Below, one piece after another: positions 1 to 64,000 of a stretch of DNA of 64,000 nt. Position 1 is the stretch's first letter. Each line of letters begins with the position of its first letter. The stretch spans positions 124,001 to 188,000 of the forward strand of contig JACMJZ010000012.1 in assembly GCA_014380365.1 (NCBI GenBank). The letters run 5' to 3'. Source of the stretch: Pyrinomonadaceae bacterium (GTDB taxonomy: Bacteria > Acidobacteriota > Blastocatellia > Pyrinomonadales > Pyrinomonadaceae). A program made the position numbers and the translations under genes. The notes beneath the pieces are model-generated. The model was given only the letters and a program-made list of their open reading frames with translations. It was not told the origin of the DNA and ran no database searches.

Positions 1-503
1 TTCGACCCGGCGTCGCGCACGAAGACAGACTTCTCATTGAACGCCTGTGCATACTTGATGTAGTAAGCAAGCGCTGCAGTCCGAGACGCGACCTCGGGCA
101 AAAGCGCACGCCGGATGCTATAGACGAAATCATGCGCGTCGATCGGCTCGCCATTCGACCAGCGCGCATTCCGGCGCAGGTGGAAAACAAACTCGGAAGA
201 ATCGTTGTTGATGTCCCAGCGTTCGGCGATGGCCGGAATCGCGTTGAGCGACTTTGGGTGGTATTCAACCAGCCCCTCGTAAAGCGCCATGTAAATATGT
301 GCTTCCGATTGGCCCGAACTCACCGCCGGATCGAGCGATTCGGGTTCGGGTCCATTCACATAGCGGAGCAGGTTGCGCGCGGGTGGCGTGGTCTTGCCGA
401 AGAATTCTTCATTCGTTGCGAGGACCTTGCAAGAGATTGTCGCGAAGATAAGCGAACTAATGGCTACCCCAGTGATCAGTTGTTTCAAGTAGACGCTAGC
501 CAT
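1..503 (-). CDS. Peptide ABC transporter substrate-binding lipoprotein (OppA family), N-terminal part
   Basis: Extracytoplasmic binding protein that would deliver oligopeptides to an Opp/Dpp-type importer. Reading the minus strand from an ATG at 503 gives an open frame of 167 codons that runs off the window edge, so only the N-terminal third is present. The start is followed by a hydrophobic stretch ending in ATISC, a plausible lipobox at about residue 25. The family core then follows: EPESLDPAVSSG, a YMALYEGLVEY segment, and FHLRRNARWSNGEPIDAHDF, which closely matches the equivalent block of the complete paralogue at 661-2331. The two lie in tandem on the same strand 157 bp apart. No permease or ATPase genes are visible here. 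Family call firm; substrate inferred. Confidence 0.85.
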   Translation of the reverse strand, partial: MASVYLKQLITGVAISSLIFATISCKVLATNEEFFGKTTPPARNLLRYVNGPEPESLDPAVSSGQSEAHIYMALYEGLVEYHPKSLNAIPAIAERWDINNDSSEFVFHLRRNARWSNGEPIDAHDFVYSIRRALLPEVASRTAALAYYIKYAQAFNEKSVFVRDAGS

Positions 504-660
504 CGTTTGTCTTTGGGAACAAAAAGCTGTGCTCGTGTTAGAGCGCAACTTAACACGCGCACCATGATTGAGCAAGATTCTCCTTAAATCAGGCGTCTCT
601 TGCGTGCGGGTCGAGAACCTCCGCTCTCTTGCTGCTCGCAAGCGGTGTGCTAGCGAACTC

Positions 661-2331
661 TCATTTGTTCCAGGTTGAGCCGGTGGGTTCTGGCTGCTTC
701 CAGTTCGCGTTAATGCGCACGGTTTTCAAGGATGGTGCATCCAGGACGTTTGAATCGAAGCCGGTAACGTATGGTTTTACCAGCGCGTATGACGAAGCGA
801 AGTAGATCGGCATCGCACTTAGATCATTGAGTGCTTGCGATTCTGTTTCCAAACGTTCGGATGCGCCCCCCTTGTCCTCGTTGGCGAGAGCTGCTCCACC
901 GTTTCTCGCGCCGGCTTCATTCCCGGATGGGAGGCCGCTGGTAGCGTCATGATCCGTGGCTGACAAACGGTCATGGAAGATCATGCGCATGTTCGTCAGT
1001 TCATCGGTGGTCTGGATCACCACTCCGCGTCGCACCACATCAAATTCGCCCAAGCGGATAGCCTGCTCGTATTCGTCCCAGTTCTTAACCACTATTTCGG
1101 TTTCAACGTTAAGTGCGGTCCTCCACATCGCCGCTACCGCCTGGGCAACGGTACGTTGTTGCTCGTTGCGATTAACCAACAGGCGTACTCTTGGAAACCC
1201 CTTCCCGTCGGGAAAGCCCGCCTCGGCGAGCAACTCTTTCGCTCGCAGGGTATCCTTCTCCAATAGCTCTGACTTGCCCACGACCGGTTTCGCGGGCTCA
1301 CTTATGGCATCCGGAAGGAAGCGCTTGGCCGGCTCCGTCGCGCCGCCCAGGTCGTCGGAACTAATCCTATCGCGATCGATCGCCAGCGCCAGCGCTTCTC
1401 TCACTCGCACATCGTCGAACGGCGCCTGCGCTTTGTTGAAAGTGTAATAAGTGAGAGCACCGTAAGTTGTGCGACGAAAATCCTCGTAAGGCTTTAGAAG
1501 TTTTATTGCCAAAGGTTCGAGGGCGGCATTTGTCACCGCGTCAACTTCGCCGTCGTGGTAAGCCGCAAGCGCAGACTCTGCATCCATTTGGTCGACGAAT
1601 TCGACGCGCTCGAGGGTAACCTGCTCCTTGTCCCAGTAGTTGTTTGCTCGTTCCAGAAGCACTCGTTTACTCTCGTTCTTTGAAAGAGAAAACGCCCCGT
1701 TGGAAACCAGGTTGCCTGGTGCCAGCTCCCGAGTCGTTTCGCCATCGTCGAGTTTGACCGGACGAAATACCGGATGGGCTACAAGAGCGGGAAAGTTCAT
1801 GTCCGGGCGGCGTAATCGCACGCGCAGGACCGATTTTGAAACAGCTTCAGCCGGTCCCTTGATATTCGCCAGGAGTTCCGTATGAGGGGCCAGGTCCCCG
1901 ATCTTGAGCGTGCGTTGCCACGAACGTACGAAGTCGTTTGCGGTCACTATCTCGCCGTTTGTCCAGCGCGCATCAGCGCGCAAATAGAAGGTCCACACCC
2001 GCCCGCCATTCGACGGCTCCCATCGTGTGGCTACGCCCGGAACGGGCTTCAGCGTGCGCGCATCGTAGTCTGTCAGTCCTTCAAAGATTGCCCTCACTAA
2101 ATCCGTATCGGGGGGCGCGGCGGCAAATGCGGGATCGAAAGTCTGAGGTAACCCGCCATCGCTCCAGCGAAATTCCTGTGAGCGCGGCACGACAATACGC
2201 CCGTAGTAAGGTTCTACCTTCGCGTTCAGAAAGCATCCAGCGTGGCCAAATAGCACGCTTACCAGCAGCATGCCCGCCACCCACACCCGCGCGCTTCCAG
2301 GTTTACGGAGAATTTTCTTCTTCAGTGCCAT
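661..2331 (-). CDS. Peptide ABC transporter substrate-binding lipoprotein (OppA/SBP_bac_5)
   Basis: 556 residues, the usual size for OppA-type periplasmic peptide-binding proteins. A basic N-terminus and hydrophobic helix end in HAGC at about residue 32, a lipobox-like site that would anchor the protein to a membrane. The SBP_bac_5 body is clear: LPQTFDPAFA, AIFEGLTDYDARTLKPVPGVA, DARWTNGEIVTANDFVRSWQRTL, and later YYTFNKAQAPFDDVRVREALALAIDR. A low-complexity Gly/Ala/Glu segment near residues 465-495 looks like an insertion in a surface loop. It lies directly upstream of a second, partial paralogue, suggesting duplication of binding proteins with different peptide preferences. Its partner permeases are not in the window. 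The POT transporter and DPP-IV peptidase at 21-25 kb point to a general peptide-using lifestyle. Confidence 0.9.
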   Translation of the reverse strand: MALKKKILRKPGSARVWVAGMLLVSVLFGHAGCFLNAKVEPYYGRIVVPRSQEFRWSDGGLPQTFDPAFAAAPPDTDLVRAIFEGLTDYDARTLKPVPGVATRWEPSNGGRVWTFYLRADARWTNGEIVTANDFVRSWQRTLKIGDLAPHTELLANIKGPAEAVSKSVLRVRLRRPDMNFPALVAHPVFRPVKLDDGETTRELAPGNLVSNGAFSLSKNESKRVLLERANNYWDKEQVTLERVEFVDQMDAESALAAYHDGEVDAVTNAALEPLAIKLLKPYEDFRRTTYGALTYYTFNKAQAPFDDVRVREALALAIDRDRISSDDLGGATEPAKRFLPDAISEPAKPVVGKSELLEKDTLRAKELLAEAGFPDGKGFPRVRLLVNRNEQQRTVAQAVAAMWRTALNVETEIVVKNWDEYEQAIRLGEFDVVRRGVVIQTTDELTNMRMIFHDRLSATDHDATSGLPSGNEAGARNGGAALANEDKGGASERLETESQALNDLSAMPIYFASSYALVKPYVTGFDSNVLDAPSLKTVRINANWKQPEPTGSTWNK

Positions 2332-2349
2332 CGAAAATTACTCAGCTTT

Positions 2350-2458
2350 GGAGTGCGCCGGCAGAGCGAGCGGCGACGGCGCTTTGGATTGGTAGCTTCA
2401 CCTCTATAAGCGACGAGATAACCAAAGCGGTGTCGTGCTGCGCTTGCCACCGCACTCC
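2350..2458. repeat. Composite inverted repeat, family J
   Basis: Left arm 2350-2387 begins GGAGTGCGCCGGCA and ends GGCGCTTTGG. Right arm 2422-2458 begins CCAAAGCGG and ends CCACCGCACTCC. Each end pairs with its partner across a 34-bp centre. It fills the gap between coaE and the peptide-binding protein. Confidence 0.65.
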
Positions 2459-2468
2459 ATAGTGATCG

Positions 2469-3089
2469 TCATTCCCCGCCTTGCTGTTTCAGCAGCAACT
2501 TTAGTTCACCATAGACTTCCGCGGTCCGCTTCCGTGCCCGCTCAAATCCATCGGAAGTGTCGATCAGGTAGTCAGCAAACGTCATCTTTTCTTGCTGCGA
2601 CATCTGTGCGGCTATCCGCTCTTCTGCCTGGTCGCGACTGAGATTGTTTCGCGCCATTATCCGCTCCAATTGCACGTCGGGTCGGCAATGCACCACTATC
2701 AGCTTGTCTAAACGCTTGTACCCACCCGACTCGATCATAAGCGCCGCATCCACTATTCCGATGCCCTTGGAATCCTGAAGTTCCCACGCACGCAAGAGCT
2801 TGTCTTGTTCGGCGATAATGTAAGGGTGAAGTATCGAGTTCAACTTAAGCCGTTTGTCGGTGTCGGCAAAAACAAGTGCGCCCAATTTTGCACGATCAAG
2901 CGTCCCGTCGCTCTGAAGAACTTCTTCTCCAAATTCACTCGCTACGCTTTTTAGACCGGGTGAGTTAGGAACTACCACGGCGCGGGCGGTCTCATCGGCA
3001 TCAACGACGTAACAGCCGAGCTCCGAAAACAAGGAAGCAACAAACGACTTCCCTACCCCAATTGATCCTGTTAAGCCAACGCGTAACAT
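2469..3089 (-). CDS. coaE: Dephospho-CoA kinase
   Basis: Catalyses the last step of coenzyme A synthesis, ATP-dependent phosphorylation of the 3'-hydroxyl of dephospho-CoA. From the ATG at 3089 the protein is 206 residues, the normal CoaE length. It opens MLRVGLTGSIGVGKS, with the P-loop at residues 8-15. Family motifs VDADETARAVV and RDQAEERIAAQMSQQEK follow. The frame stays open a further 24 codons upstream, but that extension is translated from the repeat at 3096-3180 and has no family similarity, so the internal ATG is the better start. folD lies just upstream on the same strand. CoA supply fits the neighbouring fatty acid and thiolase genes. Confidence 0.93.
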   Translation of the reverse strand: MLRVGLTGSIGVGKSFVASLFSELGCYVVDADETARAVVVPNSPGLKSVASEFGEEVLQSDGTLDRAKLGALVFADTDKRLKLNSILHPYIIAEQDKLLRAWELQDSKGIGIVDAALMIESGGYKRLDKLIVVHCRPDVQLERIMARNNLSRDQAEERIAAQMSQQEKMTFADYLIDTSDGFERARKRTAEVYGELKLLLKQQGGE

Positions 3090-3095
3090 AAACTT

Positions 3096-3180
3096 AGTGA
3101 TGAGTGATGAGTGATGAGTCGACCCGGAATCGATCGGGCACCTTGGTTCCTTGCTCATCACTCATAACTCATCACTCATT
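3096..3180. repeat. Composite inverted repeat, family C (GATGAGT type)
   Basis: Left arm 3096-3119 is a tandem of AGTGATG units. Right arm 3154-3179 is its inverse (CTCATCACTCAT repeated). The centre contains a smaller CCCG/CGGG palindrome. The right arm runs into folD and supplies its last codons (VMSDEL) and TGA stop. Confidence 0.8.
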
Positions 3181-4163
3181 ACTTTGCGCTCTCCCCTCCG
3201 CAGCTTCGCCGCCTTAACCGTGTTCCGCATCAGCATTGCGACAGTTAGCAGTCCAACGCCGCCGGGAACCGGTGTGAGATATCCGGCAACTTCAAACGCT
3301 TCCGCCGGGTTCACATCGCCGACCAGTGTATAGCCGCGTTTTGAAATCACCTCGAGTCTCTTGTCAGCTTCCGTCCCAAAAAGCAGTCGCGCAGTTGCCT
3401 CATCGGTGATCCTGTTCATACCGACGTCAACGACAGTGGCTCCCGGCCTAATATGTTCACGACCAATGAAACCGGGACGTCCCATGGCAACTACGAGCAG
3501 GTCTGCCTGACGCGTAACCGAAGCCAGGTCGCGCGTTTTGGAGTGGCAGATCGTCACGGTGGCATCGCGCTGCAACAGCAGTTGGGCCATCGGCCGGCCG
3601 ACAATCTGGCTACGACCGACGACGCAAGCGTTTGTTCCCGCGATGCTGATCTGGTACCGGTCCAGAAGCTCGATAATTCCGGCCGGTGTGCAGGGCACGA
3701 AAGTCGGCATGCCCATCGAGAGCCGACCGACCGTAACCGGGTGAAATCCATCGATATCCTTCAGCGGATCAATTGCATCGATGACCTGGTCTTCCGCAAT
3801 TCCCCCCGGCAGTGGCAGCTGAACCAGGATTCCATCCACGTCATCTCGCCCGTTGAGCGACGCAATCAGCTTTAATAATTCGGTCGCGCTCGTACTTGCA
3901 GGCAGCGCATGATGCTCGGAGCGGATGCCAACCTCTTCACAAGCGCGGATCTTGTTTCGCACGTACACGGCTGATGCGGCGTCGTCGCCAACACGAACCG
4001 CAGCCAGACACGGCTGAATTTCCCGGTCAGCCCGCAAGCGCGCGACTTCCAGCGCGACCTCACGCTTGATCTGTGCGGCGATAACCGCACCGTCAAGAAG
4101 CTGCGCGCGACCGATACCCTCGGTGGTTTCGCTTCGACTGTCTTTTGCTGACTGCATAATCAT
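3162..4163 (-). CDS. folD: Bifunctional methylenetetrahydrofolate dehydrogenase / methenyltetrahydrofolate cyclohydrolase
   Basis: Interconverts 5,10-methylene-, methenyl- and 10-formyl-tetrahydrofolate, feeding purine, fMet and methionine synthesis. Motifs in order: AVYVRNKIRACEEVGI with the catalytic lysine near residue 71, VQLPLPGGI, CTPAGIIELLDRY, the nucleotide-binding VVGRSQIVGRPMAQLL, and PVPGGVGLLTVAMLMRNTV. The 333-residue length includes an N-terminal extension of about 20 residues before LLDGAVIAAQIK. The second ATG, two codons in, is an equally possible start. The C-terminal VMSDEL and the stop codon are encoded by a GATGAGT-type intergenic repeat, so the tail is probably not conserved. 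Function firm. Confidence 0.94.
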   Translation of the reverse strand: MIMQSAKDSRSETTEGIGRAQLLDGAVIAAQIKREVALEVARLRADREIQPCLAAVRVGDDAASAVYVRNKIRACEEVGIRSEHHALPASTSATELLKLIASLNGRDDVDGILVQLPLPGGIAEDQVIDAIDPLKDIDGFHPVTVGRLSMGMPTFVPCTPAGIIELLDRYQISIAGTNACVVGRSQIVGRPMAQLLLQRDATVTICHSKTRDLASVTRQADLLVVAMGRPGFIGREHIRPGATVVDVGMNRITDEATARLLFGTEADKRLEVISKRGYTLVGDVNPAEAFEVAGYLTPVPGGVGLLTVAMLMRNTVKAAKLRRGERKVMSDEL

Positions 4164-4208
4164 GGCTTGCTAGGTTACACCGAGATTGCGACAACTTGTT
4201 AGCGGCCA

Positions 4209-4289
4209 CTCAAGCAGTTTAGAGTACAAGCTTTAGCTTGAGCCCCTGCGGAAGCCGCAACCTAAAGGTTGAACTCTGAACTTCTTGAG
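4209..4289. repeat. Composite inverted repeat, family A
   Basis: Left arm CTCAAGCAGTTTAGAGTAC (4209-4227) continues into a CAAGCTTTAGCTTG mini-palindrome. The right arm ends GTTGAACTCTGAACTTCTTGAG at 4289 after CAACCTAAAGGTTG. It lies in the divergent folD/SCO gap. Confidence 0.8.
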
Positions 4290-4331
4290 TGTAGCTAAGA
4301 TCGTAATTGCCTTTCGAACGCGACGCTAACA

Positions 4332-5237
4332 ATGAAAAACAAGACGACGATTGTCCTGCTTCTATTAACCAGTTTCGTTTTCCTCTTGCTGAATCTTTCA
4401 GGCTGTCGCCCGCAGCGTTCGGCGACTGAGAAACGTTATGACCTGGAAGGCAAAGTTGTGGCGGTGGAAAAGGATAAGCAAGTTGTGACCGTAGCGCACG
4501 AAGACATCAAAGACGTCATGCCGGCGATGACGATGCCGTTCACAGTTCCCGCCGCCTGGGTTTACGAAGTCCCTCTGGTTCCCGGAGATCACATTACCGC
4601 AACGCTCGTGGTAGACGGACTAAAGATGTGGCTCGAAGACGTGGTGATAACAAAGGAGAACTCCGAGTCAACAAGTCCCGGCGGCGCCGCACGGGTTGAA
4701 CCCAAGCCCGGCGAGGACGTGCCCGATTACCGTTTAGTGAATCAGGACGACAAGGCGATTCGCATTAAGGATTACCGCGGCAAGGCGCTGTTGCTGACTT
4801 TTATCTTCACTCGTTGCCAGATGCCTGACCAGTGCACGCTGATGAGTAACAACTTCGCGGCCATCGACCAGGAATTGCAGAAGCAGCCCGAGTTGCGCGA
4901 GAAGACGCACCTGCTGAGTATTAGTTTCGACCCGGACTACGACACGCCGAAAGTTTTGCGCAGTTATGGGGCGGCCTACACCGGAAAGTACAGCGATGAG
5001 ACATTTGCTCATTGGGAATTCGCTTCCGGGTCAACCGATGAAGTGAAAGGCATCGCCCAGTTTTTTGGGCTGCGATACAACAAAGACTCTGAGTCTGGCG
5101 AGGAGCAACTCATCCACGCGCTTCGCACCGCGCTAATCGGGCCAGACGGAAAGATTGTTAAGGTTTACCGCGGGAATGAATGGAAGCCGGATGAGGTGCT
5201 GAAGGAAATTCAAACTTTGTTTCCGGCGAAGGAGTAG
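4332..5237 (+). CDS. SCO1/SenC-family copper lipoprotein with N-terminal CusF-like domain
   Basis: 301 residues. The signal sequence ends in LSGC (Cys25), a lipobox, so this is a membrane-anchored extracytoplasmic protein. Residues about 36-110 resemble the CusF_Ec copper-binding domain: His56 and the methionines of DVMPAMTMPF (63, 66, 68) correspond to typical Cu(I) ligands. Residues about 125-298 form a SCO thioredoxin fold. The copper/redox cysteines are in CQMPDQC (162 and 168), a C-x5-C variant known in SCO proteins, and the conserved distal His is about residue 262 in LIHALR. SCO proteins deliver copper to the CuA centre of cytochrome oxidase; the fused CusF domain may load it. The gene stands alone, divergent from folD. 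Confidence 0.88.
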   Translation: MKNKTTIVLLLLTSFVFLLLNLSGCRPQRSATEKRYDLEGKVVAVEKDKQVVTVAHEDIKDVMPAMTMPFTVPAAWVYEVPLVPGDHITATLVVDGLKMWLEDVVITKENSESTSPGGAARVEPKPGEDVPDYRLVNQDDKAIRIKDYRGKALLLTFIFTRCQMPDQCTLMSNNFAAIDQELQKQPELREKTHLLSISFDPDYDTPKVLRSYGAAYTGKYSDETFAHWEFASGSTDEVKGIAQFFGLRYNKDSESGEEQLIHALRTALIGPDGKIVKVYRGNEWKPDEVLKEIQTLFPAKE

Positions 5238-5254
5238 ATTTCCTTCAACAAGAA

Positions 5255-5381
5255 CGGGGGCAAGCCGCCTTCCTAACCTGAGAGAAGTTAGAACTTGATT
5301 CATGGGTCCTGCCAGCCTTTCAAGAATGGATCCAGACTCGACTCTAATCAGCTTAAGGTTGGGAAGCCGGGATTGCCCCCG
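5255..5381. repeat. Inverted repeat between convergent genes, family I
   Basis: Left arm CGGGGGCAAGCCGCCTTCC (5255-5273), then TAACCT. The right arm, about 5356-5381, begins AGGTTGGGAAGCCGG and ends TTGCCCCCG. It sits between the convergent SCO and etfA genes and could act as a bidirectional terminator, although no U-tract is obvious. Confidence 0.65.
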
Positions 5382-5413
5382 CCCATAGCTATGGGAACGC
5401 CGCGCCAGAACAC

Positions 5414-6400
5414 TCAACTCGCGCCTTTGATCTTTTTGATCTCTTCGGTCAGGACAGGGACGGCCTCAAACAAGTCGCCGACAATACCGTAGTCGGCAAT
5501 ATCGAAGATGGGAGCTTCCGGGTCCTTGTTGATCGCCACGATGGTTCCCGAGTTTTTCATGCCCACCAAATGCTGGATGGCGCCCGAGATTCCCAGAGCG
5601 ACGTAAAGCTTCGGCGCGACTGTCTGGCCTGACGATCCAATCTGGCGATCAATTGGCAGCCACTCAGCGTCGCAGATCGGACGCGAGGCTGCCAGATCCG
5701 CACCCAACGCCTCGGCAAGTTTTTCCGCCAGCGCGAGATTGTCCTTGCTCTTGATCCCGCGACCCACAGCCACGATGATGTCGGCTTTGCTGAGGTCCAC
5801 AGCCTGTTTGACCTCCTGAAACGGCGCCTCGGGTGTCATGCGGATCTCGCCGACGTCGACAGTTATTCCCTCTACCGCAGCGCCATTTCCCTTCCGAGCC
5901 TGGTCAGGTCGATAGGCCCCGGATTGAAACGTTGCAAACACTGGCGGTTCGCCATCGGAGACAACGTCGGCATCGAGCTTGCCGAGAAAAATGCGCCGGG
6001 TGAACGTAATCGAGCTGTCAGCCACTCCAGCACGAATGCAATCGCTAATCAGAGACTTGCCAAAACGCGCTGCCAGCTTGGGCGCGAAGTCGCGAACCAA
6101 ATACGTGTGCGGCAACAACACGAGGTGCGGATCGAGTTGCTTCACCACGTGCTCCATCGCATCCGTGTAACCGTCCGGTGTGTAGTCAACCAGCTTCGCG
6201 TTGCCGGCGTTTATTACTTTCGCCACGTCATACGCGGCGATCTCCTGGGCCAGGGCGCTCGCATCCGATCCCACTACAACGGCGGTAATCTCCTGTTGCA
6301 GTGCGGAACCAAGGAGCTGTGCTCCGGCAACTGCCTCAAGCGACGTCTTGTTCAAGACGCCATTCCGATGTTCGATAAAAACTACAATGCCATTACTCAT
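5414..6400 (-). CDS. etfA: Electron transfer flavoprotein subunit alpha
   Basis: Alpha subunit of the FAD-containing ETF heterodimer, which collects electrons from acyl-CoA dehydrogenases and passes them to the quinone pool. 328 residues from the ATG at 6400. The C-terminal FAD-binding domain is unmistakable: [53 protein letters not shown], and [24 protein letters not shown] at 6406 would add two residues, but the ATG is preferred. etfB lies immediately upstream and its stop is 2 bp before this ATG, so the pair is probably translationally coupled. Likely partners are the beta-oxidation enzymes at 14-16.5 kb. Confidence 0.95.
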
Positions 6401-6402
6401 AA

Positions 6403-7176
6403 TCAAATCACGCGTGCTTCCGTATGTAGCTTTTGTGCCAACTCAACTGCGCCGGCCTTCGCGTCGCCGTTACCGAGTAGCTGAGTCTGCTTACTTTTCT
6501 GCGGTAGATAAACCCGAGCTATGCGTTGATGAGCTGGACGATCCACTATCTCAGCCGACGGTGTTACTTCCTTTACCTCTTTTTTCTTAGCCGCCATGAT
6601 GCCTTTCAGCGTCGCATAACGAATCTGGCTAATTCCCGACTGAATTGTCAGCAGCGCCGGAGTCGGCATCGTGTACCACTGATACCAGCCGCTTTCGAGC
6701 TCGCGTTTGACGCGCAGCCTTTCAGCCGACGCATCAACTTCGATGACGATCGTTGCGTGCGGCAGTCCCAACAGCTCGGCGAGGATTACCCCCGTTTGCC
6801 CATAGCCGTAGTCGTCAGATTGCAAACCTGTGAAAACGAGATCCGGCTTTTCATCGCGAATGGCTTCGGCCAATGCGCTTGCCGTGGCGTATGGGGACAG
6901 ATGTCCGAGATTGTCTCCCACGACATGAATCGCCCGGTCAGCTCCGCGTGCAAGTGCATCCTTGATCACGCTCTTCACCCGTTGCGGTCCCATCGAGCAA
7001 ACAACGACTTCGCCCTGGAGTTTCTCTCTGACCCGCAGAGCTTCTTCGAGTGCGTACCCGTCAGACTCGCTGACCTCGAACGAGAGATCACCCTCTTCAA
7101 TCCAGGTCGCTTCTTTGTTGATTCGCAGAATCGCATCCTTGTTAGCGACCTGCTTCATTAAGACGATAATGTTCAT
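6403..7176 (-). CDS. etfB: Electron transfer flavoprotein subunit beta
   Basis: Beta subunit of ETF, which binds structural AMP and contacts the partner dehydrogenases. 257 residues, standard length. Starts MNIIVLMKQVANKDAILRI. Carries the AMP-binding/ETF_beta pattern VVCSMGPQRVKSVIKDALARGADRAIHV and the signature-like region VIEVDASAERLRVKRELESGWYQWYTMPTPALLTIQSG. It is followed by etfA with only 2 bp separation. A family-B palindromic element separates it from the upstream fabF. The arrangement etfB-etfA is the common bacterial order. Confidence 0.95.
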   Translation of the reverse strand: MNIIVLMKQVANKDAILRINKEATWIEEGDLSFEVSESDGYALEEALRVREKLQGEVVVCSMGPQRVKSVIKDALARGADRAIHVVGDNLGHLSPYATASALAEAIRDEKPDLVFTGLQSDDYGYGQTGVILAELLGLPHATIVIEVDASAERLRVKRELESGWYQWYTMPTPALLTIQSGISQIRYATLKGIMAAKKKEVKEVTPSAEIVDRPAHQRIARVYLPQKSKQTQLLGNGDAKAGAVELAQKLHTEARVI

Positions 7177-7190
7177 AAGTATTACCGACC

Positions 7191-7260
7191 GTTTAGAGGC
7201 GGCATTGCCGCCGTTTCAACTTCTGATGCTTGAGACGGCGGGCGATGCCCGCCTCTAAAC
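7191..7260. repeat. Composite inverted repeat, family B
   Basis: 70-bp element. Left arm GTTTAGAGGCGGCATTGCCG (7191-7210), right arm GGCGATGCCCGCCTCTAAAC (7241-7260). The TAG in the right arm (minus strand GTTTAGAGG) is the fabF stop codon. A second family-B copy is at 56669-56736. Confidence 0.85.
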
Positions 7261-8529
7261 ACTCCCGGAACTATCCTCGTATCTCTTGAACAACAACGCG
7301 GCGTTAGTTCCACCAAATCCAAAGCTATTCGAGAGCGCGTACTCCACCTCGGCCGGGCGCGGCACATTAGGTATGTAGTCCAAATCACAGTCGGGATCTG
7401 GGTTCACATAATTAATTGTCGGCGGCAGCATCTTGCGATGGATGGCCAGCACCGAAAACACACCTTCAATTCCACCAGCGGCGCCCAGCAGATGCCCGGT
7501 CATCGATTTCGTTGAACTCACCGCAAGCTTGTACGCGTGCTTGCCAAACGTCTGCCTGATCGCGAGCGTTTCAAACTTGTCGTTGTATGGAGTGGAGGTG
7601 CCATGGGCATTGATGTAGCCCACCTGCTCAGGTTGGATCCCGGCGTCGCGAATGGTCTTCTGCATCACGCGGATGGCGCCGGAGCCGGTCTCGTCGGGCA
7701 TGGTCAGGTGAAACGCATCGGCCGTCATTCCGTAGCCCACGACTTCCGCATAAATTCGCGCGCCTCGTCTCTTCGCCAGCTCCAGTTCTTCGAGAATCAT
7801 GAGGCCTGCACCCTCGCCGATGACAAAGCCATCGCGATCGCGTTCAAACGGCCGGCAGGCGTGTTGCGGATCCTCGTTACGAGTCGAGAGAGCACGCATC
7901 GACGCAAATCCTGCGACACTCATCGGCGTGATGGCCGACTCCGCGCCGCCGCAGATCATTATGTCGGCGTCGCCACGCTGAATAATTTTGAAACTGTCGC
8001 CGATGGCATGCGCCCCAGCGGAGCACGCCGTCGCAGTGGCTGAGTTTGGACCCTTTGCGCCATAACGGATCGAAACCTGGCCCGCGGCCAAATTTACAAT
8101 CGCTGAGACGATGAAGAACGGCGAAACGCGGTCGGGTCCATCGTTGAGGAGTTTGGAGTGCTCACGTTCGATTGCCCAAAAATCGCCGATGCCGCTGCTG
8201 ATGTAGGTGCCGGCGTTTTCAGCGAGCTCATCGGGAAACTTGCCATTTTCGGTAAGGTCGAATCCGCTGTCCGCCATCGCTTCGGTGGCCGCGGCAATTG
8301 CGTAATGAATAAAGGCGCCCATCTTGCGCGCCTCTTTCTTCGCGATAAACTTCAGCGGGTCGAAGTCGTTAATCTCAGCGGCAATCTTGACCGGAAACTT
8401 CTCCGTGTCAAATTTCTTGATGTAGCCAACGCCGTTGCGCCCTTCCATCAGCGCAGACCACGTTGATTCCACTGTATTGCCAACCGGGGTTATCAAACCC
8501 AGCCCTGTGACAACTACTCGACGTGCCAA
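7255..8529 (-). CDS. fabF: Beta-ketoacyl-ACP synthase II
   Basis: Condensing enzyme that extends acyl-ACP with malonyl-ACP. 424 residues. The catalytic Cys is about residue 169 in SATATACSAGAHAIGDSF, with the His residues in INAHGTSTPYND and KSMTGHLLGAAGGIE. The Gly-rich C-terminal motif NSFGFGGTNAALLFKRY is present. The start is TTG at 8529 (LARRVVVTGLG), supported by a GGGAG Shine-Dalgarno 8-9 bp upstream. The stop TAG lies inside a family-B palindromic repeat. It is the last gene of the yceD-rpmF-plsX-fabH-fabD-acpP-fabF run, with a repeat separating it from acpP. Confidence 0.95.
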   Translation of the reverse strand: MARRVVVTGLGLITPVGNTVESTWSALMEGRNGVGYIKKFDTEKFPVKIAAEINDFDPLKFIAKKEARKMGAFIHYAIAAATEAMADSGFDLTENGKFPDELAENAGTYISSGIGDFWAIEREHSKLLNDGPDRVSPFFIVSAIVNLAAGQVSIRYGAKGPNSATATACSAGAHAIGDSFKIIQRGDADIMICGGAESAITPMSVAGFASMRALSTRNEDPQHACRPFERDRDGFVIGEGAGLMILEELELAKRRGARIYAEVVGYGMTADAFHLTMPDETGSGAIRVMQKTIRDAGIQPEQVGYINAHGTSTPYNDKFETLAIRQTFGKHAYKLAVSSTKSMTGHLLGAAGGIEGVFSVLAIHRKMLPPTINYVNPDPDCDLDYIPNVPRPAEVEYALSNSFGFGGTNAALLFKRYEDSSGSV

Positions 8530-8550
8530 TTCAAAACTCCCTTGAAGCGA

Positions 8551-8634
8551 ACAGTGAAGAGTTATCAGTGACGAGTGACGAGAAAGGCTCCATTGAGGCC
8601 TGGCTTGTCACTTGTCACTGGTCACTGGTCACTG
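8551..8634. repeat. Composite inverted repeat, family C (CAGTGAC type)
   Basis: Left arm 8551-8581 holds CAGTGACGAGTGACGAG. Right arm 8604-8634 holds CTTGTCACTGGTCACTGGTC. The right arm contributes the acpP stop codon (TGA of CAGTGACC on the minus strand). Confidence 0.75.
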
Positions 8635-8874
8635 CTTTTTGTGCTGGTCGATGTAGTTGTAAGCGTCGCGCACGCTCTGGATCTTCTCGGCGTCTTCATC
8701 GGGAATCTCTATCCCGAATTCCTCTTCGAAGCGCATCACCAGTTCAACGGTATCCAGGGAATCGGCGCCTAAATCGTCGATGAAGCGAGCGTTTGGAGTA
8801 ACTTCGTTTTCGTCGACACCTAATTCGTCGACGATAATCTGCTTGACCTTATTCTCGATCTCTTGATCGGCCAT
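8629..8874 (-). CDS. acpP: Acyl carrier protein
   Basis: 81-residue acidic carrier protein that holds the growing acyl chain on a phosphopantetheine arm. The modification site is Ser39 in the canonical DSL motif of [17 protein letters not shown]. The helical pattern ([39 protein letters not shown]) is typical. The ATG at 8874 is preceded by AGAGGAGC, a strong ribosome binding site. The frame is open further upstream but that part is not ACP-like. It lies 38 bp after fabD, where fabG is normally found. The stop codon is within a CAGTGAC-type repeat. Confidence 0.97.
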
Positions 8875-8912
8875 TTGGTTTTGCTCCTCTGAAAAATGAA
8901 AAATCAATACTA

Positions 8913-9851
8913 CTAAGAAACGCCGAGGTTCGCGGCTGCGCTTTTCAAACTCGCCGTATCCTCGACATTGAAACACTTAACTTCCCGACTGATCTGTCGC
9001 ATTAAGCCAGTCAATACTTTTCCCGGCCCAACTTCCACGAAGGTATCAACACCTTCCCGAATCAACAACTCTATCGACTGGAGCCAGCGTACGGGAGACG
9101 AAACCTGCCTCACCAAAGCGTCGCGCGCTTCAGCCGGGCTTGTGATCGCTGCCGCATCAACATTCGTAACCACCGGAACCTTCAGTTCATCGAGCGCCAG
9201 CGCTTCAAGGTCCTCAGCTAATCGATCCTGAGCCGGCATCATCAAACTGCAGTGAAACGGCGCGCTCACGTTCAACTTCAAAACCCGCTTGGCGCCGCGC
9301 GTCTTTAGCAGTTCACTGGCCCGGTCAATTGCCTCGGTGTGCCCGGCGATAACGACCTGGCTCGGCGAATTAATATTCGCCGGAGCGCAAACTTGTTTCT
9401 GGCTCGCTTCGACGCAGACAGCTTCAATATCCTTCAACTCGGCGCCAATCACCGCTGCCATCGCTCCCACGCCCGGCGGCACCGCCTCCTGCATGTAACG
9501 ACCGCGCGCCCGCACAGTTCGAATTGCGTCCGTGCGCGAAAGCGACTGTGCCCCGACCAGCGCCGAGTATTCGCCGAGACTGTGCCCGGCTACATAATCC
9601 GGAGTTGGAAACCCTTCCGACTCCAACACGCGAAGCACGACGACCGAGACTGCGAGTATTGCAGGCTGCGTGTTCTCAGTAAGCTGTAATTCTTCGGGCG
9701 AGCCTTCGAAGCAGAGCCGCGACACCGAAAAGTGGAGCGCGTCATTCAGTTCTTCAAAGATCCGCGCAGCGACGGGAAAATTCTCAACCAGATTCTTTCC
9801 CATTCCCGGATGCTGCGAACCCTGCCCGGGAAAAATGTAAGCCAATGTCAT
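8913..9851 (-). CDS. fabD: Malonyl-CoA:ACP transacylase
   Basis: Transfers malonyl groups from CoA to ACP, supplying the extender unit for FabH and FabF. 312 residues, standard. The oxyanion motif FPGQGSQ is at the N-terminus, the nucleophile Ser91 lies in [13 protein letters not shown], and the catalytic His is near residue 198 in [10 protein letters not shown]. The C-terminal [16 protein letters not shown] is typical. It starts ATG at 9851, 25 bp after fabH, and is followed by acpP. All are on the minus strand with short gaps, so co-transcription is likely. Confidence 0.96.
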
Positions 9852-9876
9852 TGCCGATTTTCGATTGCCAATGCCG

Positions 9877-10863
9877 TCACCAGCGCAGGAGCACGCCGCC
9901 CCACGTCACACCGCCGCCAAATGAAGCCATCAGCACGAGATCGCCCGGGCTGATTTTGCCCGCTTCTACTGACTCGTCCAACCCAATGGGGATGGAAGCA
10001 GACGAGGTGTTGCCGTGTTGCGAAATTCCCGAATAGACGCGCTCGCTTTCCACGTTCAGCTTGTTGGCGACGGCGTCTGTGATTCGCTGGTTTGCCTGAT
10101 GCGGAATAAAAAGTTTGACGTCTTCAGCGCTAAGCCCGGCCTCTTCCAGTACCTCGCGCGAAATGTCAGCCATCGAACGAACCGCTACTTTAAAGAGTTC
10201 GTTACCCTTCATCTTAAAAAAGTGATCGCCCGCTGCCAGCGTCTCTGCGGTTGGCTTCCGTCGCGTTCCGCCGCCCGGCGAGTAAAGCTGTTCAAGGTAC
10301 CTGCCGTCTGACCTTATTCGCGCTGCCAGGATTCCGCGATCGCCTTCGACCGCGCCGACTACGGCCGCCCCCGCGCCATCACCGAATAGAACGCAAGTCT
10401 GGCGATCGGTGTAATCGACATAGCGCGTCAAGACCTCCGCGCCGATGACGAGTGCGTACTTTGTTTGTCCCGTCCGAATCATCGCATCCGCCAGAGTCAA
10501 TCCATACAAAAACCCCGAGCAGGCGGCGACAAGGTCCATCGCTGCGGCTTTGTTCGCGCCCAACTCCGCTTGAATGATGCAGCCGGTGGATGGAAGTATT
10601 TGATCAGGGGAAACTGTGGCGCAGAGTATCAGGTCGATATCTTCGGCTTGCAGGCCCGCACGTTCGATAGCCTGCCGTCCGGCGCGCACGGCGAATTGGG
10701 AAGTATATTCCTCGGGCGCCGCCTTGCGTCGCTGCTTGATCCCTGTACGCGTAGTGATCCAGTCGTCAGACGTCTCCACCATCGTCGCCAGATCAGCGTT
10801 CGTTAGGATGCCCTCCGGGTAGGAATGCCCGGTGCCGAGTATGCCGGCTCGCGTAGTTACCAT
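9877..10863 (-). CDS. fabH: Beta-ketoacyl-ACP synthase III
   Basis: Initiates fatty acid synthesis by condensing an acyl-CoA primer with malonyl-ACP. 328 residues. The Cys-His-Asn triad is visible: Cys115 in MDLVAACSGFLYGL, His in IPHQANQRI near residue 253, and Asn in QHGNTSSASIPIGL near 283. The GDGAGAAVVG loop is present. It follows plsX across a family-A repeat and precedes fabD by 25 bp. The primer specificity (straight or branched) cannot be read from the sequence by eye. Confidence 0.96.
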   Translation of the reverse strand: MVTTRAGILGTGHSYPEGILTNADLATMVETSDDWITTRTGIKQRRKAAPEEYTSQFAVRAGRQAIERAGLQAEDIDLILCATVSPDQILPSTGCIIQAELGANKAAAMDLVAACSGFLYGLTLADAMIRTGQTKYALVIGAEVLTRYVDYTDRQTCVLFGDGAGAAVVGAVEGDRGILAARIRSDGRYLEQLYSPGGGTRRKPTAETLAAGDHFFKMKGNELFKVAVRSMADISREVLEEAGLSAEDVKLFIPHQANQRITDAVANKLNVESERVYSGISQHGNTSSASIPIGLDESVEAGKISPGDLVLMASFGGGVTWGGVLLRW

Positions 10864-10935
10864 TTATTCACTCAGTTAAGGATTGGCGGTAATACTATCC
10901 AGAAGCATTCAGAAAGCCAAGGAACGCTAACGCGT

Positions 10936-11010
10936 AAGCAGTTTAGAGTACAAACTTTAGATTGCGTTTTTGGACGCTTAGCAAGCTAAAGCTTGTACTC
11001 TAAACTGCTT
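10936..11010. repeat. Composite inverted repeat, family A
   Basis: Left arm AAGCAGTTTAGAGTACAAAC (10936-10955). Right arm GCTTGTACTCTAAACTGCTT (10991-11010) preceded by GCAAGCTAAA. The two are almost perfect inverse copies. The right arm supplies the plsX stop codon. Confidence 0.88.
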
Positions 11011-12076
11011 GCGCCTCGACCAATGTATGCCGGGCGTTGGTTTCGGCGATTCCAGCCTCTATCGCTGCGCCAGCTCGACTCTCGGAAAACTCTTTCACGT
11101 TCCGAATCGCGTTTCTTATCGCTCTGGAATTCGAGCTGCCGTGACCGATTATCACTATTTGTCTAACGCCGAGCAGCGGCGCTCCCCCGTGTTCTGAATA
11201 GTCGAGCCGCTTCTTGATATTTCGAAACGCCGGCTTCGCCAGCATTGCTCCCGCCTTCGTCACGGCTGAAGCGGTCAGCTCTCGTTTGATCATCGAGAGC
11301 ATAGCGTCCGTTAGGCCTTCGGAAAGCTTCAGCATCACGTTTCCCGTAAAGCCGTCAGTGACGATGACATCCACGGCGCCGGAAAAGACATCCCGCCCTT
11401 CGACGTTTCCCATAAAGTTCAAACTCGACATTTCCCGCAACAGCGGAAAAGCTTCTTTGGTCAGGTCGTTACCCTTGGCTTCCTCTTCACCGATGCTCAT
11501 CAGCCCAACCACTGGCCCGATTGTGCCCAACACCGCCCGCGAATAAGCGTCGCCCATGATAGCAAACTGAACAAGGTGGTGTGGTTTGCACTCGGAATTC
11601 GCTCCCACATCCAGTAACAGCGTGGGCTTGGTCGATTTCGTCGGAATCAGCGCAGCCAAAGCAGGACGATCAACACCAGGCAGCATCCCGAGGACCATCT
11701 TTGCCGTGGCCATCGCAGCCCCTGTATTGCCGGCGGAAATGAAACCATCCGCCTTTCCTTCCTTAACCAGCCGCGTACCAACTCTCAAAGAACTTTTCTT
11801 CTTGCGCCTCACGGAACTGGCTACCGGTTCCCCCATGCCAATCACTTCGGCAGCCTCTACTAACTCGATACCCCGATCTCCGTCGCCGCGCCATCCGCAG
11901 CGGCGAAGTTCAGGCTCGACCTTTTCGGGTTGCCCGACAAGAATTACGGTAACGCCGAAATCCCTGGCGGCCGCCAGCGCGCCGTCAATCTCAGGGTGCG
12001 GCGCGTGGTCGCTTCCCATCGCGTCGAGAACGACTTTTCCCGTCAGTCGGGCTTCATTCTTCGACTGGTTTCGCAC
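11000..12076 (-). CDS. plsX: Phosphate acyltransferase PlsX
   Basis: Makes acyl-phosphate from acyl-ACP, the first step of the PlsX/PlsY route to phosphatidic acid. Motifs: VVLDAMGSDHAPHPEIDGA at the N-terminus, SAGNTGAAMATAKMVLGMLPGVDRPALAALIPT, and DGFTGNVMLKLSEG. I place the start at the GTG at 12076 (358 residues, near family length). An ATG at 12145 is also in frame, but it would overlap the end of rpmF by 49 bp and adds residues without family character. The final codons and TAG lie in a family-A repeat. rpmF-plsX-fabH is a widely conserved order. Confidence 0.93.
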   Translation of the reverse strand: MRNQSKNEARLTGKVVLDAMGSDHAPHPEIDGALAAARDFGVTVILVGQPEKVEPELRRCGWRGDGDRGIELVEAAEVIGMGEPVASSVRRKKKSSLRVGTRLVKEGKADGFISAGNTGAAMATAKMVLGMLPGVDRPALAALIPTKSTKPTLLLDVGANSECKPHHLVQFAIMGDAYSRAVLGTIGPVVGLMSIGEEEAKGNDLTKEAFPLLREMSSLNFMGNVEGRDVFSGAVDVIVTDGFTGNVMLKLSEGLTDAMLSMIKRELTASAVTKAGAMLAKPAFRNIKKRLDYSEHGGAPLLGVRQIVIIGHGSSNSRAIRNAIRNVKEFSESRAGAAIEAGIAETNARHTLVEAQAV

Positions 12077-12096
12077 AGACGATAGTTCTTGTCGGT

Positions 12097-12279
12097 TTAG
12101 GTTTGTTCCACCTGCACTACCTGGCGACCCTTGTAATGGCCACATTTCGGGCAGACGCGGTGCTGCATGCGGGGCTCCTGGCAGTTCGGGCAGAGAGTTG
12201 GCTGCGGAACTTGCAGGGCATCGTGCGCGCGCCGCTTGCCGCGGCGGGCTTTTGAATGTCGTCGTTTAGGATTTGGCAT
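12097..12279 (-). CDS. rpmF: 50S ribosomal protein L32
   Basis: 60-residue ribosomal protein. Begins MPNPKRRHSKARRGKRRAHD and carries a four-cysteine zinc ribbon, CPNCQEP...CPKCGHYKGR, so it is the zinc-containing form. ATG at 12279 has GGAG 7 bp upstream. It sits between yceD and plsX, the classic arrangement linking ribosome and lipid synthesis. Confidence 0.97.
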   Translation of the reverse strand: MPNPKRRHSKARRGKRRAHDALQVPQPTLCPNCQEPRMQHRVCPKCGHYKGRQVVQVEQT

Positions 12280-12291
12280 AATTGCTCCAGT

Positions 12292-12385
12292 CGTAAATGG
12301 TTAATGGTAAATGGTCAATGGTAGGAACTGGAATCAGCGGCTTCCTGCGTCCATTTACCATTCACTACTTACCATTCACTAGTTC
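12292..12385. repeat. Composite inverted repeat, family C (AATGGTAA type)
   Basis: Left arm 12292-12329 repeats GTAAATGGTTAATGGTAAAT. Right arm 12351-12385 is the inverse, CCATTTACCATTCACTACTT. The yceD C-terminus (LVNGK) and TAG stop are read from the right arm. Confidence 0.8.
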
Positions 12386-12886
12386 TTTCAGTCCCGCCCA
12401 GCGGGGATCAACCTCGTCGCCGCCACAGATGCAATCGGTTGTGTTGCGGTCCACGCCACACGTTGGGCAAACTCCTTTGCAGTTCTCCTGACAAAGCAAG
12501 TGAGTGGGTACGGCCAGCAGCAGCTCTTCCCTCACCAGCTCATCAAGGTCAATCACTTCGCCATCGAAAAGTGAAAGGTCAAGCTCGTCTTCAGTTAACT
12601 CAATTGCCTGCTGCGCCTGATAATCTTCGCGCGTTACGTATTCCAGTTTGAAACGCGAATCAACAGGAAACTCGATTAACTTCAAGCAACGGTCGCACTC
12701 AAGTTGGAGTTGCGCTGCGACTTTACCATCTACCTTTACCCGGTTGCCGTCCCTGCGGACGCGACCTGAAACCACGGGCGGCACCAGCAAATGCACCCAC
12801 TCATCCTGCAGATCCAGCTCGCCCGATCCGTATGCATGAGCAAACTCGCCCATCGCGCCTTCCAGACTTGCAAGCTCAATCCGCAT
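12365..12886 (-). CDS. yceD: YceD/DUF177 family metal-binding protein
   Basis: Small protein nearly always encoded beside rpmF; homologues have been linked to 23S rRNA accumulation. 173 residues from the ATG at 12886, chosen because MRIELASLEG matches the usual family start and is preceded by GAGTGGGA. The diagnostic features are LECDRCLKLIEFPV in the middle and the Cys-rich C-terminus CQENCKGVCPTCGVDRNTTDCIC followed by DPRWAGLKEL. The last residues (VNGK) and the stop codon fall inside an intergenic repeat. A longer frame to 12913 exists but is less likely. Confidence 0.9.
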   Translation of the reverse strand: MRIELASLEGAMGEFAHAYGSGELDLQDEWVHLLVPPVVSGRVRRDGNRVKVDGKVAAQLQLECDRCLKLIEFPVDSRFKLEYVTREDYQAQQAIELTEDELDLSLFDGEVIDLDELVREELLLAVPTHLLCQENCKGVCPTCGVDRNTTDCICGGDEVDPRWAGLKELVNGK

Positions 12887-12962
12887 CGAATCCCACTCTA
12901 TTGCGAATAGCAAAAATCATCAGCTAATGCGCAAAAAAGCCATTATAACTACAGCACCCTGA

Positions 12963-13033
12963 GTGTCAAAGACACCCCCGCTCGTGGCACGTACATCTTG
13001 CCGTGATTCACGGGCGGGACGCCCGTACCACAC
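12963..13033. repeat. Palindromic element, family E
   Basis: On the minus strand this reads GTGGTACGGGCGTCCCGCCC, then GTGAATCACG, GCAAGATG and TACGTGCCAC (12985-13032). It aligns base for base with the copy at 19325-19373, so the family is real. A small GTGTC/GACAC hairpin lies beside it at 12963-12975. Confidence 0.8.
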
Positions 13034-13036
13034 AGT

Positions 13037-14284
13037 CTAACGTCGCCCGGCGTCTAACGGTGTATCGGTCAAGCTGTAGGCGCTCAGTGCATCTTGTCTC
13101 AGCGCTTCCGCCAGACGCCTATCGCCTCCAGTGATGAGTTTCCGCAACCTTGCCGAGGACATGCGAAACGTTGGCCCAACTCCTTCAACTCCCGACGACT
13201 GGCGCTTCTCGTTAGTAGAAACTGTTTTGGAGACGAACCGCCCGGTGCCGGCCTTTTCAAAATATGCCATGGCCCGCGTATTCGCTCCGGCTCGCTCACA
13301 AACCAAACCCAATAGATGAAGAGCTTCGCTATATTCCCCGTCTAGTTCAATCGCTTTCCGCAGATGACGCGTCGCCAGTGAGTCGCGGTTAAGCTGATAA
13401 TACAAACACCCCAGCGCGTAATGCGCCTCAGGTGAATCTTTACTGGCGAGCGCTAACTTAAACTCACGAACCGCTTCCTTCCATTGTTCCTCAGCGACAA
13501 AAAGCCGTCCCAATCCAAAATGCGCAGCAAACGAAGAGCCGCCCAAGCGTGTAGATCTCCGCAGTAACAGTTTGGCGCGTTCCGCGTCGCCTTCATCGGC
13601 GCAAGTTAATCCAAGTAATAACTGTATGCGTTCATCGCCCGGTTCTATTTCGTGCGCCCGGGAAAGGTAATTCCGGGCCTTGCTGGTCTTGCCCGTCTTG
13701 TAAAAATGTTCGCCCAGAAACGAGAGCAAAGGCGCGTTGTTGGGACTCAGCTCGGCCGCCCGTCGCAGCTCGCGCATTCCGCTATTCAGTTGCTCGTCTT
13801 CAATTAAAAGGAACCCTTCATCGACTTGATGCTCAAACGCGGCCCGCTCCGTGCCAAAGAACTTGGCCAGAATTCGGAGACGCAACACTTCACGTCGTTC
13901 ACTCTCCTGCTGCTCCTCAGCATCCTTCTGACATCTATCAATCCACAACCGCTCCAGTCTATCGTTGTCGATGATGCCGTCATCAGTGAGCAGGCCCGCG
14001 AGTGCCTTCACCAGCGCGCGGTCGAAGTGTGAATTTTGCGCCTGGCGTAACAGGAGGTCGAGCGCGCGTTCAAGCTTCTCGGTTAATCGCGTCTGCCGGC
14101 TTTCCAGCCCTGAGATTCTTTCCAGCAGGTGCTCTTCACTCGAGACGCCCGACTCCGCGCTTTCATATCGCGCTGCCGGAGTCTCGACCACAATCATCAG
14201 CCTCGTGCCACAACGGGCGCAGAACTCCTGGCCCAGTGGGTTCGCCGCCAGGCACTTCTGACAATAATGGGAAACTGGAGACAT
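13037..14284 (-). CDS. Zinc-ribbon and tetratricopeptide repeat protein
   Basis: 415 residues, function unknown. The N-terminus is a zinc ribbon: CQKCLAANPLGQEFCARCG (residues about 8-26). A coiled-coil stretch follows (LLERISGLESRQTRLTEKLERALDLLL, about 53-80). From about 165 to 345 there are at least five TPR-like units (for example ELSPNNAPLLSFLGEHFYKTGKTSKARNYLSRAHEIEPG and HYALGCLYYQLNRDSLATRHLRKAIELDGEYSEALHLLG). No signal peptide, so probably a cytoplasmic scaffold. It lies between hbd and yceD on the same strand. The start ATG at 14284 is only a few bases from the edge of a CAGTGG-type repeat. Confidence 0.8.
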   Translation of the reverse strand: MSPVSHYCQKCLAANPLGQEFCARCGTRLMIVVETPAARYESAESGVSSEEHLLERISGLESRQTRLTEKLERALDLLLRQAQNSHFDRALVKALAGLLTDDGIIDNDRLERLWIDRCQKDAEEQQESERREVLRLRILAKFFGTERAAFEHQVDEGFLLIEDEQLNSGMRELRRAAELSPNNAPLLSFLGEHFYKTGKTSKARNYLSRAHEIEPGDERIQLLLGLTCADEGDAERAKLLLRRSTRLGGSSFAAHFGLGRLFVAEEQWKEAVREFKLALASKDSPEAHYALGCLYYQLNRDSLATRHLRKAIELDGEYSEALHLLGLVCERAGANTRAMAYFEKAGTGRFVSKTVSTNEKRQSSGVEGVGPTFRMSSARLRKLITGGDRRLAEALRQDALSAYSLTDTPLDAGRR

Positions 14285-14286
14285 TT

Positions 14287-14400
14287 GGATAGTGGTCTGT
14301 AGTCAGTGGTCGGTGGTCAGTAGTCAGTGGTCAGTAGTCGTCATTGTTTGGGCAAAAGTAGAACTGACCACTGGCCACTGACCACTGGCCACTGTCAGTA
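14287..14400. repeat. Composite inverted repeat, family C (CAGTGGTC type)
   Basis: Left arm 14290-14340 is a run of AGTCAGTGGTCAGT-like units. Right arm 14363-14400 is the inverse (CTGACCACTGGCCACTGACC). It spans the gap between the TPR gene start and the hbd stop, and the hbd TGA is inside the right arm. Confidence 0.8.
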
Positions 14401-15240
14401 CTCATAAAACCCGCGTCCGGTCTTCTTTCCCAACCAGCCCGCGTCCACATACTGCTTCAGTAATGGGCAAGCCCGATACTTGGGATCGCCAAAGCCGTCG
14501 TACAAAACATTAAGTATTGCCAGACAAACGTCAAGGCCGATGAAGTCCGCGAGCGCGAGCGGTCCCATGGGATGGTTCATTCCCAGCTTCATAATTCCGT
14601 CGATGCTTTCCCGCGTGGCAACTCCTTCGTAAAGCGTGAAAATCGCCTCGTTGATCATAGGCATCAGGACGCGGTTGGAAACAAAACCCGGCGAGTCGTT
14701 GCAGTCGAGCGCAGTCTTGCCGAGTTTTTCCGTGAGTCCCCGCACTTTTTCATACGTCTCATTCGACGTAGCAATTCCGCGGATAACTTCAACCAGCTTC
14801 ATCACCGGCACCGGGTTCATGAAGTGCATGCCGATAACTCTGTCAGGTCGTTGAGTGGTCGCCGCCAGCTTGGTAATTGAAATCGACGAAGTGTTGGACG
14901 CCAGAATGGATTCAGATGGCGCGATGGAATCGAGCGCCTTGAAGATTTCGGTCTTCACTTTCAAGTCCTCGGTTACAGCTTCAATTACAAAAGACGCTCC
15001 GCTCAAATCCTCAAGCTTTGTTGTCGTCGAGATGCGTCCGATGACGATCTGCTTCTCTTCCGCGCTCAACCGTTCCTTGTCCACATCGCGCTGAAGACTC
15101 TTATCAATGGCGTTCAGTCCGCGCTGCAAAAACTCATCCTGCACATCGCGCATGACAACGCTGTAGCCAGCACGCGCCGCCACCTGGGCAATTCCATTGC
15201 CCATCGTTCCAGATCCAACTACTCCAATGATTTCGCTCAT
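14395..15240 (-). CDS. hbd: 3-hydroxybutyryl-CoA dehydrogenase
   Basis: NAD(P)-dependent oxidation/reduction between 3-hydroxyacyl-CoA and acetoacetyl-CoA. 281 residues from the ATG at 15240 (MSEIIGVVGSGTMGNGIAQ, a Rossmann GxGxxG). The catalytic His139 and Glu are in GMHFMNPVPVMKLVEVI, and the C-terminal domain shows NDSPGFVSNRVLMPMINEAI and GMNHPMGPLALADFIGLD. An ATG five codons upstream lies in the family-D repeat and is less likely. The partner thiolase is directly upstream on the same strand. Together they could serve beta-oxidation or C4 (hydroxybutyrate) metabolism. The TGA stop is within a CAGTGG-type repeat. Confidence 0.94.
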   Translation of the reverse strand: MSEIIGVVGSGTMGNGIAQVAARAGYSVVMRDVQDEFLQRGLNAIDKSLQRDVDKERLSAEEKQIVIGRISTTTKLEDLSGASFVIEAVTEDLKVKTEIFKALDSIAPSESILASNTSSISITKLAATTQRPDRVIGMHFMNPVPVMKLVEVIRGIATSNETYEKVRGLTEKLGKTALDCNDSPGFVSNRVLMPMINEAIFTLYEGVATRESIDGIMKLGMNHPMGPLALADFIGLDVCLAILNVLYDGFGDPKYRACPLLKQYVDAGWLGKKTGRGFYEY

Positions 15241-15242
15241 AT

Positions 15243-15328
15243 GTAGGACAGACATTCCTGTCTGTCTATTTGTTACAGCACGTGACAGTGATAGTAATCG
15301 AATGAACAGGCAAGAATGCCTGTCCTAC
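15243..15328. repeat. Composite inverted repeat, family D
   Basis: Left arm GTAGGACAGACATTCCTGTC (15243-15262), itself palindromic. Right arm GAATGCCTGTCCTAC (15314-15328) preceded by GAACAGGCAA. The thiolase stop codon abuts the right arm. A half copy ends fpg at 20641. Confidence 0.82.
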
Positions 15329-16519
15329 CTACCGCTCCACAGCCATAGCCACCGCGTTGCCGCCGCCGAGACAGAGCGAAATAACACCGCGATGCGCGTC
15401 CCGGCGTTTCAACTCATAAAGCATCGTCGTCAACAACCGCGACCCCGACTGGCCTATCGCGTGACCCATGGCGACCGCTCCACCGTTCACATTCACCCGC
15501 GTCGGATCCAAACTCAGTTCCTTCATGATTGCGACCGCTTGCACGGAGAAGGCTTCGTTCAATTCGATCAGATCAACTTCACCAATCGCCCAACCTGCTT
15601 TTCGCAATACTTTCCGAATCGCTTCGACTGGCGCCATCATCACCAATGCCGGCTCGATCCCGGAGGTCGCCTGCGCCACTATCCGCGCCATTGGCTCGAC
15701 TCCCAGCGACTTTGCCCGGTCCCGCGAGGTGACCACGACTGCCGAAGCGCCGTCATTAACTCCGGGCGCGTTACCCGCTGTCACGGTCCCGCCTTCCTTC
15801 TTGAATGCCGGCTTCAATTTTCCCAGCGCCTCGAGCGACGTATCTTCACGCACAGTTTCGTCAGTATCGAAAACTACTGCCGCGCCCTTTCTCTGAGGAA
15901 TTTCGACAGGCACTATTTCTTCCTTGAATCTTCCTTCCTTGATCGCCGCCGCAGCTTTGCGATGGGAGTTCAACGCATATTCATCCTGCTCCGCACGACT
16001 CACGTCAAACTTTTCCGCTACCACTTCACCGGTACAGCCCATGTGGTAGTCGTTGTAAGCGTCCCAAAGACCGTCGTGAATCATTGCATCGACCAGCACG
16101 CCGTTGCCTAGGCGATAACCTTCGCGGCCTTTGGGAATCAGATATGGAGCGTTGGACATCGACTCCATTCCACCGGCCACAACCATATCCGTATCGCCGA
16201 GTTGGATGCCCTGGGCGGCCATCATCACGGCCTTAAGTCCGGAGCCGCAGACCTTATTTACTGTCACCGCCGAGACCGCCGGCAGCAGGCCTCCGCGCAA
16301 AGCCGCTTGCCGCGCCGGATTCTGGCCCAGCCCAGCCTGGATGACACAACCCATGATCACTTCATCAATCTCTTCCGCCGCGACGCCTGCGCGCGTGACG
16401 CTTTCGCGAACGACAATCGCGCCCAAGTCTGTTGCGGTGAATCCCTTTAGCGAGCCCAGAAACTTCCCAACCGGCGTTCTGGCCGCGCTGATGATCACCG
16501 CTTCCCGAGTTTCACTCAT
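15329..16519 (-). CDS. Acetyl-CoA acetyltransferase (thiolase)
   Basis: Condenses two acetyl-CoA or cleaves acetoacetyl-CoA. 396 residues, typical. The acyl-enzyme Cys91 is in [17 protein letters not shown], the His in [16 protein letters not shown], and the second Cys in [14 protein letters not shown] at the C-terminus. ATG at 16519 has GGGAG upstream. It precedes hbd on the same strand, with a family-D repeat between. Sequence alone does not separate biosynthetic (PhaA/AtoB) from degradative use. With hbd and etfBA nearby, short-chain acyl-CoA turnover is a reasonable inference. Confidence 0.94.
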
Positions 16520-16621
16520 CAGTTACTCCCTAACTGCTCTAAAAGCTCTCTTCCAAATATTTGTCTGTTTACGATTTACTATTTACCCGCAGGGGTGTCA
16601 AGGAACCCCATTCCGCGGCGG

Positions 16622-16704
16622 GGGCCTGTAGTTCAGAGTTCAAGCTTTAGCTTGCAGCTTCCGCAACCGGGCAACCTGAAGGTTGTACTCTGAATTACAG
16701 GCCC
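16622..16704. repeat. Composite inverted repeat, family A
   Basis: Arms GGGCCTGTAGTTCAGAGTTC (from 16622) and GTACTCTGAATTACAGGCCC (to 16704), with inner CAAGCTTTAGCTTG and CAACCTGAAGGTTG mini-palindromes. It lies in the divergent gap between thiolase and the nucleotidyltransferase. Confidence 0.85.
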
Positions 16705-16720
16705 TAACCGAGGTGCTGAA

Positions 16721-16750
16721 TTGATAAGCTTCACAACCGTCTGTTAGACT
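16721..16750 (+). promoter_or_regulatory. Candidate sigma-70-like promoter for the nucleotidyltransferase gene
   Basis: TTGATA at 16721-16726 and TAGACT at 16745-16750 with an 18-bp spacer. It lies about 45 bp upstream of the ATG at 16795. Only moderate match to consensus. Confidence 0.35.
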
Positions 16751-16794
16751 CGTTCTGCTATTCAACCTTCAAACCAACATTTCAATAATCAAAC

Positions 16795-17850
16795 ATGCAA
16801 GCACTAATTCTAGCCGGCGGCAAAGGCACCCGACTGCGCCCGCTGACTGTTTACACACCCAAGCCGATTGTGCCGATCTGCAATCGCCCGTTTCTCCTTT
16901 ACCAGATCGATACGCTGCGCCGCGCCGGCATCACCGATATCACGCTCTCACTTTCGTATCAGCCCGATAAGATCGAGCAACTTCTCGGCGACGGCTCCGC
17001 GTATGGCGTCAAGCTGAAGTACACGGTCGAGCCGCAACCGATGGGCACAGCCGGCGCTTACAAATTTGCTGAAGACCTGATTCGCGAGCCCACTGTCGTA
17101 TTCAATGGCGATATCCTGACGGACCTGGATCTTAAAGCCGTTATCCGCGAGCACACCGAACACCAGGCAACTGCGACGATAGTTTTGACTCCAGTTGAGA
17201 ATCCCTCCGCGTACGGACTGGTTGAGACGGAAAGCGATGGAAGCATCCGTCGGTTTCTCGAAAAACCAAAGGCTGACGAAATCACTTGCAACACTATCAA
17301 CGCCGGGACATACATCCTGGAACCCAAAGTGCTCGACTTGATTCCAACCGGCGAAAACCACTCCTTTGAGTACGGCCTTTTTCCAGAACTCTTGAATCGA
17401 AAAGAAACATTCTTTGCGCATATCGCGCCGCGCACCTACTGGATCGACATCGGCACTCCGGAGCGTTACCTCCAGGTGCATCAGGATCTGCTGGGAAACA
17501 AAGTGGGCCGGATTCATCTGAAAGACCGGCGAGGTACTTTCGATTCAGCAACAGCCGCCGAGCTGGACGACCTCTCGGTAATCGGTGACGACTGCCAGAT
17601 CAAACCCGGCGCTCAGGTAATCAACTCCGTCCTGGGTAAGGGATGCTTTTTGGAGGAACGGGCGCGAGTGGAGAATTCCGTAATCTGGCCCCACACGCGT
17701 CTGGGCACCGCGGCGGTGGTCTCGGGCGCAATCGTCGGGCGGGGTTGTCATATTGGACGTTCCGCGGTTGTCGGCCCAGGCTCTGTCCTCGGCGATAAGA
17801 CTTCACTAACCGACTACACAATCACCGGTCAAGTGTCCGACAAACTTTAG
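16795..17850 (+). CDS. NDP-sugar pyrophosphorylase (mannose-1-phosphate guanylyltransferase-like)
   Basis: Transfers a nucleotide to a sugar-1-phosphate to make an activated sugar. 351 residues. The nucleotidyltransferase domain starts MQALILAGGKGTRLRPLTVYTPKPIVPICN (signature at residues 8-18), followed by EPQPMGTAGA, VFNGDILTDLD (metal-binding Asp) and INAGTYILEP. Residues about 250-345 form a left-handed beta-helix of hexapeptide-like repeats. The exact nucleotide and sugar cannot be assigned by eye. The next gene is a phosphohexomutase that would make its substrate. The C-terminal SDKL and TAG come from a family-A' repeat. Confidence 0.88.
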   Translation: MQALILAGGKGTRLRPLTVYTPKPIVPICNRPFLLYQIDTLRRAGITDITLSLSYQPDKIEQLLGDGSAYGVKLKYTVEPQPMGTAGAYKFAEDLIREPTVVFNGDILTDLDLKAVIREHTEHQATATIVLTPVENPSAYGLVETESDGSIRRFLEKPKADEITCNTINAGTYILEPKVLDLIPTGENHSFEYGLFPELLNRKETFFAHIAPRTYWIDIGTPERYLQVHQDLLGNKVGRIHLKDRRGTFDSATAAELDDLSVIGDDCQIKPGAQVINSVLGKGCFLEERARVENSVIWPHTRLGTAAVVSGAIVGRGCHIGRSAVVGPGSVLGDKTSLTDYTITGQVSDKL

Positions 17851-17908
17851 TTTGTCGGGAGGTCCGCAACCGGGCCGGGTCAACAAACTGAAGTTTGTCG
17901 GACAACGG
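17831..17908. repeat. Composite inverted repeat, family A' (GTCCGACAAACT type)
   Basis: Left arm GTCCGACAAACTTTAGTTTG (from 17835). Right arm AACAAACTGAAGTTTGTCGG (17882-17901) running into ACAACGG. It supplies the stop of the nucleotidyltransferase. A related copy is at 19714-19772. Confidence 0.82.
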
Positions 17909-17926
17909 TCGGGCTTCCGTTTTGAA

Positions 17927-19348
17927 ATGACTGTCCTTGCAAAAATCAAGTTCGGGACCGATGGCTGGCGCGCAGTGATCGCTCGTGACTACACGTTTAC
18001 CAATCTCGAACGCGTCGCCCAGGCGTATGCCGACTACCTGTTGACACAGCGTGCATCGCCCCTTGTTGTAGTCGGCTACGACAGACGTTTTCTTTCGCAG
18101 GAATTTGCTGCGCGCGCTGCGGAAGTGCTAGCTGGAAACAGTCTTCGAGTTTCGCTCTTCGACGAAGCGGTTCCCACTCCCCTAATCTCCTGGGCGGTGA
18201 AGCAACTCAAGGCGGATGGCGGTGTAGTGATTACAGCCTCACACAATCCGGCCAACTTTAACGGCTTCAAGATTAAGGCACCGTGGGGCGGCAGCGCGGC
18301 GCCGGAAACGACGGCGGCCGTTGAAAAATTAGTAGACGCAAACCCACCGCGACGAGCAACGATTCCACCCGATACCCACGAGGTGCTTGGTCCGGTGCTT
18401 GCAAGTTACCGCACACAGATCGCTTCTTACATCGATCTCGATCGTCTGCGGAGTTCCGCAGCGACTGTAATTGTCGATCCGATGCACGGTGCTGGCGGGG
18501 ATTGGGTTGAAAGTTTTCTCACGGGTGGTCAACTCATAGTGGAAACAATCCGCAGCAACCGCGATCCACTCTTCGGCGGAGTCAATCCGGAACCGATTGA
18601 CAGCAATCTTGGCGCCTTGAAACAGCGCGTGATTGAGACTCGGGCATTGGTTGGGCTGGCAACCGATGGCGATGCAGATCGTGTCGGCGCGGTAGACGAG
18701 CACGGCGAGACAATGACGATGCACGCCGTGGTGCCGCTCATTCTGTTGCACCTTGTCCGCAACCGGCAGATGAGTGGCGACGTCGTGCGCACCTTTTCGC
18801 AGTCGGTGTTGCTCAAGCGGATTGCTGCGGCCCACAACCTCAAACTTCATGAGACTGCGATCGGTTTCAAGTACATCGCCGATCTAATGCTGAATGACGA
18901 CATCCTGATCGGCGCCGAAGAGTCTGGCGGCATCGGAGTGAAAGACCACATTCCTGAACGTGACGGCATTCTCAATTCCCTTCTCTTCCTCGAGGCCGTG
19001 ATTACCGCGGGCAAGCCGCCATCAGAAATGCTGCGCGAGCTCCATCAGGAGTTTGGGGAGTTCTATTTTGGACGCCGGGATCTGCACGTCGAGACCGCGC
19101 ACGGTCAGGAACTAATTGAGAGACTTGGGAATGCGACGCCAAAGGAATTCGCGGGCTACCCGGTAACGGGCGTCGAAGGTCTGGATGGAACTAAATTACT
19201 TTTCGACGACGAGTCATGGATTTTGTTTCGCCAGTCCGGAACTGAGCCAATGCTGAGGATCTATTCGGAAGCGACCAGCGTCGCAAAGTCCAACGCACTT
19301 CTCGCCGCAGGCGAAGATCTTGCCGTGGCACGGGCTTCCAGCCCGTGA
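17927..19348 (+). CDS. Phosphoglucomutase / phosphomannomutase family protein
   Basis: Alpha-D-phosphohexomutase converting hexose-6-phosphate to hexose-1-phosphate. 473 residues from the ATG at 17927. The frame is open upstream to 17852, but those 25 codons are repeat-derived (family A') and lack similarity. Motifs: FGTDGWRAVI near the start, the phosphoserine loop ITASHNPANFNGFK (Ser about 105), the metal loop DGDADRVG (about 247-252), sugar-binding GAEESGGIGVKDHIPERDG, and the phosphate-binding FRQSGTEPMLRIY. It pairs with the upstream nucleotidyltransferase to make NDP-sugar. The last residues (ARASSP) and TGA are encoded by a family-E repeat. Confidence 0.92.
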   Translation: MTVLAKIKFGTDGWRAVIARDYTFTNLERVAQAYADYLLTQRASPLVVVGYDRRFLSQEFAARAAEVLAGNSLRVSLFDEAVPTPLISWAVKQLKADGGVVITASHNPANFNGFKIKAPWGGSAAPETTAAVEKLVDANPPRRATIPPDTHEVLGPVLASYRTQIASYIDLDRLRSSAATVIVDPMHGAGGDWVESFLTGGQLIVETIRSNRDPLFGGVNPEPIDSNLGALKQRVIETRALVGLATDGDADRVGAVDEHGETMTMHAVVPLILLHLVRNRQMSGDVVRTFSQSVLLKRIAAAHNLKLHETAIGFKYIADLMLNDDILIGAEESGGIGVKDHIPERDGILNSLLFLEAVITAGKPPSEMLRELHQEFGEFYFGRRDLHVETAHGQELIERLGNATPKEFAGYPVTGVEGLDGTKLLFDDESWILFRQSGTEPMLRIYSEATSVAKSNALLAAGEDLAVARASSP

Positions 19349-19373
19349 ATCACGCGCAAGATGCGCGTGCCAC
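19325..19373. repeat. Palindromic element, family E
   Basis: 49 bp: GTGGCACGGGCTTCCAGCCC, then GTGAATCACG, CGCAAGATG and CGCGTGCCAC. It matches the element at 12985-13032 with a few substitutions that mostly preserve pairing. It encodes the end of the phosphohexomutase. Confidence 0.85.
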
Positions 19374-19550
19374 ACTCCAGGCAGAAGCCCGACCGTCATG
19401 GAGGGCCTAACTACCTCAAGCAGAAGCATCATCGAAAGTAGAAGAAATGATTGACGCCAGTTCCGAAAATAGTTACCTTCTGCCATCCCCCGCTAATCAA
19501 TAATCAAATCGGCGCGAAAGCTATAACCGGTGTGCTAAGGAGGTGGTCTA

Positions 19551-19709
19551 ATGAGTTTAGGTCTGATCCTGGTGATTATTTTGATTCTTTTGCTGTTGGG
19601 TGCTGTTCCGAGCTGGCCGCACAGCAGAAACTGGGGCTATGGCCCGAGCGGCGGGCTGGGTCTCATTCTGGTGATCATTATCATCCTCCTTTTGTTGGGC
19701 AGGATCTAA
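19551..19709 (+). CDS. DUF3309-family small membrane protein
   Basis: 52 residues: MSLGLILVIILILLLLGAVP, then SWPHSRNWGYGPSGGLG, then LILVIIIILLLLGRI. Two hydrophobic helices flank a short WPHSRNWGYGPSGG loop, the hallmark of the DUF3309 family. A strong ribosome binding site (AAGGAGGT, 9-10 bp before the ATG) supports translation. The function of the family is not known; members are often stress-linked, which is only a general association. It stands alone between the phosphohexomutase and fpg. A family-A' repeat begins 4 bp after its stop. Confidence 0.88.
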   Translation: MSLGLILVIILILLLLGAVPSWPHSRNWGYGPSGGLGLILVIIIILLLLGRI

Positions 19710-19713
19710 GCAG

Positions 19714-19772
19714 CTTGTCCGACCAGGCTTTAGCCAGTCGTCGAGTGACGACAAACTGAAGCTTGTCGGACG
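19714..19772. repeat. Composite inverted repeat, family A'
   Basis: Arms GCTTGTCCGACCAGGCTTTA (19713-19732) and CAAACTGAAGCTTGTCGGAC (19752-19771), with a central CGTCGAGTGACG hairpin. Imperfect. Confidence 0.65.
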
Positions 19773-19810
19773 ATCAGTGAACCCATTCGCAACCGCACCT
19801 TACGGCGCGC

Positions 19811-20644
19811 ATGCCTGAACTACCTGAAGTTGAACATGTCGTGCGCGCACTTCGCCGTTCGGTGACCGGTAGCCGGATTGTCGCGACCGAAGTCACACTC
19901 CCAAAGCTAATCTCGCCTTCGTCTCCTACCGCCTTCTATCGAAAGCTGAAGGGCACGCGCATCACTGGCGTCAATCGCCGCGGCAAATACATCCTGATCG
20001 AACTTGACGCGAATCTTGTCCTCGTCGTACACCTGCGCATGACCGGGCAGTTTCTGGTGCTCAAACCCGATGACCAACTCCCTCGACACGCTCACGCCGT
20101 TTTCTATTTGGATGACGAACGCCGTCTGGTGTTTCGCGACCAGCGACAGTTTGGCGTGATGAAATTGGTGACGATCTCGCGCCTCGGCAAGACGAAAGGA
20201 ATCAGCGAGCTTGCGCCCGAGCCCTTCTCGGAAGACTTTAGCTTAGCGTACCTAAAGGAGACCTTCGGTCGGTCAAGGCGAACACTGAAAACCCTTCTGC
20301 TGGATCAGACGAGAGTGCTGGGTCTCGGAAATATCTACGCCGCCGAAGCCCTTTTCCGCGCGCGGATAAATCCTTTCAAGATCGCATCAGAACTTTCGTC
20401 GTTGCGGGTCGCGAGATTACATCAGGCGATTCGCGACGTCCTGCGCGCAGCGGTGTCCGGTAGTTCAACGTCCCGAATCAGTTTGGAGAATCCGGACGGC
20501 TTTTCTTACGGAGAAGCGTTTGGGAAGGTCTGGCAGGTCTACGAACGCGAAGGCGAAGCTTGTTACAAATGCGGCGCTCGCATCCGCCGCCTGACGCACG
20601 GAGGCCGCTCGACCTACTGGTGTCCGACGTGTCAACGCAGGTAG
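19811..20644 (+). CDS. mutM: Formamidopyrimidine-DNA glycosylase
   Basis: Base excision repair enzyme that removes 8-oxoguanine and formamidopyrimidines and cuts the abasic site. 277 residues. It begins MPELPEVEHVVRALRR, giving the Pro2/Glu3 catalytic N-terminus after Met removal, with Lys in the NRRGKYILIEL loop. The helix-two-turn-helix VLGLGNIYAAEALFRARINPF and the C-terminal zinc finger CYKCGARIRRL...STYWCPTCQRR are intact. The TAG stop is the second to fourth base of a family-D half element. Also called fpg. Confidence 0.95.
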   Translation: MPELPEVEHVVRALRRSVTGSRIVATEVTLPKLISPSSPTAFYRKLKGTRITGVNRRGKYILIELDANLVLVVHLRMTGQFLVLKPDDQLPRHAHAVFYLDDERRLVFRDQRQFGVMKLVTISRLGKTKGISELAPEPFSEDFSLAYLKETFGRSRRTLKTLLLDQTRVLGLGNIYAAEALFRARINPFKIASELSSLRVARLHQAIRDVLRAAVSGSSTSRISLENPDGFSYGEAFGKVWQVYEREGEACYKCGARIRRLTHGGRSTYWCPTCQRR

Positions 20645-20666
20645 GACAGGCATTCCTGCCTGTCCC
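20641..20666. repeat. Half element of palindrome family D
   Basis: GTAGGACAGGCATTCCTGCC followed by TGTCC. It is a self-complementary single arm of the element seen complete at 15243-15328 and contains the mutM stop codon. Confidence 0.75.
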
Positions 20667-20724
20667 AAGCCGCTGGCCCCATTTACCATCGCCCTTCAGC
20701 GCCTTATGGACCTATAATCAACGC

Positions 20725-20928
20725 ATGAAAATCAAAGTCGTAGTTCATGAAGCAGAAGAGGGTGGTTTCTGGGCCGAAGTCCCCGCGATCCCCGGGTGTG
20801 CCACGCAAGGCGAAACCTTTGAGGAGCTACTTCACAACCTCTACGAAGCGGTCGAAGGCTGCTTGTCCGTTGACGTTGCAACTACACAGCTGAGTGGCGA
20901 TGGTCGCGTGTTGGAAATCGCCGTGTGA
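20725..20928 (+). CDS. hicB: HicB-family antitoxin
   Basis: 67 residues, MKIKVVVHEAEEGGFWAEVPAIPGCATQGETFEELLHNLYEAVEGCLSV and a short tail. This is the short HicB form: a partial RNase-H-like fold with the EGGFWAEVPAIPGC pattern and no added DNA-binding domain. It should neutralise the HicA ribonuclease encoded downstream. I chose the ATG at 20725; upstream codons in the same frame read back into mutM and a repeat. A TATAAT sits at 20713-20718, too close to the ATG for a normal leader unless translation is leaderless. A terminator-like hairpin lies between this gene and hicA, which is unusual. Confidence 0.88.
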   Translation: MKIKVVVHEAEEGGFWAEVPAIPGCATQGETFEELLHNLYEAVEGCLSVDVATTQLSGDGRVLEIAV

Positions 20929-21017
20929 TTGCGAGCGCTGGTAAGGCATTCAATGTAACTGTTGCTGCACCAGCAGAACGTGTAACAGTATTATCAGTGC
21001 TATCAGGATTTTCAGAG

Positions 21018-21044
21018 CGGACAGTTAACATCTGTCCGTTTTTT
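21018..21044 (+). terminator. Rho-independent terminator between hicB and hicA
   Basis: Stem CGGACAG (21018-21024) with CTGTCCG (21032-21038), 7-nt loop, followed by six T residues. A textbook intrinsic terminator shape on the plus strand. Confidence 0.75.
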
Positions 21045-21112
21045 ATTGACGCCTGAAATTTTCGGCGTAGGGTGGGAGTTACAGGTTGGTATTTCAACGT
21101 AGGTAGCTTCCC

Positions 21113-21319
21113 ATGAAGTCAATCTCAGGTAAAGAGTTCGCGAAGGTTATGGAGCAGCACGGATGGGTGTTGTTGCGAGTGCAAGGCAGCCATCACATTT
21201 ACGGGAAAGCTGATAGTGAGGTTCGAATCTCGATTCCTATTCACCGCAACCAAAGTCTCAAGACAGGCTTGCTTCGCCATTTCATGAAGGTGGCCGGTCT
21301 TACTGAAAATGATCTGTAA
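21113..21319 (+). CDS. hicA: HicA-family mRNA interferase toxin
   Basis: 68 residues with a double-stranded-RNA-binding-like fold. The sequence MKSISGKEFAKVMEQHGWVLLRVQGSHHIYGK shows the conserved GSHH motif carrying the catalytic His (about residue 27), and it ends LLRHFMKVAGLTENDL. HicA enzymes cleave mRNA when freed from HicB. The gene lies 184 bp after hicB with a terminator in between, so it may have its own promoter or depend on read-through. It converges with the DPP-IV gene, with only 8 bp between stops. Confidence 0.9.
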   Translation: MKSISGKEFAKVMEQHGWVLLRVQGSHHIYGKADSEVRISIPIHRNQSLKTGLLRHFMKVAGLTENDL

Positions 21320-21327
21320 TTCCTATC

Positions 21328-23535
21328 CTACAAGTTCGCCACGACAAAATCTGTCATCATTTGCCTCATGTGTTTCAGCAGCAGCGGATCCGTGACGCCG
21401 TGGCGCGACTTCGGGTAGATCATCAACTCAAACTGTTTCCCAGCCTTCTGTAACTCATAGACGAACTGGACGGTGTTCTGCATGTGCACGTTGTCGTCAA
21501 TCGCGCCATGAATTAGGAGCAGCTTCCCGTGCAGGTTCTTCGCGGCCGTGACCGGGGAGCTTTTCTTGTAGCCTTCCGGATTGTTTTGCGGCGTCAACAT
21601 GTAACGCTCGGTGTAGATCGAGTCGTAGTCGCGCCAGTCGGCCACGGTGCCGCCAGCGATTCCCATCTTGAAACTTTGGCTGTGGGTCAGCGCATAGCTG
21701 GTCATAAACCCACCATAGCTCCAGCCCCACATCCCAATGCGCGACCCATCAACATAAGGTTGCGACTTCAACCAGGCGACACCGTCTTCGATATCTCGCA
21801 GCTCCAGCTCGCCGAAGTTTTTATAAACCGGCCATTCCGATTCTGCGCCCTTGCCGCTTGCCGTGCGGTTGTCGCAAATCCAAATGATGTATCCCTTCTG
21901 CGCCAACAGCTGGTGCCACATGTACGTTACATTTCCCCACCCGTTCCTGACTTGCGGCGCGTGTGGCCCAGCATAGGTAAACTGCAAAACCGGATATTTC
22001 CTGGTCGCGTCGAAATCGGGCGGCTTTATCATCATCGCTTCCATCTCGAAGCCGTCGCGCGTCTTGACCTTCATCAGTTCGGTTGCTGCCAGCTTGTATT
22101 GCGCCAACGTCGCTACTTTGTTTTCATCGATCACCCGCACGAGTTTCCCATCTGCGTCGTGGAGTCGAGTCTGGGTGGGCGTGTTGACGTCACTCCAGCT
22201 ATCAATTAAAAGATTAGAAGTGGGACTGAAAGCTACTCGATGCGACCCCTCAGTTGTCGTTAACCGCGTCAGGCCGGTGCCGTCGAGTTTTACGCGATAG
22301 GCTTGCGGAGCGATGTGGCTGTGACCTGTGCCGCTGAAATAGATAAAGCCCCTATCTTCATCGACGCGGTCAATTGATCGCGATTCCCATTTTCCCTCGG
22401 TCACTTGCCGAATGAGAGTTCCCGCTGGGTTGTAGTGATAGACATGCTTCCAACCGTTTCGTTCACTCAGCCAGAGAAAAGTTCCATCCTTGAGCCAGGT
22501 TGGATTGTCGATGACCTCCACCCACGCTTTTGACGTCTCGCGCAAGACAGTAGTCGACTTTCCGTCTCTGGCATCGGCGAAGTTAAGGTCCAAAAATGTC
22601 TGCTCGCGATTCTGCGCTTGATAGACAACTTTGCGGCTGTCCGGCGTCCACGTGACACGCACAATCAACAGGTCGGTCGGATGATACTTAAAAGTATCCA
22701 CCCATCGCGTTGTTCCGCCCGCGGCGTTGACGACACCGAGTTTTACGATTGGATTCGGATCACCGGCTTTGGGATAGGGCGTAACTTCCAGAGTCTGGTG
22801 ATACGGAATGTGGTCGACAACTGTGAATTCGGGCACGGGATTGTCGTCAATGCGCAGGTACGCGAGCGAAGTTGAATCGGGACTCCACCAATACGCCTCA
22901 AAGTTTCCACGCCCGTACAGCTCCTCCTGGTAAACCCAGTTGAGGCGACCATTCAGGATTTTTGGACCGCCATCGGTCGTCAGGCGACGTTCCTGTCGCG
23001 CGGCAATGTCGTAGACGTAAATATTGTTGCCGCGCACGAATCCGAGCATCCGCCCGTCGGGACTAAAAGTTTCACCTACTTCTTCTTCCGGATCGTTCGT
23101 AACGCGCAGGGCTTTGTCGCTGCCGAGTTGGTAATAAAAGAGGTCGTTGTTCCAGTTGATCAGGACTGCGCTTTCATCCTTGCTCAAATCATACGATCCG
23201 CGGTTGGCCAGTCGCGTGGCGTCCGCAGCCGTGATGCCGCCGAGCGCAGTGAATGCCGCCTGCATCTTGGCCGTGTCGAAGAAGGCCGTGGCCTTTCCGC
23301 TCACGGCGTCAACCTTTTGTAACCTGGGAACGTCTTTCTTTGTCGCATCGTTTGCGAGCAGATAGTGCTTACCGTCCTTGAGCCAACGAATGTTAGGAGG
23401 TGTGCCGTTGAAGTTGATCTTCTTCACCGGATCGAAGATGTCGTCGATCGTTAGAAGCTTCTCCTGCGCGAATGCCGGGCAGGAAACTGTCAAAACCAGT
23501 AGGATGAGTGCCAATAGAGATTGTCGTTGTTTCAC
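21328..23535 (-). CDS. S9 family dipeptidyl peptidase IV-type serine peptidase
   Basis: 735 residues with a cleavable signal peptide (LLALILLVLTVSCPAFA), so exported. Residues about 50-480 form the DPPIV_N beta-propeller (repeated SPDG, WTPDSRKV and WSPDS blades). The C-terminal alpha/beta hydrolase has the nucleophile in GWSYGGF (Ser about 606), Asp in HGAIDDNVH and His in KSRHG. It releases X-Pro type dipeptides from the N-terminus of peptides. The start is GTG at 23535 with AGGAG about 13 bp upstream. The POT dipeptide/tripeptide transporter next to it on the same strand would import the products. Confidence 0.93.
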   Translation of the reverse strand: MKQRQSLLALILLVLTVSCPAFAQEKLLTIDDIFDPVKKINFNGTPPNIRWLKDGKHYLLANDATKKDVPRLQKVDAVSGKATAFFDTAKMQAAFTALGGITAADATRLANRGSYDLSKDESAVLINWNNDLFYYQLGSDKALRVTNDPEEEVGETFSPDGRMLGFVRGNNIYVYDIAARQERRLTTDGGPKILNGRLNWVYQEELYGRGNFEAYWWSPDSTSLAYLRIDDNPVPEFTVVDHIPYHQTLEVTPYPKAGDPNPIVKLGVVNAAGGTTRWVDTFKYHPTDLLIVRVTWTPDSRKVVYQAQNREQTFLDLNFADARDGKSTTVLRETSKAWVEVIDNPTWLKDGTFLWLSERNGWKHVYHYNPAGTLIRQVTEGKWESRSIDRVDEDRGFIYFSGTGHSHIAPQAYRVKLDGTGLTRLTTTEGSHRVAFSPTSNLLIDSWSDVNTPTQTRLHDADGKLVRVIDENKVATLAQYKLAATELMKVKTRDGFEMEAMMIKPPDFDATRKYPVLQFTYAGPHAPQVRNGWGNVTYMWHQLLAQKGYIIWICDNRTASGKGAESEWPVYKNFGELELRDIEDGVAWLKSQPYVDGSRIGMWGWSYGGFMTSYALTHSQSFKMGIAGGTVADWRDYDSIYTERYMLTPQNNPEGYKKSSPVTAAKNLHGKLLLIHGAIDDNVHMQNTVQFVYELQKAGKQFELMIYPKSRHGVTDPLLLKHMRQMMTDFVVANL

Positions 23536-23582
23536 TTTTGAGAAACTCCTGATTTAATTTGTGATGAATTATCCGCTAAGTT

Positions 23583-23678
23583 GTAGGGGCACGGCATGCC
23601 GTGCCCCTACGCAGTCATTCAAGCGCAATCTACGCAGAACGAGGGTGGCGGGTCACAATATGCGACTTTGCCACCCTC
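23583..23678. repeat. Perfect 28-bp palindrome plus second hairpin
   Basis: 23583-23610 is a perfect 28-bp palindrome: 14 bp GTAGGGGCACGGCA and its exact complement. A second hairpin, GAGGGTGGC (23641-23649) with GCCACCCTC (23670-23678), follows. The pair fills the gap between the transporter stop and the DPP-IV start. Confidence 0.85.
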
Positions 23679-23701
23679 GCAGACGTTCATACTTCCGGAT
23701 C

Positions 23702-25396
23702 TCACACTCCCGGCATTGCCTTCTTCAACGGCCGCAGAAGTATTGCAAGCACAATCGCCATAAACAGCGCCATCAGCGCCAGGACCAGGAAGAAGCTCGA
23801 TTGAAGCCAGATGTCCCAGTAGACGCCGATCTGCGTCAGCTTGTTTCCGATCGCGGTAGCGACAAACCACCCGCCCATCATGAGACCGCGGATACTTATC
23901 GGAGCGACCTTCGACACCAGCGATAGACCCATCGGCGAAAGCATTAGCTCACCAAGCGTTACGATCGCGTAAGCGAGTACCAGCCAGAACGGCGAAACGC
24001 GGAAGAGGTACGCATTTTGAAGGATCGAGGCGCGGTTCGCATCACCGGCGCCGGGCGAAGCGGCGTTGACGGCCGCAATTAAGTGTTGCTCGCCTGACGT
24101 TTCTACCTTCGTCGCCTCATCCGTCTTCTTGGTAAACTTAACACCGAAGACGCTGTTCTTGCCGTCGGCTGCTTTCGCATTTTGGATTTTGTCCAGCACG
24201 TCTTTCGAAACACCGGACGCAGAGAGGTTGTTGAGAACGCGTTCGTTGATGCGAAACTCTGCGACCGAAAGCTGCTCGGGTGTCTTTGTCATTTTCTCGC
24301 CGATCGACGCGCCGTACCAGAGCACGAGGAACGAAAGTCCGGTGAGCGTCATGCCGAACGCCATCTTCGTCGGCGTTGACGGCTCCTTACCGCGGCGATC
24401 CAGAAATCCCCAAAACCAAACCAGCGGGAAGGTCAGGACCAGGACCCAAAACGCGTTGATGGAATTCGAGATCGTGCCGGTGACGTTCCACTCCGTATTG
24501 TCATCCGCGAAATAGGTCAGCGTCGAGCCGTTCTGGTGAAAGACCATCCAAAAGACGATGACGATGATGAATATTACAATGAGCGCCGTCACGCGCTTCC
24601 AGTTCGCGACCGCCAACATTTCGGCGCTCCGCCCGGCGTCTCCGCCCGCGCCTTTCGCGTGACCACCTTCGTCCTGACCGCTGACGCCATGGGGCGGCGC
24701 GTCGGTCGCCGTGGCCGCGGTGTCAGCTGCTTGTTCCGCATCTCCGGCGGCCATGCTCTCGATAACAGGCTCGCCGACGGCCCTCTTATTATCAGCCGCC
24801 ATCACCAGGTTTTTGAAATACCAGAGGATCCCGACCGAAATAACCATTCCGAATGCCGCGACCGCAAACGCCGGATGGAACCCGAACTTTGCACGAACGA
24901 TCTCCATCACTATGGGAGCGAGAAACGCACCCACATTGATTCCCATGTAAAAAATATTGTAAGCGCGATCCTTGAGGTGACTGCCTTCAGGATAAAGATT
25001 GCCGACCATCGTCGAGACGTTCGGTTTGAAGAAGCCGTTTCCGATGACAAGGCAGGTCAGCGCGGCGTAAACCGCCCATAGCGCTGGAATCGACAGCAAT
25101 CCGTGACCGGCCATAAAGAAGAATCCGCCGATCATGACGGCCTTGCGATAACCGGTGATCTTGTCGGCGATCAAACCGCCGATCAGCGGGCTCGCGTAGA
25201 CAAACATGAGGTAATTCGCATAGAGCGCCGTCGCTTGCGCCGCAGTCCATCCGAATCCTTCGGCCGGGTCGCGAAGATAAAGCGTAAAGAGAGCCAGCAT
25301 CGAATAGAAGCTGAAACGCTCCCACATCTCAGTGGCGAACAGTACGTACAGTCCCTTCGGATGAGTCGTAACGCCGACCTGATTGTTGGTGGCCAT
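23702..25396 (-). CDS. POT/PTR2-family proton-coupled peptide transporter
   Basis: 564 residues with about 12-14 hydrophobic helices. The family signatures are present: YASPLIGGLIADKITGYRKAVMIGG (PTR2 pattern) and NIFYMGINVGAFLAPIVME (FYxxIN motif). It imports di- and tripeptides with protons across the inner membrane. A hydrophilic, Ala/Asp-rich loop at about residues 215-255 and a large central domain with many Lys/Asp (about 375-450) are longer than in E. coli DtpA-type proteins. ATG at 25396 has AGAGGAGCG upstream. It is the natural partner of the adjacent DPP-IV peptidase. Confidence 0.92.
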   Translation of the reverse strand: MATNNQVGVTTHPKGLYVLFATEMWERFSFYSMLALFTLYLRDPAEGFGWTAAQATALYANYLMFVYASPLIGGLIADKITGYRKAVMIGGFFFMAGHGLLSIPALWAVYAALTCLVIGNGFFKPNVSTMVGNLYPEGSHLKDRAYNIFYMGINVGAFLAPIVMEIVRAKFGFHPAFAVAAFGMVISVGILWYFKNLVMAADNKRAVGEPVIESMAAGDAEQAADTAATATDAPPHGVSGQDEGGHAKGAGGDAGRSAEMLAVANWKRVTALIVIFIIVIVFWMVFHQNGSTLTYFADDNTEWNVTGTISNSINAFWVLVLTFPLVWFWGFLDRRGKEPSTPTKMAFGMTLTGLSFLVLWYGASIGEKMTKTPEQLSVAEFRINERVLNNLSASGVSKDVLDKIQNAKAADGKNSVFGVKFTKKTDEATKVETSGEQHLIAAVNAASPGAGDANRASILQNAYLFRVSPFWLVLAYAIVTLGELMLSPMGLSLVSKVAPISIRGLMMGGWFVATAIGNKLTQIGVYWDIWLQSSFFLVLALMALFMAIVLAILLRPLKKAMPGV

Positions 25397-25756
25397 ATTG
25401 TTGTATTCGCTCCTCTTCAGTCGTTCGACGAACTATCGGAGAGAGATGGTTGCAATTATTTAAGGGCATTCAGCCAGAAGCTGACGAAGGTGTCAAGACA
25501 ACCCGGCGTCTGGTTAACACCGGAGTAGCAGCTTTGCGGCTGATGAGGCGATTCAGCGGGCAGGCCGCACCAGATGATCCTTGACAGGATAGAATCGCTG
25601 AGATATAAGCCGCTTCATTCATCGTCTCGCTCGCGTTCGTGGTTGCGCGTTTGTTTGAATCTCTTTTGATCTAGCCGATTTATTCTCCCGCAGCCAGCAA
25701 TATCCTTCGTTCGAAGAAACTAGCTTGTCAGTTAGTCCGCTTAGGAGGCGCTCACC
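25397..25756. other. 360-bp divergent intergenic region
   Basis: Lies between the divergent transporter and lipoprotein genes. It contains a good plus-strand promoter at 25581-25609 and a strong ribosome binding site (TTAGGAGGCG) before 25757. No palindromic element and no convincing small gene was seen. Confidence 0.6.
25581..25609 (+). promoter_or_regulatory. Sigma-70-like promoter
   Basis: TTGACA (25581-25586), 17-bp spacer, TATAAG (25604-25609): six of six and five of six to consensus. Drives the plus-strand lipoprotein at 25757, leaving a leader of about 140 nt. Confidence 0.65.
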
Positions 25757-26857
25757 ATGCCATCAGTTAGAAGTCTTGCTCTTTTGCCACTCTCATTGCT
25801 GCTCTTCACCCTACTTTCGATGTCGTGTCGGACAGGAAATCAAAGCAACCAAAACGGTGGCGGTCCAAGCCCAGCACCCAGCCCAGGGGGATTTGTTCTC
25901 GCATGGACGGCACCGAACCGCGACATTAAGACCGCTGAAAGCGCTGACGGCTTAACGTGGCTTAGTAGTAACCCGAGGGGGACAACAACCGACACCTCCC
26001 TTGGGCCAGCCATCGCTCACGACGGGCAGTTGGCCTGGATGCTGATGTGGAATGACGGTACCCTATTGCGATACACGGTTGGTTTAGGTATTCCGACGGC
26101 CACAGAGAGAATTGTTTGGTCGTCTAGTATTGAGCGCGGCCCGCTTTCCAATACCGAGGGTAGCCCGGCCCTGGCATTCGGAGGCACGCGCTACGTTGCG
26201 GTCACTCGCGTCAGCGGAGGAAGGCTGATGGTCATCCGCTCCGACGCCAACAGCGCAAATAGCTGGGAGAGTTCGCCCACTCCCGTTGTCCTTGGCGCGA
26301 CTCCCCCGGCGATTGCGAACGGTGATCCCGCATTGGCGTTCGGCACAGTTGGCGGGCTAGGAGGCGTGTTCGTCCTGGCATTCCAGGATTCGAGCTTCAA
26401 CATCGTCACCGCCACATCACCCGACGGGCTAACTTGGTCCGCGCCCACTATTATCCTCGGACGCGCTTCTGCAAAAGATCCGTCGTTGACTGTGGGCAAT
26501 GGCATAGTCTTCGCCCTTCTGGCGGCACACGCGGGCGCTGGTATTGATAACTTCATCTTTAGCTCGGTGAATGGAGTAACCTGGACGCAAGTCAATAGAT
26601 CTCAGCAAGCACCCCTAAATCGCCCCGGTCCGGGCCTGGCCTTTGGTGTATTTCGCAATGGCACTTGCTTGATGTTGTTAATTGAGCCGGTTGACCGTCC
26701 TTTGACTGTCGGCATGTCCTCGCGGGTTGCGACTCCTGCTGCTCCATGCAGGCCGGCCAACCTGGCCTTCACGAACCCAGTAGGCATAAGAGCCGTAGGC
26801 CAAACCACAGACGAGCATTCTGACTCGCGGGTGGCAATCACGTTCGGGACGCGGTGA
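25757..26857 (+). CDS. Putative lipoprotein with sialidase/BNR-like repeats
   Basis: 366 residues. The signal sequence LLPLSLLLFTLLSMSC ends in a lipobox Cys at about residue 24, followed by an Asn/Gly/Pro linker. The body repeats a pattern of Asp-box-like blades (ESADGLTWLSSN, TSPDGLTWSAP, SSVNGVTWTQV) alternating with PALAFGG and LAFGTVGG segments. This suggests a beta-propeller of the sialidase/neuraminidase fold class. No catalytic arginine triad could be identified, so enzymatic activity is not claimed. The gene is monocistronic with its own promoter. Confidence 0.75.
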   Translation: MPSVRSLALLPLSLLLFTLLSMSCRTGNQSNQNGGGPSPAPSPGGFVLAWTAPNRDIKTAESADGLTWLSSNPRGTTTDTSLGPAIAHDGQLAWMLMWNDGTLLRYTVGLGIPTATERIVWSSSIERGPLSNTEGSPALAFGGTRYVAVTRVSGGRLMVIRSDANSANSWESSPTPVVLGATPPAIANGDPALAFGTVGGLGGVFVLAFQDSSFNIVTATSPDGLTWSAPTIILGRASAKDPSLTVGNGIVFALLAAHAGAGIDNFIFSSVNGVTWTQVNRSQQAPLNRPGPGLAFGVFRNGTCLMLLIEPVDRPLTVGMSSRVATPAAPCRPANLAFTNPVGIRAVGQTTDEHSDSRVAITFGTR

Positions 26858-26861
26858 ACGC

Positions 26862-26891
26862 TTGACACGATTAACCGGCCGAGCGTATAAG
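26862..26891 (+). promoter_or_regulatory. Sigma-70-like promoter upstream of a structured leader
   Basis: TTGACA (26862-26867), 18-bp spacer, TATAAG (26886-26891). It starts right after the lipoprotein stop and would begin transcription near 26898, ahead of the leader and terminator described below. Confidence 0.65.
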
Positions 26892-26897
26892 GGCTGG

Positions 26898-27034
26898 TGA
26901 CAAACGTGGTGAGTTAAGGCGACTTGCGGCCACGCAAAACAAACGGCTAAACAGCTCGGGCAGACCAAAAAGGACGAACCCGAAAAAACTTCATTGACCG
27001 ATGAAGTCCCGCGCTGTTTAGCGCGGGCTTTTTT
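26898..27034 (+). ncRNA. Structured leader or small RNA upstream of metH/metF fusion
   Basis: About 137 nt between a promoter and an intrinsic terminator. TGGT near 26895-26898 could pair with ACCA at about 26963, enclosing a GTGG/CCAC hairpin (about 26906-26933). The CAAAC and ACGCAAA blocks faintly recall the c-di-GMP-I (GEMM) riboswitch, but the GAAA tetraloop and the usual GCC and P3 parts are missing. An 8-bp-class hairpin (ACTTCAT/ATGAAGT, 26988-27007) comes just before the terminator. It could be an unrecognised riboswitch controlling the methionine gene, an attenuator, or an independent small RNA. Class unassigned. Confidence 0.4.
27008..27034 (+). terminator. Rho-independent terminator or attenuator
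   Basis: Stem CCCGCGC (27008-27014) with GCGCGGG (27021-27027), 6-nt loop, then C and six T residues. It lies 145 bp before the metH/metF start, consistent with an attenuator. Confidence 0.85.
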
Positions 27035-27040
27035 GTTGTA

Positions 27041-27170
27041 GCAAACAGCAATCAGCAGACAGCAAACAGCCGACAGTCTGTTCCCAACCAATTATGAAAG
27101 ACAGAGAGACTCTCGCAACCAACGCCACTTCCCTTTCGGCTGATTGCTGTCTGCTGTTTACTGTTTGCTG
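27041..27170. repeat. Composite inverted repeat, family C (CAGCAAACAG type)
   Basis: Left arm GCAAACAGCAATCAGCAGAC (27041-27060) plus AGCAAACAG. Right arm 27140-27169 is the inverse (CTGATTGCTGTCTGCTGTTT, then ACTGTTTGC). It ends 9 bp before the metH/metF ATG. Confidence 0.8.
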
Positions 27171-27178
27171 AAACGAGT

Positions 27179-29068
27179 ATGAAGAACTTCCGAGACGCAC
27201 TTGAATCCGACACCATCCACGTCTTCGACGGCGCGATGGGGACGATGCTCTACGCGAAGGGCGTCTATATAAATCGTTGTTACGACGAGACGAATCTGAC
27301 CAGTCCCGATCTGGTGCGCGAGGTGCACTCGGAATACTGTCGCGCCGGCGCCGACATTCTCGAAACCAACACCTTCGGCGCCACATCTCCCAAGTTAGCC
27401 CAGTACGGTCTGGAAGGCAGTCTTCGGGAAATCAACATCGCGGCTGCGCAACTGGCTCGCGAAGGCGGTGGCGATAGTTGTTATGTTGCTGGTTCGATCG
27501 GCCCCCTGGGTTTGCGAATCGAGCCGTATGGCCCGACTTCGTTTGAAGAGGCGAAGGATCTCTTCAAAGAACAAGTGGCCGCGCTGCTCGAAGGCGGCGT
27601 AGACCTTTTCTCGCTCGAAACTTTTAACGACGTTTCGGAAATGCGTCAGGCGATTCAAGCCGTGCGTGAGTTGTGTGATCTCCCCATCGTCGCCCAGATG
27701 ACGATACAGACGGATGGCAACACGTCGTTTGGCACTACGCCGGAACTGCTCACAACGCAACTGGACGAATGGGGTGCCGACGTCATTGGGCTCAACTGCG
27801 GTGTCGGCCCCGCGATAATCCTGAGCGCGCTCGAAAAGATGCGCGCGGTAACTAAAAAGAAACTCGCCGCCCAACCGAATGCAGGCTTGCCTCGCGACGT
27901 TCAGGGCCGGCAGTTTTACATGTGCTCGCCGGAGTACATGTCGAAATTTGCCAAGCGGTTCATACAGTCAGGCGCGAAGTTCATCGGCGGCTGCTGCGGC
28001 ACGACGCCTGCGCACATCAAACTTATTTCTGATGCGGTTCGCGCCGCTTCGCCAAGGTCACAACGATCGGTGATTAACTCTGGTCCGCTAATCCAGGTTA
28101 AGGAAATTGTTCCCTCCGAATTTAAGGTCGTTCCGCCTGAGGAGCGTTCCGCCTGGTCGCGGAAGATTGTGAACGGTGAATTTGTTACGTCGGTTGAGGT
28201 GTTGCCGCCGAAAGGCGTTGACGCGCAGAAGACGCTGGATTCAATCCGTCTGCTTAAGGACGCGGGCGTTGATGGCGTAAACATTCCGGATGGGGCGCGC
28301 GCGCAGTCGCGCATGAGTGCGCTGGCCACGGCAGTGTTGGTCGAACGGCAAATCGGGATTGAGTCAGTCCTTCATTACTGCTGCCGCGATCGAAACCTGC
28401 TGGGAATGATGTCTGACTTGTTAGGAGCGTCGGCGCTCGGGCTGCGCAATCTCCTATTGATAACCGGCGACCCGCCGAAGATGGGGCCGTATCCGGACGC
28501 GACCGCAGTGTTTGATATTGACGCCATCGGCCTGACGAACATGGTGAACAAACTCAACCACGGTCTCGACCTTGGCAACAATCCCATTGGCCAACCGACT
28601 GCTTTCTGCATCGGCGTGGGCGTGAATCCTGGCGCTATCAACCTCGAAGAGGAAATACGACGATTTGAATATAAGGTCGAAGCCGGCGCGCAGTACGCTA
28701 TCACCCAGCCCGTCTTTGATACGGAACAACTGCGCGACTTCATCAAGAGCATTGAGCATGTGAAGATTCCGATTGTCGCAGGCATCTGGCCGCTGGTCTC
28801 GTATCGCAACGCGGAGTTTCTACACAACGAAGTACCCGGCGTGCGCGTGACACCCTCGATCATGGAACGCATGCGCGCGGCGTCAGCGATTAGCAAGGAG
28901 GCCGGACGCGACGAAGGCCTGAAGATCGCGCGCGAGTCGTTGTTGGAGGTGCGCAATATCATCCGCGGCGTCCAGGTGTCCGCGCCCTTTGGAAACGTGA
29001 AATACGCGCTGGAAGTTTTCGATGTCCTGCCTGAGTTCGCCTCGCAAAAAGAAGCCGCCACGAGCTGA
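27179..29068 (+). CDS. Bifunctional homocysteine S-methyltransferase / 5,10-methylenetetrahydrofolate reductase
   Basis: 629 residues. Residues about 1-300 are a homocysteine S-methyltransferase (BHMT/MetH-N type): FDGAMGTMLYAKGV, ADILETNTFGA, and the three zinc-binding cysteines in GLNCGVGP (about 206) and GGCCGTTP (about 271-272). Residues about 325-615 are an FAD-dependent MTHFR barrel: EVLPPKGVDAQKTLDSIRLLKDAGVDGVNIPD, LLLITGDPPKMGPYPDATAVFDID, and GAQYAITQPVFD. The same architecture is known from Bacillus YitJ. No B12-binding module is fused, so the remaining methionine synthase domains must be elsewhere. Preceded by a promoter, a structured leader and a terminator, so expression is probably attenuated. 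Confidence 0.93.
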   Translation: MKNFRDALESDTIHVFDGAMGTMLYAKGVYINRCYDETNLTSPDLVREVHSEYCRAGADILETNTFGATSPKLAQYGLEGSLREINIAAAQLAREGGGDSCYVAGSIGPLGLRIEPYGPTSFEEAKDLFKEQVAALLEGGVDLFSLETFNDVSEMRQAIQAVRELCDLPIVAQMTIQTDGNTSFGTTPELLTTQLDEWGADVIGLNCGVGPAIILSALEKMRAVTKKKLAAQPNAGLPRDVQGRQFYMCSPEYMSKFAKRFIQSGAKFIGGCCGTTPAHIKLISDAVRAASPRSQRSVINSGPLIQVKEIVPSEFKVVPPEERSAWSRKIVNGEFVTSVEVLPPKGVDAQKTLDSIRLLKDAGVDGVNIPDGARAQSRMSALATAVLVERQIGIESVLHYCCRDRNLLGMMSDLLGASALGLRNLLLITGDPPKMGPYPDATAVFDIDAIGLTNMVNKLNHGLDLGNNPIGQPTAFCIGVGVNPGAINLEEEIRRFEYKVEAGAQYAITQPVFDTEQLRDFIKSIEHVKIPIVAGIWPLVSYRNAEFLHNEVPGVRVTPSIMERMRAASAISKEAGRDEGLKIARESLLEVRNIIRGVQVSAPFGNVKYALEVFDVLPEFASQKEAATS

Positions 29069-29083
29069 CTTTGAAGCCCATCT

Positions 29084-29311
29084 CAGCCTGAAAGGCTGGC
29101 AGAAAGTAGCCGGTGGTCGTAGCGTAGCGAAGACCACCGGAAAGCCGCGAATAATTCATCCGCACCCGGAGGGGTGCCACTGATCGAACAACTCCATTAC
29201 GATGCCTTTATTCGGGCAACCCTCCAGGTTGCGTCTTCTGTTCCCGCGTGTTCCGGTGGTCTCCGCTACGCTACGACCACCGGCTACTTTCTGACAGCCT
29301 TCCAGGCTGGA
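29084..29311. repeat. Large composite inverted repeat, family G, copy 1
   Basis: About 228 bp. Outer arms CAGCCTGAAAGGCTGGCAGA and the inverse ending CAGCCTTCCAGGCTGG. Inner arms are the CCGGTGGTCGTAGCG/GACCACCGG hairpin on the left and its inverse on the right. The centre has GGAGGGGTGCCAC and GGCAACCCTCCAGGTTGC mini-hairpins. It follows the metH/metF stop by 15 bp. Confidence 0.85.
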
Positions 29312-29639
29312 GTTCCGGCCCGCCCCGTCCCGCCACGTCTGTACCCTGCCTACTACAACTTTTGCAGGACACTAACGGAGCACTACCCGACTCCAGTTTC
29401 TATGTCACTGAGCAGTAACACCGACTCCAGTTTCTATTGACACGCACCGTCACTTCTGATATTCAACACCCGCTCAAAAAGCGGTTTCGGGACTCACGAT
29501 CCTCGATCCTCTGCCGACACGATCCTCGATCCCCTGCCCTGAAGCCTTCTTGATAACGCTCATTAAGCAACGCTAATTGAAATTTGCCCAATTTTGGGCC
29601 TTATTCGCTTGTTTCCAGGCCTCCGGCGATGTTCGTCGG

Positions 29640-29845
29640 GGTCCGGTGGGTGTTCCCTTAAGCCCGGCAGGAGTTCCACTGAGGTTAGCGGACTCTCCAC
29701 TCGGGCCACCGGAAGCTCCACTGACCCCAGCAGAGCTCCGACTGAGACTAGTGAAACGTGTCCTGAAGTCAATGGAACATCCGATGGGCTCAGTGGAACA
29801 TCTGCTGAAGCCAACGGATCTTCTGGGATGGGGCAGTGGCCTAAG
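29640..29845. repeat. Degenerate 21-bp minisatellite
   Basis: About ten degenerate units of 21 bp built on CTGAxxCCAGTGGAACxTC. Translating either strand gives seven-residue repeats (for example SGLSTRA, TGSSTDP, SGTSAEA). The period being a multiple of three keeps frames open and creates spurious ORFs. Confidence 0.7.
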
Positions 29846-30020
29846 CGTAAAAAGAGGACGATGCGGCCGCGGCAATAGTCGCGACACCCGGTGGACCCGT
29901 CCTTAACTAGCGCGCCGCCTACTGCCCCGCCCGCCACAATTTTTATCGGGAGTGGCCCCACGCCATTCCCTCACTCTAACCCCGAGGCGTAAACCTCATT
30001 TCCAACAGGAGACAAATCCA

Positions 30021-30686
30021 ATGACAACCGATTACATCCCCACCGCCGACGCTGACTTCAGCGCCTGGCTAAATAATTTCATCACCTACGCCAACGCAAA
30101 CCTGGCGGCACTCAGTTTAGTCGCAGCCGATCTCGCGCCCTTGCAAACCGCCTCCACCGATTGGAGCACGGCGTACTCAGATAACGTGGCGGCGCAAGCG
30201 GCAGCGAAAGCGGCACGCGAAACGAAGGACGCGACCCGCAAAGATGCCGAAGCCCTTGCGCGACCGTTGGTCCAACGACTGCAATCACAAGGGACCGTGA
30301 CTGATTCGCAACGTCAGTCGTTAGGAGTTAATGTGCGGGCAACCACGCGGACGGCAGCGAGCGAGCCGACCAGCAGACCGGTTGCGACGGTCGACACGAG
30401 CCAGCGTTTGCAGCACACCATCGCATTCGTGGATGAGCTATCGCCCACGAGTCGCGCGAAGCCGAGCGGAGTTTCCGGTTGCGAAGTGTGGGTGAAAGTC
30501 GGAGGTGAGGCGCCGGTCGATCCCAGTGAGTTGGCCTATCTGGCCACGGATACGAAGACGCCTTACACGGCAACGTATGAAGGAGCGGATGGCGGCAAGA
30601 CTGCTTACTACATGCTGCGTTGGGTGAACACTCGTGGCGAGCGTGGCCCATGGAGTCAAACGGTGGCGGCGACGATCACGGCGTAG
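30021..30686 (+). CDS. Hypothetical protein with C-terminal fibronectin-III-like region
   Basis: 221 residues from the ATG at 30021, preceded by AACAGGAGACAA, a good ribosome binding site. Upstream codons in frame to 29952 are not preceded by such a site. No signal peptide. Residues 1-120 are predicted helical (AWLNNFITYANANLAALSLVAADL, AAKAARETKDATRKDAEALARPLVQRL). Residues about 135-220 look like a beta-sandwich of the Fn3 type (CEVWVKVGG, YTATYEGADGGKTAYYMLRWVNTRGERGPWS). I do not recognise a function. It is flanked on both sides by family-G repeats. Confidence 0.7.
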   Translation: MTTDYIPTADADFSAWLNNFITYANANLAALSLVAADLAPLQTASTDWSTAYSDNVAAQAAAKAARETKDATRKDAEALARPLVQRLQSQGTVTDSQRQSLGVNVRATTRTAASEPTSRPVATVDTSQRLQHTIAFVDELSPTSRAKPSGVSGCEVWVKVGGEAPVDPSELAYLATDTKTPYTATYEGADGGKTAYYMLRWVNTRGERGPWSQTVAATITA

Positions 30687-30724
30687 AGAATCGCGTACCT
30701 AATTATCAAAGGCCGAAGGATAAT

Positions 30725-30973
30725 TCAGCCTGGAAGGCTGACAGAAAGTAGCCGGCGGTCGGAGCAAAGCGAAGACCACCGGAACGCCGCGAACAATTCG
30801 TCCCCACCCCCGGAGGGGTGCCACCGTTTCTCAAACTCTTTCGGCATGCAGACTCTCGACGGCCGCCGTTTTCTGGCAACCCTCAGGGTTGCGGAGTCTG
30901 CTCGCTCGTTTTCCGGTGGTCTCCGCCACGCTACGACCACCGGCTACTTTCTAATCAGCCCTCCAGGCTGAAA
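30725..30973. repeat. Large composite inverted repeat, family G, copy 2
   Basis: About 249 bp. Same order of parts as copy 1: CAGCCTGGAAGGCTGACAGA arm, CCGGCGGTC/GACCACCGG hairpin, GGAGGGGTGCCACC, a GGCAACCCTCAGGGTTGC hairpin, then the inverse arms ending CCCTCCAGGCTG. The unpaired centre differs from copy 1, while the arms are strongly conserved. Confidence 0.85.
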
Positions 30974-30979
30974 TCTCTT

Positions 30980-31873
30980 TTAGCGCATTATGTGCTGTAG
31001 CGCGGCATCGAGTTGCGAATACTTGAATGGATAGGCCGAGGTCTTCAGCTGACCAGGCTCGACACGTTGGCTTGAAAGCAACAACGCATCGGCCATCTCA
31101 CCAAAAACCAACCGCACGCCAAACGCGGGAATCGGGAATATCGTCGGCCGCGACAGCGCCTTGCCAAGTGTCTTTGTAAACTCCGCGTTGGTCACCGGGT
31201 TGGGCGCGACGAAGTTTACCGGACCACTCAGCGTTTCACTTACAAGCGCAAACTTCAGCGCGCCGATCACATCATCCAGCGCAATCCAACTCATCCACTG
31301 CTTTCCGCTGCCAATTCTCCCGCCGACCCCCATGCGAAATGGCGGTAACATCTTCGCCAGCGCGCCGCCATCTTTATCGAGTATGACGCCAAAGCGCGCA
31401 TTCACCGTGCGAATTCCCTTCTCGGCTGACAGCGACGTTGCCTTTTCCCATGCAACGCAAACTTCCGCCAGGAAATCATCGCCCGGCGCGCTTTGCTCTG
31501 TGAGAAGCTCGTCACTACGATTCCCGTAGTACCCGATTGCCGATGCTGAGATCATGGTCCGCGGAGGGCTAGCCAGGTTTGCGAGCGCATCGCTAAGCAG
31601 TTGCGTCCCACGCGCGCGACTCTCCCGAATGCGTTTCTTCTTCTCGTCTGTCCAACGCCCTTCGGCAATGCTTTCGCCCGCCAGATGCACGACAGCGTCA
31701 AAGCCTTCGAGCCGCGCGAGCGCTATGCTGTATCTGTCAGGACTCCACTCGATCTCTGACTCGTCGCGCGGCGTATATCTAACCAGCCGAAGTATATTGT
31801 GGCCTTCGGGTTCAAGGGCCTTGATTAGTGCAGTGCCCACCAGTCCATGCGCACCGCTTATCAGAATTCTCAT
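30980..31873 (-). CDS. TIGR01777-family SDR epimerase (YfcH-like)
   Basis: 297 residues from the ATG at 31873, which has GGAG about 8 bp upstream; a TTG four codons earlier overlaps that site and is less likely. N-terminal Rossmann motif MRILISGAHGLVGTALIKAL, then FDAVVHLAGESIAEGRWTDEKKKRIRESR, SASAIGYYGNR (active-site Tyr region) and WMSWIALDDVIGALKFAL, all characteristic of the family. The C-terminus matches the DUF1731 tail. The substrate is unknown. It diverges from the membrane protein at 32171. Confidence 0.88.
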   Translation of the reverse strand: MRILISGAHGLVGTALIKALEPEGHNILRLVRYTPRDESEIEWSPDRYSIALARLEGFDAVVHLAGESIAEGRWTDEKKKRIRESRARGTQLLSDALANLASPPRTMISASAIGYYGNRSDELLTEQSAPGDDFLAEVCVAWEKATSLSAEKGIRTVNARFGVILDKDGGALAKMLPPFRMGVGGRIGSGKQWMSWIALDDVIGALKFALVSETLSGPVNFVAPNPVTNAEFTKTLGKALSRPTIFPIPAFGVRLVFGEMADALLLSSQRVEPGQLKTSAYPFKYSQLDAALQHIMR

Positions 31874-31978
31874 TCTCAACTCCAAGCTTGTCTCTAGCTG
31901 AATCGCTTTAGCCGAAAACCGACCCCTCAGTCGTGGAGGGCCGTCACCGCAAAAACCCCAGCTGCGGATGGAAAAACG

Positions 31979-32006
31979 TTGCGTTAGTAGGTCGAGACCT
32001 TATAAT
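31979..32006 (+). promoter_or_regulatory. Candidate promoter for the membrane protein gene
   Basis: TTGCGT (31979-31984), 16-bp spacer, perfect TATAAT (32001-32006), about 165 bp before the ATG at 32171. Confidence 0.45.
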
Positions 32007-32170
32007 ACAACCGCTTTCAAAAAGTAAGCGTGGGCTGAACGTCATATCTCAATTGGTTCCTCGCCCAGCCGCGGAATCTCAACGCCTCAGCCCTGTTACA
32101 GGTCGCTGGTTCTTTACCCAGCTTTCCTCGAGCCCCGGCTTCCGGACTCACAACCCACGGAGGTGAACTA

Positions 32171-33739
32171 ATGCCCGAAGATAACGATCCGAATCAGAGC
32201 AATGCCCCGGTCCCGCCAACAGAAGACCCCGGCCAGGTGCCAGCGCAATCCGGAACCGCGCCACCGGCTCCAAGTCCCGCGGAGCCCTCGCCTGCGAGCG
32301 AAGCGTCGACGCAACAAACTGCACCGGCCTCCGTGCCACCGGCAGCGGACCAATCGTCAACACCATCAATCGGCGCGCAACCAACTCCTCCAAGTAGCGT
32401 GGCTCCCACGCCTCCAACCAGCCCACAATCGGCTTCACCAAGTCCAGCGCCACTATCTCCTCTTCGTTTAAGTCAACCACCGGCTGCATTAGGTGGGAAA
32501 CCTAATCCTCCGGCTGTCGAAGCTAAGACCTGCATGGATGCCTGCGTCCCGGACTACGCGCTCTTATTTTTCGATCACCTTCACAGCGAGTACCTGGCTC
32601 TTGAGAACACGCCTGCAAAACAGCTGGTCGAACCCCTGGCACAGTCGATAACCGACAAGCGACTCAACTGTACCTTGACGTGGAGCGACATTTACACATT
32701 CGATTTGGCGCTTGTTGATATTAGGCCGCCTGAAAGCCTCATCCGGAAGGCCTACGATGCGCGCGCGCGGTATCGTAATATTGCGGGCCAAAAAGAGTAT
32801 GACGAATACGTCGCATCCAAGCCTCCCGACCTATCGCAAGTGCCGTTCAACGCCCAGAAAGAATTGAGCGCTGACATCAAGTATTTGTTGAGTAAGTTCT
32901 ATCTGTATTACTCGATCCTGCCAATCCGCGAAGGATTGAGAGATGACATGACCGGGAAGGCAGTGATGTTAACGGCCGGGGTGGTGGGAATCATCGGTTT
33001 CGCCATTGTCGTCAATGTGGCGGGGACGTTTGATTTACCCGCGGACGGCGGAATCGTTGCCCAATTCTTTGGGGGCCTTAAGAAATTCAACGCGTATTCG
33101 GTCGTCCTGGTCACAGTCTTGACCGTTACTCTGGCTGGAATTGTAGGGGGATGCGTCAGCATGTTACAGCGCATCCAGAGCGCGCCGAGTGAGGGCGACG
33201 CGCTTTTCAACATGGCCTCGCTGCAAAGTGGAAGCTGGGGAATCATTCTTTCCCCCCTCTACGGCGGAATCTTCGCCTCACTTCTTTTCGTGCTTTTTGC
33301 GGCCGGCGTGTTGAAGGGATCCATTTTTCCGCAAATCAGTACTCCGCTGCAGCCTTCAGTGGCTCAGCCGGCGGCCAGCCCATCACCCACACCTGAACCA
33401 ACTCCATCGCCATCTCCTCCAACAAATGCCCCGGAGCAAGTTCAGAATCAGGGCTCCAATCCACCCCCGACGGGCGCACCTGCCGGCAGCGTAGTCAATA
33501 CGGGACAGCCGTCGCCTCCTTCGCCATCGCCGGCGCCGAGTCCAAGGCCTCCGGTTTCTGATGAGACTGGCATCCTGCAGATAAAAGATTTCCTGAAGAA
33601 GACTGGGCCGGCAGATGGACTTTCTTATGCCTTGCTGATCATTTGGTCCTTCATAGCTGGTTTCGCGGAACGTCTTGTTCCTGACACTCTCAATCGGCTG
33701 GTGGCCAAGAACGAAGCAATCCAGGGGACTAACTCGTAG
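32171..33739 (+). CDS. Proline-rich multi-pass membrane protein of unknown function
   Basis: 522 residues with a strong ribosome binding site (GGAGGTGA). Residues 1-120 are a Pro/Ala/Ser/Gln-rich disordered region. Residues about 125-255 form a soluble helical domain (CMDACVPDYALLFFDHLHSEYLALENTP). Two transmembrane helices follow (about 260-285 and 305-335), then a third at about 355-385. A second Pro-rich linker precedes the C-terminal segment YALLIIWSFIAGFAERLVPDTLNRLV, a possible fourth helix. The IAGFAERLVPD tail looks like a conserved motif, but I cannot assign a family. The charge pattern suggests a cytoplasmic helical domain tethered to the membrane. Confidence 0.75.
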   Translation: MPEDNDPNQSNAPVPPTEDPGQVPAQSGTAPPAPSPAEPSPASEASTQQTAPASVPPAADQSSTPSIGAQPTPPSSVAPTPPTSPQSASPSPAPLSPLRLSQPPAALGGKPNPPAVEAKTCMDACVPDYALLFFDHLHSEYLALENTPAKQLVEPLAQSITDKRLNCTLTWSDIYTFDLALVDIRPPESLIRKAYDARARYRNIAGQKEYDEYVASKPPDLSQVPFNAQKELSADIKYLLSKFYLYYSILPIREGLRDDMTGKAVMLTAGVVGIIGFAIVVNVAGTFDLPADGGIVAQFFGGLKKFNAYSVVLVTVLTVTLAGIVGGCVSMLQRIQSAPSEGDALFNMASLQSGSWGIILSPLYGGIFASLLFVLFAAGVLKGSIFPQISTPLQPSVAQPAASPSPTPEPTPSPSPPTNAPEQVQNQGSNPPPTGAPAGSVVNTGQPSPPSPSPAPSPRPPVSDETGILQIKDFLKKTGPADGLSYALLIIWSFIAGFAERLVPDTLNRLVAKNEAIQGTNS

Positions 33740-34103
33740 GAGCCGAAGGCTTGCGCGAAATCAAAGCGCGCGACCGCACTTTTGCACTTTGTCAGCGCAG
33801 GCATGACGAAGATTGATTACTTTCGTGTTAGTACATCGACGAGGGCTGTGGATTGCTCACGCTATGTCCGTTCACAACCCAACCTCGTTTTGCGTCTACG
33901 GCTTTACGCCTTGTCTTTCCTAAGGAAAGCAGTAGAATCCGTTCGTTCCATGAGCTACAGCGGTTTCATCGTTTGATACTTTTTCCGACGCCTATTCCAG
34001 CAGACACCGTCACTCATTCTTCCGGCGTGACCTCCAGTCTGGCCCTGGAGCTTTGTGGTCGGCTAGTTTAAATAGCTGGACAAACAAATAAGCGAGCCAA
34101 ATC
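33740..34103. other. 364-bp intergenic region without recognised features
   Basis: Lies between two plus-strand genes. Only short open frames; no strong palindrome, promoter pair or terminator could be identified by eye. Confidence 0.5.
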
Positions 34104-37100
34104 TTGTTTCTGCGCCCCAGAAGATTCTTCTTTGTCCTTTTCGCCGTCACGTCGCTCTGCTTTCTCTTTTGGCAGAGTGCGCGCATGCAATCGCCGTTGC
34201 GGAGAATTACAGTCACCACTGAAGACGGAAAGAGTCTCAGTCCGTCGATTAGCGGCGACGGACGCATCATCGCGTTTGAATCAACCGAAGACATAGCCCA
34301 TGCCGGGGGTCCTGAGGGCTTCCGGGCGATTCGCGCAAACGTCTCAGTCGATCCCGCGACGTTCCTGCAAATGGCCGCGACTCGCGCACCCGCGCCAGCT
34401 ATTTCGCAAGACGGCTCGCGCATCGCTTTTGCCGCGAAGGAAAACCCGCTCGGTACCAACAGCGACTCGAATTCAGAGATTTTTCTTTACGACGGCGCCA
34501 AGCTGATACAAATAACGAACACCTCGCCGGGCGACATCTCAAATCGCGCCACTGAAGGAAACTTCCTGCCTTCGATTTCCGACGACGGACGATTCATTGC
34601 CTTCTCTTCCAATCGAAACTTAACCAGTCAGAACAGCGACGGCAATCTCGAGGTTTTTGTTTACGACACCGTAGCGTCCAGTTTTGTACAGGCCACGAAC
34701 TCATCCGGTGTTGTTGGGTTCACTGATGCAAAGATCAGCGGTGACGGCGTAACTCTTTTCTATGTTCGCGACACCGGACAAACGCCGAGCCCCAATCGCA
34801 CTCTGGTTAGGCAGAACCGCCAGACGCTAACGCTAATCGGTTTGCTGGCGACCAACGCTCCCGCACTAAGCCTTACCTACGGCCGCGCCGTGAGCGACGA
34901 CGGCCTGCGCGTTGTTTGGTCAGCCGAAACCGCGCCCAACGAGAGCCAGGTGTTTCTCTGGGATGGCCGCAACGGCATTACGCGTCAGATTACGACTCTG
35001 GGCGACCGAACGTTTGAGGTCCCGCTTCATCCGTCGATCAGCGGCGATGGGTCACGCATTTCCTTTGCGACGCGCCGCCCCGTTCTCCCGGGCAATTCTG
35101 ACAACAGCATCGAGGTGTACACCTATGAGATTTCCAGCGGCACGTTCTCGCGGATAACAAGCGCACCGAGTGCTGCTGACGGTTTTGACGGCAGCCGTCG
35201 CGAGGTTGAGGTCATCTCCTCGCTTAGCGACGACGGCTCGGTCATCGCTTTTAACTTCCCGCGCGTTCTTTCTGGCGCGGTTGCCAACACCGACTTTGTC
35301 AACAACTCGGAAATCTATGTCACGGGAACAACTCCGCGAACGGCCTTCGGAGACCTGACGATTCTTAATGGCGCCTCGTTTGGTCACGAGCCGGCAACGA
35401 CCGAAGCCGTTGCGCCTGACAGTGTCGCCGTCGCGCGCGGAAACTCGTTAGCGTTTCGCTCTGAACAGTCTCAGCCGCAGAACGGCACGTTCCCCACCAC
35501 CGTGGCCGGCACAACCGTGACGGTCAATGGCCGCAGTGCACAGATCTTTTTCGTCTCGCCTACGCAGGTAAATTTTCACGTCCCCGCCGCGACCGAATTA
35601 GGAACAGCGGAGGTGATCGTAACCAATTCCGACGGCTTCCAGAGTCGCGGCACAATCCAGGTGCTGCGGGCGGCGCCAGGAATCTTCACAAAGACCGGCG
35701 ACGGCCTCGGCCGCGGCATGATCGTCAACGCCGACACGCTGGTCGAACAAGACTCCTACGACCCGAGTAGCGGCACCTTGCGCCTGATCATTTTTGCCAC
35801 AGGCGTGCGCAACGGATCGCCGGTGACGGTCACGGCTGGTGGGCGCGCGCTGACCGTCGAATCGATTGTCAGCTCGCCGAACATGCCCGGACTTGATGAA
35901 GTACACGTCCTTGTCCCGGCAGACTTGCGCGGCGCCGGCAGAGTGGATCTTGTCATCCGCGCGGACACGCGTGACAGCAATCCGGTGGAAATCACATTCG
36001 GAGGCGACCGCACTCGCGACATTTTAATTAACGAGTTTCTGGCTGACCCACCGGTCGGCACCCCGGCGGGCGATGCAAACCACGACGGCGTGCGCAGCGG
36101 GACCGATGATGAGTTTGTAGAAGTGGTCAACACGACCACTCGCGATATCGACATCAGCGGTTACCAGATTCTGACACGCGGCGGCAGCGGATCGAGCGAT
36201 GGTATTCGTCATACCTTTGCGCCCGGTACGATTTTGCGTTCGTGTACTGCGGTGGTTGTGTTCGGCGGTGGGAATCCGGATCCAAACAATTCTGTGTTCG
36301 GAGGTGCTCGAGTAGAAACCGCTTCCACCGCCGGCCTCTCGCTCACCAATGCAGGTGGCGTCGTCACATTGCGCGATCAAGCCGGCGGCATCGTAAACTT
36401 CGTTTCCTATGGCGGCTCGACGGGTCTGGACGCCGACGACGATCAGTCGCTTACGCGTTCCCCCGACCTTACCGGCAGCTTCACCAGGCATTCCCTGGCT
36501 GATGGAAGCGGAGGTCGCCGATTCAGCCCCGGCACGCAGTTGAACGGAATGCCGTTCCCGTCATGTGCGCCAGCCGTGGCTCGCGTCGAAGTCTTGCCGG
36601 CCTCCGCCACAATCGATGCAGGCGCGCAACAACAGTTCACCGCCAAGGCCTACGACGCCGCGAATAACGAGATTCCGGGTGTGATTTTCACCTGGCAATC
36701 AAGCAACACCGCGGTAGCCACGATTGATCAGAACGGCCTGGCCGATGGAGTTTCCGCAGGCACGACAGAGATTCGCGCGACCGGCCGCGGCGTTCAGTCG
36801 CCCCCGGCCACGCTTATTGTCAATCCAGTCGCTCCGCCAAACGTGGTCATCAACGAAGTTGACTCTGATCAGACCGGGACGGACACGGCAGAATTTGTCG
36901 AACTCTTTGATGGCGGCACCGGTAACACTTCGCTGACGCGACTAGTCGTTGTTTTCTACAACGGCAGTAACGATCAGTCGTACGCCGCGTTCGACCTCGA
37001 CGGGCTCACGACAAACTCAAGCGGTTACTTCACGCTGGGCAGTGCGGCCGTAGTCGGCGTCGACCTCGTATTCGCGGATGGCGTAATGCAGAACGGTCCC

Positions 37101-40100
37101 GACGCGGTGGCTGTTTATATAGGAAACGCGGCTGACTTTCCTAGTGGCACGCCCGTTACCGCGGCAAATCTCATCGATGCCCTCGTTTACGATACCAACG
37201 ATGCGGACGATCCGGGCTTGCTGGTTCTCTTGAACTCGGGCCAGCCGCAAATCAATGAAGACGCCGGTGGCAACGCCGAGGCAAATTCCAACCAGCGATG
37301 TCCAAACGGCTCCGGCGGCGCGCGCAACACATCGACCTATAGCCAGTTTGCGCCGACGGCTGATGGCGCGAATGTCTGCGTCGTCACCACACCAGTTCCC
37401 ACGCTTTCAATCAACGATGTGTCCGCGAACGAAGGCGACGCCGGCACTACCGAATTCATTTTCACTGTCGGCCTTTCTTCCCCAGCGCCTGCGGGCGGCG
37501 TCACCTTTGACATCGCGACTGCCGACAACACAGCGACGGTGGCAGATAATGACTACGTGGCGAGAAGCCTGACCGCACAGACAATTGCTGCGGGCGCCCA
37601 GACTTATCAATTCACCGTCACTGTCAACGGTGATGGGACTGTTGAGTCGAATGAGACTTTCTTTGTGAACGTGACAAACGTGTCCGGGGCAACGATGACC
37701 GACGGCCAGGGATTGGGAACGATACAAAACGACGACAGCCCGACCCTCAGCATTAACGATGTCTCGGCCAGTGAAGGCAACAACGGCGAAACCACCTTCA
37801 CGTTCACTGTCACGTCCTCATTGCCGGCGCCGGCAGGGGGCATTAGCTTCGACATCGCCACCGCCGACGGCACGGCGACTGTCGCAGACAACGACTACGT
37901 GGCGAGGAGTCTGACCGCTCAAACAATCGCGGCGGGTAACACCACCTACACTTTCGACGTAACTGTCAACGGCGACCTACTGGTAGAGCCAAACGAAACC
38001 TTCTTCGTCAACATCACCAATGCTTCCGGCGCTACAGTCGCCGACGGCCAGGGTCTGGGAACAATTCAAAACGACGACGGCGCACTTCTGGTTATCAGCC
38101 AGGTCTACGGCGGTGGCAACAATTTGGGAGCGCTTTATCGAAATGACTTCGTTGAAATCTTCAATCGCGGAACTACCAGTGTTGACTTCAGCATCACTCC
38201 ACACTCAATTCACTATGCGAGTGTAGGTTCCAGTTTCGGGTCCAGCAAAACAGACCTGACCAGTGGCACCATCGCGCCCGGCCAGTATTTCCTTGTTCAG
38301 GAATCAGGCGGCACGACCAACGGCGCGCCACTTCCTACGCCTAATGCAACCGGTACTATTGCCATGGGCAATACTGCAGGAAAGGTTGCGCTGGTGGTAG
38401 GCACGGCAACGCTTCCCGCGCTGGCCTGCCCCGGCGATGACGGCTCGACCCCGTTTAATCCAACCGATTCGGCGATTGCTGACTTTGTAGGTTACGGCAA
38501 TTCAGCGTCCACTTCGGGTCACTGCTATGAAGGATTAGGACCAGCGCCCACGCCGAGCAACACAACGGCCGACTTCCGCAAAGCCGGAGGCTGCACCGAC
38601 ACGAATGACAATGCGGCGGATTTCCTTGTCTCGGCTCCCTTCCCGCGCAACACGAGTTCACCGCTGAACAGCTGCGTTGCCGGCGCCGCGCCGAATCTCA
38701 CGATCAACGACGTCACGGTCACCGAAGGCAACAGCGGCACGACGACGGCAACGTTTACAGTCAGCCTGTCAGCGCCCGCTCCGTCTACAGACGTCTCTTT
38801 CGACATCGCGACGCAGGACACCACAGCCACCGTTGCGAACAGCGACTACGTAGCCAAGACCTTAACCAGCCAGGTAATTCCCGCGGGCCAGCAAACGTAC
38901 ACCTTCACTGTCAACGTCAACGGCGACACGGCTGTCGAACTTAACGAAACATTCTTTGTGAATGTAACCAACGCGTCCGGAGCTACTGTCACAGACGGCC
39001 AGGGCGTTGGAACAATTCAAAACGACGACCTTCCGGCGTTAACGATCAATGACGTCGCGTTGAGTGAGGGGAACGCCGGCACCAAGCTGTTCACGTTCAC
39101 CGTCAGTCTCTCGGCGCCAGCCCCAGTAACAGTGACTTTCGATATCGCCACCCAGGACAACACCGCGACGGTTGCCAACAACGACTACGTCGCGCGAGCC
39201 CTGACGTCGCAGACAATCCCGGCAGGCTCTTCGTCCTTCAGCTTTGACGTTACCGTCAACGCCGATGTCTCGATCGAATCTGACGAAACCTTCTTTGTTA
39301 ACGTCACAAATGTCTCAGGCGCGACCGTCACCGATGGCCAGGGCCAGGGCACAATTCAAAACGACGATAGTCCGAGCCTGACCATAGATGACGTCTCGGC
39401 AAACGAAACGGATAGCGGAACAACCACCGTCACCTTCACGGTCACGTCGTCATTGCCTGCCCCGGCCGGTGGAATCACTTTCGACATCGCCACCGCTGAC
39501 GGCACCGCTCAGGACGACAACCCAACGACCGAAGACAACGACTACGTCGCGAAGACTTTAACGAGTCAGACGATTCCGGCCACTCAAACAACCTACACCT
39601 TTGACGTGACCGTTAACGGCGACCTGTTTGTTGAGCCCAATGAAACTTTCACGGTCAACATCTCAAATGCCACGGGCGCCACCATCAGCGACCCGCAAGG
39701 CGTCGGCACGATTCTGAACGACGACGCGGCCCTGGTGGCGATTAGCCAGGTCTATGGCGCGGGTGGCAATGCTGGGGCCGCCCATCAGAACGATTTCATT
39801 GAGATCTTCAATCGTGGCACCACGACGGTGAATCTTGCCGGATGGTCCGTGCAATACACCTCCGCAGCCGGAGCAGGAACCTGGTCGGTAACGCCTCTAT
39901 CCGGAAGTCTTGGGCCTGGACAGTATTACCTGATTCGCGAGGCGGGTGGAGCCAACGGCAGTCCGCTTCCTGCGGCTGACGCGACGGGAACGATAGGCAT
40001 GGCCACCGACGCGGGCAAGGTTGCTTTGTTGAATACCGCAACTGCTTTGACTGGAAGCTGCCCGTCGAGTGCGAGCATCTTGGATCTTGTGGGTTACGGA

Positions 40101-40217
40101 ACGACAGCAAACTGTTTCGAAGGCAGTGGCCCCGCGCCAGCGCCGAGCACCACGACCGCGGACTTCCGCAAGGCCGGAGGCTGCACCGACACGATGACAA
40201 TGCGGCAGATTTTCTGA
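34104..40217 (+). CDS. Giant exported multidomain protein (PD40, Big_2, lamin-tail, Calx-beta), frameshifted near its end
   Basis: 2037 residues before a premature TGA. A TTG start at 34104 gives a signal-type N-terminus (RRFFFVLFAVTSLCFLF). Domains in order: TolB-like PD40 propeller (about 30-400; SPSISGDGRIIAFES, SISDDGRFIAFSSN); a beta-sandwich resembling acidobacterial C-terminal TIGR03437 domains (about 415-635); lamin-tail domain (about 637-820); Big_2 (about 830-912); lamin tail (913-1090); Calx-beta x2 (1097-1325); lamin tail (1327-1525); Calx-beta x3 (1530-1872); lamin tail (1876 on). Probably a cell-surface or secreted adhesive/structural protein. The frame breaks at about 40194 and continues in another frame to 41614; see the next entry. 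Confidence 0.85.
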   Translation: MFLRPRRFFFVLFAVTSLCFLFWQSARMQSPLRRITVTTEDGKSLSPSISGDGRIIAFESTEDIAHAGGPEGFRAIRANVSVDPATFLQMAATRAPAPAISQDGSRIAFAAKENPLGTNSDSNSEIFLYDGAKLIQITNTSPGDISNRATEGNFLPSISDDGRFIAFSSNRNLTSQNSDGNLEVFVYDTVASSFVQATNSSGVVGFTDAKISGDGVTLFYVRDTGQTPSPNRTLVRQNRQTLTLIGLLATNAPALSLTYGRAVSDDGLRVVWSAETAPNESQVFLWDGRNGITRQITTLGDRTFEVPLHPSISGDGSRISFATRRPVLPGNSDNSIEVYTYEISSGTFSRITSAPSAADGFDGSRREVEVISSLSDDGSVIAFNFPRVLSGAVANTDFVNNSEIYVTGTTPRTAFGDLTILNGASFGHEPATTEAVAPDSVAVARGNSLAFRSEQSQPQNGTFPTTVAGTTVTVNGRSAQIFFVSPTQVNFHVPAATELGTAEVIVTNSDGFQSRGTIQVLRAAPGIFTKTGDGLGRGMIVNADTLVEQDSYDPSSGTLRLIIFATGVRNGSPVTVTAGGRALTVESIVSSPNMPGLDEVHVLVPADLRGAGRVDLVIRADTRDSNPVEITFGGDRTRDILINEFLADPPVGTPAGDANHDGVRSGTDDEFVEVVNTTTRDIDISGYQILTRGGSGSSDGIRHTFAPGTILRSCTAVVVFGGGNPDPNNSVFGGARVETASTAGLSLTNAGGVVTLRDQAGGIVNFVSYGGSTGLDADDDQSLTRSPDLTGSFTRHSLADGSGGRRFSPGTQLNGMPFPSCAPAVARVEVLPASATIDAGAQQQFTAKAYDAANNEIPGVIFTWQSSNTAVATIDQNGLADGVSAGTTEIRATGRGVQSPPATLIVNPVAPPNVVINEVDSDQTGTDTAEFVELFDGGTGNTSLTRLVVVFYNGSNDQSYAAFDLDGLTTNSSGYFTLGSAAVVGVDLVFADGVMQNGPDAVAVYIGNAADFPSGTPVTAANLIDALVYDTNDADDPGLLVLLNSGQPQINEDAGGNAEANSNQRCPNGSGGARNTSTYSQFAPTADGANVCVVTTPVPTLSINDVSANEGDAGTTEFIFTVGLSSPAPAGGVTFDIATADNTATVADNDYVARSLTAQTIAAGAQTYQFTVTVNGDGTVESNETFFVNVTNVSGATMTDGQGLGTIQNDDSPTLSINDVSASEGNNGETTFTFTVTSSLPAPAGGISFDIATADGTATVADNDYVARSLTAQTIAAGNTTYTFDVTVNGDLLVEPNETFFVNITNASGATVADGQGLGTIQNDDGALLVISQVYGGGNNLGALYRNDFVEIFNRGTTSVDFSITPHSIHYASVGSSFGSSKTDLTSGTIAPGQYFLVQESGGTTNGAPLPTPNATGTIAMGNTAGKVALVVGTATLPALACPGDDGSTPFNPTDSAIADFVGYGNSASTSGHCYEGLGPAPTPSNTTADFRKAGGCTDTNDNAADFLVSAPFPRNTSSPLNSCVAGAAPNLTINDVTVTEGNSGTTTATFTVSLSAPAPSTDVSFDIATQDTTATVANSDYVAKTLTSQVIPAGQQTYTFTVNVNGDTAVELNETFFVNVTNASGATVTDGQGVGTIQNDDLPALTINDVALSEGNAGTKLFTFTVSLSAPAPVTVTFDIATQDNTATVANNDYVARALTSQTIPAGSSSFSFDVTVNADVSIESDETFFVNVTNVSGATVTDGQGQGTIQNDDSPSLTIDDVSANETDSGTTTVTFTVTSSLPAPAGGITFDIATADGTAQDDNPTTEDNDYVAKTLTSQTIPATQTTYTFDVTVNGDLFVEPNETFTVNISNATGATISDPQGVGTILNDDAALVAISQVYGAGGNAGAAHQNDFIEIFNRGTTTVNLAGWSVQYTSAAGAGTWSVTPLSGSLGPGQYYLIREAGGANGSPLPAADATGTIGMATDAGKVALLNTATALTGSCPSSASILDLVGYGTTANCFEGSGPAPAPSTTTADFRKAGGCTDTMTMRQIF
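37396..39735 (+). repeat. Tandem Calx-beta coding repeats
   Basis: Five Calx-beta units of about 340 bp begin near 37396, 37737, 38695, 39030 and 39370, the middle pair separated by a lamin-tail domain. Nucleotide similarity is high in the segments encoding ETFFVNVTN and DGQGLGTIQNDD, so the units could recombine. Confidence 0.75.
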
Positions 40218-41614
40218 CCGCGACGCCCACTCCGCGCAACACCGCGTCGCCGCTAAACGACTGCAACGCAGCCGACCTGGCAATCACCAAGACCGATTCG
40301 CCGGACCCGGTAACCACCGGCTCCGACGTTACCTACACCATCGGTGTCACCAACAACGGTCCGGCTACCGCGCAGACGGTCGTGGTCACAGACAACCTGC
40401 CGGCGGGCGTAACGTTTGTATCGTGTGCTTCGACGGGGACCGGCGTATGCGGCGGCAGCGGCAACAACCGAACCGTCAGCTTCGCATCACTTGTCAGCGG
40501 CGAGTCGGCCACGATTACTCTGGTAGCTACGGTCAACAGCGCCGGCGGCACGACGGTCGACAATACTGCGACGGTTAGTTCCGCAACTGCAGATTCCAAC
40601 CCAGCCAATAACTCGGCGACTGCCAGCACGAGTGTCCAGGCAGTCTTGCCGCTGCTCACGATCGATGACCTGCCCAACATCGCGGAAGGCAACACCGGCA
40701 CGTCGACTGCCACCTTCACCGTGACTCTGTCGCCGTCGAGCACGCAGACCGTGACGGTCAACTACACTACGTCATCGGCCAGCCCGGCCACGGCGACCGC
40801 GGGAACTGACTATCAGACCGCCAGCGGCACGCTGACCTTCAATCCGGGGGATACGAGCAAACCCATCGTGGTAACGATCAACGGCGACACGTTGGTCGAA
40901 CCAAACGAGACTTTCTTCGTCGATCTGTCGGCTGCAGTGAACGCCAACATCTCGGACCCCCAGGCCGTGGGCACCATCGTCAATGACGACACTGCTAACC
41001 TGGTCATCAGCCAGGTCTACGGCGGCGGCGGCCTCTCCGGGGCTACCTACACCCACGACTTCGTCGAAATCTACAATCGCGGTACTACGACCGTCGACTT
41101 TTCTATCACCGCATATTCAGTGCAATACGCAGGCGTGCAGGCCGCGTTTGGTTCGGCGAAGACTGACATAGTTTCGGGGACGATAGCGCCGGGTAAGTAC
41201 TTCCTGATCCAGGGCGCGACGGGCGGCGGTGTCGGCGTCGCTCTGCCGACCCCCGATGCGACCGGCAGCATCAACTTGAACGCGTCCACCGGTAAAGTTG
41301 CTTTGGTGTTGGGTACCGTCGCGCTTACTGGCAACTGCCCGGGAGATGTCGCTCCACCTCCAACAAATCCGGCTGGGAACAACATCGTGGATTTTGTGGG
41401 TTATGGCTTTGGCACGACTACCAGCACCCCGGATTGCTTTGAAGGCACGGCCCGCGTTACCACGGCTTCGGGCACCCAAAACAACAGGTCAATTGTGCGA
41501 GACGATGATGGTTGTGAGGACACGAACGACAATGCCGCAAACTTTACATATCCTCCTGCCACCACGCCGCCCGTCGCCCGCAATCAATCAACTCCGGCAA
41601 ATCCCTGTCCCTGA
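40196..41614 (+). CDS. C-terminal part of the giant surface protein, separated by a -1 frameshift
   Basis: This frame continues the domain series without a gap. It completes a lamin-tail domain (DNAADFLTATPTPRNTASPLNDC), then a DUF11 domain (DLAITKTDSPDPVTTGSDVTYTIGVTNNGPATAQTVVVTDNLPAGVTFVSC), a Calx-beta domain (LLTIDDLPNIAEGNTGTSTATFTVTLS...ETFFVDLSAAVNANISDPQAVGTIVNDD) and a final lamin-tail domain ending NQSTPANPCP. Two paralogous copies of the same lamin-tail end read GACACGAATGACAAT (38599) and GACACGAACGACAAT (41519), while here it is GACACGATGACAAT at 40189. One A is missing. With it restored the protein would be about 2503 residues. A GTG at 40382 could start an independent product, but no ribosome binding site supports that. 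Confidence 0.8.
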   Translation, partial: DNAADFLTATPTPRNTASPLNDCNAADLAITKTDSPDPVTTGSDVTYTIGVTNNGPATAQTVVVTDNLPAGVTFVSCASTGTGVCGGSGNNRTVSFASLVSGESATITLVATVNSAGGTTVDNTATVSSATADSNPANNSATASTSVQAVLPLLTIDDLPNIAEGNTGTSTATFTVTLSPSSTQTVTVNYTTSSASPATATAGTDYQTASGTLTFNPGDTSKPIVVTINGDTLVEPNETFFVDLSAAVNANISDPQAVGTIVNDDTANLVISQVYGGGGLSGATYTHDFVEIYNRGTTTVDFSITAYSVQYAGVQAAFGSAKTDIVSGTIAPGKYFLIQGATGGGVGVALPTPDATGSINLNASTGKVALVLGTVALTGNCPGDVAPPPTNPAGNNIVDFVGYGFGTTTSTPDCFEGTARVTTASGTQNNRSIVRDDDGCEDTNDNAANFTYPPATTPPVARNQSTPANPCP

Positions 41615-42000
41615 CAGTTTCAGGCCAACCACGTTGCTAACGGCCCAGTAAGCTTGGAGCGTCGCGCATTCTGCGGTTGGCAGTTAGGAGTGCAAGCTCG
41701 GAGTTGCAAGTGCAAGCCTCGCAGTTCCAGGTGCCGGCCTGAGAGTTGCAAATGGAAGGCTCGAAGTTCCAGGTGCTAACGTGGGAGTTGGAAGTGCACG
41801 CCTGGCAATTCAATTTGCGGGTCGCGCAGTTGCAAGTGCGCTCCATGGACTTGCCCGTGGAAGGCTGTCAGTTACAACTGCATGGCAGGCAGTTACAAGT
41901 CCAAGTTCGTCTGGCGCAAGTTCTATTCAGGGATTGAGTCGTGCGATACTCGCAGCTGCACGCCCATAGTTCAAAAAACCATAACTAAAGTGAGAACTCA
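41615..42000. other. 386-bp intergenic region dominated by a minisatellite
   Basis: From about 41690 to 41930 the sequence is a degenerate 21-bp repeat (separate entry). The remainder holds nothing I recognise except the GTG start region of the next gene. A Cys-rich open frame on the minus strand is repeat-derived. Confidence 0.6.
41688..41932. repeat. Degenerate 21-bp minisatellite, GGAGTTGCAAGTGCAAGCCT type
   Basis: About eleven units, each aligned on a core of AGTTGCAAGTGCA followed by a GCCT-like end, for example CGGAGTTGCAAGTGCAAGCC, CGCAGTTCCAGGTGCCGGCC, GGGAGTTGGAAGTGCACGCC, GGCAGTTACAAGTCCAAGTT. The period matches the minisatellite at 29640 but the unit differs. Confidence 0.8.
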
Positions 42001-43467
42001 GTGAGACTACACTGCCTTTGTCGATTCAACCTGGCTACGCTGCTGATGTTTCTGCTGATAGTTCCCGCCGCGTTTGCTCAACCAATTCGGCTGGCCAGGT
42101 CTCCCCGCCAGTCAAATCGTCAACAATTCAGCTTGAAGGTGCGTGCGGAGTTTCTCCATGCCTGGAACGGTTACAAGAAGTATGCGTGGGGCCACGATGA
42201 CCTGAAGCCGCTTAGCAAAACCCATCATGATTGGTACGCGGAGCCGCTGCTGATGACGCCGGTCGATGCACTCGACACGATGATCCTGATGGGCCTCAAA
42301 GATGAGGCAGCGACCACGCGCCAGTACATCACCCGGAATCTCTCTTTCGACAAAGACATCTACGTCCAGAATTTCGAGATCACGATTCGGTTGTTGGGCG
42401 GTCTGCTTTCGAGTTATCAACTCACCGGCGACAAGCAGCTGCTCAAGCTGGCCGAGGATCTGGGAAACAGGCTGCTGCCGGTTTTCGATTCACCCACCGG
42501 TCTGCCCTACAGATACGTGAATCTCAAGACGGGCAAGGTGCGCGACGCGCGGACTAATCCCGCGGAAGCAGGAACGCTGCTGATTGAATTTGGCACCCTA
42601 AGCAAACTTACCAGACGCCCCGTGTTCTACGACAAGGCCAAACGTGCGTTGGTTGAGATCTACAAACGCCGTTCGCCTATTGGGCTGGTGGGGACGTGGA
42701 TCAACGTCGAAACCGGCAAGTGGGTAAACACTGACAGCCACATCAGCGGTGCGATCGATAGTTATTACGAGTATCTGCTGAAGTGCTGGTTGCTGTTTGA
42801 CGATCAGGATTGCAAGCGGATGTGGCTCGACAGCATTACCGCCATTAACAAGTACCTCGCCGATAACATCGACCGCGGCTCGCGCCGGTATGAGTTGGAA
42901 CTTTGGTACGGTCACGCCGACATGAATACCGGCGTGCGCACTGCGACTACTTACGGCGCCCTCGATGCGTTCTTTCCAGCAGTGCTCGCTCTATCAGGCG
43001 ACCTCAACCGCGCGGCGCGGCTGCATGAGTCTTCCCGCAAAATGTGGCGGCGGCATGGCATTGAGCCGGAGGAAATCAACTATCAAACGATGGAAGTTGT
43101 CTCGCCTGGTTATCCGCTGCGCCCGGAAATTATCGAATCGACCTACTATCTCCATCACTACGCCTCATCGGGCTCGCGGGTGTCCCGCCCGCAGGGTCTG
43201 GGGCGAAGCACCCTGGCGAGTGCCGCAAGGTATCTCCAGGAGGGCCAACTGATGTTCGATGACTTCGTGAAGTATTGTCGGACGGAGACCGCTTATGCTG
43301 CACTCGAAAGCGTGGTGACCAAAAAGCATTCCGATTCAATGCCCAGCTTCCTTTTCGCCGAAACCTTCAAATACTTTTATTTGCTCAACGCGCCTCCCGA
43401 GACGCTCGCCTTCGACAAAGTAATCTTCAACACGGAGGCCCACCCCATCCGACGAACGTGGCGGTAG
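42001..43467 (+). CDS. Glycoside hydrolase family 47 (class I alpha-mannosidase-like), exported
   Basis: 488 residues with a signal peptide (LATLLMFLLIVPAAFAQP), GTG start at 42001. GH47 features are clear: FLHAWNGYKKYAWGHDDLKPLSKTHHDW, MTPVDALDTMILMGL, FEITIRLLGGLLSSYQLTGD, DSHISGAIDSYYEYLLK, RPEIIESTYYLHHY, and the C-terminal TEAH with its calcium-binding Thr. Family members remove alpha-1,2-linked mannose by inversion with calcium. GH47 is mainly eukaryotic and relatively rare in bacteria. Between HHYA and ARYLQEGQLMFDDFVKYC, where the family has a short TGDPKY-type turn, there are about 20 extra residues that contain a GC palindrome (43176-43192). The stop lies in a repeat. Confidence 0.88.
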   Translation: MRLHCLCRFNLATLLMFLLIVPAAFAQPIRLARSPRQSNRQQFSLKVRAEFLHAWNGYKKYAWGHDDLKPLSKTHHDWYAEPLLMTPVDALDTMILMGLKDEAATTRQYITRNLSFDKDIYVQNFEITIRLLGGLLSSYQLTGDKQLLKLAEDLGNRLLPVFDSPTGLPYRYVNLKTGKVRDARTNPAEAGTLLIEFGTLSKLTRRPVFYDKAKRALVEIYKRRSPIGLVGTWINVETGKWVNTDSHISGAIDSYYEYLLKCWLLFDDQDCKRMWLDSITAINKYLADNIDRGSRRYELELWYGHADMNTGVRTATTYGALDAFFPAVLALSGDLNRAARLHESSRKMWRRHGIEPEEINYQTMEVVSPGYPLRPEIIESTYYLHHYASSGSRVSRPQGLGRSTLASAARYLQEGQLMFDDFVKYCRTETAYAALESVVTKKHSDSMPSFLFAETFKYFYLLNAPPETLAFDKVIFNTEAHPIRRTWR

Positions 43468-43590
43468 CACAGACTTTCCAGTCTGCCCTTGCGTATATCC
43501 GCAGATTGCACAGATTCCTCACGCGGCGGAATGGAGCCCGAATACTGTCTTCAGATCGAATCTGCGTAATCCGTGTAATCTGCGGATAGT
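43464..43590. repeat. Composite inverted repeat, family H
   Basis: Begins GTAGCACAGACTTTCCAGTC, containing the GH47 stop. It then has TATCCGCAGATTGCACAGAT (from 43494) and the inverse ATCTGCGTAATCCGTGTAAT, then CTGCGGATA (43560-43588). Confidence 0.7.
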
Positions 43591-43633
43591 TCGGCTTGCT
43601 TGCTAAGATTCGAACCGCTTAGACTTCACGCCG

Positions 43634-45700
43634 ATGCATTCAACTTTCGACGTCCTCACTTCCCTGCGCCAGCATTTTGGTTTCGCTGACTTCCGCGAGG
43701 GACAGCGCGAAGTGGTCACGGCGATTCTGGAAGGAAAGGATGCCGTCGTGGTCATGCCCACCGGCAGCGGCAAGTCTCTCTGTTATCAACTCCCCGCCAT
43801 GATGCTCGGCGGCGCAACCGTAGTTGTCTCTCCGCTAATCGCCTTGATGAAAGACCAGGTCGATGCGCTCCAGGCGCGCGACCTCCCAGCCACGTTCATA
43901 AACAGCTCGATCGCCGCAGCGGAACAAGGCGCACGCATCAATGCTCTGCGCCGCGGCGACTTCAAGCTCGTCTATGTTGCCCCCGAACGGTTTCGCAGCA
44001 GCCGGTTCCTCGAAGCGCTCCAGTCTTTGCGCGTCTCACTGTTTGCAGTTGATGAGGCGCATTGCATTTCAACCTGGGGCCACGACTTCCGTCCTGATTA
44101 TCTGCGGCTGAAGAACGTGATCCAGTTGCTCAACTCCGGACAGACGCCCACGCAAACTCTCGCGCTCACGGCTACCGCAACCCCCTACGTTCGTTCAGAC
44201 ATCATCGAGCAACTCGGACTGGTGAAACCGAGCACCTTTGTAAGCGGATTCGATCGGCCGAACCTGACGATTGATGTCGTGCATACGGAAAAGGAACGCG
44301 AGAAGATCGCGCGTATCAAGCGACTTGCGATTGCCACAGAAGGAACGGTTGGTGGTTCCGGAATCATCTACGCTTCGACGCGCAAAGCCGTGGAGCAGGT
44401 GACTCTGTCATTACGGGAACAGGGACTCGGTGTGGCGGCTTATCATGCCGGCTTGGGCGATGCCGCGCGTGTAAAAGCCCAGGATGATTTCATGTCGGGC
44501 CGGGCGCAGATGATTGTCGCGACCAACGCCTTCGGGATGGGCATCGACAAGCCGGACATCAGATTTGTCGCACACTATCAGATGCCTGGTTCCATCGAAG
44601 CCTACTATCAGGAAATCGGCCGTGCCGGACGGGATGGCCTGCCCTCCTCGTGCGTGCTCTTGTTCAACTACGCCGACAAGAATACGCACGACTTCTTCAT
44701 CGATGGTTCCTATCCGAGCCCGGAGCTTATTAGAAACGTTTACAGCACTCTCGTCGCGACTGGTTTGAAGCGAATCGAACTTTCCGCGTCCGAGATTGCG
44801 AAGCGCTCCGGCGCACGGAATGACATGGCTGTGCAATCCTCGCTTTACCTGCTCGAACGCGCGGGACACATCGCGCGCAGCACCTATGACCAACACGCTG
44901 CCGACGAGCCACCGCCGTGGGAGCCCGGGCAGCCACATCAAGCCGCGACTGCAAACGCTGGGACCGCGGGCGTCTCGCCCGCCGCGTCACATTCAACTGT
45001 CGCCAATCGTGCACGTCGCAGCCGCAGCATCATCATGCTCGACCAGGCGCTGGCTACGAACCTTCGCGTCAACTCAAGTGACGTTGCCCGTCGCGCGTCG
45101 CTGGAGCGACGCAAGCTGCGCGAGATGATTGAGTTTTGTTACACGGAATACTGTTACCGCGCCCACATACTGGACTACTTCGGCGACCCGCATCATGCGA
45201 GAAACTGTGGCACCTGCGGCAACTGCTCGCCAAACTCCGTCGCGCGCACGCCGCTTACCCGCGCCGAAGTCCTCGAAGACACACCGCGCAGCGTCCGCAC
45301 TCGCAAAGCCGGAAAGGATCGCAGTAATTCTTCCGTTGGCGCCTCCACCGGCCTCGTCTCGCCACGCGCGCTGACAACGGACGAGAGTCTACGCGCAAGA
45401 AAAATTTTAGCTTGTGCAGCGCGGATGAAAGGGCGCTTTGGGAAAACCATTCTGGCGGGTACGTTGCGCGGGTCAGCAGCCAAGAGCGTCATGCAAGCGC
45501 ACCTGAATGAACTATCGACATATGGAATCTTGAAGGACACGCGCCAAGACGACCTCCTGATCTACATCGACGCGCTTGTCGCCGCCCGTTGCTTGCGTCT
45601 CACGCCGGGAGCGTATCCTACCGTTTCGATAACTGATTTAGGTGAACGCGTAATGCGGGAGCTGGAGAAAGTGGAACTAGCGCTTCCGTCGCAATCGTAA
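43634..45700 (+). CDS. recQ: ATP-dependent DNA helicase RecQ
   Basis: 688 residues. 3'-5' helicase used in recombination repair. Motifs: QREVVTAILEGKDAVVVMPTGSGKSLCYQLPA (Walker A about 41-48), VDEAHCISTWGHDFRPDY, LALTATATP, FVSGFDRPNL, ATNAFGMGIDKPDIRFVAHYQMPGSIEAYYQEIGRAGRDG. The zinc-binding RQC portion has CYTEYCYRAHILDYFGDPHHARNCGTCGNC. The linker before it (about residues 420-465) is unusual: EPPPWEPGQPHQAATANAGTAGVSPAASHS, and contains a GCGGGCG/CGCCCGC palindrome at 44966-44982, suggesting an in-frame repeat insertion. The C-terminus resembles a winged-helix end rather than a full HRDC domain. The TAA stop lies in a repeat arm. Confidence 0.94.
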   Translation: MHSTFDVLTSLRQHFGFADFREGQREVVTAILEGKDAVVVMPTGSGKSLCYQLPAMMLGGATVVVSPLIALMKDQVDALQARDLPATFINSSIAAAEQGARINALRRGDFKLVYVAPERFRSSRFLEALQSLRVSLFAVDEAHCISTWGHDFRPDYLRLKNVIQLLNSGQTPTQTLALTATATPYVRSDIIEQLGLVKPSTFVSGFDRPNLTIDVVHTEKEREKIARIKRLAIATEGTVGGSGIIYASTRKAVEQVTLSLREQGLGVAAYHAGLGDAARVKAQDDFMSGRAQMIVATNAFGMGIDKPDIRFVAHYQMPGSIEAYYQEIGRAGRDGLPSSCVLLFNYADKNTHDFFIDGSYPSPELIRNVYSTLVATGLKRIELSASEIAKRSGARNDMAVQSSLYLLERAGHIARSTYDQHAADEPPPWEPGQPHQAATANAGTAGVSPAASHSTVANRARRSRSIIMLDQALATNLRVNSSDVARRASLERRKLREMIEFCYTEYCYRAHILDYFGDPHHARNCGTCGNCSPNSVARTPLTRAEVLEDTPRSVRTRKAGKDRSNSSVGASTGLVSPRALTTDESLRARKILACAARMKGRFGKTILAGTLRGSAAKSVMQAHLNELSTYGILKDTRQDDLLIYIDALVAARCLRLTPGAYPTVSITDLGERVMRELEKVELALPSQS

Positions 45701-45774
45701 CGCAAGCTGTTAGTTTGCGGTTTCGCCTGCGCCACGAGTAGGGCAACAATCGCAAACTAACAGTTTGCGTTACG
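45697..45774. repeat. Composite inverted repeat, family K (CGCAAACTAACAG type)
   Basis: Left arm GTAACGCAAGCTGTTAGTTT (45697-45716). Right arm CGCAAACTAACAGTTTGCGT (45751-45770), then TACG. It sits between the convergent recQ and thiG genes; the recQ stop is in the left arm and the thiG stop is 3 bp from the right arm. Confidence 0.85.
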
Positions 45775-45775
45775 T

Positions 45776-46567
45776 TTAGCGAACAACACCAACCACGGGA
45801 CTCGAAGCGCTCGCGTAGAGTCGTTTCGGCATCCGACCGGCGAGGTAGGCCAGGCGCCCTGCTTCTATCGCCAGCTTCATCGCCAGCGCCATCTTGGCTG
45901 AGTCCTTCGCCTCCGCAATCGCCGTGTTCATCAGCACCGCGTCAGCGCCCAGCTCCATCGCGATCGCCGCATCGCTGGCAGTGCCAACTCCCGCGTCGAC
46001 AATGATCGTGGCACCGGGAAGTTGTTCGCGCATGATTGCGAGGTTGGCGGGATTCTGAATGCCGAGCCCAGAGCCTATCGGGGCGGCAAGAGGCATTACG
46101 GCCGGACAGCCGGCGTCTAACAACTTCTTCGCCATGATTAGATCGTCGGTAAAGTAAGGTAGGACTGTGAAACCCTCCTTAACCAACACGCGTGCGGCTT
46201 CCAGCGTTTGTTCGTTATCCGGAAACAGCGTGGTCTGATCGCCGATGACTTCGAGTTTGATGATGTCGGTGTCTAGCGCTTCCCGCGCGAGTCGCGCCGT
46301 GCGAATTGCGTCCTCGGCGGTGTAGCATCCTGCGGTATTTGGCAAGATCGCTAGCGTGGGATCGAGATGATCCAGAAACGACTCAGTGCTGCGATCCAAA
46401 GGCACGCGTCTGACCGCAACGGTCACCATCTCCGCGCCCGAAGCCAGGTGAGCAGCTTTCATCTCTGCAAACGTTCGATACTTTCCCGTACCGATGATTA
46501 GCCGCGACTGGAATACGCGATTCCCGATTTTGAGGAGATCAGTTTCCGCTGCAAGTGCTGTTGACAT
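45776..46567 (-). CDS. thiG: Thiazole synthase
   Basis: Builds the thiazole ring of thiamine from deoxyxylulose phosphate, dehydroglycine/iminoglycine and sulfur carried by ThiS thiocarboxylate. 263 residues. It shows [34 protein letters not shown], the Schiff-base lysine region [13 protein letters not shown] (Lys about 104), [18 protein letters not shown] and [30 protein letters not shown]. The ATG at 46567 is 45 bp downstream of thiS. The enzyme depends on the adjacent ThiS, whose C-terminus is abnormal (see that entry). Confidence 0.95.
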
Positions 46568-46602
46568 GTGTGAATTATATTCCTGCCGTCGCCCGATGCC
46601 TA

Positions 46603-46628
46603 TTAAGCAAACTAACAGTTTGCGTTAA
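46603..46628. repeat. Half element of family K overlapping the thiS 3' end
   Basis: TTAAGCAAACTAACAGTTTG then CGTTAA: a 26-bp near-palindrome, equal to one arm of the element at 45697-45774. It encodes the last five residues and stop of thiS on the minus strand. Confidence 0.85.
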
Positions 46629-46827
46629 ACCCTCCGCCGACAAAATGCACGATTTCAACCTTGCCACCCTCGTGTAGAATCGTGGCTTCCCAATCAGCGC
46701 GACGTACTACGTTGTTATTTAATTCGACGGCCAGGCGCTCGGATCTCAATTTCAGTATTGCGACAAGCTCCTGAACCGTGGTTCCCGCTTCCACCTCTCG
46801 AAATTCGCCATTAACCTGGATGCGCAA
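46612..46827 (-). CDS. thiS: Sulfur carrier protein ThiS with an abnormal C-terminal tail
   Basis: 71-residue ubiquitin-like protein: [60 protein letters not shown]. In the family the chain ends at the Gly-Gly, whose carboxylate is adenylated and thiolated by ThiF. Here residues 67-71, FNANC, follow the GGG. Those codons and the TAG are read from a family-K repeat arm (46603-46628). So either the tail is proteolytically removed or the carrier cannot be charged. The start is TTG at 46827, 12 bp after the previous gene, with GAGG upstream. thiG follows. Confidence 0.92.
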
Positions 46828-46839
46828 GTGCTTGGAACC

Positions 46840-47874
46840 TCAGCCGGCTGGATGAATCACCCGACGCAATTCGACCGATTGTTCGTGCGCTTCCGCTCGA
46901 ACCACAACCGCGGCTCGCCCGGTTGAAAAGCGCGGCAGGTCGATCGACACAACAGCCACACCATCGCGTTGGGTTTTGACGGAATAAATCTGCGGGCGGA
47001 AAGTGGCACCCAGGACTTTAATTGAAATCACAATACCGCCAAGGGGCTTTTCCGCATCGCCGGAATTTCTTTGGAGTAGGACACGGATAGTCACATTCTC
47101 ACCCGCACGAAATTCTTCGTCATCCAGAATAGTCAACGCGATCTCGGCTACTTGTTTGCGCGCTTTGCCTTGGCGCGAGGGCCGTCGCGAGTCGTAAACG
47201 GTGTACGCAGATTCTAGCGACGATGAAACGCTGGGCCGCGTGGGCGGGTCTGTCGGCAGCGGGAGACTTGGAACCGCGGGCTCCGGGACCGCAGTCTCAG
47301 CTACAACCTGTTCGACTCTTGGCTGCCAATCCGCGCCAGGTCGCGCGGCTGACGTTTCAATTATGAATTCATCTTGAATTTGGACGGGTGGCCGCGCTGG
47401 CGGGACTATTGGTTCGGTTCGCTTCGGCGGCGCTTGGTCGAATTGTGGGGCCTTGGGCTCAGCTGGCGGACGCTCAATCTTGCCTGGTGAAGCAGTTGGC
47501 TTTCTTGTCGGTTGGGCAACCTTCACCGGTGGGGTTATTGGCTCTGATGGCAGTTTCTCAGCCTCTACGTCTGGGGCGCTCGGATTGCGCGCGCCTTCAT
47601 CGCGGCGAACGTTCATCTGCTTTAACTCTTCGATACGCCCCGCGTTAATGGCCGCACAGATTAGCCGGTGCTGACGCTTCAAACGCTCCGCCAGGGCTTC
47701 GTCGGTAAAGCCAGTAGCTATCAAGTCCTGATAGGGGGTTCGCTTGGCGGCGAGTATTTCGCCGCCGGAATAAACGAGCGACAGAATAAGCGGGGAGTCG
47801 AGGCCCTTATCTTCTGTTTGAACGTGATAGACCACACCATCACGCTCGATATCTGTATTGAAACCTGTAATCAC
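46840..47874 (-). CDS. Hypothetical protein with Pro-rich linker
   Basis: 344 residues, GTG start at 47874. N-terminal domain (about 1-95): MITGFNTDIERDGVVYHVQTEDKGLDSPLILSLVYSGGEILAAKRTPYQDLIATGFTDEALAERLKRQHRLICAAINAG, which looks like a compact conserved domain. Residues 95-240 are Pro/Ala/Glu-rich and probably disordered. Residues about 245-343 are beta-rich (EIALTILDDEEFRAGENVTIRVLLQRNSGDAEKPLGGIVISIKVLG), resembling an immunoglobulin-like sandwich. No signal peptide or membrane helix. Function not recognised. It sits upstream of thiS on the same strand, 12 bp apart, so the three genes may be co-transcribed without a shared pathway. Confidence 0.7.
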   Translation of the reverse strand: MITGFNTDIERDGVVYHVQTEDKGLDSPLILSLVYSGGEILAAKRTPYQDLIATGFTDEALAERLKRQHRLICAAINAGRIEELKQMNVRRDEGARNPSAPDVEAEKLPSEPITPPVKVAQPTRKPTASPGKIERPPAEPKAPQFDQAPPKRTEPIVPPARPPVQIQDEFIIETSAARPGADWQPRVEQVVAETAVPEPAVPSLPLPTDPPTRPSVSSSLESAYTVYDSRRPSRQGKARKQVAEIALTILDDEEFRAGENVTIRVLLQRNSGDAEKPLGGIVISIKVLGATFRPQIYSVKTQRDGVAVVSIDLPRFSTGRAAVVVRAEAHEQSVELRRVIHPAG

Positions 47875-48040
47875 AGTCTTGGATAAGCGGTTGCTAGACC
47901 CGAGTCTTACGAACCATCGTCAAACCATCTCAAATGATGAAACGAAGGGAAAGTTCAAGGCCGACAGTCGAAGTTAACACAGCAATTTTTACAGGGTCAA
48001 TTCGCAATTTCTCAAACGCAATCGCATAAGACAGACCTGC

Positions 48041-48069
48041 TTGACACCCCCGATCACTTGCACTACGAT
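48041..48069 (+). promoter_or_regulatory. Sigma-70-like promoter for the nuo operon
   Basis: TTGACA (48041-48046), 17-bp spacer, TACGAT (48064-48069), about 95 bp upstream of the nuoA ATG. The divergent gap that holds it carries no palindromic element. Confidence 0.6.
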
Positions 48070-48164
48070 TCGGCTTGTACAATGATTCCCAATCTAAGAG
48101 TGAGTCGTCGGCCTGGGGTGGCTGGCGTGCGGCGATCTAATTGCAGCCGGGTGTAATTATAGGA

Positions 48165-48638
48165 ATGTCGTTTCGTCTCATCGACTATCTACCGGTCCTA
48201 CTGGTTTTTGTTGTAGCCGCGGGCTTCGCCGTCGGCAATATTTTCATTTCGCAGTTCATCGGCCAGCGAAAGCAGACGCGCACGAAGATGATGCCTTACG
48301 AGTGTGGTAAGGACCCTGTAGGTACAGCGCGAGAAAGATTCTCGGTAAAGTTTTATCTGATCGCGATGATCTTTATTCTGTTCGACATTGAGGTCATCTT
48401 CCTGGTGCCCTGGGCAGTTGTTTTCAAAACGCTTGCGGGTCCGGCATATGGTTTGGGGACCTTAGTCTATGTGGAAATGATGTTGTTTGTGGTGCTGCTG
48501 CTCGCCGGCTACGTTTATGTAATCAAGAAAGGCGCGCTTGATTGGAGCGATCGCGCGCGTCGTGAAGCTGAGGCGGAAGGCCGCCTGCTTGCTGACATGG
48601 AAAAGCGGCAACTGGAGATCAAGCGAACGGCTGCGTAG
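48165..48638 (+). CDS. nuoA: NADH-quinone oxidoreductase subunit A
   Basis: Small membrane subunit of complex I. 157 residues from the ATG at 48165, three transmembrane helices. The family core is unmistakable: [46 protein letters not shown]. The C-terminal tail is charged and longer than usual ([31 protein letters not shown]). An upstream TTG at 48141 is in frame but would add unrelated residues. First gene of the operon; nuoB starts 8 bp after its stop. Confidence 0.95.
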
Positions 48639-48646
48639 GAAAACAT

Positions 48647-49276
48647 ATGGGACTGGAAAACATCATTGCCGAAGCTTTGCCGGAAGTGTTAACTACGCGG
48701 CTGGATTCCCTGATCAACTGGGCGCGCAAGTCATCGCTTTGGCCGGCAACTTTTGGGCTGGCCTGCTGCGCGATCGAGATGATGAACGCAACTTCTTCGC
48801 GTAACGATTTGGCGCGGTTTGGTTCGGAAGTTTTTCGCGCCAGCCCGCGCCAGGCCGACGTCATGATTGTTTCGGGACGCGTGTCACGCAAGATGGCCCC
48901 CGTGCTGCGGCGCATCTACGATCAGATGCCTGAACCTAAATGGGTGATCTCGATGGGCGCTTGTGCAACGTCGGGCGGAGTTTTTGATAATTATGCGATC
49001 GTCCAGGGCGTGGACAAGATTGTGCCGGTTGATGTTTACATTCCCGGATGTCCGCCCCGCCCGGAAATGCTGATTCATGCGGTAATGATGTTGCAGGACA
49101 AGGTCATGAAGGAATCGTCGCGCGACCGCCGGGATGTGCCTGAATCGGAAGCGCGCACCGCTATGGTCCCCGGCACACTGCCGATTACCGATGGTTCCAC
49201 AGCGCTGCACAACGCGCTGCCGGAATCCAGGCCATATTCCATTGCATCGCGACACGAGCGGCGTCGCTCTTCGTAG
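48647..49276 (+). CDS. nuoB: NADH-quinone oxidoreductase subunit B
   Basis: Peripheral-arm subunit that carries the N2 [4Fe-4S] cluster, the electron donor to quinone. 209 residues. The four cysteine ligands appear as [11 protein letters not shown] (Cys40, Cys41), MGACATSGG and [12 protein letters not shown]. After about residue 160 there is a C-terminal extension of some 45 residues, rich in Arg, Ser and Pro ([19 protein letters not shown]...[10 protein letters not shown]), beyond the usual end. A ribosome binding site (GTAGGA) overlaps the nuoA end. Confidence 0.95.
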
Positions 49277-49300
49277 TTTTTGACTACGGGTAATCGTTTC

Positions 49301-49846
49301 ATGAGCACTGGGATGAACAGCGAGAAGAACTTGCCGGAACTGCCTAACACACCTGTGAACCAAAGATTGACGCCGTCCCAATTGGTGACGGCGTTCCAGC
49401 GTGAACATCCGGATTGGCTGACTGAAATCGTCGAAGCTCACGGCGAGGTCACTGCCATCGTTCCGGCTGGTCACATCGTGGAAGTGTGTAGTGAACTCAA
49501 GGGCGGAGCTGAAACGAAATTTGATTTCCTGGCGGATATTTGCGGCGCGGACCGCGGCGTCGAAGAGGAACCTCGTTTCGAAGTTAACTACCATTTATTT
49601 TCGACTACAAAGCATCATCGACTCCGAATAAAGGTCTTAGTCAACGAAGATGACGCTCATGTGCCCACAGTGACGGGTGTGTGGCGGACTGCAAACTGGC
49701 ACGAGCGTGAAACCTTTGATCTCTTCGGTATTGTCTTTGACGGGCATCCGGACTTGCGACGGATACTTTTGCCAGACGACTGGCAGGGACATGCGTTGCG
49801 CAAGGACTTTCCTTTGCGAGGCTACGAACCCTATTCATTGAAATAG
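49301..49846 (+). CDS. nuoC: NADH-quinone oxidoreductase subunit C
   Basis: 30-kDa-type peripheral subunit, 181 residues from the ATG at 49301. The signature HERETFDLFGIVFDGHPDLRRILLPDDWQGHALRKDFPLRGYE is complete. An in-frame TTG at 49280 is possible but the ATG fits better. It is separate from nuoD, not fused as in E. coli. A family-A repeat follows in the gap before nuoD. Confidence 0.94.
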   Translation: MSTGMNSEKNLPELPNTPVNQRLTPSQLVTAFQREHPDWLTEIVEAHGEVTAIVPAGHIVEVCSELKGGAETKFDFLADICGADRGVEEEPRFEVNYHLFSTTKHHRLRIKVLVNEDDAHVPTVTGVWRTANWHERETFDLFGIVFDGHPDLRRILLPDDWQGHALRKDFPLRGYEPYSLK

Positions 49847-49865
49847 CTAGATGTCGAATCTCGCG

Positions 49866-49942
49866 CAAGCAGTTCAGAGTTCAACCTTTAGGTTGATCCT
49901 TTCGACATAACGAAAGCTGAAGCTTGAACTCTGAACTGCTTG
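49866..49942. repeat. Composite inverted repeat, family A
   Basis: Left arm CAAGCAGTTCAGAGTTCAAC (49866-49885). Right arm CTTGAACTCTGAACTGCTTG (49923-49942). It lies between nuoC and nuoD inside the operon. Confidence 0.88.
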
Positions 49943-49968
49943 AACGACATTGACTTTGGACCTTGGAC

Positions 49969-51186
49969 ATGAGTTCTACTTTAAACATTCCGCCGCAATT
50001 TGAGATCGTCGATCGTCCGCTTGATACGCAGATGACGATCTCGATGGGACCGCAGCACCCGTCAACGCACGGTGTGCTTCGTCTCGAGTTGGTCCTGGAT
50101 GGCGAGATGGTCGTTAAAGCGACGCCAGATATCGGCTATCTCCACACCGGGATGGAAAAGCTGTTTGAGTATAAGAAGTATCAGCAGGGGATCGTCATCA
50201 CCGACCGGATGGACTACCTTAACCCCCTGGGCAACAACCTTGCTTATGTGATGGCGGTTGAGAAGCTGCTTGAATTGCAAATTCCGGAGCGCGCGCAAAC
50301 GATTCGCGTGCTGATGTGCGAATTGCAGCGAATCGCGTCGCACCTCGTTTGGCTCGGCACCCATGCGCTCGACATTGGCGCGATGTCGGTCTTTTTCTAC
50401 TGCTTCCGCGAACGCGAAAAGATCCTGAACCTGATCGAGGCAGCCTCAGGCGGCCGACTGACGCCATCCTATTTTCGTATTGGCGGTTTGATGATGGACC
50501 TGCCGTCGGGTTTCGAACGGCGCGTACGCCAGTTTCAGGACGCCTTTCTCAAGTCAGTCGATGAGTTTCATACTCTGCTCACCGGCAACAGAATTTTTCA
50601 GAACCGCACGAAGGGTGTGGGTGTGATCACCGCGGAGGACGCGATCGACTGGGGATTGTCGGGGCCGTGTCTCCGTGGCAGCGGCGTGGATCTCGATATA
50701 CGCCGAACGAATCCGTACACGAGCTATGAAACCTACGATTTCGAGGTTCCGGTAGAGCAGGATTGCGACGTCTGGGCCAGGTACATGGTGCGCATGCGGG
50801 AGATGAAAGAGTCGCACAAGATTGTTGCGCAGGCGCTGGCGAGATTGAAGCCGGGTCCGGTTAAGGCAGACGCCCCGAAGGTTGTTTTGCCGGATCGCGA
50901 GGCGATGAAAACGCACATGGATGCGTTGATTCACCACTTCTTAATCGTCGCCGAAGGCTTTGATGTGCCGGCGGGTGAAGTCTATCACCCGATTGAGGCT
51001 TCAAAAGGCGAGCTCGGTGTCTACGTGAAGTCTGATGGTGGACCTAAGCCGTCACGGGTGCATTTCCGGGGCCCGAGTTTCGTGAACCTTTCGGCGTTGC
51101 CGCATATGTCGGAAGGCGCGATGGTGGCAGACATCGTGGCGATCATCGGATCGCTGGATATTGTGTTGGGGGAAATTGATCGATAG
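49969..51186 (+). CDS. nuoD: NADH-quinone oxidoreductase subunit D
   Basis: 49-kDa-type subunit forming part of the quinone pocket. 405 residues from the ATG at 49969 (a TTG two codons earlier is also in frame). Motifs: SMGPQHPSTHGVLRLELVLDGE, DIGYLHTGMEKLFEYKKYQQGI, GNRIFQNRTKGVGVITAEDAIDWGLSGPCLRGSGV, and the C-terminal DIVLGEIDR. The TAG stop is the first base triplet of a CAGTGG-type repeat. Confidence 0.96.
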   Translation: MSSTLNIPPQFEIVDRPLDTQMTISMGPQHPSTHGVLRLELVLDGEMVVKATPDIGYLHTGMEKLFEYKKYQQGIVITDRMDYLNPLGNNLAYVMAVEKLLELQIPERAQTIRVLMCELQRIASHLVWLGTHALDIGAMSVFFYCFREREKILNLIEAASGGRLTPSYFRIGGLMMDLPSGFERRVRQFQDAFLKSVDEFHTLLTGNRIFQNRTKGVGVITAEDAIDWGLSGPCLRGSGVDLDIRRTNPYTSYETYDFEVPVEQDCDVWARYMVRMREMKESHKIVAQALARLKPGPVKADAPKVVLPDREAMKTHMDALIHHFLIVAEGFDVPAGEVYHPIEASKGELGVYVKSDGGPKPSRVHFRGPSFVNLSALPHMSEGAMVADIVAIIGSLDIVLGEIDR

Positions 51187-51260
51187 TCAGTGGTCAATTG
51201 TCAGTGGTCAGTTGGACTTCAGCTTAACGAGCCACTGACAACGGACCACTGACTACTGAC
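51184..51260. repeat. Composite inverted repeat, family C (CAGTGGTC type)
   Basis: Left arm TAGTCAGTGGTCAATTGTCA (51184-51203), right arm GGACCACTGACTACTGAC (51243-51260). It contains the nuoD stop and ends 7 bp before nuoE. Confidence 0.8.
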
Positions 51261-51267
51261 AAACGTA

Positions 51268-51798
51268 ATGAGCACACAACTCATCAACATTCAGCCGATG
51301 TCGCAGCCGGTGGATATCGGCGACGAGGTCGCGTCGTTTTCGTCTGAGGTTGAGGCGGAGATTGATTCGCACCTCGCCAAGTATCCGGTGATGCGCTCGG
51401 CGATTCTGCCGCTGATGTTCATCGTTCAGCGCGAGCGCGGGTACCTCGACGCGCCGGGAGTGGCGTATCTCGCGAAGCGTTTGCATCTGCGGATAACTGA
51501 CATCTGGGAAGTCGCGACGTTCTATTCAATGTTGAATACGACTCCGGTCGGCAAGTATCACATCCAGGTTTGCAAAACGCTTTCGTGCAAGATTATGGGC
51601 GAACCCGGGATCACTGAGCACGTCTGTGGAAAGTTGGGGATCAAACCCGGTGAGACTACGGCGGATGGTCGTTTCACTGTTTCCCTCGTCGAGTGTCTCG
51701 GTTCCTGCGGCACCGCCCCAATGCTTCAGATTGGTTTTGATTACCACGAGAACCTGACACCGGCGAAAGTCGATCAGATTTTGGACGCGTTGCCTTAA
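51268..51798 (+). CDS. nuoE: NADH-quinone oxidoreductase subunit E
   Basis: 24-kDa-type subunit with the N1a [2Fe-2S] cluster, 176 residues. Ligands C-x4-C and C-x3-C are in VCKTLSCKIMG and VECLGSCGTAP. The N-terminal helical part (YPVMRSAILPLMFIVQRERGYLDAPGVAYLAKRLHLRITDIWEVATFYSML) is typical. It forms the NADH dehydrogenase module with nuoF and nuoG. Confidence 0.95.
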   Translation: MSTQLINIQPMSQPVDIGDEVASFSSEVEAEIDSHLAKYPVMRSAILPLMFIVQRERGYLDAPGVAYLAKRLHLRITDIWEVATFYSMLNTTPVGKYHIQVCKTLSCKIMGEPGITEHVCGKLGIKPGETTADGRFTVSLVECLGSCGTAPMLQIGFDYHENLTPAKVDQILDALP

Positions 51799-51830
51799 CT
51801 ATTTACGATTTACGATTCACTATTAACTAA
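51798..51830. repeat. Single-arm repeat, ATTTACGATTTACG type
   Basis: ACTATTTACGATTTACGATT then CACTATTAAC, a direct-repeat string like one arm of the family-C elements, between nuoE and nuoF. A similar string (GTTTACGATTTACTATTTAC) occurs near 16567-16586. Confidence 0.5.
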
Positions 51831-51833
51831 CTC

Positions 51834-53123
51834 ATGTTTATTGGCGCCATCGGATGTGAACCACTTCAGCTCGCGCGAGTTCACCTGGAACACTCGCACA
51901 GCCTGGAGGTTTATCAGCAACACGGCGGTTACGCGTCGCTGCGCAAGGTGTTGACTTCGATGTCGCCGGACGACGTGATTAGTGAAGTAAAGAAATCAGC
52001 GCTGCGCGGTCGCGGCGGTGCAGGCTTTCCGACCGGGATGAAGTGGAGCTTCGTTCCCAAGGATTCGCCTAAGCCCAAGTATGTCGTCTGCAACGCCGAC
52101 GAATCTGAACCGGGGACATTCAAAGACCGCTACCTGATGGAGCGCGACCCGCACCTTTTGATCGAAGGCATGCTGATTGCCGCCTACGCGCTGGGGGCGA
52201 AGACAAACTACATCTACACGCGCGGCGAGTATCGGTATCTGATCGACATCATGGATCGCGCCCTTGAAGAGGCGCGCGCGGCGGGCCTGCTAGGCGCAAA
52301 GATTCTGGGCACAGAGTTTTCGAGCGAGGTCTATACGCACACCGGCGCCGGTGCCTACATCTGCGGTGAAGAAACCGCGCTCTTGAGTTCGCTGGAGGGA
52401 TTGCGCGGCCACCCGCGGATGAAGCCTCCCTTCCCTGCTGTCTCCGGTCTTTACGCTTCTCCAACAGTCGTCAACAACGTCGAGACGCTGACTGCCGTGC
52501 CTGACATCATTAGAATGGGCGGCGAGGCGTATCAGAGGTTAGGAACGGAAAAAAGTGGTGGCACAAAATTATGGTCCGTCTCCGGTCATGTGAATCGTCC
52601 CGGCGTCTATGAATTGCCCATGGGTTACGACGACATGGAAAAGTTCATCATGGAAGACTGTGGCGGGATGCTCGGGGGCAAGCAACTCAAAGCCGTGATT
52701 CCCGGCGGTTCGTCGGTTTACATCATGCGCGCCGATCAGATCATCGGCAAAGATGTGCGCATGGACTATGAAGGCCTGGTGGCTGGAGGTTCCTCGGTTG
52801 GTTCAGGTGGATTCATTGTCATGAACGAAACGGTTGACATCTTCGAGTCGACCAAGAACCTGACTGAGTTTTACAAACACGAGTCCTGCGGCTGGTGCAC
52901 GCCATGTCGTGAAGGAACGGACTGGCTGGTTAAAGTTTTCAAGCGCATCGCAAATGGCGGCGGTCGGCCGGAGGATGTCCAACTGATGCTCGACTTGTGC
53001 GACAACATCGAAGGCAAATCGTTTTGCCCGCTGGGCGATGCGGCCTCGTGGCCCATTCAGTCAGCGATCAAGAGATTCCCGGAAGATTTCCGGAAACACC
53101 TGATGGTCAATGGACAGAATTAA
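51834..53123 (+). CDS. nuoF: NADH-quinone oxidoreductase subunit F
   Basis: 51-kDa-type subunit that binds NADH and FMN and carries the N3 [4Fe-4S] cluster. 429 residues. The NADH/FMN region is RGRGGAGFPTGMKWSFVPKD...YVVCNADESEPGTFKDRYLMERDPHLLIEGM, then GAGAYICGEETALLSSLEG. The cluster ligands are in ESCGWCTPCREGTDWLVK with a later Cys in SFCPLGDAA. The TAA stop is part of a family-F repeat arm. Confidence 0.96.
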   Translation: MFIGAIGCEPLQLARVHLEHSHSLEVYQQHGGYASLRKVLTSMSPDDVISEVKKSALRGRGGAGFPTGMKWSFVPKDSPKPKYVVCNADESEPGTFKDRYLMERDPHLLIEGMLIAAYALGAKTNYIYTRGEYRYLIDIMDRALEEARAAGLLGAKILGTEFSSEVYTHTGAGAYICGEETALLSSLEGLRGHPRMKPPFPAVSGLYASPTVVNNVETLTAVPDIIRMGGEAYQRLGTEKSGGTKLWSVSGHVNRPGVYELPMGYDDMEKFIMEDCGGMLGGKQLKAVIPGGSSVYIMRADQIIGKDVRMDYEGLVAGGSSVGSGGFIVMNETVDIFESTKNLTEFYKHESCGWCTPCREGTDWLVKVFKRIANGGGRPEDVQLMLDLCDNIEGKSFCPLGDAASWPIQSAIKRFPEDFRKHLMVNGQN

Positions 53124-53192
53124 CCGCAAAGAACGCAAAGGTTTTTCTCTGCGGCCCTCTGCGGCCTACTTTGCGACCTTTGCGGCAAAACC
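53120..53192. repeat. Composite inverted repeat, family F
   Basis: Left arm TTAACCGCAAAGAACGCAAA (53120-53139). The right part has ACTTTGCGACCTTTGCGGCA (53168-53187), with CTCTGCGGCCCTCTGCGG direct repeats in the centre. It contains the nuoF stop. A second copy is at 61629-61732. Confidence 0.78.
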
Positions 53193-53224
53193 ATTTCCGG
53201 TATTGATCAAGCTAGAATATTCCA

Positions 53225-55516
53225 ATGTCCACTGAAGTAATCAAAGTTAACGTCGATGGAATGGACTTCGAGGTGCCGAAGGGCGCGCGTCTCATCGACG
53301 TGTGTCGCGACAAGGGCTACGACATTCCCTCCTTTTGTTACTACGCCGACCTTGCGCTGCAGGCGTCGTGCCGTATGTGTCTCGTACGGATCGAGAAGAT
53401 GCCTAAACTGCAGACGTCCTGCACCATCACCTGCACGGACGGCATGGTCGTCACCACGCAGAGCGACGAAATCGAAAAAGCCCAGCGCGCGATGATGGAG
53501 TTTCTGCTCGCCAACCATCCGCTTGATTGCCCGGTCTGCGATCGCGGTGGCGAGTGTGAACTGCAGGAGATGGCGTTTGATTGGGGCGGCCTGGAAGAAC
53601 GCTTCACTGAGAAGAAAAACTACCGACCTGAGAAATATCTTTCGCCCATGGTCGCAAACGATCCGCAGCGCTGCATTCTCTGCAAGCGTTGCACCCGAGT
53701 TTGTGACGAATGGATGGGCGAGGATGCTATCGAGGCGGGTGGACGCGGCGCGAACACTGTCATCGGAACTTACGGCGGCTGGCTCGACTGTTCCCAATGC
53801 GGAAACTGCATTGAAGTTTGCCCCACCGGCACGCTCCTCGATGCGACTTACCGTCACCAAGCGCGTCCCTGGGAGCTGGCCCAAACAATTTCCACCTGCA
53901 CGTATTGTTCAGACGGGTGCCAAATGTCGCTGGGGGCGCGTGGCGGCGAACTCATGCGCATCGTGGCGCGCGACCGATACGTCAACGGGCTCAATGGCGA
54001 GTTTCTCTGCATCAAGGGCCGCTTCGGGCATCCCTTCGTTAATCATGAAGAGCGGCTACGCACGCCGCTCATTCGTTACAAGAAGGGCGGCAAGCTTATT
54101 CCCGCGACCTGGGACGAAGCGATTCGTCACGTGGCGCGCAAACTGGATGAGGTAGTCGATGCGCACGGCCCTAACGCGCTGGGCGTTGTCGGCAGTCCAC
54201 GCATTACCAATGAAGCTAACTATCTGCTTTACAAGTTTGCGACGGAGTTGGTCGGGACTGAACACTACACCACGACTGAAACATTTGACCTGAAGCCGTT
54301 CTTCCAAAATCTCGGCGCGCCTTTGGCGACACACCGGGATATTCGTTACGCGAAAACCATCTTGCTGATCGGCGGAGAGCCGGAAGAGCTACAACCATTA
54401 ACTGGAAAGCAGATTCGCCAGGCCGTGAGAAACGGCGGCGCGAAGTTGATTGTTGTTAACAGCGTCCCGATCAGACTGGTTGAGCAGTCTGCTCAGTTTA
54501 TTCACATTCGACCGGGGACTGAAAATGCAGCCGTGCTCGCGCTTTCGGATAAAGCGTCCAGCGGCGTTGCGGCGTCGAGGTTGGGAATCGAGAGTTCTGA
54601 GCTCGATACTGTGCGACAGACGATCGCCGACACGCAGGGGGATTTAGTAATCATGTTCGGAGGCGAAATCAGCGGCGATGCCCAGGCGGCTATTGCCCAA
54701 CTTCCGTATTCTCTGCGCCGTGACGGGCTGCGTGTATTGCTGCACCCGCTGCCGCTGCACAACAACAGCGTCGGCGCTCACGACATGGGAATGATGAACG
54801 GCAAAATGAGCGCGGTCCAAATGCTCGACGCTGCCGGCGATGCGATCCGTGCAGTCTACATGGCAGGAAGTTTTTCGGCAGAACAGTTGCGAGGCCGCGA
54901 AGAAACGCTGGCCAAACTGGATTTCCTGGTTATCCAGGAGCTTTTCGAAACGGAAACAACTGCGTTTGCGGATGTCGTGCTGCCTGCTGCGTCGTTCGCG
55001 GAGATCGATGGGACGTTTACGAACAACGATGGTTTCGTGCAGCGCGTGCGGCAGTCGATTCCTCCGGTAAACCAGGCGAAAGCGGATTGGTTGATCACTG
55101 CCCAGCTCGCCACCGAGCTGGAGATGGACTTTGGATTCAACCTTTCTGCCAGCGCGGTGTTCCGCGAGATAGCGGAGCAGATTCCCGCGTATGCCGGACT
55201 GCGTTATCCCGTGCTGAAGGATGAGTCCAATCCGGTGCAGGCGAAATACAGGATTGCGGAAGATAACGATTTGTCGGCGGAATTGAATGCATTACGCGAA
55301 GTTGTTAATGCCATGCCTGATACCGCGGAGAAACTGAATGCCACGCCGAAGGTTGGGCACGAACTGTTTAAGCTCGGGACGCTGACTGACAAGGTGCCGC
55401 AGTTTCATCTGCTGGCGGCGGGTAATCCGCGTCCCGAGACTGTGAGAGTTTCGCCACTTTATCAGATTACGGTTGACGAGAGTTTGCGTCACGAGGTGGC
55501 CGCAGCAGGAGAATAG
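53225..55516 (+). CDS. nuoG: NADH-quinone oxidoreductase subunit G
   Basis: 75-kDa-type subunit, 763 residues. The N-terminal ferredoxin domain holds the [2Fe-2S] ligands (FCYYADLALQASCRMCLVRI). An NADH-G HxxxCxxCxxxxxC helix follows (LANHPLDCPVCDRGGECELQ), then two further [4Fe-4S] motifs (RCILCKRCTRVC, CSQCGNCIEVCPTGTL), and a CTYCSDGC cluster motif opening the molybdopterin-type domain (about 215-690). The latter is catalytically silent in complex I. It starts ATG at 53225 after a family-F repeat; a family-A repeat begins 5 bp after its stop. Confidence 0.95.
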   Translation: MSTEVIKVNVDGMDFEVPKGARLIDVCRDKGYDIPSFCYYADLALQASCRMCLVRIEKMPKLQTSCTITCTDGMVVTTQSDEIEKAQRAMMEFLLANHPLDCPVCDRGGECELQEMAFDWGGLEERFTEKKNYRPEKYLSPMVANDPQRCILCKRCTRVCDEWMGEDAIEAGGRGANTVIGTYGGWLDCSQCGNCIEVCPTGTLLDATYRHQARPWELAQTISTCTYCSDGCQMSLGARGGELMRIVARDRYVNGLNGEFLCIKGRFGHPFVNHEERLRTPLIRYKKGGKLIPATWDEAIRHVARKLDEVVDAHGPNALGVVGSPRITNEANYLLYKFATELVGTEHYTTTETFDLKPFFQNLGAPLATHRDIRYAKTILLIGGEPEELQPLTGKQIRQAVRNGGAKLIVVNSVPIRLVEQSAQFIHIRPGTENAAVLALSDKASSGVAASRLGIESSELDTVRQTIADTQGDLVIMFGGEISGDAQAAIAQLPYSLRRDGLRVLLHPLPLHNNSVGAHDMGMMNGKMSAVQMLDAAGDAIRAVYMAGSFSAEQLRGREETLAKLDFLVIQELFETETTAFADVVLPAASFAEIDGTFTNNDGFVQRVRQSIPPVNQAKADWLITAQLATELEMDFGFNLSASAVFREIAEQIPAYAGLRYPVLKDESNPVQAKYRIAEDNDLSAELNALREVVNAMPDTAEKLNATPKVGHELFKLGTLTDKVPQFHLLAAGNPRPETVRVSPLYQITVDESLRHEVAAAGE

Positions 55517-55520
55517 AGAA

Positions 55521-55589
55521 GTTCAGAGTACAAGCTTTAGCTTGCTTTTCCACGAAAACACGCAAGCTAAAGCTTGTACTCTAAACTGC
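55521..55589. repeat. Composite inverted repeat, family A
   Basis: Left arm GTTCAGAGTACAAGCTTTAG (55521-55540) then CTTGC. Right arm GCAAGCTAAAGCTTGTACTC (55562-55581) then TAAACTGC. The best-paired family-A copy, between nuoG and nuoH. Confidence 0.9.
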
Positions 55590-55596
55590 ATGAGCG

Positions 55597-56652
55597 ATGG
55601 ACTGGAATCCTTACATTCATTCGGGACTGATACTCGTGGCGATCACGATTGCGTTCCTCACCATCATGTTGCTTTGTGCGGCAACGGTGCTGGCGGAGCG
55701 TCGAGTGCTGGCATTCATTCAGGGGCGGCTTGGCCCAAACCGTGTGGGCTTTGGGGGAGTCCTCCAGCCGTTTGCCGATTTCATCAAGACGATGATGAAG
55801 GAGGATCTGGTCCCCGATCAATCGACCAGGTTCGTCTTTCTGTTGGCGCCGATGATTGCCATCGTCACTGCTATCATGGCCATCGTCGTCTACCCGTTTG
55901 GCCCAACTGTCACACTACCTTTTCTCAATTGGACGTTTCCACTTGTAATCGCGCGTTTTGACGTCGCGCTGCTGTATGTGCTCGGCGTCACGTCGGTAGG
56001 GGTTTACGGCATCGCGCTAGCCGGATGGTCGTCAAACAATAAGTACAGTCTGCTCGGGGGCCTGCGCTCGGCGGCGCAGATGATTTCCTATGAGCTGGCG
56101 CTCGGGCTGTCGCTGATTGGCGTGGTGCTGCTTTCCGGAACACTGGACATCTACAGCATCGTCGAGCAGCAGTCGGGTTGGTACGGGTCTCAGTGGAATA
56201 TTATTTACCAACCGCTCGGCTTCATTCTTTACCTAATCGCTGCAATCGCCGAGACCAACCGGGTGCCTTTCGATTTGCCGGAGGCGGAAACGGAGTTAGT
56301 TGCCGGGTTTCACACTGAATACAGCTCGATCAAGTTTCTGCTCTTCTTCAACGCCGAATACATCAACATGATTACGGTGTCGATGCTCGCGACCACGCTA
56401 TTCCTCGGCGGCTGGAACGTGCCTTTCGCGGAATCATTATTTGGCCGCGGCACTCTGCTGTTCGCATTAATTTGTGTACTCGGCTTTTTTGCCAAGATTA
56501 TGTTTTTCTTGTTCCTGTACATCTGGCTGCGCGGCACGCTGCCGCGCTTTCGTTTTGATCAGTTGATGGATTTCGGTTGGAAGTTTCTGCTGCCAGTTGC
56601 GATCTTGAACATCGTTCTGACGGCTACCGTGCTGTTCTTTACGACGGGTTGA
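55597..56652 (+). CDS. nuoH: NADH-quinone oxidoreductase subunit H
   Basis: Membrane subunit at the junction of the arms, contributing to the quinone chamber. 351 residues, about eight helices. Signatures: AERRVLAFIQGRLGPNRVGFGGVLQPFADFIKTMMKED and AETNRVPFDLPEAETELVAGFHTEYSSIKF. The usual next gene, nuoI, is missing: only 103 bp separate nuoH from nuoJ, and they contain a family-B repeat. Confidence 0.96.
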   Translation: MDWNPYIHSGLILVAITIAFLTIMLLCAATVLAERRVLAFIQGRLGPNRVGFGGVLQPFADFIKTMMKEDLVPDQSTRFVFLLAPMIAIVTAIMAIVVYPFGPTVTLPFLNWTFPLVIARFDVALLYVLGVTSVGVYGIALAGWSSNNKYSLLGGLRSAAQMISYELALGLSLIGVVLLSGTLDIYSIVEQQSGWYGSQWNIIYQPLGFILYLIAAIAETNRVPFDLPEAETELVAGFHTEYSSIKFLLFFNAEYINMITVSMLATTLFLGGWNVPFAESLFGRGTLLFALICVLGFFAKIMFFLFLYIWLRGTLPRFRFDQLMDFGWKFLLPVAILNIVLTATVLFFTTG

Positions 56653-56668
56653 CAATTACTCTCCTGCA

Positions 56669-56736
56669 CCGTTTAGAGGCGGGCAATGCCCGTCGGTCCA
56701 AAGTCGAAACGGCGGGCGGTTCCTGACTCTAAACGG
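56669..56736. repeat. Composite inverted repeat, family B, at the expected nuoI position
   Basis: Left arm CCGTTTAGAGGCGGGCAATG (56669-56688), right arm GGCGGGCGGTTCCTGACTCT then AAACGG (56711-56736). Same family as 7191-7260. Confidence 0.8.
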
Positions 56737-56755
56737 TTCGGGATTATTATTTCCA

Positions 56756-57421
56756 ATGAGCGCAGTTTTATTCATTCTCTTTGCCGGGCTCGCGATAGGT
56801 TGCGCCATTGCAGTAGTGGCGCAGCGCAATCCGCTCTATAGCGCGATATCGCTGATCGGCGTCTTCATCGCGCTGGCGTCGATCTATGTAACCCTGGGCG
56901 CTTCCTTCATCGCGGCTGTCCAGGTAATTGTTTACGCCGGGGCCATCATGGTCCTGGTGATCTTTGTGATCATGCTGCTTAACGTCGAGCACGAAGAGCC
57001 GCGCCTGAAGCGTTTGCGATTCCTCGTGCCTGCTGCGATTGGCATGGCTGCGATATTGGTCGCCGAAACGGCTTTTATTCTTTATTCCGTGCACGCATCG
57101 GGCGCCAAGCCGGCGGGCCCAACGTCGGATATCGGTTTGACCCACTCGATCGGGGTCAACCTCTTTACCGCGTACCTGCTGCCGTTTGAAGTTACTTCCA
57201 TTTTGTTATTGATGGCCATCGTCGGTGCGATGTCCCTGGCGCGCCAGAGCAACCTCCTATCTTCAACCGCGCGCGTGGTTCCCGGCGCACAGGTCCTGGC
57301 AATGGACATCGTAAGACCTCGAGGAAAAGAAGATCTGACGGCGGTGGAAACAGATACGACGGCTGAAGCAGCACATCTTATGGGCGTTGATTTTCAAAGC
57401 GATCCGGAGCAACGAGGTTAA
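56756..57421 (+). CDS. nuoJ: NADH-quinone oxidoreductase subunit J
   Basis: Membrane-arm subunit, 221 residues, five helices. The core [56 protein letters not shown] is diagnostic. The soluble C-terminal tail ([32 protein letters not shown]) is longer than in E. coli. nuoK follows after 8 bp with a strong AAGGAGGG ribosome binding site. Confidence 0.95.
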
Positions 57422-57429
57422 GGAGGGCT

Positions 57430-57735
57430 ATGGAACCACAACTTTCCTGGTATCTCGCGCTCTCGGCCGTGCTTTTTACGATTGGCGCTGCTGGCGTGAT
57501 TATTAAACGAAACGCGATCGCGATGTTCATGTGCATTGAGCTGATGCTCAACGCAGTGAACCTGACGTTTGTCGCCTTCTCCAGTTTCTTTCAGGATGTC
57601 AGCGGTCAGCTTTTCGTTTTTATCGTGATGACTGTGGCGGCGGCTGAAGCTGCGGTTGGACTCGGGATCATCATCGCCATTTTCCGGAATCGCGAATCGC
57701 TCGATGTGGATGAGGCGAGCATGTTGAAAATGTAG
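57430..57735 (+). CDS. nuoK: NADH-quinone oxidoreductase subunit K
   Basis: 101-residue membrane subunit with three helices, homologous to Mrp antiporter MrpC. Conserved glutamates for proton transfer are in [19 protein letters not shown] and [21 protein letters not shown]. Coupled to nuoJ by short spacing. The TAG stop is at the start of a palindromic repeat that fills the gap before nuoL. Confidence 0.95.
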
Positions 57736-57812
57736 CTTGTGGGGCAGAGTTTGTCCCTGTCCGAATGGGAATCGGTTTGTGCAGCCGGGCAGGAACAAGC
57801 CCTGCACCTACA
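57732..57812. repeat. Imperfect inverted repeat, family L
   Basis: Left part GTAGCTTGTGGGGCAGAGTT then TGTCCCTG. Right part GGGCAGGAACAAGCCCTGCA then CCTAC (57788-57812). It holds the nuoK stop and lies just ahead of the nuoL ATG. Confidence 0.6.
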
Positions 57813-57820
57813 TTTCGTTG

Positions 57821-60043
57821 ATGGAAAACAATCTTCTCAGTCTGATCATCTTTGCGCCGCTGGCTGGCGCGGCCATCAACTGGTTTGTCGGCCGGCGTCT
57901 GCGCAACGAACATTTCATCGGCATCGTCGCCTGTTCCTCTGTCGGGGTCTCGACGCTGATCGCTTTCTATCTCGCCTTAAAACCAGGTGGCGCACTTCAC
58001 TTAGGCGAACCGGGCGTGACCACGCCGGTCTTCGATCATCTCTGGACGTGGATTCAGGTGGGCCAGTTTCGTGCCGACTTCGGTCTGGCCATGGACCGCC
58101 TGAGCGGCACCTATGCGCTCTTCGTTACGTTCATCGGTTTCCTGATCCACGTCTTCGCGGTGGGTTACATGCACAAGGACAGCGGCTTCTATCGCTTCTT
58201 TGCGTATCTAAACCTGTTCATGTTTGCGATGCTGACGCTCGTACTGGCAGACAACTTCCTGCTGATGTTCGTCGGTTGGGAAGGCGTCGGGCTCTGCTCC
58301 TACCTGCTAATCGGTTACTACACCGACCGTCAGGAAGCCGGAGACGCTGCCAAGAAAGCTTTCATCACAAACCGCGTAGGCGATTGGGGTTTTGTGATGG
58401 GCCTGATGTTGATCTTCGCCATCACCGCCGGCCTGGGAAACGGCACGATTAGTTTCTTTGACCACCCCGGCACCGGCGTCGCTAGTGTCTTTAACGTAGT
58501 TAAGGATTTGCCGATCGATGCCTTCACGTGGAAAGCGATCTTCGCAGGCGGCCTCACGTCGGTAGCGGTTCTGCTTTTCATCGGCGCTGCCGGCAAGAGC
58601 GCGCAGATTCCGCTTTACGTCTGGCTTCCCGACGCCATGGCTGGCCCGACGCCGGTTTCGGCATTGATCCATGCAGCCACGATGGTGACCGCCGGCGTCT
58701 ACATGATCGTGCGCTGTTCGGAGATTTACGTTCACGCACCCACGGCAATGTTCATTGTGGCCATCATCGGCGCAGCCACAGCCCTGTTTGCAGCAACCAT
58801 CGGTATTGCTCAGAACGACATCAAGAAGGTCCTTGCTTACTCAACAGTCTCGCAACTCGGCTACATGTTTCTCGCCTGCGGGCTCGGCGCGTTTGGCGCG
58901 GCCATCTTTCACGTGATCACTCATGCGTTCTTTAAAGCGTTGCTCTTCCTTGGTTCCGGTTCGGTAATCCATGGGATGCATCACGAGCAGGACATGCGGC
59001 GCATGGGCGGACTCCGGAAGTACATGCCCATAACGTTTGCGACCATGCTCACGGGCTGGTTGGCTATCTCGGGCATACCAATCTTTGCCGGCTTCTTTTC
59101 CAAGGATGAAATTCTCTGGAAGGCCTGGAGCGCCGGAACATTTAATTTGCCGAGTCCAGCTTGGAGCAAAGCGCTGTGGTTCATCGGGGCACTCACAGCT
59201 CTGCTCACGGCCGTTTACATGACGCGGATGATGGTAATGACGTTCTGGGGAGCGGAACGCTTTCGCGAAGGCCATGCTGACCACGATGATCATACGGATG
59301 AAAGTCACGCAACTCACGAAGATGGACACGGCGCCATTCACGGCGTTCACGAGCCGCACGAATCGCCATTGACGATGACTGTGCCCCTCGTCGTGCTGGC
59401 GGTGCTTTCCACCTTTGGCGGCCTGATCGGAGTTCCCTATGCACTGGGTTCGTACTTTAGTGATCATCCGACCAACTACATCGAACAAACTCTGGGGCCT
59501 GTAATCAGCGAGACGCCATCAAGCGGACACAGCGCAGCCGGCAAACCGCACGCTGAACAGTTCGAATGGTTGTCTCCAAAACCACAGGTAACGGACAGTG
59601 CGCCGCCGGTTCACTCGCTTGACGAATCTGCAGTGGGAACAACCGGACATCCGCATTCTCCTGAGGAAGTTCGCGCGGAACGACTGCTCGCATTGCTTTC
59701 AGTTTTGATTGCAGCGTTGGGTATTGGTGTCGGCTGGGTAGTCTTTAGGAAGCGCCCGCTACTCCAGATGCCGCGGCTTCTGGAAAATAAATACTACGTG
59801 GATGAGATCTACAACAAGACGATTATTAACCCGATCACCGCGGGCTCTCGCGAAGGGCTGTGGAAACTATTCGACATCGGTGTAATCGACGGATTTTTGC
59901 ACGCCATCGGTGATGTGGTCACAGAGACAGGCGGAGTTCTACGTCGGCTTCAAGCTGGGTTTGTGCGCGGCTACGCGGCCATCATCCTACTTGGCGCTTT
60001 GGCGGTCATTGGCTTCTTTGCTTATTCGGCGTTCAGGGGTTGA
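57821..60043 (+). CDS. nuoL: NADH-quinone oxidoreductase subunit L
   Basis: Distal antiporter-like membrane subunit with a lateral helix. 740 residues from the ATG at 57821 (MENNLLSLIIFAPLAGAAINWF); the open frame upstream is repeat-derived. Motifs: MFVGWEGVGLCSYLLIGYY (key Glu), IGAAGKSAQIPLYVWLPDAMAGPTPVSALIHAATMVTAGVYMI, and NDIKKVLAYSTVSQLGYMFLACG. A His/Asp-rich cytoplasmic loop (HADHDDHTDESHATHEDGHGAIHGVHEPHE, about residues 487-516) is unusual and could bind metal, which is speculative. Confidence 0.95.
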   Translation: MENNLLSLIIFAPLAGAAINWFVGRRLRNEHFIGIVACSSVGVSTLIAFYLALKPGGALHLGEPGVTTPVFDHLWTWIQVGQFRADFGLAMDRLSGTYALFVTFIGFLIHVFAVGYMHKDSGFYRFFAYLNLFMFAMLTLVLADNFLLMFVGWEGVGLCSYLLIGYYTDRQEAGDAAKKAFITNRVGDWGFVMGLMLIFAITAGLGNGTISFFDHPGTGVASVFNVVKDLPIDAFTWKAIFAGGLTSVAVLLFIGAAGKSAQIPLYVWLPDAMAGPTPVSALIHAATMVTAGVYMIVRCSEIYVHAPTAMFIVAIIGAATALFAATIGIAQNDIKKVLAYSTVSQLGYMFLACGLGAFGAAIFHVITHAFFKALLFLGSGSVIHGMHHEQDMRRMGGLRKYMPITFATMLTGWLAISGIPIFAGFFSKDEILWKAWSAGTFNLPSPAWSKALWFIGALTALLTAVYMTRMMVMTFWGAERFREGHADHDDHTDESHATHEDGHGAIHGVHEPHESPLTMTVPLVVLAVLSTFGGLIGVPYALGSYFSDHPTNYIEQTLGPVISETPSSGHSAAGKPHAEQFEWLSPKPQVTDSAPPVHSLDESAVGTTGHPHSPEEVRAERLLALLSVLIAALGIGVGWVVFRKRPLLQMPRLLENKYYVDEIYNKTIINPITAGSREGLWKLFDIGVIDGFLHAIGDVVTETGGVLRRLQAGFVRGYAAIILLGALAVIGFFAYSAFRG

Positions 60044-60076
60044 AGCTGGTTCCCTAACACCACAGCTTCTTTAGTT

Positions 60077-61660
60077 ATGCAGCACCATCTTCTAACCATC
60101 ATCATTCTCTTGCCTGTGGCTGGCGCGTTGGCGACAGTCGCCTACAGCCTTCTGCCCAGCAAGCGCGAGTCAAACTATAAGTGGATTGCGCTCGGTTTCA
60201 GTCTCGTAGACTTTGCGCTTTCACTCTTTTTAATTCGCGGTGCGCAGACAGGCTCGGGAGGCTTCCGCTTCGTTGAAGATGTGCTTTGGATCGGCTCGAT
60301 CGGCGCGCACTATCATGTTGGCGTTGACGGCATCAGTCTCTGGCTGGTCATCCTGACGACGCTCCTGATGCCCATAGCAATCGTTTCGAGTTGGACAGCG
60401 ATTCACAAGCGCCAACTTGCCTACTACGTTTTTCTGGGTCTGCTAGCCGGCGCGATGATCGGCGTCTTCGTGTCGCTCGATCTGCTTCTCTTCTACTTGT
60501 TCTTCGAAGCATCGCTCGTGCCTATGTTTTTCCTGATTGGCATTTGGGGCGGCGAGCGAAGGATCTACGCGGCGGTCAAGTTCTTTATCTATACGGCGGT
60601 CGGCAGTTTGCTGATGCTGGTTGCGATCATCGCTCTTTTCTATATCTACGGCACGTTTGACTACACAACGATCCTGGCGGCGATGACTTCCGGCGGCCCA
60701 GCGCTCTCAGCCCAGACTCAGTTCTGGTTGTTCCTGGCTTTTGCGTTTGCCTTCTGCATCAAGATTCCGCTGTTCCCTCTGCACACGTGGCTGCCGGATG
60801 CGCATACGGAAGCACCCACGGCGGGGTCTGTGATTCTCGCTGGCGTGCTGCTGAAGATGGGAACTTACGGCCTGTTGCGTTTCAACCTCGGGCTCTTTCC
60901 GGAAATGGCGCGCGAGTTTGCCCCGGTGATGATTACCCTGGCGGTAATCGGAATCATCTACGGTGCGTTAGTCGCCATGGTCCAGCCGGATGTTAAGCGG
61001 CTGGTTGCCTACTCGTCAGTTAGTCACATGGGTTTTGTTGTGCTGGGACTCTTCTCGTTTACGGAGATGGGGATTCAGGGTGCGCTCTACCAGATGCTGG
61101 CTCACGGAGTATCCACCGGAGCGCTTTTCCTTTTCGTGGGCTTTATCTACGAACGCCGGCACACTCGGATGATCAGCGAATTTGGCGGCCTGTCGACCCC
61201 CATGCCCTGGTTCTCCACGCTCTTTGTCATCGCGTCGCTTTCTTCGATTGGCCTCCCGTTTCTGAATGGTTTCGTCGGCGAGTTTCTGATCATGCTCGGC
61301 AGTTGGACCTCTGGCGCAATCCAGTATCCGCGCGCGGCGACGATGCTGGCTGGGACAGGCGTGATTTGGGCGGCGGTCTACATGCTCTGGATGCTGCAGC
61401 GCGTGGTGTTCGGCAAAGTGACGAATCCGGAAAACGCAAATCTTCCGGATCTCAACGCCCGCGAGATCGGGCTGATAATTCCGTTGTTAGCGTTGATGGT
61501 TTTCATGGGGGTCTACCCGCGAGTTTTTCTTGACCGTTCCCGGGCAAGCGTAGAAGAGATTCGCACGCGCGTCGCCCAGCCACCGGCAGGCGGCTCTTTC
61601 GCGGATGCCAGGCGATCAGCGGACGGATTAACCGCAGAGGATGCAAAGCACGCAAAGTAA
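60077..61660 (+). CDS. nuoM: NADH-quinone oxidoreductase subunit M
   Basis: Antiporter-like membrane subunit, 527 residues, about 14 helices. Motifs: LLFYLFFEASLVPMFFLIGIWGGERRIYAAVKFF (key Glu), FCIKIPLFPLHTWLPDAHTEAPTAGSVILAGVLLKMGTYGLLRF, PDVKRLVAYSSVSHMGFVVLG. The C-terminal tail is abnormal: the last residues, LTAEDAKHAK, and the stop are encoded by a family-F repeat (TTAACCGCAGAGGATGCAAA), so the repeat has replaced the original end. Confidence 0.95.
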   Translation: MQHHLLTIIILLPVAGALATVAYSLLPSKRESNYKWIALGFSLVDFALSLFLIRGAQTGSGGFRFVEDVLWIGSIGAHYHVGVDGISLWLVILTTLLMPIAIVSSWTAIHKRQLAYYVFLGLLAGAMIGVFVSLDLLLFYLFFEASLVPMFFLIGIWGGERRIYAAVKFFIYTAVGSLLMLVAIIALFYIYGTFDYTTILAAMTSGGPALSAQTQFWLFLAFAFAFCIKIPLFPLHTWLPDAHTEAPTAGSVILAGVLLKMGTYGLLRFNLGLFPEMAREFAPVMITLAVIGIIYGALVAMVQPDVKRLVAYSSVSHMGFVVLGLFSFTEMGIQGALYQMLAHGVSTGALFLFVGFIYERRHTRMISEFGGLSTPMPWFSTLFVIASLSSIGLPFLNGFVGEFLIMLGSWTSGAIQYPRAATMLAGTGVIWAAVYMLWMLQRVVFGKVTNPENANLPDLNAREIGLIIPLLALMVFMGVYPRVFLDRSRASVEEIRTRVAQPPAGGSFADARRSADGLTAEDAKHAK

Positions 61661-61732
61661 ATCAAAGGCACGTGTTTGTTCAGAAGCTTTCCTTGCGAAC
61701 CTTTGCGACGTCCTTTGCGCACTTTGCGGTTA
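61629..61732. repeat. Composite inverted repeat, family F
   Basis: Left arm TAACCGCAGAGGATGCAAAG (61629-61648) then CACGCAAAG. Right arm CTTTGCGACGTCCTTTGCGC (61701-61720) then ACTTTGCGGTTA. It encodes the end of nuoM. Confidence 0.82.
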
Positions 61733-61780
61733 TGGCTTCTTCCCGCAGCGCCTTGATCGCTTGAGAGTTTGAAGTAACTT

Positions 61781-63340
61781 ATGAATTTCTTGGCCCTACA
61801 GTCCGTATTGCCCGACGTCAGCTTTGCGCTGATCTTGCCCGAGCTAATCGTCTGCATAGTGGGCGTGGTGGTGATGCTCGTGGACGCTTTTGGGAAGCCC
61901 GCGCAGCGCTGGGTGACCGGCAGCATTTCCCTTGCTGGTTTGCTGGCCGCAGCTATTAGCGCCGCCTGGTTATGGCTCGGCTGGGGAGGCGCCGCTCAGG
62001 CTTTCAACGGCATGATCGTACTCGACGGCCTGCGTCTGGGTTTCACCTTCGTATTCCTGATCGTGTCTGCCCTGACGCTTTTGATTTCGATGGTTTGGGT
62101 CGAAAGCGAAAAGTTACCGGCCGGCGAGTTTCATTCACTTCTCATGTTTGCCACCGCCGGCATGATGTTCATGGCCTCGGCGGGCGACCTGGTAATTGTA
62201 TTCCTCGGCCTGGAAATCCTGTCTATCGCCACTTACGTAATGTGTGGCTTTCGCCGGACTGACGTTCGCGCGAACGAGTCGTCAATGAAGTATTTCATTC
62301 TCGGATCGTTTTCTTCAGCGTTCCTGCTTTACGGCATTGCGCTTACCTACGGCGCCACATCCACCGCCGCTGGGCTGCCGGGCACTACGAACATCGCCGA
62401 GATAGCCAGGCGAATTCCCGAGGCGCAGTTCCCACTGTTGCTGTTTGCGGGCGCCGCGATGATGCTTGTGGGTTTCGGATTCAAGATTGCTACCGCGCCA
62501 TTTCATGTTTGGACTCCGGACGTTTATGAGGGCGCACCCACGCCTGTTACAGCATTCATGGCGGCAGGGCCCAAGGCGGCGGGCTTCGCATCCTTTCTGC
62601 GCGTGTTTGTCTTCGCGTTCCCTTTTGTAGTTGCCGGCCCGGCGACGATTGGAAGCCAAATTCATCAAGCCTGGTTGTGGGCTCTAGTCGCCCTGGCAGT
62701 TGCTACCATGACAGTCGGCAACGTGGTGGCGATCACGCAGAACAACGTGAAGCGGATGCTTGCTTATTCTTCAATCGCGCACGCCGGGTACGCGGTGGTG
62801 GGATTTATTGCGGCCGGAGCTGCACCGGACTTTGAACATCGTGATGCGGCCATTAGCGCGGTCATCTTTTATCTGCTGACTTACGCGGTGATGAACCTCG
62901 GCGCTTTCGCCGTGGTGCAAATGATCGCGCGCGCCGGCGATCGCCGCACCGAGGTCGAAGACTATAGCGGCATCGGCTTTCAATCGCCCTGGCTGGCATT
63001 TGCGTTGTCGTTGTTTCTATTGAGCCTGCTCGGCATGCCGCTCACCGCTGGCTTCATCGGGAAGGTAATGGTATTTCGGGCCGCACTCGACCAGGGCTAT
63101 TTCGTGCTCGTCGTTGTTGGAGTCCTAAACACCGCAGTCTCCGCTTATTACTACCTACGCTTGATCATCGTTATGTTCTTCCGCGAACGCACCACAGCCT
63201 GGGACGCGCCGCGCATTCCTGCGAGCATCGGCATCGTGTTAGTACTAACTATCCTCGGTGTGTTCTACCTTGGTTTGTTCCCTGGCCGCGTGATCAATGC
63301 GATCCAAACCAAACCGGCGATGTCGGTTTCGATGAAATAG
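61781..63340 (+). CDS. nuoN: NADH-quinone oxidoreductase subunit N
   Basis: Third antiporter-like membrane subunit, 519 residues, about 14 helices. Motifs: VFLGLEILSIATYVMCGFRRTDVRANESSMKYFILGSFSSAFLLYGIAL, FKIATAPFHVWTPDVYEGAPTPVTAFMAAGPKAAGFA and NNVKRMLAYSSIAHAGYAVVGF. Last recognisable gene of the nuo operon. Confidence 0.96.
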   Translation: MNFLALQSVLPDVSFALILPELIVCIVGVVVMLVDAFGKPAQRWVTGSISLAGLLAAAISAAWLWLGWGGAAQAFNGMIVLDGLRLGFTFVFLIVSALTLLISMVWVESEKLPAGEFHSLLMFATAGMMFMASAGDLVIVFLGLEILSIATYVMCGFRRTDVRANESSMKYFILGSFSSAFLLYGIALTYGATSTAAGLPGTTNIAEIARRIPEAQFPLLLFAGAAMMLVGFGFKIATAPFHVWTPDVYEGAPTPVTAFMAAGPKAAGFASFLRVFVFAFPFVVAGPATIGSQIHQAWLWALVALAVATMTVGNVVAITQNNVKRMLAYSSIAHAGYAVVGFIAAGAAPDFEHRDAAISAVIFYLLTYAVMNLGAFAVVQMIARAGDRRTEVEDYSGIGFQSPWLAFALSLFLLSLLGMPLTAGFIGKVMVFRAALDQGYFVLVVVGVLNTAVSAYYYLRLIIVMFFRERTTAWDAPRIPASIGIVLVLTILGVFYLGLFPGRVINAIQTKPAMSVSMK

Positions 63341-63382
63341 TGCCGTGAATCCTGTCAGCAACGCTGCGGTAGTAAAGGTAAG

Positions 63383-63457
63383 TACCGTCTGCGGTTGCGG
63401 GCGGGTGCGTAGCTTCGGCCAGAAACACCTATGACCCACCCGCTGCCGCAGGTGGCA
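63383..63457. repeat. Inverted repeat, family M
   Basis: Left arm GTACCGTCTGCGGTTGCGGG (63383-63402) then CGGGTG. Right arm GACCCACCCGCTGCCGCAGG (63433-63452) then TGGCAC. It lies between nuoN and the last gene and overlaps its alternative upstream start. Confidence 0.65.
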
Positions 63458-63475
63458 CTGACAACACTCCAGACC

Positions 63476-63958
63476 ATGAATGCTGAAGAATACGCTGCGC
63501 AAGTGAAAGGCGAACTCGCCGACGCCTGGCTGCCTCATATCTATCGCGAGCGCATCCGCACTCTCCGTACGCGCTCCTACAACTTCGCCGGCCTGACCAG
63601 TAAAGCCCGCCTGGAGATACAGCACACGCTGCTGGGTGTGGAACTGAAGATCGGCAGGAAACGCCTGCTCTGTCCTGATCTGGCGACCGCGCGTTATCTT
63701 GCGGTCTTCGCGCGTGCCGGGTGCGCAGAAGTGGCAGTCCCCTACGACATCACAAGGATTTCGCAGCTTGCCGATGAGCTTGAGTCTTCATGGCATCGGA
63801 TGTTTCTAATCGCCGAGCACAACGCGAAGGATCAATCAGAAACGCTCAAAGCGCGGATCCGAAGGGTGCTGATCGGAACAGTAAGAGCAGAGATTCTGGC
63901 AGCCGGCGCGGGAACTTCAGTCCCTGAGTTTAGACAGAGTACGAAACAACGAACCTAA
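63476..63958 (+). CDS. Hypothetical protein downstream of nuoN
   Basis: 160 residues from the ATG at 63476. An ATG at 63431 is in frame but lies within an inverted repeat, so the internal start is preferred; it has no strong ribosome binding site. The sequence is soluble, mixed alpha/beta: MNAEEYAAQVKGELADAWLPHIYRERIRTLRTRSYNFAG, then VELKIGRKRLLCPDLATARYLAVFARAGCAEVAVPYDITRISQLADELESSWHRMFLIAEH. No membrane helix, cysteine cluster or known motif. Two isolated Cys residues are present. Being last in the nuo direction it could be co-transcribed, but no functional link is shown. Confidence 0.65.
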   Translation: MNAEEYAAQVKGELADAWLPHIYRERIRTLRTRSYNFAGLTSKARLEIQHTLLGVELKIGRKRLLCPDLATARYLAVFARAGCAEVAVPYDITRISQLADELESSWHRMFLIAEHNAKDQSETLKARIRRVLIGTVRAEILAAGAGTSVPEFRQSTKQRT

Positions 63959-64000
63959 AGGGCCGCGAGAGACTGAATTTTGGCTCAGCAATTAGATCAA

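Follow-up and report, generated by a model that had tools for sequence, protein, structure and literature searches.

The thiS locus and its C-terminal tail

The stretch of DNA analysed here (the window, 64,000 nucleotides) belongs to a Pyrinomonadaceae genome (Acidobacteriota, class Blastocatellia) of 34 contigs and 4.98 Mb that is 95% complete, and contains a thiS-thiG gene pair together with copies of a palindromic repeat, one of which overlaps the 3′ end of thiS. The relevant features are the following.

46840-47874, minus strand: gene for a 344-aa protein directly upstream of thiS, with no Pfam match at E 0.001
46612-46827, minus strand: thiS, sulfur carrier protein, 71 aa (core MRIQ...VHFVGGG plus tail FNANC)
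46630-46638, minus strand: codons of Gly-Gly-Gly, the usual C-terminus and putative cleavage point, read from the sequence
46612-46629, minus strand: codons of the FNANC tail plus the stop codon TAG (18 bases), read from the sequence
46607-46627: palindromic (REP-like) repeat copy of 21 bases, GCAAACTAACAGTTTGCGTTA, giving 16 of the 18 bases of tail and stop
45776-46567, minus strand: thiG, thiazole synthase (PF05690, 352.4 bits)
45698-45777: two more repeat copies, forming an inverted pair whose first bases, TAA, are the stop codon of a recQ-like gene

The thiS frame starts at a TTG codon (46825-46827) and ends at a TAG codon (46612-46614). Its product matches TIGR01683 of NCBIfam (80.1 bits against a cut-off of 37.45) and PF02597 of Pfam (62.4 bits against 22.5), and both matches stop at residue 66, the third and last glycine. 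All three glycines are conserved without exception in 28 ThiS sequences, which were collected with a pattern that itself includes FVGG. An AF2 model with a mean pLDDT of 88.4 predicts a beta-grasp fold of the order strand-strand-helix-strand-strand-strand, with values of 87-96 for blocks of the core and of 59 and 49 for the blocks at the C-terminus. The gene lies beside thiG, whose first codon is found 62 bases past the last glycine codon of thiS. Free C-terminal glycine is required for ThiS chemistry. Instead of ending at its glycines the window gene continues with FNANC, that is, it encodes a putative precursor; despite these residues, the protein is identified as ThiS on the basis of profile, context and relatives.

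The initial annotation, whose interval (46603-46827) begins 9 bases beyond the thiS stop, had described five residues after the glycines and had attributed them to exactly one arm of a repeat. The five residues are present, in the only thiS found in the genome, and the repeat is real; since the copy at 46607-46627 covers only the third base of the F codon, the word "exactly" was a slight overstatement.

With up to two mismatches, the repeat occurs at 85 sites in the 4.98 Mb genome, against none for a reversed control pattern, and with up to three mismatches it yields four matches in the 64-kb window (two of them being the two strands of one site) where 0.02 are expected. Across the genome the palindrome is frequently found as inverted pairs some 40-60 bases apart. 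The genome also contains seven matches to the Y1-transposase family, five of them above the cut-off; Y1-type transposases are the kind associated with REP elements. Repeat copies contribute to gene ends elsewhere in the window as well, the TAA stop codon (45698-45700) of the recQ-like gene at 43634-45700 being supplied by one of them. In a relative (G004) the same repeat lies immediately past the thiS stop, so that the frame there ends before the repeat, and in another (G007) the ThiS tail is a short tandem repeat, as judged by eye.

Sulfur carriers and candidate processing enzymes of the genome

A PF02597 search of the genome returned two matches other than the window gene, both of MoaD type: a MoaD fused to MoaE in a single frame of 269 aa, present alongside a type-B JAMM, and a MoaD/CysO-like protein with an SGG end. 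The search for a second intact thiS, which had been put forward as a possible carrier of the function, was thus negative in this genome, and we rejected that explanation. A single ThiF-family gene, of 339 aa, was found.

A JAMM-type protease, also proposed as something to look for, was found. The genome has a single JAMM/Prok-JAB match, of type B, located outside the window (G000:C5:453301-453642) and predicted from its sequence to be a JAMM/MPN+ metallopeptidase (PF14464, 80.7 bits against a cut-off of 25). Its metal-binding motif is intact: E22, H78-S79-H80-P81, S89 and D92 are invariant across 13 type-B sequences, the catalytic motif being taken here as E, H-S-H-P, S-x2-D. The best-matching PDB sequences are 2kks (1.7e-20) and 2kcq (1.5e-12), together with JAMM1 (5lda/5ld9). 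The desampylase equivalog NF041370 is matched with 81.7 bits, below its cut-off of 130. Among the control genomes of the JAMM search, that of B. subtilis 168 gave no Prok-JAB match, and that of E. coli gave one. The JAMM gene and thiS are on different contigs, and no thi gene was recognised in the open reading frames around the former.

Fourteen matches to the Thi4 family were obtained, all of them short and located towards the beginning of the profile, which we read as a shared nucleotide-binding motif; replacement of thiazole synthesis by Thi4 was rejected because the profile matches such short stretches only.

Genome sets and thresholds

The class set comprises 55 genomes with ThiS, including that of the window. 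A named set was formed by the best 80 of 580 loci, of which 50 were searched for JAMM and 40 for MoaD-MoaE. The phylum draw consisted of 396 genomes, 291 of them with a ThiS match; tails were read in 94, selected among the best matches listed (79 by JAMM status and family, and 15 as loci returned by the search). This choice preceded the reading of tails, but the lengths of open frames were already visible and it was not strictly blind. Genomes were considered JAMM-positive with any strong PF14464 match in the class set (weakest 7e-14), with E <1e-15 in the phylum draw, and with at least 57 bits against the type-B profile in the named set, where JAMM-negative means no match to that profile. Recorded absences of JAMM follow cut-offs that differed between sets and come partly from incomplete MAGs. 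JAMM status was set to unknown for three genomes with weak or partial matches (G080, G099 and G108), two of which are tailed. Four genomes occurring in two sets were merged. One genome (G016) has two thiS copies, with tails of 23 (G016:C193, L008) and 8 residues (G016:C35, L082), the latter copy being excluded from tree and counts.

Tails and fusions among relatives

Relatives do carry tails. The ThiS proteins of Acidobacteriota often have poorly conserved extensions of 1-61 residues or are fused in frame to ThiG or, in two MAGs, to an unrelated protein, DUF3667. In the class set the tails after the glycines measure 0-34 residues and show no conservation except in close pairs (for instance G002 and G010); in one fragmentary genome (G018), a 3 kb contig carries ThiS and ThiG joined in one frame. 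In the named set, tails were found in 29 of 47 Acidobacteriota loci and in 6 of 33 others; five of the six are ThiS-ThiG frames in Sphingomonadales, of which one was confirmed by Pfam, and the sixth is an Omnitrophota genome. Three of the five Sphingomonadales were searched for JAMM and all three have a match. ThiS and ThiG also share one frame in 6 of the 94 phylum-draw genomes, with ThiG recognised by eye, and all six are JAMM-positive. Fusion to DUF3667 is seen in two Acidobacteriaceae MAGs, one of them filed as Acidobacteriales, both of which have a JAMM.

L235:1501-2583 and L244:1501-2595: ThiS-DUF3667 fusions, with a cysteine-rich stretch followed by hydrophobic segments, as judged by eye

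Tails occur in single-contig genomes (G456, tail L; G336, tail AS) and in named isolates (Acidipila sp. EB88, tail L; Sphingomonas desiccabilis, ThiS-ThiG). A Terriglobia MAG with a three-residue ThiS tail has a type-B-like JAMM gene (L300, G088:C90:13294-13683) with an internal TGA.

JAMM types and the MoaD-MoaE fusion

A tree and profile scores agree throughout in dividing the 90 JAMM proteins read from the class into types A and B, the profiles having been built partly from sequences that they scored; one type-B gene (G041) was confirmed by its profile score. A CysO-like carrier shares the locus of type A in 41 of 46 cases, and moaD-moaE that of type B in 5 of 44. Neither thiS nor thiG was found in any type-A or type-B locus within flanks of about 1.5-6 kb; one JAMM locus of the named set (L303) has a weak ThiS-like match in its flanks.

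MoaD and MoaE are fused in all 34 readable genomes with type B (among them G005), and are separate, with a MoaD ending in GG, in all 14 without it (among them G033). One fusion counted among the 34 (G008, L167) lacks the SGG of the MoaD end, which may reflect lost function, an error or another copy. Outside the 34 are one genome with no MoaD in the MoaE locus (G009) and four that appear fused by coordinates only (G039, G042, G046 and G058); six others had no usable MoaD/MoaE pair (G001, G011, G015, G016, G018 and G028). A further genome (G064) has MoaD and MoaE in one open frame by coordinates and no JAMM match.

Co-occurrence of ThiS tails and JAMM

Combined, the sets contain 195 distinct genomes, which with 8 exceptions count as Acidobacteriota from their names or their relatedness to the window. 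ThiS is tailed in 88 of 144 genomes with JAMM, in 1 of 48 without it and in 2 of 3 of uncertain status. The phylum draw by itself gives 30 of 55 JAMM-positive against 1 of 39 JAMM-negative genomes (Fisher p 2.3e-8), and the 38 tail-less JAMM-negative genomes are spread over 12 families. One tailed genome with no strong JAMM match (G240, tail EE) is in 650 contigs, and three family mates in the set have both JAMM and tails. Conversely, 56 of the 144 JAMM-positive genomes have no tail, which indicates that selection on the thiS stop is relaxed rather than gone, and that drift is partial.

The association can be assigned to a JAMM type in the window's class, where tails are found in 32 of 41 genomes with type B and in none of 14 without it (Fisher p 1.9e-7, kinship ignored). 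Nine of these 14 have a type-A JAMM and none of the nine is tailed, so that the mere presence of a JAMM is insufficient in this class. At least six tailed genomes are without a type A that could be seen (G000, G008, G015, G017, G018 and G025), three of the six being less than 90% complete. On both grounds we rejected type A as the trimmer in the window's class. In sixteen tailed genomes of the named set the JAMM is A-related and not of type B, which suggests that the trimming peptidase may differ by class.

Kinship was addressed in two ways. On the ThiS+ThiG tree, tails were modelled as gained and lost at rates that either depend on JAMM or do not. The dependent model was preferred (LR 15.9, p 3.5e-4), and without G240 the preference strengthened (p 6.6e-5), with tail gain near zero where JAMM is absent, although a small number of events can sway models of this kind. 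Independent-pairs tests were not significant. The class provided 7 and 3 pairs, about 2.5 of them informative and all in the expected direction, type B changing only three times on the class tree. The union, for which 122 of 199 genomes were used, provided 6 and 7 pairs, fewer than 1.5 of them informative, and one of its two tests was slightly opposite in direction (0.4 against, 0.2 for).

Interpretation

We consider it probable that a type-B JAMM, kept mainly for its work on MoaD-MoaE, cuts ThiS after its terminal glycines, allowing the stop codon of thiS to drift. ThiS would be made as a precursor with a tail, and a JAMM/Prok-JAB metallopeptidase, of type B in the window genome, would cut it after the terminal glycines. 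The mature form, ending in HFVGGG, would then be adenylated by the single ThiF-family enzyme of the genome and receive sulfur for ThiG. What keeps the peptidase in the genome would mainly be the freeing of MoaD from its in-frame fusion with MoaE; if the enzyme accepts ThiS too, the thiS stop codon comes under relaxed selection, and tails may drift in length and sequence, running here into a palindromic repeat and in other genomes into a tandem repeat, into ThiG or into an unrelated neighbouring gene. The tail, the repeat, the JAMM gene, the MoaD-MoaE fusion and the co-occurrence were observed directly; from distribution we infer that ThiS is cleaved, that the cut falls behind its last glycine and that a single enzyme handles both substrates. 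In favour of this reading are the co-occurrence over all sets and, in the class, with type B, the locus associations of the two JAMM types, the MoaD-MoaE fusion in type-B genomes, the in-frame fusions of ThiS, the rate model, the invariant JAMM motif and the published cleavages of MoaD-MoaE and SAMP1-MoaE. Against it stand the independent-pairs tests and the few changes of type B on the class tree, the lack of thiS and thiG in the JAMM loci examined, the untailed JAMM-positive genomes, the tail of G240, the MoaD-MoaE frame of G064 and the A-related JAMM of the sixteen tailed named-set genomes. The repeat, which the initial annotation had made the heart of the case, loses that place, as it is one of many sequences that fill a freely drifting tail: the repeat-encoded tail of the window would be one instance of the drift, and the fusions its extreme.

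The same evidence bears on how the tail is dealt with if JAMM-B is not responsible. Another protease, either a general one or a type-A, Mec-like JAMM, might remove it, JAMM-B serving only as a marker of the MoaD-MoaE fusion. The unlinked position of JAMM-B with respect to thi genes in the loci examined would agree with this, as would the sixteen tailed named-set genomes with an A-related JAMM; moreover, the MoaD-MoaE fusion and ThiS tails are distributed much alike in the class, so that presence and absence cannot separate a JAMM-B that trims from one that marks. We nonetheless regard this explanation as unlikely, since the nine A-only genomes of the class are untailed and at least six tailed genomes have no type A that was seen, and a general protease would not account for tails in 1 of 48 genomes against 88 of 144. 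Alternatively the tail could be tolerated uncut, for instance by being accepted by ThiF or ThiG, its link with JAMM reflecting shared ancestry. The independent-pairs tests that did not reach significance and the many untailed JAMM-positive genomes speak for such tolerance, to which we nevertheless give little credence: ThiS stops at its glycines in 47 of 48 JAMM-negative genomes, a fusion with DUF3667 is hard to reconcile with ThiS function unless it is cut, and the rate model rejects independence.

The initial annotation had left two outcomes standing, a tail trimmed by a protease or an impaired thiazole synthesis. Distribution favours the former. Impairment, with thiazole obtained by salvage or through Thi4, or with an auxotrophic organism, would follow from the established need of ThiS for a free C-terminal glycine, but the thiS and thiG cores are intact, the Thi4 matches are short stretches at the start of the profile, and tails in 88 of 144 JAMM-positive genomes are too many for decay; tails and fusions are so widespread among relatives whose ThiS core is conserved that we find no support for impairment and think it very improbable. 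An error of sequencing or assembly at the thiS stop codon might be suspected in a genome of 34 contigs and 95% completeness, yet tails have been found independently in many genomes, including single-contig genomes and named isolates; we therefore rejected error, whose probability we judge to be slight in the extreme.

Extending the action of JAMM on ThiS beyond the window's genome, we lean towards the view that JAMM is an obligatory, hitherto unassigned step of thiamine synthesis across much of the Acidobacteriota and, by taking any ThiS precursor as its substrate, has freed the thiS stop from selection throughout the phylum. On balance, this phylum-wide reading seems also to take in the repeats, ThiG and DUF3667 joined to ThiS, in the manner of ubiquitin fusions. 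The same JAMM step would likely operate in the sphingomonads with a ThiS-ThiG fusion. If true, a textbook vitamin pathway would gain a protease step in a large phylum, and JAMM-B would have a role beyond the molybdenum cofactor. The system would further constitute a natural experiment, since whether the stop codon of one gene is fixed could be predicted from the presence of an enzyme encoded by another, and a simple bacterial parallel to the processing of ubiquitin precursors that would explain odd ThiS annotations.

Comparison with known systems

The cutting of ubiquitin-like fusions by JAMM peptidases is already known, and it is the lineage-wide drift of the thiS end that looks new; in open-access literature, where ThiS is indistinguishable from "this", we found nothing on ThiS tails with JAMM in Acidobacteriota. 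In eukaryotes, precursors of ubiquitin and ubiquitin-like proteins have an extension beyond Gly-Gly that is removed before activation. The removal of a tail or partner is the likeness with the system proposed here, and the difference is that the peptidase families are partly other ones and that we claim no conjugation. In QbsE/QbsD of Pseudomonas and HcyS/HcyD of Wolinella, a JAMM removes residues after the Gly-Gly of a carrier; there, carrier and peptidase form a dedicated pair encoded in one operon, and the tail is short and fixed. The window genome differs in that its JAMM is unlinked, its tail is unconserved and its carrier is the ThiS of thiamine synthesis, and, its JAMM lying outside the carrier's operon, it is not a member of this type. 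The type-A JAMM that shares a locus with a CysO-like carrier presumably corresponds to the mycobacterial CysO-Mec+ pair; it differs from the trimming proposed here in that ThiS tails do not follow type A in the window's class.

Part of our proposal has a precedent in a 2006 survey by Iyer, Burroughs and Aravind. The survey notes ThiS-ThiG and MoaD-MoaE fusions and suggests that a JAB protein might free the carrier, yet it also describes the pathways of thiamine and the molybdenum cofactor as completely lacking JAB proteins (PMC1779556). Relative to that survey, what is added here is the phylum-wide distribution evidence, the random tails and the fusion to an unrelated protein.

The closest comparison is with peptidases that act on MoaD-MoaE. 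DRJAMM of Deinococcus radiodurans is reported to cleave MoaD-MoaE, leaving a C-terminal glycine (PMC8832034), and HvJAMM1 of Haloferax to activate a SAMP1-MoaE fusion (PMC4443979). As described there, a JAMM frees a beta-grasp carrier after its Gly-Gly for thiocarboxylation, and the window genome likewise has both a MoaD-MoaE fusion and a JAMM; the difference is the further substrate proposed here, ThiS, with short and poorly conserved tails and no conserved fusion partner. A peptidase needed to release MoaD from MoaE, as reported for Deinococcus and, with a SAMP1-MoaE fusion, for Haloferax, could likewise release ThiS from the residues beyond its glycines.
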